Shown here: positions 1 through 64,000 of the stretch, in pieces
How the letters are laid out: each line of letters opens with the position of its first letter
Position numbering within the stretch: the stretch's first letter is position 1
Source of the DNA: Paralichthys olivaceus
Taxonomy: Eukaryota > Chordata > Actinopteri > Pleuronectiformes > Paralichthyidae
Reading direction: 5' to 3'
NCBI RefSeq assembly: GCF_024713975.1
Contig: NC_091096.1
Span: 6,575,501 to 6,639,500, forward strand
Length of the DNA stretch: 64,000 nucleotides
Translations under genes and position numbers: made by a program
The notes under the pieces: model-generated
Databases searched by the model: none
Told to the model about the DNA's origin: nothing
What the model saw: only the letters and a program-made list of their open reading frames with translations

Positions 1-104
1 GATGGGTTCTGGACTCAGGAGACCATCTCCAGCACACACTCCTGCCACGCCTGTTTCTACCTGCAGCACAAAGTGGCACTCTGCCTCCTCTCTGGGAGAC
101 TCTG
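1..104 (-). CDS. Possible second exon of the left-edge gene (class B GPCR-like?), weak
   Basis: On the minus strand an acceptor-like ACAG precedes an open stretch that runs to the window edge. In one frame it includes AECHFVLQVE, a short spacer, then a second Cys about 13 residues after the first. The ectodomain exon of class B1 GPCRs (VIP, PACAP, secretin and GHRH receptors) has an E-C-x-F-like start and a second Cys after about 12 residues, so the resemblance is suggestive. Against it, joining the strongest acceptor to the exon ending at 684 makes a TAG at the junction, and the plus strand and another minus frame are also open here. Either the splice site differs, an exon is missing, or this is not an exon. 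Confidence 0.15.
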
Positions 105-683
105 TAAACCCCACAACACATTAATAGCTCCTTTCAATGCCAAAATGGGAGCTGTGCATGTAGGAGATTAATTAAAAGTGTCCGTCTGGCTGCAGCTTGA
201 AAGCTTCCAAGTGTTGTTGGACTATTCTGCACAGTCAGACACATGATGAGCAGCTAAATGATCTGGTCTCTAAAGGAGTGGGACATGTTCACAAAGGACA
301 TGTTCCACTTCTGATAATACTGTAAACAGGATGGCAGACACAGTTGTACTTCCTGCTCCTGACTTGACTGTGGATCCTGCATTTCACAGCAGATGAGGAA
401 CTTTTTGCAGGATGGTGTGAAATCCAGTTCAAAAACAAAACCTCTGCCAAACCAAAGTTATCCAGTGATTTCATTGTGCGTGTTCACCCACCCTGATCCT
501 GTGCTCTTCACGAGTCAATGAGAACATAGAACCATCACATTTCAACCCATTCTCTTTACCCAACACACTTCTGTGTAATCTGTGAAAGAACAACGATCAG
601 ATAATGTGACTTCTAATCTTTGCGTCGAAACAGCCGAATGGATGAAAACAAGTTCAAAGAGCAGCGCGAAGTTCAGTACTTAC

Positions 684-729
684 AGACGAGTGTGAGGACG
701 ATGCAGATGTTCCTCCAGATGAGCTCCAT
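684..729 (-). CDS. First coding exon (signal peptide) of an unidentified gene, partial
   Basis: A short exon reads MELIWRNICIVLTLV from the ATG at 729 and then runs into a strong donor (T|GTAAGT, donor at 678-683), leaving phase 1. The hydrophobic stretch ICIVLTLV looks like the core of a signal peptide or signal anchor, so the product is probably secreted or a membrane protein. Upstream on the same strand lie a TATA-like element (about 829-835) and a CRE/AP-1-like TGACGCA (808-814), consistent with a nearby start of transcription. The rest of the gene lies between 1 and 683 or beyond the left edge. I do not recognise the protein from this exon. A candidate second exon at the edge is listed separately. 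Exon confidence is moderate; identity is unknown. Confidence 0.45.
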
Positions 730-807
730 CGTCTTTATTCCATGTGTGTGAGGTGAGTGAATGAAGACACTTGTCAAAGTTGTGGCTGCAGCGTCGAGAC
801 TCGGCGG

Positions 808-835
808 TGACGCAGCGCGCAGACTCTCTAAATAA
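808..835 (-). promoter_or_regulatory. Candidate core promoter of the left-edge gene
   Basis: Reading the minus strand, a TATA-like TTATTTA (revcomp of 829-835) is followed by TGCGTCA, the reverse complement of TGACGCA at 808-814. It lies about 80-105 bases upstream of the signal-peptide ATG at 729. Spacing and composition fit a promoter, but this is motif reading only. Confidence 0.25.
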
Positions 836-964
836 GGACTTGTGCTCTTCCCCTTCCTGCGACCTGCTCATTCAGAGTCCGACCCAAGTGTTGACTCAGG
901 GTGTGAACTGAATTATGTCTCTGATGAAGTCAGGACGAGGCAGCAGCGGACACACAGGTGCCGG

Positions 965-992
965 GGAGGAGGAGGAGGAGGAGGAGGAGGAG
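965..992. repeat. (GGA)n microsatellite
   Basis: About nine perfect GGA units, in the upstream flank of the left-edge gene. Confidence 0.9.
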
Positions 993-1059
993 ATCCAGCC
1001 AGATTATCTCAAATTCAAAGTTTTGGTGCTTTAAAGATAAAAAGTTAAAATCTTGAAAT

Positions 1060-1334
1060 TTAAAGGGATAGTTCACCCCAAAATGAAAATCCACTCATTA
1101 TATACTAACCACTATGCCAAAACCAATACACCTGAAGTAATTGGTGACCACGTTTTTAAACATTAGAAAACAACATTAAAAAAAAACATAAATGCCTCTG
1201 GATATGGATTTGGTTGCAGCGCTGTTTACCCCTGAAACTCAAAAAGACTCAAACACTTCACCCACCCCTCCATCGGCCTAGTGGTGATTATATAAAGAGT
1301 GATTTTTCATTTTTTGGGTGAACTATCCCTTTAA
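1060..1334. mobile_element. Angel-like MITE with TTAA ends
   Basis: A 275-bp element starts TTAAAGGGATAGTTCACCC and ends with its reverse complement, GGGTGAACTATCCCTTTAA. The terminal inverted repeats are about 25-30 bp and continue imperfectly inward (ATGAAAAT near the left end, ATTTTTCATTTTTT near the right). There is no coding capacity. Both ends carry TTAA, which may be a target duplication or part of the repeat. The AGGGATAGTTCACCC terminus is the hallmark of the fish 'Angel' family of non-autonomous inverted-repeat elements. Confidence 0.85.
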
Positions 1335-3224
1335 ATTATGAATTCCGTTCAATCATATTCAATCTGCTTTTAATTGTCGTTCCAGAGACACAGTATGAGT
1401 GGACAAACTACACTTAAATCAACACATGTCAAACAATAATACAAAGAAATCCTTACATATCACATCATCAATTAACATTTGACAATCTGAGGCTCCATCC
1501 CCCTGCACCCTATAATTTCTGTAATTAAAACTCACAGCGGAGCAGGAAGTGATGTCAGCGATCAGAATGAGACGTGTAAAATATCAAGAACAACCCACAA
1601 ACAATGGAAAGTCTGTTATGGGACGTTGGAGGGAATGTTTCGATGGAGCATGTTTAAGATACAGTAAAAAAAAAAAAATAGGGAAGGATTTCAAGGATTT
1701 ATTTTTCCTCAATGACTTGTTTCCTTCCAAAAGTTGTGTTTTGGAAAGAGGATTGTTGCTAAGTAGCTGGGTAATTCCATCCTGTTGTACGCCCATGTTG
1801 TTTTGTTACTGCAAAAAGAAGGAAAAAACCCATTTGAATATTATGATTAAAGGGAGACGGGCAGAAAAAGACCAGGTCAGTTGTAATTGGACGTATGACT
1901 CAGCCTCTGAAAGGAGCTGGTGTCTGTGGCTCTGGAGGACGTCTCAGAAAAGAACCCTGATGCCGTCATCTCACCGACAGATTTTAAACACAAAGCCGGC
2001 TTTGTGAATTGGGGTTGTGGAATTTGAAAGATTTGGTCACTTGGCAGCCATCGAGGGTCAAATGAAAGGGATGATGTTTAGTTGCATTATGGGAAATTAG
2101 GAGTCAGCATTTCCCAGGATCTGATGAAGATTCTTTCTAAAGGTGCGATACCTCTGATGCCAAATGTGATTTCTTGCTGGGAGCAAGTGGTTGAGATGCT
2201 CACTATGGCAAAGAGCTGCACAGTATCATACCTATATCATTCAGTATGGGTGTTGTATGGACAAACTACATCTTTTCAATCCCTTTCTTATGAACAAGTT
2301 CCAGCACTCCTTTATTTTTAAACATTATTTCACTGACAACAGTGCGGGGGAATTTCAGGCCCCTCGAATTATGTGAAACAATCCAAGGAAGGGTCTTGAA
2401 GAAACAGAGTCTGTGGTCTGTTTTCCTGTCAGGCTCCTACATAATGGAGCAGTGTGGGCACAGCATTAAAACACCCACCGAGGAGGAACGTGAATCACAG
2501 GACAAAGTATTTTTACAGGTTTTAACAATAAGTTGACTCACAGTGTAAAGAAGGTATTTCCTCACTTACCTCAGACGGTATCTACAGACGTAATTAGAAT
2601 GTCTGGGATTTCTGCCATTGATTCAATGCTATAACATATTTCTAATTAAAAAATGACATCTAAAGGATGAAACATGCTGTATTCACTGAACTACCAGAGA
2701 AGTTGAATTTAAATGTTTGAGTTTATTATCAGTGCAATGGAACACCACCACAAACTGCAACCTCAAGAATCACAATGTTAAATCAACACCTCTCTGGCAC
2801 AAAACAAGCCTCATGAATGTTTTATTCCGTTTGTTCCAGTACGAGTCATTTCAGAAACATAATTCACAGAGGACCCAACAAATTTAACGGCCATTTTAAA
2901 AACAGAAATCACCTTTTCCATATATCAAAACTCATAAATCAAAGTTTCTTTGATTTCTCCAGACTGAAGTCATTGTCATTGCCTTTCTGACTTATGTTAC
3001 TCAAACACATCTTCAGTCATGAGTTCCACCCCACCAATAGTAGTGTGTGGCCTTTATAAAAATATCCAGTGATTCAGAGTCACAGATTTTGTCGCTTTCA
3101 AACAAATGAAGGAATACATCGTTTTTTAGTACTTTTGTTACTATTGAGTACGTTTTCAAACCCAGGTTATACAGTGTAACGGAGAGACACAGAGACACAA
3201 ACTTCTGGCTGGGTGGATTGTAGC

Positions 3225-3420
3225 ACTAATCCCTCTTTCACACCCATCTGCTGACCAATGAGAATCTAAGGCCCTGGGCTGACCTGTTGCATTGTGAGGC
3301 AAACAGTCACATCCAGCAGGCTCAGAGGGGCTCACGAGTCAATGACTGCACACAGACGCACTGGTAATTCCCCTTGTGGGTCACATGACACAACACAACC
3401 TGTGGAGAGGCTCTGTTGGA
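3225..3420. repeat. Dispersed repeat, copy A (pair with about 6144-6300)
   Basis: This stretch shares a diverged but colinear series of blocks with about 6144-6300: CCCTCTTTCACACC, CTGCTGAC, a TCTAAGGCC/TCTGAGGCC block, GAC-CTGTTG, ACAAACA-like spacing, GTCACATGAC, and a CCTGTGGAGAGGC/CCTGTGAGAAGC block. No terminal inverted repeats or coding sequence are visible. The family was not recognised. Confidence 0.55.
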
Positions 3421-4862
3421 TTTGCACAGGTGCATTTCCTGGCATCAGGTCAATCTAACAGACAGAAGCACAAAATGTGCAGTTTCTTGTAAATGTCGAC
3501 AAGTTGAGGCAATAATATTTCCAAGCTATGGGCTGACATGCAGTGGATTGCAGATGAAGATATCCTTGTTGATGACACATATACACTCACACGCAAATTC
3601 ATAGTATTTCTGTGAACAACATTCTGATACTGTCAGAAGATTATACAACGTTATGTCAGACGAGTGTGCAATGAGAATTTCTGGGGCTTGATAACTGCCA
3701 CAACCTCTTGTTGGAGATAAATTGGATTCAGACGTGTGGGAGAGGTTTCCACTTCGATAGAAAAATGGTGGCACATGTTAACAATTTACTTAAGGCTCAT
3801 TGCAAGGCATAAATCTAGTGCAATCACTAAATACATGATATTTTATATTTAAAATATGTATCAAGTATGAGAACTGGCTTCAAGTAGAAGTGATTATTAT
3901 GTTTGACCCAACAATGATCCCAAACTGTCAAACCAGGATTATTGTGGTTAAATGAATCTTACATCTCTGGATCACCAGGATGTCTCAGTAAACTACGCCC
4001 CTCACAGACATGTAATAACTACAGACTCTATCGCTGCAATATTCTTAAATGTAACTCAGGCATCTCAGTTTCAACACGGCCTTGTTGTGCTGAACAGCAC
4101 AACAAAACAGTTTCATTAGAATAGAGTGAAAAATATCTGTGGTGTGGACAATGAGGTTAAAAGGAAGTCATGGTCATTTTCCTCTGAATCATGGAAACCA
4201 AAGTATTTTCAGAGTTTCCAACCTGAATACATTTCAAACATACAAACATACGTCCTTATCTTTTCTTTATATGGAAAAGTTGTCTGTATTGACCAATTAT
4301 GGAATAGAAGCTGGCATTGTGCTGCACATTTTCAAAAACAAATAAAGAACAGTCGTGATGGTTGATACGAGGATGTGGTGGTAGGAGAGTCGTACTTGAA
4401 CTGTGAGGTTTTCTGTTTAAATGTTTGCACGGACCCGTTCACCATCCTGTTTTCAATCAAAACAGAGTTGCTGCAACACACATACTTCATGTGCTTCTCT
4501 GTCGAAACATAGTGTGTAAAGTATTGCAGTACTCCGATGTTCGTTTAATTCACACAAATCTGAAACCAGAACTGTAGCAACAACCTAATCTTTAACTCAA
4601 CTATTGATATCGTAATATCAAAATACTGTATTTTAAGTCCTTTATTGAGTATTAGGTATATATAGTCTTGTATTACTGACTTTTATAACCATACTCAAGT
4701 TGGCCACTAGATAGCAGCAAATGCTAGAATATTTGTACATATGAACATGATGGTCCTTGTCGCCTGATGTTTATTTGTACATATTTGAACTATTGACACT
4801 ACAAGTAAGTCGAAAAAGACTCAAACACAAATCAAGCGAATAAAATCTCACATTATAAAGTA

Positions 4863-4868
4863 TTTATT
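4863..4868 (-). promoter_or_regulatory. Candidate poly(A) signal of paip1
   Basis: TTTATT on the plus strand (AATAAA on minus) lies about 1 kb downstream of the paip1 stop codon. It gives a plausible 3' UTR length. Other candidates may exist. Confidence 0.35.
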
Positions 4869-5860
4869 GCAGGCAAAGAAAACTATAAATAATATTTACA
4901 AACTACAGAGCAACATTCCTTTGTATGGGTTCCATGGATTGCTGCTAAACAGTATTGTAGTCTTTCAGAGATAACAAGGAGAACCTTTAAGCAGTTGAGT
5001 TATTGTATGTCACACTGACCGCTGCAGATTTCACACATGTACATATTAAAAGCTAGGTTTGAGAAATGAACAGAATGTAGATGCTCCCTATTCTGGAGAT
5101 TGTAAAGCATGTGCTTAAAATGTCCAAGGATCTTGATTTTTACCCCCAAAAGAAATTAAAAAACAATATTTGTCTATATTCAAGTCCACGTTTGTGACAG
5201 ATTTTTCTTTCTTAGCGCTATAATGAATCATCCTAACTGCACAAACTTTCACAGAGTTCCTGACAACTTCAGTGAGTTCCAGCCAGATATAAACAGGTGA
5301 AAAGCTTTGAATGAAGTGGTTAATATTGGCAATTTGAAATGACACACAATGTCACCACAGCGGAAAGAGAGGCTGTATATGCACTTATGCGGCGGTAAAA
5401 ACAACCACCTGCCCCATCTACAGTGCATTTTTGGGGCCTGTATGTTTTGCACTGGGTATTAAATCTAAAACATGTCTGCCTTTCAGTAAAGAGCCTTTAA
5501 AAAATTCACAGCACACGATTTCCCTCTTTGAAACAAGTTCAGGCATAAATTGGATAAATTGTTGAAAGATTTCAAAACAACAAAGAGAAAACTTCCATTT
5601 CTAAAAAAAAGCCTCCATTCATAAACATTCTGAACAATTATTCTATCGATTGTCCCTGTTTTCTAATCAACACTGACCGAACAAAAGTGTCAGAAGTGCA
5701 ACTATGAACAGCTCCTTTTGTTAAAATGCTTGTTTGCAGTAAAATAAACGTTTGAGCCTATAGTCTGCTAGTTTTTTTTTTTGCTTTTTAATATTCCAGC
5801 ACGTTAAGATGGAAAAATACAGTATGTGCCTGTTGAGTCTTACTGCTTTTCACTCGGGTG

Positions 5861-8800
5861 TCATTTTTTCCGTTTCTTCTCCGCTTCTAAACAAAATCTC
5901 TCAAAAGCTTCTTCCATCTCAGGCTCCATCTCGTCTTCAATGTCAGATCTGAAAACACAACACAGCGATTTAGAGGCTCCGACGTTTCCTTTTAGATCCT
6001 AAAGACAAACGTGTTCTCCAGTGTAATAGATGGATTGTGAAATTAATATTAACAGATCCTATAATATGTGGAAACAACTAACATTTATATAGACATAAAA
6101 ACACAAGCTCACACACACACACACAGTTCTGAGGGAAGGTTAAGCCCTCTTTCACACCTAACTGCTGACTAGACTAAATCTGAGGCCACAGTCGACCCTG
6201 TTGTGGGCCAGACAAACACATTTGGCCAAACTCTGGGGCCAACAGGTCAGGGGCAGTCACATGACCTGTGAGAAGCCGCTATGCAGACAAATGACTGAAG
6301 GTGTGCCAGCACAGTGGTAGGGATGAAATTTAAGGTCAAGTTGAATTAAAAGTCAGATCTGCTGTTAGTAAAAGTAAATACCTACATATCCACACCCTGT
6401 AAACACAACGACGTGTGGCATCGTTCTGTTGCTTATTGGCACAAAGTACTGAGTTGATTGCCAACTCTCAGTCTTATCAAGTCAGACTGGTCAAACTCAT
6501 TTCAATGAAATATAGAAAAATAAATTAATGAAACTCTGTAATAGTTTTGAGTTCTGCTTCAGAAATGAAATGAAGACGGACAGATGCATGGACTGAATTA
6601 CACTCTGATCCATGTACGACAGCAGAAATACAGTATATTAATAAAATGAACAACTGCATTCACAGATACACTCAGGGGTTCTAGATCCAAGAAGGAAAAC
6701 AGATTCATATATTATTTTATATCTGCAATTTGTACTTACAGATCATTTCCATTTTCTCCATAAAAATCAAAGTAGTCTTGTCTGTCAAGGATCTCTTGGT
6801 ACTTCTCAGCATATTCTGCGGAAGAAGAGATTCAGGCACAAAAAACGTTTTGACTTGGCTGAAGAAAGTAACCTGGGCGATTTACAACTATTATGTGGAA
6901 ATATCCACAACGACAATATTCTTCAGTTTTATAACCAGCATGTATGGAATAAATTGATATTGACATATTTTATATAAGTATACGTTTCTGTCTGCATGCT
7001 ACTTCAAGTGTCATTTTAAAAATATATTTTTTATTCAGTAACAATAAACCAACAACAAATGAGAGTTTGATTAGTGTAAAAAAACACTTTACATGAATCT
7101 TATGTTGTTTTTATTCATCTCTCTTGAGGGTGGGCATGTTTATATACATGATTATATAACCTTACCTGGGTCTGCTGCTGTAAAAGGTGTGCCATCTTCT
7201 GTGTAGAATGTAGGTTCATTCTGAGAGGACACAAAATAAAACCATAACATAAATGTAGAATAAATACAGGGCGTAGCTATACAGTGTATATGGGGAGATT
7301 TTGACAATGTCTGCACAACAGCTGACTCTCACACGAACGTTTTACTCTCATGTGTGTGAGATGGGCACAGACCCATCTTCAGAGACACTCACCATGAAAT
7401 AGTTGGGGTCGTTGTCTGGAGTTGCGTTACTCGCTGCTGAAACAGCACGAACTCTGCCCCAGTCACTTGATCTCAGCTCCACGAGTTTTAAAAGCATCTG
7501 TCTAACATCCCTAAGGGAGAAAATGCTCAAATCAGAATAACTATAGCTAATAACTGTAGGTTGTCTATTAAAGTTTGATTCAGTTTTTTCACCTCTGAAG
7601 CATGTTCAGGCTTTTTAAACCTAAAGTTACTTTGAGCATATACTACTAGACTAACAGCTGCACACAAAAGACCATAGTGATATACGCACCTGCTGCATGT
7701 GGCATCTAGAACTACAGTTTCTATTCTTTGCATCAGTTCCTCCATGTGCGACTGTCCATTCTCTTTCCACGTATCATCCAGGACGGAGCCTGTAAGCTTC
7801 AAATTCAAACACAATCTTATTACCTCCCAAAAATAAAGAAAAGAAAATCTTGGAAGCTTGTGAATACATCAAAGTGAGATGTGAAACCTTGAGAAGTTTG
7901 ACAGCGCAGATGAGGTTTGAATCCACAGGGTTGGAGAACAGACTGTTCATCAGGTCTTTCAGAGCAATGAGGAGGATATCTGCTCTTTTTGGAGGTCCTT
8001 TAGCACTCTTTATCTGAGCAAAGCAAATCAACATAAATGTCAACAAATGATGGATTTAGATCATTTTAAGGTTGACAGCATGTTCGACAGTGTAACAAGT
8101 AACAACATATAGTATGAAAGATGGACAGCTACTGAACTAATCACCACAATAGCAACATCACCAGAAATCCTGCAGCAGTTCAAGCAGGGTGTACCAAACC
8201 AGCAGGACATGACAGGGTGATACATGAAGCCATCTAGTATGTGATAATGTGATCAAAAGTATGCGTTATAAATATTTTTGAGCAGCGGCCACATTAGTCC
8301 ATGGTGCTCCTACTGTTGGAATGATAATGCAGTTAAAAATAAAATCATCATCGTCACACAGGGCAAATGAGTGTGACCTCTTACCTCCAGGTGCAGATAG
8401 AGCTCCCCCAGAAAGAGCACATAGGAGTGAAACTTCTTTTGAATCTCTGGTTCCCCTCGAACAGCTACATCTCTATGTTGATACTCTGTTTGACACCTAA
8501 AAACAGACAACAATGGTGCTTTGTAAAAGGCGGATTGAAAGAATTAATGAACATGCATGAAATGAAAACTATCAAATAAAAATCACCTTTTCAGGAGCAG
8601 CTGACGAAAGTTGCCACTTGGTGGACTGACATTGAGATGTTTAGACAGGTGATTACAGAGTCTGGCACCCGTGTAGGAAAAGTTTGGAATGGCAGTGGAC
8701 TGCGATGAAAAGAAAACTCAATACCTATCTTGTACAAACATGTGTATTTGCAGGAACATGTATGCATATTATTAGTTTCATACAAAGAACCAACTAAGCA

Positions 8801-11222
8801 CTGAACATCCAAACCTCTTTGTATATCAGTTCCACCAGATCCTTCAGCAACGCTTCAGTAGTAACGCAGGAATTGAGCATGCCAGTTATGTATTCAATGT
8901 CCGACTCAAAGGTCCCTGGTGAGGAGCTCAGGTGATCAAGAAAGTCTTTGACCATTTCATCCAAGTTTAATTCACCGTAATACCCTTCACTGTCATCATA
9001 ATGAGTGGGGTCCTGAATAGAAAACAAAATACAAACATGAAAACAACAAAAGATATTGCAAAAAAAACATTTTCAATTTACAAATCTAAATTTACAGGCT
9101 ATTAGGAACTTTACAGCAGTAATGATGGCTGCCCTTACAAACAGCTAGCTACAGAACCCTACTTGGAAACTAAGAGCAGAACTATTGCCAGGACCATTGC
9201 CATGTAAGGTTGTTTAAAACCACTTTTATAAAAGTACAATAATTAAAGAGATGGTGTAAAAACTCACTTCATACGAGTTAATTCCAGAGGGGACAAACTC
9301 TGCAGCACTGGCTGAAAGCTTCGATGACTTGACCAAGGAGTCGACATCATAACATCCTTGGGAAGACATACTGTTGGCATTTGCACTTTGTTGAGGTCTG
9401 CTTTGTTTTCTACAATCTAAAAGAGAAGATGAGTTGTTTTTGTTATTGACGAAGATTCCGATCAAAAACACAAATTGTTTCAGCAGGATTACAACTTTGT
9501 TGAGTCTCAGCAAAGTTTAATGTCGACAATAGCACCTGTCCGTCATTCAAGGTCATGCTGACCTTCTAACTGTGGAGATAGAGATTTAAGTTTTATTATA
9601 TCTGTATATACGTTATTGGCTGATACGGATGTGCTTTTAGGAATTTTAATGTTGTTAAACAGAGGTTGAGATTTTCAGACCTATTCATGTAATCGTGCAG
9701 GATTAACCATGAATACTGTTTTATTATGTTACAGAAATGACAGTGATGTGAAGTCACACAGAACATAATAAAAATCATCGAAACATGGACGCATCCTGGT
9801 TTAGAGTTTAGAAAGTAACAATTCAAATCAAGTGTATTTGTATAGCACCAAATTATAAATTTTCTTAAGAAACTTTACAAGGTTGGGCAGAAACTTTACA
9901 ACATTACAGAGAAATCCAACAGCTTGAGCCCAGGCCTCGTATACTTGTGCACTGGACTCACCCACCTCTTTCCTCCTGCAGCAGACTGATCACATTAGGA
10001 CTGAGGGGCTGAAAACCCGCTCACAACAACAGCCGCACTTTGAATATTGATGCATGTCTATTCGCGCCCTTACGGTAAATGCCAGCGGAAGACAAAGGTT
10101 TAAAGTTAAAATGACGATTATTATTTTATGAAAATTTAAGTCAAAGTTACTTTCTCATTAAATCACTCATAATCTGCTCACATGAAATATTACTTTTAAA
10201 ATTCCTGGAGAGGTGACAGATACTCTCATTGTCTGCAAGTCAAGTTTCAGAAGATCTCACTGGAGAACTTTAGGCAAAGTTGGCAACTTATTCATTCTGT
10301 GAATCATATATTTAATATAATCTTAAACAAATCCTCCAGAGACAGATTCCCCCCCCACACACACACACTCTTGTTCACTCTTGGTCTGTGTCTCATAGGG
10401 TTTAAATAACTAACATTCCTTTTCATTTTACTTGTTATTGTCCTGTGTGGAAATCAAAGCAACCATCTGTGATCGGTCTCATTAAACTTTGTCATTTCAA
10501 CTTTGTCCTCTGTCTTTATTCTACTCCAAGGACCTTTAACCGTAAAACCGCGAATAGACAAGCATCCATTTCCAAAGTGCGACTGTTGTGAGCGCGTTTC
10601 CCCAAACGACGGACCACATGACCGCAGCAGACTTGCAAACGAAACCGATTCTTCGTCTTTGCTGCGGGTTGCTATCACAGGTTAAAGGGGTTGTGGTGGA
10701 ACTCGTTGCGTTAAAACAGCATCAACCGAGTCACTCGACTCGTCGACGACGTGACACCGGAGCTGGATCTTAATTTAGATGTTGCGTTACCTCACATGAA
10801 ACCCAGCAGCTGCACGGCGCTCCGCCAAAAACACAGAGGTTAGCTAGCAGCGAGGCTATTTAGCTGGCTAGCTTGCAAATGGCAGCTTCACATATTTCTC
10901 TCCCTTCGTTTCTCAGACGGAAAATGCAGAAGCTGGTTTCACATGGTGGACAAACACAGCAACATGTCAGCCACACACAACGATGAGAGCTACGTTAGCT
11001 AGTTAGCGTGTTGACAGTCACCGTACCTCCACCGACCGCATCGCCGGCCGGGCTCGTGTTGTTCTCGGAGAACAGCGGCACGGACCGCGGTTGTCTCAGC
11101 GGCCCCCTCTGGTTGAACAGCTGCGGCTTGGTGTCGTCGTCCCCCGCAGCCCCGAACCCGGGGTCCGCTGGAAGGTTGTAGCTTCTCCCCGCTCCGGGAG
11201 CTCGGTCGAAATTGTGATTCAT
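5861..11222 (-). CDS. paip1: Poly(A)-binding protein-interacting protein 1 (PAIP1), 445 aa, 11 coding exons
   Basis: PAIP1 is a cytoplasmic translation co-activator that binds PABP and eIF4A/eIF3 and so bridges mRNA ends. Coding exons in order are 11027-11222, 9268-9416, 8815-9012, 8587-8699, 8385-8496, 7888-8013, 7690-7796, 7393-7510, 7166-7220, 6740-6815 and 5861-5948, total 1338 bp in frame. The start MNHNFDRAPGAGR matches the FDRAPGAGR start of the mammalian protein; an in-frame ATG or near-cognate codon lies upstream at 11270 but is less likely. A PAM2-like PABC-binding motif (KLSASAAEFVPSG) is at about residues 98-110. The MIF4G domain follows (for example NFSYTGARLCNHLS, KQMLLKLVELRSS-like). 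The tail is acidic then basic, ending KKRKK, as in the PAM1 region. Identification is firm. Confidence 0.96.
6144..6300. repeat. Dispersed repeat, copy B, in paip1 last intron
   Basis: Homologous to about 3225-3420 in the same orientation. It starts CCCTCTTTCACACCTAACTG and shares later GTCACATGAC and CCTGTGAGAAGC blocks. It lies in the intron between the last two paip1 coding exons. It is preceded by a short CA run. Family unknown. Confidence 0.55.
9417..11026 (-). other. paip1 intron 1
   Basis: This is the largest paip1 intron (1.6 kb). It contains a teleost dispersed-repeat fragment around 9826-9930 and otherwise AT-rich sequence. No other exon was identified. Confidence 0.7.
9826..9930. 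repeat. Fragment of a common teleost dispersed repeat
   Basis: The wording 'ATTCAAATCAAGTGTATTTG' followed by TATAGCACCAAATTATAAA, ACTTTACAAGG and ACATTACAGAGAAATCCAACAG resembles a very common fish element whose consensus begins with a TTTATTTGTATAGCGCCAAATC-like phrase. Recognition is from memory; boundaries are approximate. Confidence 0.45.
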
Positions 11223-14200
11223 GACCGCTCGTGTGTCCGCCTCGACTCTCAAAGCAGCATCGGACAACAAGATGGAGGAATGTTGCTCAGCGGAAGCACT
11301 GCGTCTTTACTCGTCTTTCAGCGTCGCACTTATTGTAAAAATCGCTCTATCTGTCTTTCATGGTGGCTTTTCCTCGCTCGGACGCTAACAGAGCGACACA
11401 GCCTGTTCCTGTTCACTTCCGTTAACAACAGTCTGTCGCTGAATATTCATGGCAGGGTTTGATGTTGAATTACAGCTGTCGCCCTCTAGTGGCGCGGAGT
11501 GGAACTGGTAAAGCCATAAATCACGCAGGCAGCGAATTCAGTGGGTTCTTTGTTTTTTTTAAAAATGTATTCATACTATTTATTTTACAAAGAAAAAAAG
11601 AGAGGTAAAGAAACTAAGAAAGAAAGAAAGAAAAAGGACATGGTGCAAATAAAAAATAAAGTGAGATCTAATTCTCACTGAAGAAATAAATAAATGTAAC
11701 CCCTTTGTCCACCTAATCACTTTCACACAATCCCTAAAAGCACAGCATCACTCTCTTCTCAAATATTTGTTATTGTGAAGCATTACTTGAAGTTTTCCAA
11801 ATGTCCAACATACATTTTGCTTAATAAATAACACATTCAAGAAAAACACACCAGACTTGTGAGAAGGAAAAAAAAAATTTACCTAACAATTGCCACTAAT
11901 AACCTCCCTTCTATCCCGACCATTAAGGCTACCTAAAGTGTCAAGGATTTGTGTGACCACATGCCCCCCCGAATATCATTCATGCTGTGGGTGGGCTTCT
12001 GAAAATACTGAGGTCATGTGCCCAAACATCAAATGTCACCCCCTGTGAAAAATCTGACAATTATATATTTTGTTCTGTTACATTTATCGTTTTTGTTCCT
12101 GTTTGTCAGTTTTGCCTCTAAACTCTATTTACTGTCTGTTTTTACATTAGATACCAGATGTGATTTTTTTTTTTTGTTTTATGTAAACTCCCGCTTGAGT
12201 TGTGTTAATTCCCCCAAACTATAAAGATGTGACCTTAATGTTGTCAGTGATGGCTAGAGCCCATGTTTGTAGGTTTAGCCACTGATTGTCTGCACAACAC
12301 GAGTGTCTGATGACTGACCTGTCCAAATGTGCGGTTAAATAACCTTCCATCCAGGTATCAGACACATATTTAAGATTCTGGACCGGTGCAACCCGCTCAC
12401 ACATACCTCTCTCCCCGAGCTCACTCAGTAGCTGCCCACTACAAACATGTGTTGCACCAGACCTCTTAGTCTAAGTATTCATTAGTTGTTTTAGCCTCCA
12501 GTCATTTTCCACTTATTTCCCAAAGCTGGATCACATTATGCCACAGAGAATTCCCATGCCAGAAATGCGGAGACCCACTTTGATTAAAGATTACTGCCCC
12601 TATTTTCTGTTATTGCTGCTTTTTTCTCTCCTCGTGCCAGTGTCTTGGGGAGAGTTCAAACATTCACAGATTTGGCGAATGCATAGGACCACAAATTACC
12701 AGGGGGTTGGTGTTTGGGTGGTGGTGGGGGTTCCTCTCTGTCAAGATTTATCTCAAAAACACTGTTGTGCATGTGGCCCCAGAGGTGAAACAGCCGTGTT
12801 GCATTGCACAGCTATTGCAGAGCAGAAAAAAAGTCATAGACGGTGCAGACATGAAACTGTATTCCATATGTTGCCACTGTCATGGTGGAATTCCCTGCAG
12901 CATTCCTCAGTATTACTCAATTGTCACAGTGATTCCTTAAACATCTATTAAAAGGACAATATACCATAGCCTAAAGCAAATTTCCTGTACTGTGGATTCC
13001 TATGGTTTAGATCACTTGTTGTTTTCCCTCCTGCAGTCACATTTACAGGCCAACAGGGATGAATTTGGGGCCGAAGACAAGAGGCCGCAGCCTCTCGTAA
13101 TCCCACCCTCACCTTCCTGTCTTCCTCTGCTCTCCCAGTTTTTCATGCCTGTCCTCAGATGGATGTTCAGAGAGGCGGGACACGAGCATGAGGCCCGGAA
13201 GCCTGTGGCGTTAATGTTCTCCCCGTGGTCTTTTGATCTGGCATCACGGCAGCTGTCATTGATTAGTGTGTTTGCAGATGATTACTGAGGGAAGTGGGTG
13301 GTCAGACTCGAGTCACATCTCTCTCCGTCACTTCCATTTCTTCCCTCGTTCACATCCTCTCGCACGGCCCCTCCACAAACCCACAGTGCACAATCAACGC
13401 AGACTAACACGACAGAGTTGTTTTTATATTGTTTGTTATCAGCAGGTGCTTTAGCAGCTATCTTCACTGTGCACGGCCTGCGACCAGCGGGGAATGTTGC
13501 AGCTCCACAGAGATGGTGCGATATCAGTGAGAGATGTCAGCAGCCGTACCAAGGACGTTAGCTCCCTCACATTCTGTTGTGGTTGGTCTCCAGTTTGTTT
13601 GGGGACTGATCATTAGTGCAATGGTTGCCACATGGGATATCTGGCGAGACCTTAATGGTTTGCCTTTTGTCCCTTCCTACCTCAGAGACCCAGATAAGAG
13701 TCGACCTACCGTGACCTGGATGTTCACCAGGGTTTCTCAGGGCTAAAAATCAGCCGTGCAGTCAGTGTTTAGGGTACAAGGAAGAACGACCACTGAGTGT
13801 TGCAGAGGAGAAAATGGAAATTTTATTTTCACATAGTAGAGTTCCTATAAAAAGTAGAGCATGCAAAGAAATGCTTGCCTTGTAAGTGTTCCCCTCCAGT
13901 TAAATATTTCACGAAATAAATAAATCATAACAATACAGTCAAAACACAGTGGTTAAGTATTAAACATTTGCTTTAAATGTGTGGTATCCTCTATTATTTA
14001 ATGCTGTCACAATAAACTGACTGATCATTTCTCTCATCATACTGTAGTCATTTTCTATCCCTCCCCTTTACTTCTCGCAGAAAAATATGGATTATAAATA
14101 ACATCTGGAGATACTTCTGTATCTACTACAGTTCATTAACTGGGACACTGTCTCCTGTGTTGTCCACATTACACACATGCTCCAGTTGCAAACTGTTTGG

Positions 14201-14446
14201 CACAGAGAAAAAAAGGATAAATATTGCGTCCTGTGCCACAGAAAACACAGTTATCACCTTCTCCCACCAAATACAGAACATGATCTCACTCAAAGTCCTT
14301 TGCAGAGACCACATTTTTGTGTAACAGTGTTAGTGCCTTGTTTCCCAATGAGAGATTTTCCAGTGAATGTCTTTTATTTTACAGCTTTATTGAAAACCTC
14401 TCTGTCCAGTGCTGCGTAGTCTCCCCCTCCAGTGGAGCTCCTCAGC
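11223..14446. other. Intergenic region between the paip1 promoter and the fgf10 3' end
   Basis: The first 200-250 bases are GC-richer and hold the presumed paip1 promoter and 5' UTR. No TATA box is obvious, as expected for a housekeeping gene. The remainder has no recognisable gene. Open frames at 12538-12951 and 12992-13746 on plus lack any domain or paired splice sites. The right end is the fgf10 3' UTR. Confidence 0.6.
14373..14391 (-). promoter_or_regulatory. Two candidate poly(A) signals of fgf10
   Basis: TTTATT at 14373-14378 and again at 14386-14391 (AATAAA on minus) lie about 55-75 bases after the fgf10 stop codon. Such a short 3' UTR is possible, but a longer form using sites further left (for example near 13826) is equally likely. 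Confidence 0.3.
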
Positions 14447-17400
14447 TCACACCATAATTGGAAGGAAGTGGGTGGCCGTGTTCTTCCTGCGTGTTTTCTT
14501 CCCTTTGAGCGGCCTCCCGTGGACGTTCAGACCCATGAACATCTGCCGCTTCTTGTTCCTCCACGCAGCTGATGCGTATGTGTTGTAGCCGTTCTCCTCG
14601 ATCCGCTCCTTCAGGGTGCAGTCCACGCCAAACTCTCTCTGGGAAAAAAAGCAGTAGATATCATGTTTCAGTGTTACAACCCCGACGTGTGAGGTTTAGG
14701 CAAAACACGGATCATTATCTTGTGCAAATCCACTGCGGTTGCACATGGAACAGTGTTTATTTACTCCTCCTTAATCTACACTAAATGTTACTTTGTGTTC
14801 TTGTGTGGAAACTAGTTTACAGTTTAAAAATTGCACAGTTCTGCTGGGGGTTCATGTGCCTGCACTGGCCTGGTTGTGATTCAGAGTTGATGCAGCAGCA
14901 AGAGAAGGCCTTCTTTGATTAGGACATAGCGTATTTGACACTATCTCTCTCTCTGGAGCATCCACATTGACTTTTGACTCAGATACTGACCGCTCCGTAC
15001 AGGTCTCCCTTCCTGCCGATAGCCAGGTAGTAGTTGCTGCTCAGCCCTTTGATGGCCACCACTCCCACGTCCACCGAGGTGATTTCCAGGACACCTAGGG
15101 TTCAGAAAAAAGACGGTTATATCATCATGTATCAACGTTCATCATGAGCATCAGAGCTCTTGTTTCATTCACGCAAATAAAATGAGTTCAGAGGGACAAA
15201 TCTCTTGTGACAGAGGAAGTAAAGATAATACAGTGTTTTCCTGACTCATCTTTGCTGTAGATAAGACAACACAACAATTAACATTGGGGCAACAGTCAGA
15301 GGTCAACCCCTGGAGAGTCTAGACACAGACTGGAATATATCCTCGAATGTTTATATCAAGTATAATGGATAACATGTTGCATTTTCTCATTTCAGGACAT
15401 TTCCACGTGGGAACTCTGTCTGGTCACAATTATCGTTTGAGCACATTTATCATTTCTATGATATTATAAAGTTTCTTTACAACCTACACCTGTGTAACAG
15501 ATTCCAGCTGCAAAGGCCATTTAGTCTGAAAATTGATAGGTGGATACCCCAGAGATTCTCAGGCTGTTTATATGCTGTTTGGTATTTAGGTTTCCAGGTC
15601 CCTACACAAATAATTCAGGTTTCTCACAGGCTATTAGAGCAGCTAATTTATAGCCTAGTTAACAAGGGGCTGCTTTTTCTGCAGACAGCTGGGATTATTT
15701 GTGTGGTCTCAGTATCAGAGGTCAGAGAGATATAACGTCCTAACGTGTCCTTTGACCACAGAACCCACTCATCTGGTCTTGTGCTGCTGTGCGTGTGTGT
15801 GTGTGTGAACTGTCCCAGTTCACATGGCATGTTTGATTTCAGGCCTCCCTCCCTTACTTCCTTTCCACACTTCCTGTGAGCTGTCGTTATTTTATCCCGA
15901 TAAGCACATATGTGTGCACACACACACATACACACACACACACACCACACAATCCGTGGCGTGGGGGTGTGAACTCCACAGAGTCGACGACATGCTTTGA
16001 TCAGGTCAGCAGCCCCTCCTCTGTCTGATGAGTGTTTGTGCGGCAGCCCGCTCTGCTGTCAGGCCCACTCTCCAGTGGCTGGGGGGCCTCTGAAGCTGCC
16101 AACCTCGTACATGTGAGTGGACAGTGGAGGAGGCAGGTGTGACCCCCAAAGAACAATCCCTCTCATAAAACTACAGCAGCTTCTTTCCTCGTCCGTGAGG
16201 TCTTGACTGTATCAGTTTCTAGTTCAAACAGTGGCACCTTGGGGCAGTGAGGCCTGAGTCGGCAAGGCGGTGGTGGGGACTGTGACACAACGGCCATTGA
16301 AGATCTGAGAGGAGCTGGTTTCTGTATGGGATCGGGTGTCGGGTATGGAGTGAGGATGTAAGACAATCTATGGCAGTCTCTGGCTGCTCTGTAAACATGG
16401 GAGGGATGAAAGGAAGGAGAACAGAGGAGGACAGAGGAGCCATGACAGTGAGACTGGGGGTGGAGGGAGGATTAGAAAGGCTGTAATGATCACTGATCAA
16501 AGTCAGCCACCGGAGGCAGGGGCGAGACAGGTTGTATACACACGCATGCACACACACACACACACATGCACGCACACTGCTGCACTCACGGAAACACAAG
16601 CACACACACATAGTCAATGTTGTAGCAGGTGAATGTGCACTTGCACACCTGGCTGTGAAACTACAAAATCTCCATTCACTGTTTTCTGATGAATGCTCAG
16701 CTTGGCCCAGAAAAGGAGAGTAATGAGCGCAGGGCTGCCAATTTTGGTAAAGGGCATAAGAAAAAATCTGTTCTTCATTTAGCTTCTTGTAGATTACAAA
16801 ATGAAGCCTTAAATGTGACAGCAATGCTTTGTAAGGGGTAAGTTTTACAAACCACACATGTAAAATGTAGCCTAAAGTGAGCCAGCCAGGCTCAGCTGTT
16901 TACTTGGAGGGAAAGCAGATTTTCTTTTGCATGCTGGTTGCTTTTTCCTAATGTGTGGCTTATTTGATACGCTCTGTTTGGAGTTACAACAGTAAATGGT
17001 GCGTTGGTTGGGGAATGGAGGCACACAATGCCAGTGAGAATTAAAGGTGGTTTTTCCACAGTGGGATGCCAAAAAGCATGTGCTATCCAGCTTGTATTGT
17101 TGTTCTTTCTCAGCCTTTCTTAGCCTCTTGGATGTTCGGGTCTGCACAAAATTATATTTTGGCAGATAAGTTTAAAATGTACATTTTGATTGGTACCATT
17201 CCCGTGCAGAAAAAATGGAGCGGAGTGAGGCATAAATCAGGATATATAGTAATAACACTTGATAAGGACCACACTGACTGTATTTACACAGAGCAGATAT
17301 CCACCCTCTTCCCCACCTCAGAGAAAAGCTATACATCTCTGTCCTCAAACCTCCACAACAGCCCCATCTGTTCTTTGCCATGTAAAAGGCCACAGCTTTG

Positions 17401-18841
17401 ATTAAAGGAGATGAATGCACACAAATGTGCACTTACACATGCATCCACATATACTATGTATACACTCCTTGAGCCATGTCTGCAGGCATCTTGCACACAT
17501 GGCCTGGCCCCCACTGCACAGAAATTCAACTGGTGGCCTAACAACACAACTGCACAAACACACGCACACACACAACTCTGTTACCGCCCAAACCTTTTGA
17601 CTGAATCTTAGCAACATTTCATTATTCACCCAGAGCTCCTAGTTGTTGGTAAATTCAAGAAAACTCAGTTGTGAATCATGAATATTTTAACTACACACTC
17701 AGGGCCATGCAGATAGCTACTTAGCTGTCTTTAACATGATCTCAAGCCCTTCCTCTCTGCCTCTCTGTAACCTCAGCACAGGCTCCCAGCGGGTTGGAAA
17801 ACCATGTGGGACAGTTTTGCGCTGGCATCCCCATAAATCTGTGGGAGGCTGGATACCAGTTCCTTAACAGACAGTGAGCCGGGTCCTTGCAGGGCCACAG
17901 GCAGCACCAAAACCAAGGCCTCCACATCCCATACACCTCTCTGAGACAAACTGCTTATACATACAAACATGCTTATGTATGTACACTTATGTATATAGCT
18001 GAAGAAAAGACTAGCCGTCATCCCCTACTCATCACTAAAAAAAAAGTACATTTTGTCACTTCAAGGGATCATCAAGAGTCTACAAAGGATGTCAGCCCTG
18101 GGATCATGTCTAGCCCCAGGGGCCAGAGCAAAGACTGAAGCTACTGTTGTGTAGTATCCTTTACCATGTGAACCTGATATGAGAGTGCATAATCCACACA
18201 CAGTGTCCCCAGACCCCCTCAGGATACAGCTTTTTGATGGCACCACCATTGATACTGAAGACGCATGGCTTTGATGTGGCCACAATGATGATCAGCCATG
18301 TCATTCATGAACTTGTGCCTCCTGAGAGTTTCTCTTTCACCTCCCTCTCTGACGCTCGGTTCGCCCTAACTCTAACCCACTTCTGATAAAAGGCAACCAT
18401 GAAAAATGTGACTTTATGAATTGTTCAGAATAAAAACAATTAGACAGGGGAGGTGAATTATCTTCCAAACATACAGAGCGTAAACAGTGGGGGGGGATTC
18501 ACACACGCAGATTCAGACACACGGAGACACACTTCCTCGCACCTCTTCACGTTTACTACTCAAAAGAAACTGCTGATGAAGGAGGCAGTAAAAACATCAC
18601 GATGTAATACTGTCGGTAAATAAAGTTGCTTCTGTCGTGACCTTGTCAAAACAAACATCTCCTCTGACATTCTGCCTCGCCGTGCCATTTCCCCTCAGTC
18701 ACTTTGATTGAATGTGTGGTTTAGGTCTCCCAAGAGGAACATTAAAAGGTTCCATATACACTCGCTATGGGGTTGGGGGACAGCAGGGGAACGGGAGAAA
18801 AAGTGCATTTGAGAAGGGGAGACATATATATATATATATAG

Positions 18842-18879
<38 letters not shown>

Positions 18880-20345
18880 CGTGTATTTGTGTGTTTCAGT
18901 AATAAGTGAGCACATGTGTTGTCGTTGGCTGCTGTGTGATCACACACCCTCTGGAGTCCGGGTACCCACCGGCTGATACAGGCACACACACGTAGCTCAG
19001 TGGGAATGCCGGGACACAAATGAGAATGCCATTTTACTGACTGATATGCCGAAACATACAACATGTAATCACTTTAAAGACGCGTTTCTCAGAGTGAGCA
19101 CGTCAAACTACTTTAAACAAACGTCTGATCTTTGACTGAGGGTATGTAATTTGCTTGATGCCGGCTGGCAGGCGGGCAATCTGAGTGGGAGAGTGAGAGA
19201 GAGAGAGACAGACGAGGAGAGGCAGAGAGGGTCTAAAAGCATCAATGAGCCTGACATCCATGTCCTCCCCCTGCTCCAGCCGGGTTCTTCTGTGCTTGTT
19301 ATCAGCGCTGTTTACCCTGGGCTGTGAAGACTGCCTGATAATGGACGGGTTATCTGCCCCTGCTCCTTTTTAAGCCATCTGAGGGCTACCACCATTGTAC
19401 TGAGTGTTTGGACAGGAGAGATATCAGTGGGATGTCTGGTTTAAAACAAAAAGACCGGAATGCTTCGTCCAAACTTCCAAACCAATGGACAGACTGGCGG
19501 TCTCTGGACATTTTTTATTCAAATCCAATGTTCAAGCCATCAATAAATCAAATGAATGCATTATGAGCGTCTTCATCAAAGAATTGAACGTCTGATTTCT
19601 CAAATTAGACATGAGCAAAATTTCAGAGGCTTGATTCAGACTTGATCCATGACTCAAAACAACCGACAGGTGATTTTATGTTAACATTTATATCCGAATG
19701 CTGCAAAATCCAAACAAGTTTTCATTGCAGAGACTAGAGACTTTTATTTTGCAAAAGAGAGTGGCCTCGTTTAAGATGTAGGAAAGGTTTACATTGACTT
19801 CGGTTTCTGGTTTAATTTGGTTTCTAGTTTTTGCATGGTTTATTATTTCATTTTTTTACATTCAGATACTCATTGAGTTACTCACTGAGAGGGTCATCCT
19901 TGCTCTTGGTTCCACTGACTGTTCCATTCTTATCGATCCTCAGGAAGAACTTCTGGAAAGAGAACAGCTTCCTCCTGCGTATATCCCCTTGGAGGTGATT
20001 GTAGCTGCGCACATGTCTACCCTGCGGTCCTCCAGTCCGACCCAGAGTGCCCCCACTGGTCCTGGGCCTGAAGGCGAGCTCAGTCTCCGAAATGTTCAGT
20101 GGAACTCTGAGAGCTCGTGGGTTGGCGAGCCTCAGTCTTTCTCTGCGGAGCTGATGGCAGGCCGCCCCAGACAAGGAAAAGGAGAAAAGCACCAGGGCCA
20201 GCAGGAGAGGCAAAGACAGGGAGGAATGCAGTGCTGATGACCTTAGTCTAGAGTTGGTCCCAGAGCCAGAAAGAGCCCCTAACCCAGCCCTGGAGCAGGA
20301 CGAGGCAGAGGCAGCCTTACTCCCTCCAGCAGCCCATCTGATCAT
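14447..20345 (-). CDS. fgf10: Fibroblast growth factor 10, 251 aa, 3 exons
   Basis: FGF10 is a secreted, heparin-binding FGF of the FGF7 subfamily. It signals from mesenchyme to epithelium through FGFR2b in limb/fin, lung/swim-bladder and gland budding. Exons are 19886-20345, 14991-15094 and 14447-14638; 756 bp close in frame. The FGF core starts at about residue 110 with [12 protein letters not shown], the FGF10 signature, and continues [48 protein letters not shown] and THFLPIMV at the end. N-glycosylation sequons are NIS (about 84) and NGT (about 140). A hydrophobic segment (about 43-62) follows an unusual 42-residue leader. No other Met occurs before exon 3, so the first ATG is required unless an upstream exon exists. 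Teleosts have fgf10a and fgf10b; linkage to myl7/gck makes me favour the b copy, unproven. Confidence 0.94.
15095..19885 (-). other. fgf10 intron 1
   Basis: A 4.8-kb intron rich in simple repeats: CA/GT runs at about 15793-15808, 15917-15950 and 16547-16566, and an AT run at 18822-18876. The long minus open frame at 16219-16857 has no domain, crosses a CA run and is not treated as a gene. Confidence 0.7.
18822..18876. repeat. (AT)n microsatellite, interrupted
   Basis: About 55 bp of alternating AT with one GTATAA interruption, inside fgf10 intron 1. Confidence 0.9.
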
Positions 20346-20505
20346 GGTAGTGTGCTGTGTGGAGGACTAGTGGCAGCCTCAGAGCCTGGGACATGCTGCT
20401 GGGGATGAGGAGAGGCTGGGAGGGCAGGGAGGAAAACCCTCCACAGTCCCGGCTGGTTGGGGATGGTTCTGCTGCAGAGTCTTAATTTTCTTGGATTTCC
20501 CTCTG

Positions 20506-20512
20506 TATTTAA
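20506..20512 (-). promoter_or_regulatory. Candidate TATA-like element of fgf10
   Basis: CCTTAAATACAG on the minus strand lies about 165 bases upstream of the fgf10 ATG. It is the best TATA-like sequence in the proximal flank. Motif evidence only. Confidence 0.25.
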
Positions 20513-20872
20513 GGCCGATGATCAGCTTCTTCTTTTTTATTAGAATAAGTCAGTCTGAATGATCAAATATTACATAAAAAATACAATATTACTGTGTTTG
20601 TAAGTTTTGGCTGCTCCGGCTGTTTCCTTGCATTTCCAAGCAGGTGCTCAATTTAAGAAAAAAAAAAATAGTTCACTGATATCCCAGATATCCCAAACTC
20701 CTTAGATCCAGTGAAATCAAAAAAAGATACACCTCACCATCTACACTCTGCATGTGCGGGAACGCATCTTCAGACTTCACTCTGAGGAGGAAAACAGGAT
20801 TCAAGACTTTAAGAGGAATGTTGGTCAGTCCAGACGCATGTCAGATAATCCATGTCTTCTGCTGCTCTGCTC

Positions 20873-20995
20873 CTCTCTCTCTCTCTCTCTACCCCCAAAT
20901 GACTCCACCTTCATACAGCATGGTGATAACGGGCATGGGGTGGTCTCTCTCTCTCTCTCTCCCTCTCTCTCTCTCTCTCCCTCTCTCTCTCTCTC
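20873..20995. repeat. Two (CT)n microsatellite tracts
   Basis: CT tracts at 20873-20890 and 20944-20995, separated by about 50 bp of unique sequence, upstream of fgf10. Confidence 0.85.
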
Positions 20996-21122
20996 ATTCT
21001 GTGTCTCAGGATTAAGTCAGAGTTGTTCGCCTCCTTTGCCTGATGTGAATATTCTAGGAGTCTCTTGGTTACATGATCCCTCCCTCCTTTCCTCAACTTC
21101 CCCTCTCACATATGGGAGCAAG

Positions 21123-21124
<2 letters not shown>

Positions 21125-21209
<85 letters not shown>
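21125..21209. repeat. (GT)n microsatellite, about 42 units
   Basis: An 85-bp perfect GT tract. Confidence 0.95.
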
Positions 21210-21210
<1 letters not shown>

Positions 21211-24200
21211 CTACATACAAGCAGATCTAACTTCTGGAGTGAGAGGTGATAGCAGGGTTTATCTGAATAGATGCTGCAGGCTAGGAGGAGGCTGTCTGGG
21301 AGTATTGCATCAGTCCTGCACTAATGATTCATTTATCGGTTTGTTTGTGTTTTTACTCTGTGTGGTTTTAAATATCTATTTGTCGCATGTCGTCTTAATT
21401 TTTGTTATCTGCTACACACATCTGCCCATATCTTCGAGTTTTAAGGAAGATGAATATCCCAAATTCAAATGGAGCTACTTGTTCCTCATTAAGATGTGAT
21501 AATCCTGACAAGTGGCTCCTCTGCCTCTTCAGATAAAAATCATATTGAGTTACTATTGCCGGTTGCCGTGTGCATGCTGCCTTATCATGGCGCATCTTGC
21601 TGAGGCCTCTCTCTTTCCCTCAAGGCACTTTATCGCAGTGTTATCTCTCCAGCCGCGCTGTAATGCAATGCAGCTCTCCAATTTCACTCACCAGACCTCC
21701 ACCTTCCTCTGTGACTCAGGTGTCTGACTGGAACTCAGCCACTGAGACTCTCTCTTACGGATGGACCATGCATCATTCTCTCCTCAGGGCATGAGCCACA
21801 GCACAGGATGGACAATGTCATGGCAGACCAGACAACAATGTACAATATGTGCAGTGAATGTGCAGAATATTAGGAATGGTCAGTGTTCTCCTGGGTTAAA
21901 GTTATTTCAAATAAAAACACCATTGTCTTATTCATTTAATTTCCGTATCAAATCGATATTGCAAGACACATTTCTATGTTTTCAGACAATTCAGACACGG
22001 TTGGAGAATTTGTGGGCTCCAGCAGTGAGAACCGTTTGGGCTTATTAAGAGGATAAAAGTGATCAAGGACCAGTGACAGTTTCAACAGTCCAGGGTGATA
22101 AACAAAGTGTGCTGCTGGCACTCTTATCTGTTCTCCCTGATCCTCGTGTCTGTGATGTAGGGGTCTGTCCTGTTCCCTGTTTTCTTTCCTTCAAATCCTA
22201 GTTTTTAGTGCCCTGCTTTAACGTCTGTCAACGATCTACGGCCAGAGCAGCAGTCATGTCTTAACTCTGGTCTTGGCATGGCTTTATCTGGGGATACAAA
22301 CAAAGCAAATCTTATCAGCGCTTCCTTTGTGGCGTCCCTTCCCACTGTGATAACCTGAATCTGTGCAGAGGAAACTGCTGAGGAGCTGATTATTGATACA
22401 TCTATAAAATAGTTTTTCTAGACTGTTTGCAACTTAAGAGGCCCTGGACTTAAGCACTGTCTACATTTTAATGTAGATGCTTTTTTAAAAGTAGTCATTG
22501 TGTTCAACTATGATCAATATGATTTTTCACATCCTCATTTAAAATTTTACAGTCAATTATTTATCCATAACTGTCCAAATGAAGACTAAACATAATACGT
22601 CAGCACATACCTACATTTTTGCATGTTTTCTTTCGCTTCCCGGACAATTCCATGCCAAAGCTCGATAATTTAAGCACTCATAGATCAAAACATTCTTTTA
22701 ATGACAGCTAAGACGAGTTTCATGCATCAAGTTTGTATTTGACATCGAAGGATTCGGCCAAATTCCCAGATCAGATGTGCAGATATACCCGTAGACTTAC
22801 TGTTCTTTCCAGTAATCTCAGCGTAGGTGCCTCAGAGAGATGTAGGGCTACACTGATGCTGACAGACTTGCAAGATTTTTAGGATTTCATAAGAGGCCAA
22901 GGAGCAAATTCTTTATAAACATAACCGTGCCTGTGTTTTTTCTCCTAAATGCAATATAAGTGAGCTTTGCAAGGTCTGGAGATGATCTCTCATCCCTCCC
23001 TGCTCTACAGTTTTAGTATTTAGTCTATCTTTATAGATCTATCTCTCTGAATTGCATTTCAAAGTTCAAAACAATAGGCAATAAAACAGACAAATGTGTG
23101 TCTGATCCCTCCCTACAGGCTGTGCTCTAGCCGGGTTCTTCTCAAAAACAAAAATGCGATCACAATAAAGGCAACAAAAACTCAAATACCGGAAATTTAT
23201 ATGCGTCAGCGGAGATCTGATTTCAAACAGTTCCAACTGCCAAAAAGAAAAGAAATGAATCAAGATGAAACACATGAAAATGTTCCTTTTATTCTTTTTA
23301 GCGTGTAATGCATGAATTTAACAAAATAACTCTTTGTTTTTAGGAAGTTAAAACCATCAGGTGTGTTTTTGTTGTCTTCAAGTCTCTTACAGTTGCCGAC
23401 CTTAACGCAATATTCATGTGATGACGTTTTCATTTCTGTCACATTCAAACACAGGAACGAGTTAAACAGCAAAGTTAAACAATAAACAGGCAAATAGCTG
23501 CTTTTATAGACTGCGGCAAAATCTGGTGGAGGCAAAGTTTGGGGTGAAACACTTTAACTTATTGGAGGTAACTTGATGTGGGGTATTTTCATTAATATTT
23601 CTCTATGTTTGACTATTCTCTGAAATTCTTGACGCAATTTATAACGAAATTCTTAATTTAAAAAGGAAACATGAAAATTGTTGAGATTTCCCTCTGTTTT
23701 TATTTTGAAAGGATAAATTATGTTTTAGTGTCTGTTAAAAGTTAGAATTACATCTGCATCATTTCTCTTCCTGCACAACCATGATGGTGTTTTCATGCAA
23801 ACTTGACATAAAATAAATAAACTCCAGATCAGGTTGAATAATTCAATATAATAATCAAAATAAAACCTGCAGACTAACACACCAAATGAGATATTAATTT
23901 TGGTTTGATTCTAACGTGAAGTTTTGGCCTGAGCACCTGAGTTTGCCTCGTGGTAACAGGTGGATCCAGCAGCGAGCACCGTGCGACCAACAGTGGAAAT
24001 TCACCTTATTCATGTCATGTGTCTCTGATTTCGTTGGGCTCATTGTGAGTCTGTCGTCCCTTCCTGTCGGTGCACTATCATTAAGCAGATGTTTAACAAA
24101 GCAAAGCGCCTCACCCCGCGTTAGTTAAGCTCAAATCCATATGTGGTCTATGAGGGAATCAAACACACAACACACAAACAACCAAACGGAACTATAGGAA

Positions 24201-25945
24201 CCATGTGTGTGTCTGTCTGCATTCCCTGGGGCCTGCTTTGTGTGTGCTGGGTCAGAGGAGGCCGAGGCTTTAATAAAGGAACAGGCCTGGTACAGGGATG
24301 CCAGTCTGACTGCCTGGGGACAAGCAACCTGATGGGGTCCAGATGAGAAGCCACCAGACTGGACCTCTTCATCCAAACCAGCAGCATGTTGGCGCAGGGA
24401 TTACGTTCCACCGCCTTCTTCCTTGAGCTTCTCCCTGGGTTTACGTTGGGGTTTGAGGGGTAAGCAGAGAGATCACAAGGAAACGTGTTACCTCATGCTC
24501 CGGGGAGATAACTCGCAGACAAAGAGTAGGCTCGGCTCGTATACTGGGAGGCCTTCTTTTTCTGCTGGTCATCAAACATAAATATTTAATGTGTTCCTGG
24601 CCGTTGTGTTGTGTTGGTGTCTGGTAACCAACAAGATGAGGTTGCTGTTTCCTGCTTTACGGTGATCAATAGATGTTAGTCATGTTATCTTCCCCCTCGT
24701 CCTGACAGGCACTTACATCATCCTCCTCTGCTGAGTGTCGGTTTCAGCAGGACAGTGGAATTTACTTACAGGTCAGACACTGGATCAACTCTTCCACAAT
24801 GAACTGACCTCGCTGTTTCTCTGGGCGATATGAGGTGACAGTGCCGTCAAATAAATAAAAAGATAAATAACTAAACAAGCTTTTCACTGTGATGTTGAGT
24901 AAACAAAAAAATATATGATGAGAGAATATGTTGAACATTTTGTCAACGTCAAGGCTTTTGACTTCCTGTTTATACCAGGGCAGCTGTATCTGTAATATTT
25001 ATGGGTGTGGTATTGCAGAAGTTGTAAATCAATGTGTACATCTGCTTTATTCCAGTTTTTTACGATGTGGTATAGTCGGGACTGTTGAGCCTATGTATCA
25101 AGGATCGTATCGATATCTCCCTGATAATAAGTATTATTACAATATAATTATAATATAATTACTACATGACTCCTGATAACAGAATAATGTTCTTTGACAT
25201 TGATTAAAACAGTTATTACTTATTGTATGTAGAATGGTATGTTTTTTGTTATATTGTAAAAAAATAAAATACAATATTTGTGAAAACAAGTCACACAGTG
25301 ATTAGATTAAACCAAAAGAAAAAATATATTATATAATGTATCATAAATAGCTTATTTGCCCAAAATGAGAATTAATCAGTTATTTATCCTCAGACCAATG
25401 TTATTACGTCATTAAAGCTGTGGAATCTGTTTGCTACTGTTTCTGCAAATCATGAAGTAAACGTTCGACTGCTGAATCCAAACCCAGTCGTTTGGCTGTG
25501 GAACACTTTGTCATGAACAAGCTGTTAAGAGTCATTTTACTTAATTAATGTTTGGCCTTTTTAATGAAGAACCAATCAGCAGCCACTTATGTCGTCTTGA
25601 GCATCTGAAATTGTTCCGTGCCAGGTCAATCATTCATTATACACTGACTGTCATGAAATAATGCTTCTCCCTCTGTGCATCATCAAGGATTAAGCAGAAA
25701 TGTATAAAGATTCACAGGACTCGAAATTTCAAATCAGATATGAGTTATAAAACTTTTTTTTTCATACACCCACTGTCACTGTTAAAGCCAGAACCTGTTC
25801 TCTGATATTTTCAGGCATTTCCTTATTTTGAGCTCAATCCCTTCTTTCCATTGTGCAACTCTACAAATAAAGCAACAGAGAATGACATAACAGAATGAGA
25901 TGTGGTTAGGTAATACAACTGGATGGAGTTTGCTTTGTCATGATT

Positions 25946-25947
<2 letters not shown>

Positions 25948-25989
<42 letters not shown>
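25948..25989. repeat. (CA)n microsatellite
   Basis: About 21 CA units between fgf10 and adamts12. Confidence 0.95.
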
Positions 25990-25991
<2 letters not shown>

Positions 25992-27138
25992 CTGGTTTTT
26001 AGGACACAGTGCTCCACATTGACCCAGTGTTGTGTTACTCCTTCCATTACTGCTGAGCAACCCTTGGTCTCGGGCTTGAATGACAGCGGCAGGGTGTGTG
26101 GCGCGGGGCCACAATTCCTCTAATGGCACAGAGGAGCCTGGGAAATCTGGGCCAGCTGAACCTGATTCCTGAAACAGAGCCTGGCGCTACTGATTCTGGT
26201 GTTACACACATCCAGCGGCATCTGGCACTCTCAGGCGAGAATGACCTTGAAATAACAGGCCACAAAGCGGGAGAGGTCATAAAGCAGGAAACCATGATGC
26301 AGATGAAGACGGCGCTGATTTAAATAGTTGACATGAGGTGTTAATCTAGATGACCTTATATACATCAAACAGAGTGAGGAGTACACAAACTAAAAGAACA
26401 TGTTATTCAATGTCTCAGCTATAAAGCAGCTTCGTCACAAATATCTTTTTATTAACGATGGAGACATGTGATGGTGACGTACCAGATACACGACACTGGT
26501 GGTGATGCCTGTACAATATCATACAAACACAGAGGCCATTTTTAGAGGGACCTGAGAGGGATGACCTGCAACACCTCTTTCTCATACATCAATCTCACAC
26601 CAGAGGAGAAGCACCAAGGTTCGAGCTGGAGAACTGAGCGGGTTCTGCTTTTTTTTTTTTTATCCGCTGACGATTCAAACAAAAATAACTAAATCAGGAA
26701 AACTTGTACCCGGAAAAATGTTAACACACAGTGCCGGCAAAAAAAAACAAACAGCTATATATGAGTAAAAACACATAGATTACCAATACTATTAACAATT
26801 TAATAAAGTAGTAACAAAAAAAATCTTTATTTACATTCTGCATTATTTTACTCGTCACTTAGAAATAAAAATAGAACTGGTAACTTGACTGTGGAGCACC
26901 TCGATTATAAGAGAGATTGGCACTGTGTATGTCATTTCTGTTTTTACTGAATAAAGAAAGTGCATCCTGTACGATGTAGTACAATCTAATCTGTCACAAC
27001 TGTGTAGAACTAGCTCTTGAGCTTTAATTTGTAATTTTACTGTTTTAATGTTTTTGATGTAAGCTTTGACTGAAATATTGAATTTGCCTTCAAATAAATT
27101 TGCTATTTTTTAAATAAAAGTTATATTTTAATTCTGCA

Positions 27139-27144
27139 TTTATT
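27139..27144 (-). promoter_or_regulatory. Candidate poly(A) signal of adamts12
   Basis: TTTATT (AATAAA on minus) about 265 bases after the adamts12 stop codon. Confidence 0.35.
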
Positions 27145-27373
27145 TTATCTGGTTTATCTTTTGCTCGCTTCTTTAAAACCTCTTCGCAAAAATGTTCATT
27201 GAAAAAAGTGACCTAAATAGGTAAAAAATAATAATATCATAACCGATGGAGGTTTGATTGTGCTGATTAAAAGTCACTGGGACTTTGGTTTGAATGTGTC
27301 AGTCTTTAGATGCTTTGACCTTATTTCATGTATTGCATGAAGATACAGTAAGTGTTACTGTGTCATATATAAA

Positions 27374-27398
27374 TGTGTGTGTGTGTGTGTGTGTGTGT
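27374..27398. repeat. (CA)n tract in the adamts12 3' UTR
   Basis: On the minus strand a CA repeat begins about eight bases after the adamts12 TAA. It must be transcribed at the very start of the 3' UTR. Confidence 0.9.
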
Positions 27399-27406
27399 AA
27401 CCCTGG

Positions 27407-27658
27407 TTATGGCCCGCAGGTGACACAACACTGTCTTTGGACCGATCTGAGAGAGCAGCGACCCAGTAGCTTCAGCTTGTCACAGAAGCGTGAGGACATG
27501 GTGTTCTTCCTGCAAACTGGACCTGCGTGAGAAGGTCAGAGGTCAAATGTCATGAAACACTGAAATACAGAAAGTATGTCCAAGTTTATTTACAGTGAGT
27601 TTAACCAAGAGGTTTGTTTTCTGTTACAGAGAAACAAATATACTGTAACGTCATAGAA

Positions 27659-27691
<33 letters not shown>

Positions 27692-30600
27692 ATTTATAGC
27701 GACTCTGCTTTTCATATCTCTCACTACGGAAGACACTGATTGAACGTTGCCTTGAATGTTGCGTACAGACCTGTGTTTGTCTTGCATTCCTGCGTATTGC
27801 ACTTCCTGAGTGTTTCTGGTTTGGAAATCTTCTCACAGAGGCTGTTTGGCATCACAGCTGAATCTTGGTCACTCACACAGTTGACATGCCGGTGCTGCTG
27901 ACCCCCGCCACAACTCACAGGACACTGAAAAGTCATAAAACTAAATCTTTCAGCCCACTTCTACGACTTTTTTCAGTGCTATAGTTTATCATTTTCAAGC
28001 TCGATCACGTGTGACTGACCTCCTCCCACTCCTCAGTCTTCCACTGCGTGCACGGCTTTAGGCTGCACGTGTCTGTGTCGTTTGGTCTCAGCGTGGTGCT
28101 GCAGCGATGAGGCTCGGGACAGTACACCAGACGCTCCCTGATGCCTTCGCCACAGCTGCCGGAGCACTGAGGAAAACACAGGATTTAAGAGATGGAGCAA
28201 AAGTGAATTTCCACATTTGAAGGTGAAAAAATGTGCGTAATGCTCTTACCTGTCCCCAGGGTGATATGCTCCAGGTCATACAGGGCTTGTGGGGACATGT
28301 CAAAGAGCTTATGGGTCTGCTGGACTCTGCTTGACAGTGGAACGGTCTCAGGGGACGTTTGCTCTGAGAATCGACACACTGGACGTCGCGGTACCTCCTT
28401 CCCACCACTGCACAGTTATCTGGGCACTGCAGATGTATTATCACAGGATGACAAGAAAAAAACAACAGAAACAAACACATTTCATCTTCTGGGAATTCAT
28501 TAGAGGTATTTAGAATAAAGTCACATTAATAAGTGTAATTATTTGATTCAGTGACTGGAGGGAGTCGAACATTACTCACTTTGCTCCAGCTGCCACTTTG
28601 CCAGGTGGCACAGGGCTGCAGCTCACACGTACGTGCAGGTTCAGGTCTCTTCACGTTGGCACAGTCCTCAACCTTCTGAGAGCTGCACATGACTGTTCGC
28701 CATATTGCACCAATGCCACATGTTGTTGAACACTGGGGAGGAAGTGGTGTTTTATGATTTAAATGTGTGCAGCTATGTGAGTGACAAAATGAAGTGATAC
28801 GTAAGACAAGAGGAATCTCCTTAACAACAACCAGCCACAGACTGCACCTGTACTTTTGCATGTTTTCGCCTAATAAAAGCAAATGTTGTAATAATTGTTT
28901 AAATAAGAAATCATAAAATGGATTTACCTCCCACCACAGAGCCATTAGAAGTAACTTAACTTATATACCAGTGTGCAGGTGCATGCAGGGATAGTTAGGA
29001 AAACTCTCCTCTTTAGTGAATTTAGGGAGGTCCAATTATTATGATGAAATTCCCAATATCAATGTCTGCTTGTTTTTTGTTTTATGCATTTTCTGGTATC
29101 ATGGTTTTAACCAATTGTTTTTGAGAACTTTAAATTGACGCTGAAAATTTGGAGATTCAAGCTGCAATAAAGCAAAAATAATTTTTCATCTTTTCCATTA
29201 AAAAATTATAATTAACTTCACTGTAAATTTCAAATTTGTTTTCCAATGTTATCAGTTATATACTTTAAAGGAAGAAAATAATATTACAAAATGGTATGCC
29301 TTGTAAAATGGTTGGCATAATAATATAATTTGGTGATAAACTGCGTGTACCCACCTCGCTCCAGTTTCCTACAACCCAGGATATATCCATGCTGACTGGC
29401 TCCCTGGTCATCACGATGCTGTGGTCACTGGTGGAGCTGCTCACGGGACTCCCTGGTCGCCGGTTTTGGTTCTTGGAGCCTTTGGACCGTGACGAGGGCT
29501 TTTTAGCACGTGAGACAGAAATGTTTTTCTTTGGCGTCACAGCAGGTTTCTTCACTTTAATTATCTTTACTGTGGGCTGGGCCGATGCTGCAGTGGTGAA
29601 CACTTTTCTTGCAGTTGTGGAGGGAGCGCGTGTTGTGTGGAAGCCGGTTTTCAACGGGACTGAGTGGTTCTTGTACATGGGAGTGGTGAGGGGAGCCCGG
29701 TGTGTCCAGTGTCTGTGTGGACTGGTGTGGGGGTTGGATAAGTGGTGAGTTGTCTTTACCCATGTTTCAGTGCTGGTGCGTGGGGTGGAGTAGCTGGTTG
29801 TGGTGGGTGTTCTGGTTGTGTTCACGGTGGGTGGACTTGTTTGTGAAGTGGTTGACGTGGGAGGATTTTTCAAGGATGTAGCCGTGGTAGAAACATCCAG
29901 GTTGATGATCCCTTCCTCTTCTGCCGTCCTATCCTCGACAACATAATCATATCCTGGAGTGTACATCACCACGTTTGGCGTACTTCCCTCCTCTCCCTCC
30001 ATGTTTTCTTTTTCCACCCCACTTGCTTTCTTCTCCTTTTCCACAGAGCTGGGTTTAGAAGGAAAAACCTTCCCCCTCTTATCCCCATTTTTCCTCATTA
30101 CAACACTGAACTCATAATCATCATCTTTGTCGATGATTTCAGGGGTTGTGGTTTCAGAAGGAGATTTGGTGGTTTGGACAACAGCTGTTGTCGTTTCTTT
30201 GGCTGTTTTCTTCGTCGCAGGGACAGCGGATGTGGCTGTGGGGCTGGTGGGAGCCCAGGTAGGGGGAGCTGGAGGCCTGGCAGGGGGGCTCTTCGGTGGG
30301 TAGATGCGACGGTATTTGGGGGCAGGCCCGGGTCGTCTACGAAGACTTGAGTTAGGGCAGCTCTGCAGGGCACACAGTGATCTGGACCGAGGTTTGGTTG
30401 AGAGGTCACAGGTCTTTTTGGGTGCGACTGTGCATGTGACCATGCGCGAGCGAACTCCTCCTCCGCATGTGACTGGGCACTGCAAAGAACAAAGAACATG
30501 AATAAAACATTGACTTACAGATAAAGGGAGGTAATCAGGTATGGTCAAAACAAAATAAAAACTGGAAGCAAGCTCAGTAGTCACGTCTCCACCAAGGCCC

Positions 30601-33600
30601 AACAGTCCCCTCAGATTCACTAGATGTGGATTTTTTATTAGATCTGCACCAATTTACACTCACTAATATATCAGTCTCCCAAACATGTTAGACTTTTTTC
30701 ATCATGAATTATTCTCAATGAAAATCTCTCAATATTAAAGAAAGTGGAAAAAATTCCCAGATCCACACCAAAATGTAATTGGTTCTTTCCTGACAAGAAC
30801 TGCATCCTTCCACCAAGATTCATGCTAATCCACCTGCAGGTTTTTGCATAATCATGCTAACAAACAGATACACAACAAATAAACACACGAGAAAACAAAA
30901 ACCAGACTTACCTCTTCCCAGTTCCCGACCGCCCAGTCCTGCCCACACGGTACGTCTCTGTTGCACGGCACCGCAGGTTTGGGTTTAAGGAGATGTTTGC
31001 ATTCCACAGGGTGGAGGACCCTCTCCTCTGCAGAGACTGTGCGAACACACAGCACCGTTCGCTTTCTCACACCATCTGATCCACAGGTGGCTGTGCACTG
31101 CTGCCAACCTCCAACCCACCACCTGAGGGGAGCAGGGTGGAGAGGAACAGAGAGGAAAAATAACTTGGTGAGTAGATAGTGTCCTTTTGTTCATGTTTAA
31201 TAGTTTTGTCAATACCTTGCCCGAGGAATCCAACCCAACTTTTCATTTACCAAAATAAATCCCATTTTTAAAATAACAAATGTTGTCAAAACCTCAGTCA
31301 GTCTGACTTTCCATGTATCATTTTCTGTTTTATTTTGATATTCACCTGTCTCGTCCTATTAGTTCCTGCGCTCATGTGTTCCCCCCGACCCACCCCCCCC
31401 CCCCCCCCCCCCCCCCCACACCTGCATCTAATTACCCTATTTGCCCCTGGTCTTCCTCGTAGTAAACCCTGTGTATACAGTTATAGCACTGTTCTGTTTC
31501 CATTTTTCCTGTGTGCGTCCGACGCTCTCTAACCTTTGCTTCTTGTGGTTTTTGACTCAGCTCTGTTCCCCAGTTTATGAATTCCTGTCTGCTCCTCTCC
31601 TGCTTTGTTTGCCTTGTTCTCACGGCCTACGTGTGTAAGACCTTTTGGATTATCAGTAAAGAATTTGCCTTTTTGAACTCAACCCTGCTTCCTGTGAGCG
31701 TCTGAGTCTCTGTTCCCACCAGTATCCTTCCAGCGTCACCCCTGCAGTAAAAACTATAGATGAGGCAGTAACATTACTTTTGCCATAATCTTCTATGGGT
31801 AGATCTACAGTAGTCAGGTAGATAACCTCGAATATTAAAACTGCGTTGATCATCATGAAAGGCTTATCTGACAAAAACCACAGTACAGTGAGCTCACACC
31901 AGGAGTCAGAGGGCATTTGAGAGTAAGAACCTTGCGGGACAATCCATCGTCTTGCATTTTCGGTGTCTGTCTTCAGGACGACTCTCCGGGTCACACAGAG
32001 ACTCGTCCACTACGCCCACGTCCACCTCGAAGCATCGGACAGGCTGGTACTGCACACCTGGTCAGAAATCACACATCAAGTCCAAAACTAAATCGTCAAC
32101 TGAAATCCTACAAACATTCACAGAATGAGAAATGTTCTTGTCACTTGAGGCACCGACCTAAGCCACAGGTGGTGCTGCAGTCTGTCCATGCCCCGTGTCT
32201 CCAACTGTAAGTGGGTTCAATGATCTCATTTCCTGCCTCTTTGGTCTTCTTTATCGTGTACTCGTACTTTATACCCAGGTTCTTCTCCTGAAACAGCAGC
32301 TGGACGACCACATGAAACATCACACAGAGTTTCCCTCCTCAAGAATATTAAGTTTGCATGCTCTGATCGGTTGACCATTCTTAAAGTCTGCCCCTCGTCC
32401 CCATTCCTAATTGGCTAAAATCATATTACAAAGACCGAAAATACAACTTGCTGATTGTTTTATATACATCTCACATTACTGAAACATTTAAAACTGAGGT
32501 ATGTGGGCCTTTACCTGGAGCATGACTGGCTGTTTGGTGGGTCCAGGAGCAGTGAGGTTCTCCATGTTCCCGCTGCGTTCGTAGTAGAACGTTGTCTCAC
32601 CGGCCTCGTACTCCCCGTTCCACTGGATGATGAAGTTGCCGTTGAGGAAGTACTCCTCCGACGCCTCACTCCTCAGGGCCAGGAAGTTACCTGCCTCCTT
32701 GACTTCCGTTACCAGGATGTCCCGCGCCCCCTCAGGTATCACACCCACATCCACGTACCCTGGGAGAGTCGGGGGGGAAGTCAGAGTCACGGCGGGGTAA
32801 TGAATGGGCCACCATGGCTGCTGCCACACTCACATCCAGGCTACCAGACAGTTTTCTCTCTGATCTTTAATAGAGGGTGGGCTCGCTCTGTGGGGGTGGT
32901 TGGCATGTGTATGTGTGTGTGAGTGTACGTGTGCATATTCGGCGTGGGGGGCACTGTCCTGTCTCTGGCTTTTACTGTGTGTGTGTGTGTGGATGGGGGG
33001 GTGCAGGATGGGGGAGGACGAAAGCCGCTGTGAGTGGGTCTCTGGCGTTTAATGATGTTTGTGGGAAGGAGTGTGTGTGTGTGTGTTGCAGTGTTTGTGC
33101 AAAGGAGGGGGAGGTTTGCCCTTGGTCTAAGTCTTTTGAAGTCCTACACATCTGGGCTGGTTATCTGGAGAGGATGCTGTGTCGGGCAAATACACACAGA
33201 CACAGAGAGAGAGAGAGGGAGAGAGAGGGAGGGGGAGGGAGAGAGAGAGAGAGAGGGAGAGAGAGAGAGAGGGGGAAAGAGAGGGAGAGAGAGGGAGAGA
33301 GAGAGAGAGAGGGAGAGAGAGGGGACGTTTTATTGTTTTAGAGCTTACCTCTCTATTAATCTGTCTTTAAGGTATGTTGATACTGAGGGTGAGTTATGCT
33401 TCTCCCAGCAAAGAAAATGATACGTGTGTGTTTCTTGAGATAAACACAAACACTGGGCTGCGGGTACACACACACACACACACACACACACTGTACCAGC
33501 CAAGTGCAGCAGGACAAACAGCTGTACCGTGTGGACGAGGGGGTTGCCACGACAACCAGAACAACACAATGCTGTAATGCTAATGAACCGTCCTGAAATG

Positions 33601-36600
33601 ACTTTAAGTCCGAGGACATAAATTTGAATTTGGTGCTGGTTTTCTTACTCTGCTGTTGTTGACACATCAAAGCATTTTCTCATTAATAGGTTTCTGTTTT
33701 CTGTTACAAAAATGTTTGTAATTGTTTTTCTGGTGTCCAGATCATTTCATTTGTCTCCAGCTGCTCAGATATCCTGAACTCACCGAAGCCCTCTGCCTCG
33801 TCGAACGACTTATAGACCGTCTCGCAGCTTGTGCCGTCGCCCAGGCAAACCCCACAGCGGTCCTCCACTGCGTTCGAGTCGATGCCACAGTCACAGCCGA
33901 CGTCCTGCAGACAAAACACACGCCCACAAACACATAAAAACGCAACCACAGACACATTACAGCGAATCGTAAGATGGAGGGTTTGCACAGAACATCTCCT
34001 CCTCCCTCTCTCACACTGCATCTCGCCTCGCACCCTGCTCCGCTACAACCCCTCCAGCCTCCTTTAGTCTCTTACCCAGCCACACTACCTTGCACACTCC
34101 GTTGACACAGATGTTTCTGGACTTGTTGTTCATGAAGCACGTCGTTCCGTCCGTCACAGCGTCGAGCATCTTCTCCGAGAAATAATCATTGACTGGTCGG
34201 CAGTGCAGCTCGCAGGGGTTCACTGGAGACAGTCGTGAGATGAATAGAAGAAAAGAAGAATATCGATGTTGAACTCAGATTAATAGTGCAAGTTAATTTC
34301 AAGTCAAGTCAAACTGTCTTTCTGATGCCTATTATTGTTTGATTCTTTTTCACACACAACCCTGAAGAAATTATTTATTTTGTTACAGACTATATAAAAG
34401 TGATTGGAAAAGAGTTAAAACAGCAGCTGCAGCACTGAAATGTTTTAGGCCCCACCACAACCTTTTCAGTGGAAATGCTACCCCCTGTTGGCTGACAGAT
34501 ACAACTGCACCTACTGAGCTTATGGAAAGAGAAGAGCAAAAAGACGCCTCCCAGCATCTCTGTGTGTTTGTCTATCCGCAGGATCTGATGACAGTCCGAG
34601 GCTTTGAGCACTTACAGGGGTTGGCCACAGGAATCCACTGGTAGAGCTCGTTGTTGTAGGCCACGGTGTCAAACTCACTGCACTGCATCTCCCGAAAGGT
34701 CGGTTTGTCCTTCTGGCAGGGTTTTGTGTTACACGTCCGATAACGCTTCCTTTCTCCGGTACAGTACTTTCCTCCAAACTCTGGCCTGCGGAAAACAGTG
34801 GGACACTTTGAATCACTCAGGGTGAACACTTTTGTTTCAGGTAGTCTTTTTTAAAAGAGACAGCAAAAGACAAAAAGAGGTCGGCTGTGCCTCATGATGT
34901 GAAACACATCTAGAACTAGAATGTTACTGCACATAATGCCACCATAGCCCAACAGTATCATTAAATTCAATTAAGATGCATCAAATTTAACCCAGTCATA
35001 GACATCAGGGCCCTAAAAGTTTGTCAGATTTTTCTTTTATCAAGAGATTTAATCCCTAGGTAACCAGTGAAAATGTTGAAAAACACCCTGTATCTTAATG
35101 TTAATGATTTGGATCTGCACCTAAATTTAATGGTTCTCTGACCCATACCGCATCCATCTACTCAAATTCAGGAAAAATCTTTATGTATGTTATCCTGTAA
35201 TTTATGTAATCTTGCTGATAAACATCCAAACCAACCAACTAACAGACGGACTGGGGTGAAAACGCAACCTCCTCTGCAGAGGTAAGAAGTTCTTACTTGG
35301 GGCTGTTACATTCCCTCTCCGCTGACTGAACCCCTGTCCCGCAGGTCCTGGAGCAGTGAGACCAGGTACTCCACTGTCCCCAGCCTCCGTTCACAGTCTC
35401 TGGGAGTTTTCCCACGATCACACACTCTCCGGAGATACACCACTGAAGAAGAAAATAACAAAAGCAATGGGACACATTCGATAGTCAAGATTTTCCTTCC
35501 CCAAGCAAATGAACCACAAACCCTAACAAGACTAATCAAAGGGAATCATTCACCTTCTCTGGTCCGCAGCGGGTGCCGTCTATGGGCGAGTCCAGTTTGG
35601 AGCGACAGGAGCCGTTCACTGAACACCAGAGAATCTGGCAAACGTTCTGAAGTAGACACACAACCCTGAAGCAGTTAAAAAGAGTTTTCTAAATGACATT
35701 TATTTGGTGCTTATGGGTGATACTCACATCCACCTCAGGGCAGAACGTAGCATTGGGGCCATATTGGAGCTGGCACTGGTGGTGCGTAGTGTAGCGGACG
35801 CCGAGGCGAGCCAGCGGCGTGGTTAGATCCCTCTTGGAAGGACGATCGTCCAGACAGAAACCCCATCCACGACTGAGACAGACAAACATACACGTGTGAA
35901 GTTTTGGAGAAGATGAAAAAGAGGAAGGGGCGCAAGGTGGTGCAGACAGAAAGAGGAACGAAAAAACTAAAGGAGCTTGTTTGAGAGAAATCATTGATTA
36001 TGGTAAGAAATATTTAAAAAATTGTACAAACTTCATGTAAAACACACACAGTTTGTTTTTAGGCTGCACTTTGCTGCATACCAGCCCAGTTTTAAAAAGG
36101 GTGTGATAGAAAAACACCAGGAAAGATTACGTGTTCAGAAGCCTCTATTCTAATAGCTTGCTGATTCTCAGGTCAGAGTTCAACAAACATGAGCTCTGAC
36201 CTCTGACCTCGCAGGAGCTCGAGGTGATGCAGTTCACACAAAGGAATTCATCAATTCATCACCGACACAGTTTGCAACAGAAAATAATGAGAAAAGCAAT
36301 CGGGACTTATGAAGCTGTAAACACATTCTAATGCTGCTTTTCTGCCGCTTCAGCTTTTATTGCATGTTCGTTCTTTGCTGCTCCTTTAAAAGCTTAGCAT
36401 GTCACGGTTTGCTGCACATGTTAATACAACTTTAATTTGTTCCAACACACACACACCGCCCTTTTTGTTTCTGGACCATTTTCACTGCATCCAATCACAT
36501 CTGCAAAAACATATTACATTTTCCTATTTTCTCCAACAGTGCTAAAGCTGGGGTGACTCAAGTTGTCTGTTTTATATGAATATAAAAATTAACGGCTGCA

Positions 36601-39600
36601 GAATAATTAAATACCAATTCAACCTTACTCGAGGAAGCGGGTGATGTATTCTTTGGAGCAGGAAGACCAAGTGAGTGGCGAGCTGTCGTACATCAGCTGT
36701 CTGGACATGATGAAGGGGTGCCTCCCTGCCAACTCGCAGTCATTTCCCTGGCCGTCATGATGGATTCCAAAGCTGTGTTCAAACAAAACCATTATTGTAC
36801 CATCATTACACAAAGAAGTGTGCAACACACGCAAGCAATACATTTGTTTCCACCAATAAAACAGGCCCAGAGTACAGTTGAGCATGTATTTACAGGATTT
36901 CCTGTTCGTACAAAGCGGAAACTATGTGCACAAGGAATACTTTATAAGGAATATTAGTAAAATTATAGTCCTTATAATCATGTGTAAAATAAAAAACAGC
37001 ATCTATACTAACTCTCATCTTATCAACAAGACTTCATATTTGTAAAGTGACACAGAAGCTACAAAAATCACTGTGGTAGAAAAACAAAAATCTGATTTTA
37101 ATTTACAGTAATTCAAAGCTGAAAAATAATAATATCTTCCCATTCACTTCACTGTTACAAAATCTTCTACACAACAATCTCGGGTATCAATCTTTTTTTT
37201 TATGTCCGGTCACTAGATAGTGGCAATTATTTGCATTCAGCCGTTTCACCGATGGACTCACACGCTAATGCCAGGAGGTTAATGATGCAACTGTATCTTC
37301 CTCTATAGTAACTGATCATGGGAACAGGATGCTTTCTTTGTTACGTGACCCATTGTTATAAGATCATATGATGCAGGGTATTACACCTCACACCTCACAT
37401 CTCACACACACACACACACACACACACAGACCTGTGGCCCATTTCATGAGCGACGGTGAAAGCGACAGGTAGTCCTGAGTCCTCATTGATATTGCAGCTG
37501 CGGTGAGGCTGACACATCCCAGACAGATGAGACAGACCCAGGGTCTCACAGGGCTGGTTCATCCCAGCACAGATGTCTTTCCTGAGGGGGGAACACAAAT
37601 GCAAATTAGTGTGCACATGCCATATATTTTCTACTGACATAGACGGCCTCCACCTGATTGTGTGCGTGTGACTTGCCTGGTGACCAGCACAGCCACGTCA
37701 TGGTGAGCTGGGTGTGTGTCACTCTGAGGGTTGAGGTTTTTCTGCCAAGCACAGAAACTGGCCAGAGTGGTGTCTGCATGGTGCACAATCTTCAACCCTT
37801 TCTGCAACACACAACAGAAACAGAAAACTCATTCTGCACATTTCTGGCAACATTCAGATCAGTACAGGTGTAAATTACAGCCACAGTGACAGACCAGACA
37901 TTCAGCAGATATTCAGACTTGTTGTTAATGATGGATCAGTGGAATCAATGTGAGCCCAATCCTACCTCACCTGACTGGAATGCTGTTGTTTTAAATGTTT
38001 TCAGTTACATGCAATTTCTTAAGTTTACATATTGCAAATTTGTTCTGTAATGTGATCGGGGGATTTTAAAATGCAAACAAGATTTTGATCTTGTGGTTCT
38101 TGTGGACTGTCCAATGGTTTCTTATTTGCCACACGAAAAGCCTACAAACTTTAAACAACAGATTGAAACAACATCATCGAAGAGGATGGAATCGTCAATG
38201 TGAAGAGCTACAGCCAGCTACAGGAGAGTGTCACTGTTTTCTTTATATCCTTGCTGCCCTTTATTAAGAATGCTTCATAGATGTACATGTGTGTCTTTTA
38301 TTTTATACTTAAAGTTTGCACTGTCAAAGCAAAAACTGATAAAAACCCCATTGAAATGTATGCAAAGACGTGTTCCAGGTAAGCGTTACCTCTTCTCCCT
38401 GTAACAAAATGAGGCGCACCAGGATGACATGGATGGCATTCCCAATACTGGCATCATGAAAGATTCCTGCCACCTGTAAACATATAAAAGTCAGTGAGAA
38501 ACCAAGAATGAATGAGAGCAAATGTACGAAAATAAAAATAATAAGTGTCAGTTCTAACCCCTGACCATGTTCATGATGGTGAAGATGTAGGACTCGACAT
38601 TATCGCTGCCATGATATTCGATGAGTTTGGAGTCGGCCACCACCATGGTCTCCACCCAACGCTCTCTGCTGACCGAGCGCTGGGAGCGAGACTGAGCTTG
38701 ACCCTCCCCCCTCTGCTGCTCCCTCTCCCACTCCTCCCGCTCCCTCTCCACCTGGACAGAGTCACTTGGAGCATCTAAAGCATGGAGAATGGGAGACATC
38801 ACTTGGCGTACACTGGTGGCTTATCCTCACTTGACACAGGCGCAGACAGAGGAAAAGATACGCTCACTTGTGTAAAACTACACAAACACCAGTGCATTGA
38901 GATACACACCTTGAACTCCACACGCGCTGGGTGTGTCCCTAGACTCTGAGCTGCGTTTTTTTCTGTGATTTTCTGTAGGAACTCTGGGATAGACAAGGTG
39001 GGGCTCTGGAGTCCCTGCAGGATCTTCAACCGATTTCTGGGCAGGTTCGATAAAATATTGTCCCTCTGGCAGCGAGAACAAGCCTCTCTGAGGAAGACAG
39101 AAATGACAGGGATCAATGTGCATGGAGCAGAAATGGTTGAGACTGGTGAAACAACAAATGATGAAATCTAAAAAACATTTCAAATCTACAGTGTTTCAGT
39201 GATTAGTGAAATAAAATTATACTTAATCACAGTCACCAATTTGTAATTAAGATTAAAACAATTACTTCTTGTGCCAAAATCATACCTAATGCAGCTTCAA
39301 GTCTCTCTAGCGATATATCACACATTCTCAGACTGTGACCAAACCACTGATGTTAAGTTATATTATTTATGAGTGTAACAACAAATCAACGATAATTGCA
39401 GTGTTTCCATAATCCCCCCCACTTGAAAGAGGAAAGTATAGACGGCGTTCCCTCGTAAAAAAAGGGCTGAAAAGGTCATTCCTCAGTAATTTCCATCGGG
39501 GTGGAATCCATCATTAGTCAACAGATCTGAATATGAACCTTTCTCTTTTCCTTCAGGCACATTCTCCGTCTGCAGCAGCAGCGGCAGCAGGAGCAGCAAT

Positions 39601-42600
39601 ACAAATACTCCTAAGTATGCCATGCATGTTCTTACAGGTGCAGGCTACTGACTTTCCTGACTGAGGTCCTCTGGTGAACACACACATAGACACATGTCCT
39701 CACATACATGCACTGTAAATTTATACATACATAAAACATGCAAGACAGGGCTCTGTCAATTCCAGGACTTTTTTCTCTCTTGTAAACACACAATATGAAT
39801 GTTCCAGCTCCAGCTCACTGTTTGCAATTTCTCTTCATCAAGGTGATAGTGTGTGTGCGTGTGCATGTGTGTGCGCATGCTCAGGTTTTGTGTCAAACTG
39901 AGTCCAAACATGTCCCAGACTGTTCGGGGATGAACCCCTCCCTTCCTCCCTCCCTCCCACCCTTCCTATAACTATCTAGAGAATGAGGATGCATAAATGG
40001 TTCCAGAGCCAAACAGATGGAAAGAGGAAAGTCTGCATAAGTACAACTGAGGACAGACAAAAAAAATATTTAGCAGGAATGTTGGATGTTATAATATTCA
40101 TGCACAAGAAGAAATATGTCCTGGTGATAACACACAACGGAAAAAAATAAATCACTTAACATGCACATGTCTAAAGCCAGCAAGAAGAATTATTATGATA
40201 TGTGTTGCATCTTATTCTTTGGATTTTTTTCTCTGTGTCTGAGGAGCCAGAGGCAGATGTGAAAAATTAGGTCATGCAGTGCTCACTGTTTGGGCCAGTT
40301 GCGGTTCCAGGGGTCTACCCAAATATTCACTGTAGCTACACACTGCTCAGATTTCTGGGTCATCCTGACAAGGTTTACATGTGTTTCTTGGAAGGGAAGA
40401 TATTCTGCAACCGCATTCATTCAGCTGTCTGCAGAGCTCTGATGGGGTGTCCCGTTCCTCCATTCAGGGAGTTCACAAAGCACAAAGCTGTTTGCAGTTC
40501 CTTTTTAAAGACTATGTTACTCCACCTGTTGCAAAGAATCTTGTAAAAAAAAAAGATTAGAGTGTCTACAAATTGCAACAGAACCTTTGCAGACACAACT
40601 GAGCTGCTGCTGTTTGTCCATGTAAAACCACCATAACACCAACATTAACAGTGCAATAGCTACACTGAGATCCTCTGTATATATCTCAAGTTTTGTTGTC
40701 TTTGTCCAAACTCAGGATTAGATTAAATATTGAGAAAGGGTACTGAGTCAGAACGTGGCCTTCAGCCAGAGGTCCCAGAGTTGTGGTGGACTCACACACA
40801 CAAAGCATGCAAACTGATACGTCTACGTTCAGCTGGGAAAGTCTCCCACAAACCCTTCTCAGAAAACACACAGCTGATTTCACTGTCGCTCCATATGTCA
40901 TCCACACACACACACAGATACACACACACACACACACACAATTGGAAAGGATTAATATCGTATCAGATAAAGATTTGTCTTTTTTCATTTGCATCAACTC
41001 TCTGCAAGATATGAAATGTATATGGGCGAAGATTTTGCTCTGATTTATTCTCCGTTCTCATTCCTCCCTGTTGTCCCGTATAAGTACGAGTGTTAAACTT
41101 CCAAGTGAGTCCCAGCAGAGAAAAGCAGGTGGTGGAGTGCAGATCAACCAGGAAGGAATGCTGCAGAGAGGCCCATCCAAACATGCAGACCACTGCACTC
41201 CATGATCTTTATGATCTGCGTACCAAATGCAGCCGGTGAGGCTCTGCTTGAATGGTGTGGTTATGGTTTTACTCGTGATCCTTAAATTACCACGTATCCT
41301 GTAGATCCTGTGTAACGTCTGTGCTCAATAAACAAAGAAGACTTGAAAGAATACCAACCAGGAATTTGTTTCCCACTTGAACAAAAATAAGAGATTATTC
41401 TGGCGAAGGGTTTTACTCTAAATCCTGAAACAGCCTCAGACTGGAGTTCACGTTGCACTTTCGCCACCTCTCCTCCCTCTCACACCTCCTGCCCACCTCC
41501 TCCTCTGCATTAATCCCCCTCCTCTGACCTAGAGGAAGCGTGTTTGGGTGTGAGGTGCCAGAGCCAGGGGAGGTTTCCATAACACAGGTCTGTGTTTTAA
41601 ATACGTTGTCCATGTGGAACTGCTTTACCTCTGTTTCCTGCTTCTGTGGATTTTGTAGTGCTGGCACACTGGGCTTTGAATAAAGTCTCTGCCATAATAC
41701 AGCCAGTGGCCTCAGCAGTGATTAGTGGGAGAGGAGGAGAGGTGGGGGTGGTTGGTGCTTAATATGATTCAAACAAACATGTATTCTTTGATAACAGTTC
41801 CTTAATAATTACTGGTTTCACTGCACTAACTTCAGTTTTTTCCCCCAGGGGCTCAATTCTTCCACAGAGGTAAAAAACATCATCGTTTTTCATCTGCAGA
41901 GTGAGAAGAAACCTGCGTCTAAGTGAGGAAAATACCAAAATAATGGGTTTGAACTTGCATGTTCTTGCTTTGTGTTTTACCTTGGGGATTACCAAAGACT
42001 CCAGTGAGAAGATTTCGCTTTGCTTGATTTGGAAGTTTTCCCACAGAAAGATGAAAGGACAAAGATTCATGTGTGTTCAGTAGACAAAGTGAAGGGCAGT
42101 GGAGACATATTGAAAGGTAAATATAGTATAGCTGCAGAGGTGTGACGTTATCATGACTGGTTCTAAAGGTGTTGATGTCGTAGGAGGGACCACCATTTGG
42201 TTTTTACAGCATTTTGAAAACCATGATTCGGCTCCATTGCCTGTTCTGTGCAAAGTAGAGCTGCAACAATTAAACAATCCCTCAGGCGATCAACAGAAAA
42301 TGAATTACAATTTATTTTGAATACCAATTAAAGTCATTTATCAGACCAGATTTTCAAAAGGCTCCAGCTCCTGCGTTAGTTCTTCCTTATTTTGTTAAAC
42401 CCATCAACTTAAATTGCTCTTAACTCCGGAGATGACAGACCGGGCTCTAGCATATCTTCGCAGTGTGGATTTATAATTATTTGAAAAATGGGCTAAAGCA
42501 CTATTGGAACTCATCTACTACAATAATTGACATCTGAAAATGAGAAATCACTGCTGGTTTATATTTAAAAAAAACAACAAATTTGTATAAAGCCTTGATA

Positions 42601-44784
42601 AACATTTGCCACATACCTTCCTGCTTATTTAGCCCTTATCAACATCTGTTTTATTCTAAATAAACAAAGGATGATCATGTTTTCTCATATTTTGAGGTTG
42701 AATGACCTCAGTAACAGCTCGCAGGGTTTTCCTCTCTACAGCTGTCGGGCTGACTCTTGCCGTTCGGTGGTTCCTCTGTGGCTTTAGCTGCTGTAAACCT
42801 CAGAGCTGCAAATCAGTGTAATGGGTCCTAGTGGTTTCCCTGGTGAGCTGGAGAGAAGGGACAAACTGGGGCAGTCAGGCATACGCAGGAAAAACAATCC
42901 CCTAAATGCTGCAGGTTGCAGATGAGTGAACTTCTGAATCACATTCTTCTACTGAGGATTACTTAAGAGGATGTATAGTAGGTCAGATATAAATGATTAT
43001 GGTGCAGATATCAGTGTCTTCATCGACCAGTTGTTCTTAGTCAGATTTGTCAAATGAGCTGCATTTAAAAGATTCAGTGGGAGGAGGCAGTGCAGCCCAA
43101 ACTAACATCACAGAGAAGCAGGAGGCAAGACCCTGCAGGACGGGTTTTCCTGCTGCGACAAAATCAAACACCAACACCGAAACATTCTTCATGACTAAAA
43201 CTGACACATCCCATCATCTCAGAGGCCCAAAGCTCCTCCTTTGCCACATCCTCTTGCTATTTGGTTGTTAGGGTTAGGGATCATACTGCTGAAAATCTAA
43301 CTCATCATCAGGTAGTTTTTTAAGTGATTATTATTTGGTGAGTAAAGAAAAGTCAGAGACTCTCTTTTGCTTCTTCTTCTCTAGAAACTTCCATATGGTT
43401 CATGTGTGTTTTCATAATTAAAATTGCATTGAGCTGCTCACTCGACTCTGCTGTCCAGCTGTCTTCTTTTCTTTTGTAGTTTTAGTACATATTTGATAAG
43501 AAACATTAAAGCCAATGTTTTTAAAAAATGGCTGTGATAATTTCCTGTCTCCATCTGCCAAAAATCATTATGTGCCCAAATCGCTCACTGAAGCTCTATA
43601 TAGTAGAGATCAAAGCAACAAGTCCAAGGGTATGGGATGGTTTGCAACGACTTTCTGCAGAACAGAGAGAGCAGTGAATGAATCTGAAGGACAGAGAAAA
43701 GAAAAGAGAAGGGTTCTGATGGTCGGCTGAAAAGCAGCAGCCGTCAGTGGGTCTGCGGCACAGGCGTTCAGCAAATAGTGTCAGGAAGTCCTGGAAGGGC
43801 AAACTAACAGACAGGGCACTGTCAGATGTAAGGCTTTGCTCAACAGCCTGTGACTGCCGACAGCACATACCAGCTTCCCCACAGTGATGCCCCCTCTCTC
43901 CTTCCTGCCTGAAGCTACTATGCTTTTCAAAGATGTGACCTTTAGGCAGAAATGAGCAGTAAAGGGCTCTTTCCTCTTGTAACCACGTAACACAATGTGA
44001 TTCCTTACCAGTCCATTACAGGTGCTGATGGCAGCAGTTCCTCTCACATCAGATGTTTTCACGGTGCCAAGGAGGTGGCAGGAATTCCCCCCAGAGGGAC
44101 GATGCTCAGTCCTGTTGGAGCTGCCGTTCCTCCTCTCCAGGACGTAGTCATTTGAAAGCAGGTTAGTGTTCGCAGTCAAATTGAACAATAAAGCTCGACC
44201 CCTGTAGTTGACCTTATAGTAAACCTGTTCCTCCGAGGCGAGGGGTCGCAGGTCACGTCTGACTCTTCCACCCTGGAAGTGGTGAGACAGAGAGTGGGTG
44301 ATGAACTCTCCATGAGCATCAGTTTTCTCTGGGTGGACGATGGACACATCTGACTCTGACTGGAACAAATGACCTGCAGGATATAGAGGTGGAAACAATG
44401 CAATGCAATAAGAGTCACTGCAGTTATGATGGTTATGGATTAAACTGATTTTTACCAACAGAGCACAGTCAGGTTGACATGCACCAAATCATACAAACAT
44501 TTCCAGTCATGCATTTCTATTCAGGCATGCACAGTTACACGCAGAGAAACATGTATAGACACATGAACAGAAACATGCACAGACACATGCACAGATTCAT
44601 GCATAGACACATGCAGATTCAAACACAGAAACGCAGCCTCTGGTCCAGCTGCACCACTCTGACCTTGCTCTGCAAAGAGGGAGAGGAGGGTGCCAGGGTC
44701 GGGGAGCTCTTCGTGGCCGGATGCCAAAATGAAAACAAAGTGCAGCAGCAGAAAAGGAACCGGGCGCTCCTGCGAACATCGCAT
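27407..44784 (-). CDS. adamts12: ADAMTS12 metalloprotease, 1593 aa, 24 coding exons
   Basis: A secreted zinc protease of the extracellular matrix; the family cleaves COMP and aggrecan. Exons 5' to 3': 44664-44784, 44009-44373, 38910-39087, 38566-38774, 38390-38473, 37677-37801, 37432-37581, 36629-36772, 35728-35872, 35554-35646, 35297-35442, 34616-34785, 34089-34222, 33784-33904, 32515-32759, 32158-32299, 31931-32057, 30912-31122, 29355-30479, 28580-28732, 28250-28426, 28020-28166, 27771-27924, 27407-27522. They total 4782 bp in frame; I recall human as 1594 aa and 24 exons. Signal peptide, prodomain with cysteine switch (ACGVQD, about 217-222), furin site RSQR (251-254), zinc motif [12 protein letters not shown] (406-417) and Met-turn IMS follow in order. 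Then come disintegrin-like, TSP1, Cys-rich and spacer modules, three more TSP1 repeats, a Ser/Thr/Pro mucin-like segment in the 1.1-kb exon, four terminal TSP1 repeats and a PLAC domain. The catalytic residues are intact. The module order separates it from most ADAMTS; ADAMTS7 is the nearest alternative. Confidence 0.97.
27660..27691. repeat. (TG)n microsatellite in the last adamts12 intron
   Basis: About 16 TG units on plus, 80 bases from the exon 23 donor. Confidence 0.9.
30583..30890. repeat. Teleost dispersed repeat, copy 1, in adamts12 intron
   Basis: The phrases GATCCACACCAAAATGTAAT, TGCATCCTTCCACCAAG, TTTTTGCATAATCATGCT and AACAAACAGATAC match, with drift, a very common teleost element ('...ccttccaccaagtttcatgg... 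tttttgcgtaatcctgctgac'). It is related to the copy at about 34990-35290. The left end has CTCCACCAAGG. Family name not recalled; boundaries approximate. Confidence 0.55.
31320..31745 (+). mobile_element. Retrotransposon-derived fragment (3' tail type)
   Basis: A CT-rich, plus-oriented stretch runs from TTCACCTGTCTCGTCC through CTGCATCTAATTACCC, CCCCTGGTCTTCC, GAATTCCTGTCTGCTCC and CAGTAAAGAATTTGCC to AACTCAACCCTGCTTCCTG. Its wording resembles the recurrent 3' tail of teleost retroelements. It is antisense to adamts12 and interrupted by a poly-C run. No open reading frame for a polymerase is present. Recognition is from memory. Confidence 0.4.
31393..31417. repeat. Poly-C homopolymer (25 C)
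   Basis: A single uninterrupted C run, unusual in length, inside the retroelement-like fragment; could be a sequencing artefact in length. Confidence 0.9.
33204..33323. repeat. (GA)n-rich microsatellite, 120 bp
   Basis: GAGAGA with GGGA interruptions in the adamts12 intron between the exons at 33784 and 32759. On the transcribed strand it is CT-rich. Confidence 0.9.
33466..33491. repeat. (AC)n microsatellite
   Basis: Thirteen AC units in the same adamts12 intron as the GA tract. Confidence 0.9.
34990..35290. repeat. Teleost dispersed repeat, copy 2, in adamts12 intron
   Basis: Contains GGATCTGCACCTAAATTTAA, CTGACCCATACCGCATCC, a (CCAA)n-like stretch and GTGAAAACGCAACCTCC followed by GCAGAGGTAA. 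These are the hallmark phrases of the same common teleost repeat as at about 30583-30890, and this copy is closer to the consensus I remember. Confidence 0.6.
37403..37428. repeat. (CA)n tract touching the adamts12 exon 7 donor site
   Basis: The exon ends at 37432 on the minus strand, and its donor GTCTGT runs directly into TGTGTG. So the first about 30 intronic bases are a TG repeat. Confidence 0.95.
37671..37676 (-). other. Non-canonical GC donor of adamts12 intron 6
   Basis: The exon ending CACCAG is followed by GCAAGT, not GT. Only this position keeps the frame into the next exon (..LVTR|KDICAG..) and it fits the GC-AG consensus (AG|GCAAGT). No GT within 10 bases preserves the frame. Confidence 0.85.
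39088..44008 (-). other. adamts12 intron 2
   Basis: The largest adamts12 intron (4.9 kb), between two prodomain exons. It contains a CA tract at about 40903-40941 and no second gene. The open frame at 41413-41667 minus has no domain and no splice partner. Confidence 0.7.
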
Positions 44785-44984
44785 ATTTCATGTGACCAAA
44801 CTCAAAGCGCTGGGAAAGGGTCCTGGACCGTGGAGCTCCAGTGGCGTGAGAGGCGACCACTTGGATCCCGCGCTGCGCTGTGTCATGACACGAACACGCT
44901 CAGAAATGTCCACTCACGAAGAGAAACACGCACCGAGGAGGACTGAGAGCAAGACCGTAGTTTAACAGGAGAGGGAGAGAAAGC

Positions 44985-45023
44985 TGAGGAGGAGGAGGAG
45001 GAGGAGGAGGAGGAGGAGGAGGA
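44985..45023. repeat. (GAG)n microsatellite in the adamts12 5' flank
   Basis: About 13 GAG units 200 bases upstream of the adamts12 ATG. Confidence 0.9.
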
Positions 45024-47599
45024 GTGTTCTCTGGGCCAGCGGCTCCTCTTCCTCAGGGGTGAGGGGGAGCAGACGCTTCATTGATTTGAATGAGCTGCTG
45101 TGTCGAGACTTGTCATCTGATGCTGAGTGTGAGATAATTTACTGCCTCTCTCACAAAGAAAGGGAAAACTACCTGGAGTCACTTAATAAGAATGAAAAAG
45201 CAAATCTATAATGACTTTAACTCGACAGTTTTCAAATAGTCCTATTGTCCATCTTCAAAATGAGATTTGATACCTGCACTAAAAAAATACAAAACATACA
45301 AATAAAAATCATAATCATAAAATCATAACATTTCCATGAGTCAATTAGTTATTTCTCGACAAAAACATCAAACTTTCTTAGTTTCCAGATTCTCCAAAAA
45401 ATCTTTTTTCTATAATTTGCTGCTTTAACTTCTCTTACATTGTGTGATTTGGGGTTTTGGACCGTCAGGTGTTTGGTAACATCTATACAGATTTCTGAAG
45501 AAGATCTCGTCAAACAATAGACAAATCCTCTGCAAACACATGCTTTCTGTAGTTTTGTAGAAATATTTCTTTAAACACCGACTTCTATATTGACTTCTTT
45601 ATTTGCTAAAATGTATAAAATAATGCAGGATTTGTGAAATGGATGTCAAGAATATCTTCATGCAAATACAAAGATTTCTATTCTTCCACCTTCTGTTGAA
45701 TGGAAATCCACAAGAGATATTATATATAGATATGATGCTTGTGGAGTAAATCTCTGTAAGACATTATTTTAAAAGTCCTTGTGAACGGTGTCATACTGTA
45801 GCTCAGGGTAAAACTCAACACAACTTTGAAATCTATCTGACTCTCCTCTGCATGAGTATGAAAGACATCTATAAATAGAAATGAGTGGTTATGGACCTTC
45901 CACATACTTATCATCTGCAGTGTTTTCCAAAGATTGGTCAAAATGACCCAAATGTGAGTCAACGAGGCCAGCAGGGAAAAACTTTTTATTAGTAGAGAGT
46001 ATAGGTCATTTTGGAAAATGTAGGATCCAGCTAAAAATAACCCTGGATAGCCCACAGTTCCACACAGATTATGACACTGGAGCCTTGAGTTGATCTCAGT
46101 CAGCTCTAACCTCTCCCTGCCCAGTGAGAGAAAACAACACTAACAGCACTAATGGGCCACCGTGAGGTGTTCTCCCCTGAAAGGACCCAATAAAACAGAG
46201 AGCAGTGAGCTCTTTGTGTCGAGACTTTAGGTTATTTGAGAAGTAACAAGCCAGGCCTTACTGGAACGGACACACCCTAACATTAAAGGATAAATAGTGT
46301 GGTTTGCTCCACATCTGGAAGGTCTGTCTCATATAACATGACGGGGCAATTTGTCTGAATTATTTTGAACAACGGATGAAGATGTAACACTTCACAGCTC
46401 AATGATCACAAACCTTTGGACAAGTGGAAAGATTTTAGACGTGAATTTCATACATGTATATTTCCTGTATGTTACTGTGGCAGACAAACAGTTTTATATT
46501 GAAAAGGATCTCTCTGGATTGTGTTCGATCCTAGAATTAGTCATTTCGTCTTACTCAGAGACATTTTTACCCAAACTGCCCCCCCTGAAGTAATGTGCAG
46601 CAGACTGTGAAATGTCTCAACCTGGGAAATAATCAGGATCTTTTGTTAGTCTTAGGTGAGAGAGAGGGGATTTAACACGCAGAGATTGTGGCTGCATTCC
46701 TCATAAAGGCTTCCTTGTGTTGGTGACTGATGTGTCTGAGAGGTTTGTGGTTTTTTATTACAGTAGAGGGACTGTTTCCCAAAATGCATCAATTTCAGGT
46801 CGACGTTGTTATCAGCCGTGTCAGTGATGGATGCTGTCAGAGGCTCAAACCAAAAGAGGAAATTAGAAATCATGACTACTAACATCTTATTGGGAGTTAC
46901 ACTGATAACAAAAAATAACAAATTATAATAAGACTTAATAAGACTGACTGGAGTTAAATACCAGACTAACAACCAGACTCACTGATGTTTCTATAGGACT
47001 TGTTGTCAATCCTCAAAAGTTACACTGCACATTTCAATGTTTTTAGTATTTTTTTATTATTTTTTATTAAGCTGACTCTTCTTATATGAGGCTCTTTCTA
47101 TTTGGTCATGTTTCTTCAAGTCCAAGTCCAACACCTTTCATGGTATTGTTGAACACTAAATTATACAAAAATTAAAACTCAAAACTCAGTTTGGTGCAGA
47201 GGAAGAAGCTCGTCTGAGGAGGATCAGGTCTTTAATAGTTTATCTGAGATGCATTGGCCATCTGCCTCCTGCATTTCTTTTATGAAAGGTTTCATACAAA
47301 TAAATAGATTATTTATTAAGAGTTTAGTTTAGAGTTAATCCACTATGATCCAGTCTGCTTGGAAGAAGTGGAGGAAAGTCCAGTATTTACATATTATGCT
47401 TCAACAGGAAGTCATCTAACAATATAAACAAGTTTGATCTAATTTCATGGGTCTCCCTGCAGAGCACATGTATGTTTGCTCGGCAGAATCAAACCAGCGT
47501 TGTCCCACTGGAATCCACCACAGGTCCACTTGTCTCTGTCTGCAGGGGGCGCTGTTGCACGCAGCTGAGTGAACTTTGTTCCAGTGGTGAATGAGTTGT

Positions 47600-47660
47600 T
47601 TGCTCTCCAGATCCTCACAGTTATTCTTCAGGAAGTGAAGACATGGACTGACGCTGACAG
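47600..47660 (+). other. Candidate noncoding first exon of gpat3
   Basis: A donor CTGACAG|GTAACA at 47660/47661 is the best candidate to splice to the acceptor at 48051-48052, which precedes the first coding exon. The upstream boundary (start of transcription) is not visible and 47600 is nominal. Confidence 0.3.
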
Positions 47661-47887
47661 GTAACATGAGCTCCGGTCACTGGGAAACTCTGTCGCTGCA
47701 GACTTTTTAAAGAAAAGACTGAAAGAAATAACGCGGATCTCTTTCAGTTTAAGTCAAGATTATCACAGTGATAAGTTTGTTTATGGATTTGTTTATGTTG
47801 AAGGGAAGACACTTGATACTGATCTTGTGTCAGCGTGTGTGTGTTCCTGTGCTTTTAAGCATAGACCCATAGGGTTAGAATTAAGTT

Positions 47888-47890
<3 letters not shown>

Positions 47891-47971
<81 letters not shown>
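47891..47971. repeat. (GT)n microsatellite, 40 units
   Basis: An 81-bp perfect GT tract just upstream of the first coding exon of gpat3, probably in its 5' UTR intron. Confidence 0.95.
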
Positions 47972-47973
<2 letters not shown>

Positions 47974-48126
47974 GACACTTTCCTACTGATTCAATCAACT
48001 GCAACGCTCTTTTGATATACGATTTGGGCCTCCTTCCCCCCCCCACCTGCAGGACGACCTCACCTGAGCCTCTGGGCTGCCCTCACACCCCTACACATAC
48101 CTCAGACCTCAGGGAACAAGGTGGAG

Positions 48127-48646
48127 ATGGAGGACTTCTGGGCCGGGGCCCTCTGGGCACTGAAGATCTGGCTGTACCTCATCGTCAGCCTCATCATGAT
48201 CCCAGCCATGTTTGGCTTCTCGCTGGGCATCTCCGAAACGTACATGACCGTTCTGGTCAAAACCTTAGAGGTACCGTCCACTGTGCAGCTTTATGTAAAT
48301 ATTGTGTCCAGATCTGACCTGACCACGAATGTCTCTGTGTCTGTCCTCGTCCACAGTGGGCCACTCGGAAGATACAGAAGGCAAACGCAGAGGAGCAGAC
48401 ACTGCAGGCCTCTGCATCTAACAGTGAGAAGAATATTTATACTTGAGAATACTTAGATGGCTGTGGCTCGGGAGGTAGAGAGGATCGTCCCTACACTGAG
48501 GTCGTGGTGCGATCCCTGGCTCCCCCAGTCCACAGGCAAATGTGTCCCTAATTATTGTGTATAAAGTGTATGAATGGTGTGTGAATGGGATTTGTACTAC
48601 ATGCCTGGATGTTCAGATAGATAGATAGAGAGAAAGAAAGAAAGAC

Positions 48647-48694
<48 letters not shown>

Positions 48695-51600
48695 GGGGTC
48701 TCTTCTAAAGTATATTAGTAATTCCCTTTATTGTGAAAGATCGGCATTTAGTGACAGTTATGTGTTAAGCTGCAATACTGGATTTCATAAGATATTTTAT
48801 GACAAGTCTGGGCAGGCATGTTGCAATGATATTGGCAAAGTGAAATTGATCTACATGTGGAGTGAATGAGGCTTTTCTGCACACAGAAAAATGGAAACAG
48901 GATGAAAACCCTGTGACTTGACACAGAGAGTTGAAATGGTTTTTATCTTATTCTTCTAAATGTGATCTTGTAAGTGAGTGAGAAGTTTTTTACAGTCAGC
49001 AACGAGGTGTAGCTGCTATGCAAACTCTGCATATCTCAAGATGCAATTACACAACTTTTTATCAGTCGTTAAGCACCGCAGGGTTGGATTTCATGCTGTA
49101 ACACAAAACAATGCATGCTAGATAAAGAAGACAGTTTATGCAAAGTCCAACTTACGTCAGCGTTACCTTTTTTAAATGTGCAGGATGAACAATTGAAGTT
49201 TAGTGACACACAAGTTACAGGACTTTGTTCAGAAATTTTTCTTCTGAATATTGAATGCAGGTTTTGGACTTTGCCCTCTGAGTTATCTGATAATGTGGAG
49301 TCTAACTCTGAACTGTTCTGAGAGCTGTTATATGTGGATAGTGTTTGAAGCCAGGTGTGGCAGCCTTCCTGACTTCACGCTGCTCTCTGAACAGCTCAGC
49401 TCTTGTCTTATTGATGTGTATTTCAGGTCACAGGGTTAAATGTTTGGATGAGTTGATATATTCTGTTGGTTCATGGAACGTTTCTGCTATAATTAGAACT
49501 CGTAAAGACTTATCCCGTCATCTGGTCTCTTATCAGTGCCAGTACTTCATGATACATGCAGAGCTCTTGTCCTTTTTAAAAACTCACCCCTGCATTCCCG
49601 AAAGAACTTCCCCTTCTAACACCTCTGATATGACAATATATTACTTTCTGGATTGCTTTGAAGATAGTGATTCTTATCAGATGATTGAGTCTGAGTGTGT
49701 TGCTCTGTGTGTATATCAGGTCTCATCCAGAGGGAAGATGGCTCCATGGAGAAAGAGTTAGAGGAACTCCGACGCAGTCGCCCCAAACCCCCAGTGGGAG
49801 GTGATTTTACACTAAGCGACTGTTTTTATTTCACCCGAAGAGGCATTGAGAGCATTGTAGAGGACGAGGTAAAGTTTTACTTCATTAGCAAGAACACAGT
49901 TTGACACGTAAATGATAATAAGTGATTTTGTTTTGCATTTCAGATCTCTAAGTGTTTGTTTTTTAAATTCAGGTGACCCAGCGGTTCACATCAGAGGAGC
50001 TGGTGTCCTGGAACTTACTCACTCGCACCAACAATGATTTCCAGTACATCAGTCTGAGGCTGACACTGGTTTACGGCCTGGGCATCTTTGTGAGATACTG
50101 CATCCTGGCTCCACTCAGGTACATGAGCTGACTGCAAACTCAAGCTGTCAGTTACCTGGAATGATTTAGAGGCATTTGCAATCAGACCAATCTGTCTGGT
50201 ATTAAAAACTACATTTTAGACTTCAGTCAGGTTAACTGTCATTTTATCTCACTATTCAGAAATTCAGAGTTTTATTTTTTTGTTTGAAAATTGAAAGCTG
50301 TGATTTATGTCTCTCCAGGATAACACTGGCCTCTATCGGTCTGAGCTGGTTGGTAATAGGAACATCAGCAGTTGGATTACTCCCACATTCAAGGTGCCCA
50401 TAAAATATAGCATCATATCATTCTTTAAACACTTTCACACACTTTCCTTTCAATTGATCTTGTTCTGCTCATGTTGAATTTCAGGGTGAAGTCTTGGCTG
50501 AGCGAATGGGTTCACGTCATGTGCTACAGAATCTGTGCTCGTGGACTTTCTGCTGCTATCTGCTATCACAACAGGTGGGAGAACCCTCTCTCATTACGCA
50601 CCCACACCACATTAATCATATTGTTTTATCTCCTGATTCTGACCTCATGGTTTCTCCTCACAACCTGCAGGGAAAATAAACCAAAAAAAGGAGGAATCTG
50701 TGTGGCCAATCACACTTCTCCCATCGACATTGTGATTCTCTGCAACGATGGCTGTTATGCGATGGTACGTGAGACTTTTTTTAAGGTCATTTTTCATGTT
50801 GAATCATGACATGCTGGTGTAACCGTCCTCATGTGTTGATTAGGTGGGTCAGGTCCATGGAGGCTTGATAGGAGTCGTTCAGAGAGCCATGGTGAGGTCT
50901 TGTCCTCACGTCTGGTTTGAGAGAGCAGAGATGAAAGATCGCCACCTAGTGACCAAAAGGTCAGTTCCTCCAGCTCATTTTTCAGCCTTGTCCCTGCAGG
51001 TCTTTCTTGCCTGTGTTTTCTCTCTATGGAGAAAAAACACTGGCACTGAGAGAGGTTGGCATTTTCCTGGCAGTGAAAGTCTTCTTAAGTTTTACAAGAA
51101 CAAATGTGTTTTGGAAAGTTGCTACTGAACAGTGACTCATAATATCACATCCTCGCCCAGACAGTTGCTCCAGATGTTTGAAGTATTGTCCGCAGTGTGA
51201 AAAAAACTCTTCAAGGGTGCAGCATGTAGATATTTGTGAGGAGTGGTTTCCATTACCTCTTTGTGTTGCCTCTAGGTTGATGGATCATGTGAACGACAAG
51301 ACAAAGCTTCCCATATTAATATTTCCAGAGGGTAAGTGTTACCATGTGGAGAGACAGAGATACTTTATCCAGTCTGATGTTTGTCTTGGTATCATCAAAG
51401 ATAAGACGCAGTGAGCGTTGTTGTTTCAGCTCAGTCTGGCCACTGAGCGGTGACAAATGAGCAGTTATGTGATGTGGGGGCTGGACCCAGCTCACACAAC
51501 TCTGTCTCCTTTAATACCCTGATGTCTGGTTTCTGCAGGAACCTGTGTCAACAACACATCTGTCATGATGTTCAAAAAAGGGAGTTTTGAAATCGGAGCG

Positions 51601-52972
51601 ACAATATATCCAGTAGCCATTAAGGTACTTTATTCCTCTCTGTCAGTCAAAGCCCCATTTCTCATTCTGACTCCTCTCTGTCCGTCTGACTCATATATTT
51701 CATTATCACTGCACCCCTGTCTTTTTAAGTATGACCCGAAGTTTGGAGACGCTTTCTGGAACAGCTCCAAGTACAGCATGGTGAATTACCTGCTGAGGAT
51801 GATGACCAGCTGGGCCCTCGTCTGCAACGTCTGGTACCTGCCAGCCATGCATCAGCAGGTGTGTATGACACGTCCCGCAGCACGTGAGCTCATGAACGCT
51901 TAAAGCCACGTGTACGACCTGCACAGGCCCCCACCCCTACACATATGCACACACAGAGACACGTGTCTGACCAAGTTTGTTTATTCAAATTTGGAAGGAG
52001 GGGGAAGATGCTGTGCAGTTCGCCAACAGAGTGAAGTCGGCCATCGCTCACCGGGGAGGACTGGTAGATCTACAATGGTGAGATTCAACCTCTTCACTGT
52101 TTTTGATTTGGCTGAGTCATATTCAAAGATGCTTTTTTTGTATGGTCAGTTTTCCTTCTTCAAAAAAAGATTAAGCTTTTTTACAGATAAAACTGACTTT
52201 TAAATCCTCTAAAATGTAGTCGGTTTTTTTTTCAAGTCAAGAAGAGAAACTGACCCACTGTCTTCCAACAGAAGGGTGATATTTTTACATCACAGGTGTT
52301 ATGGAATTTTCATAGACACTGTCTCTTGTCCTCTCTGGGGCAGAGTGCAACAGGCTGTTGTGTTTGGGAAGTGCGAGAGCTTGGCGAAGGTCAAAGCCTT
52401 CACTCCCTGGACATCACAGATATAAGACTGCATAAGCAGGCACTACTGTCTCCATAACTAGTAAATACATTTGATTGTTTAGGAACAAGCACACCCATTG
52501 ATTAAATGATCTGTTGGGGTTTAGAGTGTGACTGCAGGAAAGCAGACTTCAGAATATGAGAGAGCATCATGCACAGATGTTGTATGGATGAATTCTGATT
52601 TTCTCGTCAATAAATATTTCAGCATAAGACATCCAAGGGCTCTTGAAAGCTTTCTTCATTGATGAGTTGACCATTGATCAGCAGATTTTCCACAACAACA
52701 GGGAGACATGAAATCCTTTGAGTGTCAGGCATGGCTAAATAAAATAGATGCTTTCTTTTGCATGAGCGTGAAGCTCTGACATTGATCGTACAGTCTGTTG
52801 CATGTGGCTAAATGATGAGCACCACTCTCTGTTTGTCCTGTCTCCACCTGTCCGCCACTGCAGGGACGGAGGCTTGAAGAGAGCAAAGGTGAAGGAGACG
52901 TTTAAAGAGCAGCAGCAGAAGCAGTACAGCAGCATGGTGGTGGGAGACGACAGCAGCAGCAACAGTGACTGA
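48127..52972 (+). CDS. gpat3: Glycerol-3-phosphate acyltransferase 3, 446 aa, 13 coding exons
   Basis: An ER membrane enzyme that transfers acyl-CoA to the sn-1 position of glycerol-3-phosphate, the first step of triacylglycerol and phospholipid synthesis. Exons are 48127-48270, 48357-48423, 49720-49868, 49973-50118, 50319-50393, 50485-50574, 50671-50764, 50844-50959, 51276-51331, 51539-51624, 51730-51858, 51998-52077 and 52864-52972; 1341 bp close in frame. The acyltransferase motifs are intact: NHTSPID (catalytic HX4D at 238-243), GQVHGG, and FPEGT (310-314). N-terminal and central hydrophobic segments (about 12-35 and 135-180) fit membrane anchoring. The first coding exon begins after a C-rich acceptor, with ATG at 48127 (the upstream in-frame codon is GTG). 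The paralogue GPAT4 has a longer leader; MEDFWAG plus LGISETYM and KTLEWAT favours GPAT3. Confidence 0.93.
48457..48620 (+). mobile_element. tRNA-derived SINE in gpat3 intron 2
   Basis: Begins GGCTGTGGCTCGGGAGGTAG, resembling a tRNA box A region, and has GGTCGTGGTGCGATCCCTGG, resembling box B (GGTTCGATCCC). A spacer (CAAATGTGTCC) and an AT-rich tail follow, then a GATA microsatellite. This is the layout of a widespread percomorph-type SINE family. Slightly truncated or diverged. Confidence 0.65.
48614..48694. repeat. (GATA)n/(GAAA)n microsatellite
   Basis: About 80 bp of GATA units with an internal AAAG block, directly after the SINE tail, as often seen at SINE 3' ends. Confidence 0.9.
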
Positions 52973-53328
52973 GGCCTCCCGTCAGTGTGAGGGACAAATC
53001 CCTGAAAACAGGTGTCTCTCCTCCAGCTGGACTCAACATGGGATGCAGTTCTGCCAAGTGGACTTAATGAACACTGTGAAAACCACAGGTTAAAGGAGGA
53101 GAGCCTTGGTGATTTAGATGAACACAAGTGCAATATTGACCTTCGACCTTTACGTGGAACAGACTGACTATGAAGAGGGGAAGCGCTTTGTTTAAGATTT
53201 CTACTGTAGAGATTGAATATTATTGCTGAGAAAAAAAATGCTCTGAATGTGTGATTGAAGACAAACTGGATTCATGAATGTCTTGATTCTCACAGTCAGT
53301 CTTTGGCTGCTCCTTGTTTTTTCTTTTA

Positions 53329-53334
53329 AATAAA
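53329..53334 (+). promoter_or_regulatory. Candidate poly(A) signal of gpat3
   Basis: AATAAA about 360 bases after the gpat3 stop. The neighbouring small gene ends at 53694 on the opposite strand, so the two genes are tail to tail with closely spaced 3' ends. Confidence 0.55.
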
Positions 53335-53693
53335 ATTGTTTACAAACTGAATGGGTTCTATATTTAAGAGTCCTGGACATACCTTTATAACAAGACATGA
53401 TTAAAACTAATAAAATACTGCAAAAATTGTGTTTTAAGTATTTAAATATAGACTTGAGGTATTTAAATCTTGCAATGTTGTGCCTCAGAAGAATTAACAC
53501 TTACTGTATTCACGTAAAAACAATCTGTCCAAACAGTTTTCCAAATTTTAATTGAACACTTGACATCGTTTTTCATGTGCTTTTGCTAACATTTGACCCC
53601 TCACACCTTTTTCTAGAGAACACAAGAGACAAAAGGTTTTGGCAATTAAATAATACATTGTGTGTTAAAAGCCCAGTGCATTAAATGTCCACA

Positions 53694-54838
53694 TTAGAGC
53701 AGAACACACATCTGAGACTTTTTGGATCTCTCTCCGCTGGAAGGTTCCTCTGAAGCATGACTCTCACTGCCTCCATTTCTCACTGAGCACTCATCTTTGT
53801 CCCCTTAAAACAAATGGAAACAGACTTGTTTCATTCGCTGTAACTGTGAATGTTGACACAAGCAATCAATACAAACATTGTCTGACCTTCATTCTCATGA
53901 TTGCTCGTTTCTGTGTTTTCCTGAGTGACCTGTGAGAAAAAAACAAATATCTCTTAATCCAATCAGCAGCAGTCACAGTACCTCAATGGGCAGTTTTCAA
54001 ACCATTCAGTTCTGTGATGACATTACTAACCTGTAGCACATTACTTGTGTTTCTCTTGCTCTTGTTGAGCTCCTTATATCTGCGAACGTCAAACAATGAA
54101 AAGTTTACATGAGATTTATTCACAGTAACGTGTGGTGGACAGCAGCCAGTGTGTGTTTTTTTTAAAAGATGTAACTTCCTGTCTCTTCCTTTTCATTAAC
54201 CCTGCCAGGACAAACAAATGGTACGGTGAAATATTTATGAGGCAGATTAGTGCCTCACATCTGTGTCTCCCTCTCCACAGCTCAGATGACAAACAGGCTG
54301 CTGTTGATTCACTCCAGCGAGAAGCTGCTTTTATCTCTGAGCAATAAAACCCAATAAAACTGCTCTGTAACAAATCATCTGTGGTTTTACCTCAATGGTT
54401 TCTACCTTCAGCTCTGCTCACATGAAGGGCTTTGCTCTGATTTTAAATGTAGCTACTTCATTAAGTAAGTTTTTGTCATTTAGCTATTACTTATTTAGCA
54501 AAGTTAATATCAACCTACATCTGTATCAGCTGCTTGGTTAAAGTAACATCTGCACCAGGACCAAGCAACATGGTGATGACAGGAAGTATTCCAGCTCCAC
54601 ACAAAGACCCCGTGTATTGTACTGAGAGTTCTACATCGTCAAACACTGTGAATCAATCATCCTTCAAAGTGCAGCTACATGTCAGAACACACATGCAGGG
54701 ATCAACCCACCTTTGCAGATAAGAGTCACAGCTCTTGTTTGCAGCTTTGGGCTTCCTCTTCAGTCCATCTGGGCTCCATGTTGTACTCTCCTCTCCTCCC
54801 ACATCCACCCGGCCTGCAGCTCCAGATGCAATCGGCAT
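53694..54838 (-). CDS. Unrecognised 109-aa protein with a C-terminal CaaX box, 4 exons
   Basis: Exons 54711-54838, 54031-54079, 53887-53929 and 53694-53803 join through GT-AG sites (AG|GTGGGT, CAG|GTTAGT, AAG|GTCAGA donors) into 330 bp with every phase matching. That is strong evidence for a real gene although no exon exceeds 130 bp. The ATG at 54838 is the first after an in-frame stop. The protein starts MPIASGAAGRVDVGGEES, is hydrophilic and charged (GLKRKPKAANKS, YKELNKSKRNTS, EENTET-like), has no signal peptide or membrane segment, and ends SKKSQMCVLL. CVLL is a canonical CaaX box predicted to be geranylgeranylated, with a basic SKKS patch like Cdc42's tail. Family not recognised. Confidence 0.62.
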
Positions 54839-56005
54839 CTCTGCCAGCACAACCACAGATTCCACAAATCAAAGCTAAACCCTCTGTCATCTGGCTGCGA
54901 CTCCTCTGTTGCTGGATGTGTTGAAAGGAGAGCTGGTCTCAAAGCAGCTCTGCAGAAGCCTCCGTCCTCCTGTTGTTGACCGGCTGTTTGCTGTGTGAGC
55001 AGGAAAATGTGGCCGTGCGGTTAATGGAGACGTTTGTTGTTGTATCCACGGCAACAGTGTCCGAAAAGAAAGGAACAGCAGTGAGGCCTTTGTGAATGTG
55101 ATGGATCCACTGACATCTACTTTACTTTATTTCACTTTACTTGACTTAACCCCAACCCAACTCACTTTGCAATAATCATGTGTGGCAGTCGACCAGGCCA
55201 CCGGGGTCTCCCACACAGCCAGAGACAAACATGGTGCTTTTCAGCATATTTTATTAATCCCACCGTGCAAATATAACTAGAGTAAGCTCAACTCAACAGT
55301 GTCCCAAATCTCAGTCCTGAGTGTCTCTCCATGAATGTCTTTTTGAGGACACTCTGCTGCTGCTGCCTTTTAAACCTGAGGATCAATCAGATAACTGCTC
55401 TCACCTGCACTGATCCTCTGGTGCAGGTGAAGCTGTTCTAAACTGATGACATATTCTATATATATATATAATTCTATATGAAATATATTTTTCAGTCCCC
55501 ACAGTGATTTGTAACTTTTCTTTGTTGTAAAAATGAGTGAGGACAATCTGATAGTATGGATTAGTTGAAATGATCAGTGGTAACAGCCTTGGAGGTTTTT
55601 GAATGTGCTCACTTCATCGTGGTTGTCATTGATCACTCAGAAGCAGCATCACGTTACCAAAAAACCATTGCACACTTTTTTAAAACAATAAAAAAAGTTT
55701 GGTTTGTTTTATTTATTTATTTTTCAAAGGATAAATGATGGTATTGAATTTTAAATTTTAAATAATAATTTTATATATAATTGTTATTACAAATTGGAAA
55801 AAAAAAAAAGTTTTTTACAGCAGTGACAGTTTTTAGTCTAATCAAATGTGCAGTGTTACTTCACAAATATGAGCATAGTCATTATAATTTCATAATCAAT
55901 AAAGAAGCTTTGGAGGAGCCAACATCATACATTCCTACATTATTCAACCTTTTATTCATTTTTCTGAATTTTACCAACAGCCTCTGGCGTGTTAGAACAA
56001 GCTTA
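54839..56005. other. Intergenic region between the CaaX gene and myl7
   Basis: No exon found. A stretch at about 55180-55445 (CCACCGGGGTCTCCCACACAGCC onward, then TTTTAAACCTGAGGATCAATCAG and TGGTGCAGGTGAAGCTGTTC) reads like a diverged transposable-element end, but I cannot name it. The right end holds the myl7 3' UTR. Confidence 0.5.
55951..55956 (-). promoter_or_regulatory. Candidate poly(A) signal of myl7
   Basis: TTTATT (AATAAA on minus) 50 bases after the myl7 stop codon; gives a short 3' UTR. Confidence 0.45.
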
Positions 56006-56609
56006 TTAGGATTCCTCCTTCTCATCTCCATGTGTGATGATGTAGCAGAGCGACTTGTAGTCGATGTTACCGGTCGGGTCAATGGGAGCGAGAGAGAAGG
56101 CCTGATCCGCCTGGAGGTTTATAAAGTGACATTTAGAATTATGATCTTATTCATATTGAAATCACTCAGTTGAAAAATAAAAGACACAAACCTCCTCAGC
56201 TGTGAATTTATCAGCTTGGTTCATCAGTAATCGTCTAAACCTGGATAAACACAACGAAATAATTTAAAAGGAGAAAGAAAAGTTAAATTAAATTAATTAA
56301 TATAGATTAATAGAATGTGTCTTACTCATCCTTGTTGACAAAGCCTGTGCCATTGGGATCAAATAGTTTGAAGGCAGCAAGTATGGTGTCCTCAGGATCG
56401 GTACCTGAGGAAGAATAGAATTTCACCAACATCATCTGAACATGTGTTATGAATTTAAAATGAATCAAAGATTGATTTGATCATGTGTGAAAAGTTCTCA
56501 CCATTGAGTTTCTCTCCAAACAGAGACAGGAACACAGTGAAGTTAATGGGCCCTTTCCCCTCGTTCAGCATCTCATCCAACTCCTCGTCATTGACATTAA
56601 GTTTCCCTG

Positions 56610-56669
<60 letters not shown>

Positions 56670-57650
56670 GAAACACCTAGTCAGTGGAACCGTTTCATAG
56701 CAACAGATTAAAAACATGAAGACTTAAAAAGTAGATAAAAATACCCAGCTGTGCATACGTCTGCTTCAAGTCTTGTTTTTTGATAACACCGTCCCTGTCC
56801 TGGTCGATACAACCAAAGGCCTGTGGGGTAAACCAGGAATAAAAAAAATCTTAAGTGCATGATTCATTAAAATAACAGCACTTCTGGGAAGTACGTATTC
56901 TGCCCTGCACAGTTCACAATGATTAATCTTTCCTTCACCAGATGTAATAACCAGTCTGTTTTTTTTCTGTTCTTTACAAACTGCTTTAGAATTTCATTAA
57001 CTTTGTCTTTATTATGGAAAATTCAGCAAGAAATTCTGACACTAATCTTTTATAGGACTTGTTGAACAAGAAGCTTCATAAATATAGCCAACGTTTTTTT
57101 TAAGTCCGAGAATTATTGATACTTTCTTTTTACAGTTTTAAACTATGGGTATTCCTTGATTGTTGTCTATGAGGCCACCTCAATCATTTTGCTAGAGATT
57201 GGTTTAACTTAAGAAGTTCAATTTGATTTTTTCATTCCCTTGTATTAGTTTGAGAATCAACAATCACAGGTTCCTGTACAAACTTTTAAAGACATTAAAG
57301 TTGAGTACCGCACCTCCTTAAACTCCTGAATCTGGCTCTGCTCGAACATGGAGAAGACATTGGAGCAGGACTTCTGTCCTCCCCTCTGTCTCTTATTGGA
57401 GGCCTTCTTACTCGCCTGAGGACATGAAACTTATTCAGTTTACACACTGATATTTCTACTGCAGGCTCAGGTTTCTGTAATGCGTACAAATCAATTATAA
57501 GGATATTAAACAACTGCTTTAACCATTGGAAAAAGATGTAAAAAACACACATTCCCTAACAAAATAATAAGATTCCCATATTTTGTGATAGGTTTTCTTC
57601 AAAATCACTGACATCTGAACACATCACATAAAGGTGGACTGACTTACCAT
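56006..57650 (-). CDS. myl7: Atrial myosin regulatory light chain (MYL7/cmlc2), 172 aa, 7 exons
   Basis: This is the regulatory light chain bound to the myosin lever arm in atrial (in fish, general cardiac) sarcomeres. Exons are 57648-57650, 57314-57415, 56745-56820, 56502-56606, 56326-56404, 56192-56240 and 56006-56110; 519 bp close in frame. The first exon encodes only the initiator Met, a feature shared by regulatory light-chain genes. The protein has the phosphorylatable-region pattern [20 protein letters not shown] (Ser/Thr site replaced by SCSN context), EF-hand 1 loop [12 protein letters not shown], the family phrase [20 protein letters not shown], and the end HGDEKEES, as in zebrafish cmlc2. 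It lies next to gck, as in human. Identification is firm. Confidence 0.97.
56612..56666. repeat. (AC)n tract against the myl7 exon 4 acceptor
   Basis: About 27 AC units. On the transcribed strand this is (TG)n ending ATCAG, with only four bases between the repeat and the intron's AG. It takes the place of the usual pyrimidine tract. Confidence 0.95.
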
Positions 57651-59057
57651 GTTCTGAATGATCGTGTGTGGACTCCCAGCAGAGGTGTGATGCTGGGGTG
57701 GGTTTTATGTATGAACCTATCTTATCTCCTGCCCTCCTATAATAGCCTGTGGTGGGCAGCACAGTCCCTTACATGGCCACGGCTGCTCTCTGTGTGTCAC
57801 TGTAAGGACCCGATAAGAGGTGAAGCAGCCAGGATTCCTCCAGGCTGGAAAATAAAGATATGGGGAGCGCAGAGGGAGAGAGGAGACAAGGGAGCGTGAC
57901 CTCTGATGTTTGACAGTCACTTAACCAAGTAAATTTTCCTAATGTCAGAGGCCACATCAAGCTCTAAATGTACAATAAATGTACATTTTATTTGCAATTT
58001 TATGAAGAGTATAGCAGCAGCCGTCTGGATGCAACACAACCGCCTGCAAATATAATAAATCTCTGCAGCAAATGAGACATGATAATCTGAGGAGCTGTGT
58101 GTGTGTGTGTGTGTGGGGGGGGGGTTATCTCAAACTTTTATCATTCTTAAAACTTTTTCAATGAAAATGGAAACAAACAAATCAATGATCACATTCTGTT
58201 TTAACATAATTCAGCCCAGTAAGACTGCAGATGGAAATCAGTTGCTAATTCATGAAAGTAAAGTTTTGTACAAATAAATATTCCTGACAAGAAAATATCA
58301 GAATTAAGTTAATGAATAAATAAAGTAAACTGAACATAATATTGAGTATGAATATGAATATTATGATTCATTTATAAATAGCTGGTCTGGATCATGTTTG
58401 TTTGTATTTGGGTTTAGGGTCATTGACATCAATTCAATTCTTTTTAATTCTAATTAGTTGTTTTATTTACAGTTAAGCTTATTCACATCATCACAGAGTA
58501 CATTTCATCGTGCACATGTGAAAAATTACAAATTACTGGCAAACACACATGGAGTTACAAACATTTAGATTTAAACATTAGATGTCAAAGAAATAAGCTT
58601 TTGTTTAAAAACAGGAATTACTACACAATAAAGCAACGATTTTGATGTGGTGGTATAGTTTACAACAGCATTTACAAAAAGTATCCTTGTGCTACACATC
58701 AACCAGTTTTTACTGGTGTTATAAACTATCATCAATAATATATGTGCCATTTTCAAAATGGAGCAGCCATTTTAAATGAGCCGCCTAATGTTTTGGGTGC
58801 AACAGGAATCCAATTCTTTAATTTACAATAACACTGATATTACTACAACTTGGTCCAATACTATCAAATACAGTCTACAATACTGCTGCTCTCTTGTCTG
58901 TACATCATCCAGTCGTGAGCGTGCAGCTCACTGACACATCCCTCAGAGCCTGGAGAAGCTGCACGTCTGTAGATGATCATCAGTGATCTCAGATCAGGGT
59001 TCAGGCTAACTTCACTGCTGTCCTGCGGGGGGTGAGCAGCTCAGTGCTTAGCCCCCT
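57651..59057. other. Intergenic region between the myl7 promoter and the gck 3' end
   Basis: Holds the myl7 5' flank on the left, a GT tract followed by a G run (about 58098-58123), AT-rich sequence, and the gck 3' UTR on the right. A candidate gck poly(A) signal is TTTATT at 58462-58467. No other gene seen. Confidence 0.6.
57703..57745 (-). promoter_or_regulatory. Candidate myl7 promoter: TATA-like box, GATA sites, CArG-like site
   Basis: Reading upstream on the minus strand from the ATG at 57650: a TATA-like ATAAAA (57703-57708), GATA sites AAGATA/AGATAA (57717-57727), and CTATTATAGG (57736-57745), one mismatch from the SRF CArG consensus CC(A/T)6GG. This combination fits cardiac promoters. 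No binding is shown. Confidence 0.4.
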
Positions 59058-62807
<3,750 letters not shown>

Positions 62808-62929
62808 CGTCACAGGTTTGACTAAATGAGCTTCTCTGTGTGTTTCCAGGTGTGTGTGGAGTGTGTGTCCACCCTGTGTGTGTGCAGAGTCAGTGAAGTG
62901 TGAGGGCCTCTGAATGAGGAGCTCAGCTG

Positions 62930-62936
62930 TTTTTAT
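62930..62936 (-). promoter_or_regulatory. Candidate TATA-like element of gck
   Basis: GCATAAAAACAGC on the minus strand, about 125 bases upstream of the gck ATG. Spacing would give a 5' UTR near 95 bases. Confidence 0.35.
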
Positions 62937-63049
62937 GCTCAGGTGAAGTGGGCTGGAGGCATCAGACGTAAATGGCCACCCCTTCCCGATACCTCACCCC
63001 ATCTGGCCATGTAGGTTCACACACACACATGCACTCTCACCTGCACTCA

Positions 63050-63055
<6 letters not shown>

Positions 63056-63135
<80 letters not shown>
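63056..63135. repeat. (CA)n microsatellite, 40 units
   Basis: An 80-bp CA tract about 250 bases upstream of the gck coding start. Confidence 0.95.
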
Positions 63136-63137
<2 letters not shown>

Positions 63138-64000
63138 CACAAACATACAGCCTCCGTACAAAGTTTGTTGACATTTCAGTTATAATATATCATTCACTGG
63201 CCAAGGATTTGGATTTTTAAAATGTACATTCATATATTTAATCTACAACTGATTTGTACAAGTTGGATCATGATGTTTGTCTTTTAGAAAATCAGCAAAT
63301 GTTGTCTTTGCCTTGAAAAAAATACTTTTTTCAGTCCACTAAGATTTTCCTTAAAATCATCACTGTTCCTCTTCAGAATACAGATTACTATTGATGAACT
63401 CTATCATATGTTTTAATCCAGCAAAACAAGATTTAAGATTTGACTTGGTGAATTATTCTTTGCCATCATGTTGCAAAGTGTGATATGTGACCTAGAATCC
63501 ACGGACTGTGCTTTTACAGTCCATCAATGACAAAATTAAAACAAATCAATTTGAATGTGAACCCTGTGATTTGAAGTCATCCTTTTTATTTCAAAGAGCA
63601 ACATGTCGTGCCACAGGTTTGCTTGATGGGTCAATTTCAGAGGTCTGAGAGAGTTACGCATATATTTGTAAAATAACTATGTCTAAAATTAGTAACAGTG
63701 AGGGGTGAATGACCTGTAGAACTAACAATATGCTTTGCAGGTGAAGGCCTCTGGTGCTTATCTGCTCCTGAGGTTTACCTGACCAGAGGTCAGAGCTTTT
63801 CTTAGCTCAGGCCTCTGATTGGGGGGGTAACTGTGACCTTGTCCCCAGTGCCCTGACTGTAAAATCAAGCCAAATGGTGACACTGACCCAAAGACACACA
63901 TCTATCCAATATAACCACAAATTCTCCATTGCTTCTGATGTAATACACAATTTAAACGTTTATATATCTCCACAGGTAGCTTTAACTTTGGGGTGAAAGA

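Follow-up and report, generated by a model that had tools for sequence, protein, structure and literature searches.

Four short exons on the minus strand of a stretch of Paralichthys olivaceus DNA (contig NC_091096.1; 64,000 nucleotides, hereafter the window) raise the question whether they form a gene, and whether the encoded protein would be lipidated. Our reading is that they probably represent a real small gene, apparently single-copy, whose polar and presumably largely disordered product would be membrane-tethered by a geranylgeranylated CVLL end. Like the gene model itself, this reading was derived from the DNA sequence. The exon chain and its surroundings, the searches for relatives, and the chance controls are described below, together with the alternatives on which they bear.

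The exon chain and its surroundings

Spliced translation of the window joined the four minus-strand exons, via three GT-AG introns of 631, 101, and 83 bp (calculated from the coordinates; phases 2-0-1), into a 109-aa frame ending in SKKSQMCVLL and a TAA stop (Table 1). The exon coordinates, GT-AG junctions, phase agreement, protein length, and C-terminus given in a preliminary description of the locus were reproduced exactly on re-translation. Phase agreement of exons so short is weak evidence when taken alone. The GC content of exons 1 to 4 is 0.54, 0.39, 0.42, and 0.48, respectively, vs. 0.42 for the window.

Table 1. Coordinates and scores of the candidate gene and of signals in its flanks (slashes mark splice junctions)
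Feature	Position in window	Strand	Description	Scores
Exon 1 (coding part)	54711..54838	-	128 bp; ATG to donor AAG/GTGGGT; codes for residues 1-42 plus two bases of codon 43	Frame 8.7 vs 5.0 and 5.6 in other sense frames; donor 4.1; Kozak 1.65
Exon 2	54031..54079	-	49 bp; acceptor TTCGCAG, donor CAG/GTTAGT; encodes part of basic segment	Acceptor 2.35; donor 3.0; spliced frame the only one of six above 0
Exon 3	53887..53929	-	43 bp; acceptor TCTCACAG, donor AAG/GTCAGA	Acceptor 7.5; donor 1.9; spliced frame 1.6 vs 0.3 and -0.9; best antisense 0.8
Exon 4	53694..53803	-	110 bp; acceptor TTTTAAG; end GERSKKSQMCVLL-TAA; CaaX motif	Acceptor 2.7; spliced frame 4.8 vs 2.9 and 1.9
ATTAAA, poly(A)-signal-like hexamer	53547..53552	-	~140 bp past stop codon; consensus match alone	
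Possible 5'UTR intron	54991..55165	-	Donor AAA/GTGAGT, acceptor CTCACACAG/C	Donor 3.1; acceptor 2.3
TTTAAA, TATA-like	55369..55374	-	~0.5 kb upstream of ATG; consensus match alone	

Each strand was analyzed with a purpose-written gene finder that combines codon scores with donor, acceptor, and start matrices, the splice, start, and codon tables being generic vertebrate values. At the strictest setting (intron cost 6.5), exactly these four exons were returned with a score of 13.2, and no plus-strand chain overlapped them; the same run also returned many exons of the neighboring genes, some of them chained across two genes. At lower intron costs, exon 4 ended early at 53710, the CVLL end was lost, and three or four more exons were added, which we judge to be spurious. 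Within a local 1.9-kb stretch, the identical four exons were obtained in 6/6 settings, i.e., two codon tables (generic vertebrate, and trained on the window without the candidate) combined with three intron costs. The spliced frame scored highest of the six frames in 4/4 exons, a result that is partly built in because the finder maximizes that score. Splice sites were compared with those of finder-predicted exons of the neighboring genes (28/30 donors and 29/30 acceptors scorable). The donor scores (4.1, 3.0, and 1.9, the third, that of exon 3, being weak) were within the reference range of 0.7 to 5.4, and the acceptor scores (2.35, 7.5, and 2.7) were within the range of -3.0 to 6.9, or above it in one case.

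The ATG of the 109-aa frame had the second-best Kozak score among seven ATGs scanned. An upstream ATG frame of 54 aa (window 54726-54890, minus strand) overlaps exon 1 out of frame and, if transcribed, could interfere with translation of the 109-aa frame. Further upstream, the candidate 5'UTR intron (55166/54990) is one of several splice-like pairs in that stretch, and a scan of 1.2 kb gave seven TATA-like matches, TTTAAA among them. Downstream of the gene, the ATTAAA hexamer is the sole AATAAA or ATTAAA in 0.7 kb scanned. On the plus strand, such hexamers occur at 53329, 53400, and 53409, with further ones at 53645, 53680, 54343, and 54353. The first three could be used by the converging gpat gene; as they lie ~0.14-0.22 kb from the minus-strand hexamer (53552), the converging genes would end almost side by side.

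This converging plus-strand neighbor is an acyltransferase gene (PF01553). Upstream, and on the minus strand like the four-exon gene, lie an EF-hand gene and then a hexokinase-domain gene (PF00349), so that the arrangement proposed before, tail to tail with gpat3 and head to tail with myl7, agrees with the domains found. Genes with FGF and MIF4G domains are located farther left in the window. The names gck, myl7, gpat3, fgf10, and paip1 are those that we presume from the sequences. The same applies to an ADAMTS-like gene, for which the scanned piece gave no domain match. The MIF4G (paip1-like) and FGF (fgf10-like) genes occupy 5861-20345 (minus strand), ~36-50 kb from the myl7-like gene; in human, the paip1/fgf10 and myl7/gck groups are on different chromosomes (5p and 7p).

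Searches for relatives

The 109-aa protein gave no significant match in Pfam and no match in NCBIfam or PDB, which bears out the earlier statement that it contains no GTPase motif or other domain. With Pfam matches listed to E 10, four sub-threshold hints appeared: FidL_like (0.18), Vpu (0.21), DUF4578 (0.26), and Ku_C (0.7). A small GTPase of the Cdc42/Rho type was rejected, the Ras-fold domain being absent from these four matches. Likewise, an Rdx/SelW-like protein (MIEN1) and a G-protein gamma subunit were discarded, neither the Rdx nor the G-gamma domain being among the Pfam matches. DUF4578 (PF15147) reached 12.4 bits against a curated cut-off of 27 bits. A genome search for the Rdx family (PF10262), which we take to be the MIEN1-like family, is a weak test; it gave a single match in the whole genome, on C1 and not at this locus.

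The search of the own genome covered 588 Mb in 25 contigs. With an E limit of 10, eight matches were listed, namely the four exons themselves (E 1.7e-21 to 0.17) and four non-self matches with E values of 1.27 to 7.43, so that only own exons were found below E 1 and a paralogue was rejected. Pattern matches numbered 326 in prokaryotic and 13 in viral contigs, and none was confirmed as a relative. No Rfam match for a structured RNA was present in the window at the gathering score, and one AT-rich two-copy repeat match was detected in the 3 kb searched. Nothing on this gene was seen in literature search listings.

The alternative that survives best is that the gene is not new: it may be a rapidly diverging orthologue of something annotated in other vertebrates, or be present in fish databases as an uncharacterized entry. 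We give it slightly more than an even chance; it is compatible with a real small gene and concerns novelty. Polar proteins of such a kind would be expected to diverge fast and to elude profile searches, and the four sub-threshold Pfam hints are consistent with this explanation. Automatic annotation would probably call the chain too, because a simple finder calls it. On the other hand, Pfam, NCBIfam, and PDB were without a significant match, and six peptide strings of the protein had no occurrence in 5.39 million papers, which says nothing about databases. A genome search for DUF4578 was empty as well, but so were its 14 controls, hence this result carries little weight.

Chance controls and the reality of the gene

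A real small gene has to be distinguished from a transcript that encodes no protein and from splice-like sites that line up by chance. Non-coding sequence was simulated by a fourth-order Markov model trained on the non-coding part of the window (60 × 64 kb). At intron cost 6.5, no chain with a score of at least 13.2 was found in 3.84 Mb of one-strand simulated sequence, the best reaching 8.6. In 40 more simulations with the six settings (2.56 Mb each), the local score was reached by 8/127, 2/96, 0/51, 3/112, 0/75, and 0/46 chains; chance chains thus do reach the score of the candidate at the looser settings (8/127, 2/96, and 3/112).

Real sequence gave a less favorable picture than the simulation. 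The non-coding part of the window, with called exons and the candidate masked, contained four chains scoring above 2, all on the plus strand; the top one (9.9) includes the apparent last exon of the gpat gene. As a further control, 20 stretches of 10 kb (200 kb) were taken, one per contig from 20 contigs. They contained 46 chains, 15 of which scored at least 12.7; 2 of these 15 were antisense to a better chain, 2 we judge to be doubtful, and 11 looked protein-like by eye. The simulation therefore overstates certainty, because real genomic sequence yields more high-scoring chains, some of them false. The preliminary remark that chance alone rarely gives such a chain holds for simulated sequence at the strictest setting, with none in 3.84 Mb, but looser settings and real sequence both produce some such chains. 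Antisense strands of coding exons can mimic genes: chains scoring 26 to 66 were found at 29389-35650 (plus strand), antisense to the ADAMTS-like gene.

A non-coding or chance origin would fit the small size of the gene, with two exons below 50 bp, the false chains of like score in the real-sequence controls, and the fact that no relative was found in Pfam, NCBIfam, PDB, the own genome, or the prokaryotic and viral contigs, the last two being hardly able to hold one. We nevertheless regard this origin as unlikely, given that the spliced frame is the best in every exon, that no simulated chain attains the score at the strictest setting, and that a complete CaaX motif closes the frame. Because no plus-strand chain overlaps the candidate at intron cost 6.5, and because exon GC explains the codon score only partly, the balance is in favor of a real gene. 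On sequence grounds, the four-exon gene is probable, not proven.

The CVLL end and the predicted protein

The CaaX-type criterion for GGTase-I comprises a cysteine four residues from the C-terminus and L, I, or M as X, and CVLL fits it. By chance, an end of the type C-[VIL]-[VIL]-L is expected in ~1 in 10,000 proteins (~1e-4), and the looser CaaX pattern is common (1.2 in 1,000). Many known prenylation substrates have a polar tail with basic residues just upstream; the tail of the 109-aa protein is polar, too, with basic residues just before CVLL.

In a humanized yeast assay, human GGTase-I modified 100% of a Ydj1 reporter ending in CVLL, and human FTase modified this reporter as well, whereas yeast GGTase-I showed little or no modification (PMC11152559); the sequence of this reporter upstream of CVLL differs from that of the 109-aa protein. 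The geranylgeranylation predicted previously is thus in line with both the GGTase-I criterion and the modification by the human enzyme (PMC11152559), and we infer that the 109-aa protein itself would be lipidated. That the gene is real and its terminal CVLL incidental and not prenylated appears highly improbable: a proteome of tens of thousands of proteins will contain a few of these ends by chance (~1e-4 each), but CVLL belongs to the fully modified reporter sequences (PMC11152559), and polarity and basic residues characterize the tail.

The protein has a pI of 6.1. Residues 26-52 form a basic stretch, with a moderate helical moment in its vicinity (0.45 to 0.49), and the tail is preceded by an acidic, serine-rich region at ~61-97. 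In the CaaX pathway, the action of GGTase-I is followed by trimming by RCE1 and methylation by ICMT. If the gene is real, CVLL would be geranylgeranylated by GGTase-I, the C-terminus would then pass through the RCE1 and ICMT steps, and the lipidated end may anchor the protein at the cytosolic side of membranes. The basic segment might in that case be an arm that binds membranes or partners, and the acidic, serine-rich linker its flexible stalk. Expression, disorder, and the binding role are presumed in this scheme.

Of the overall reading in the preliminary description, the probable four-exon gene, the GGTase-I-compatible end, and the lack of a recognized domain stand; the suggested role as an 'adaptor' is a guess, and the likeness to Cdc42 is weak. 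It is doubtful that the protein represents an undescribed family without kinship to any known CaaX family, specific to one lineage and made up of short vertebrate proteins that are disordered, geranylgeranylated, and equipped with a basic arm. The four-exon gene alone settles no long-standing question. If real and conserved, it would add a short protein without a recognized domain to the vertebrate CaaX set and would show that small multi-exon genes elude domain-based naming.

The tail of CDC42 ends in CVLL with lysines nearby. The 109-aa protein shares this C-terminus and the nearby lysines with CDC42/Rho GTPases, which are GGTase-I substrates, but is without a GTPase domain match, and the putative likeness is confined to the last four residues and the preceding lysines. 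MIEN1, UBL3, and the G-protein gamma subunits are small, membrane-attached non-GTPase CaaX proteins of ~70-120 aa with a recognizable fold; the 109-aa protein resembles them in size and in its C-terminal CaaX, but no fold was recognized by Pfam. Paralemmins are longer and partly coiled-coil; the 109-aa protein is shorter and without a Pfam family match, and has in common with them a polar composition and the C-terminal CaaX motif.
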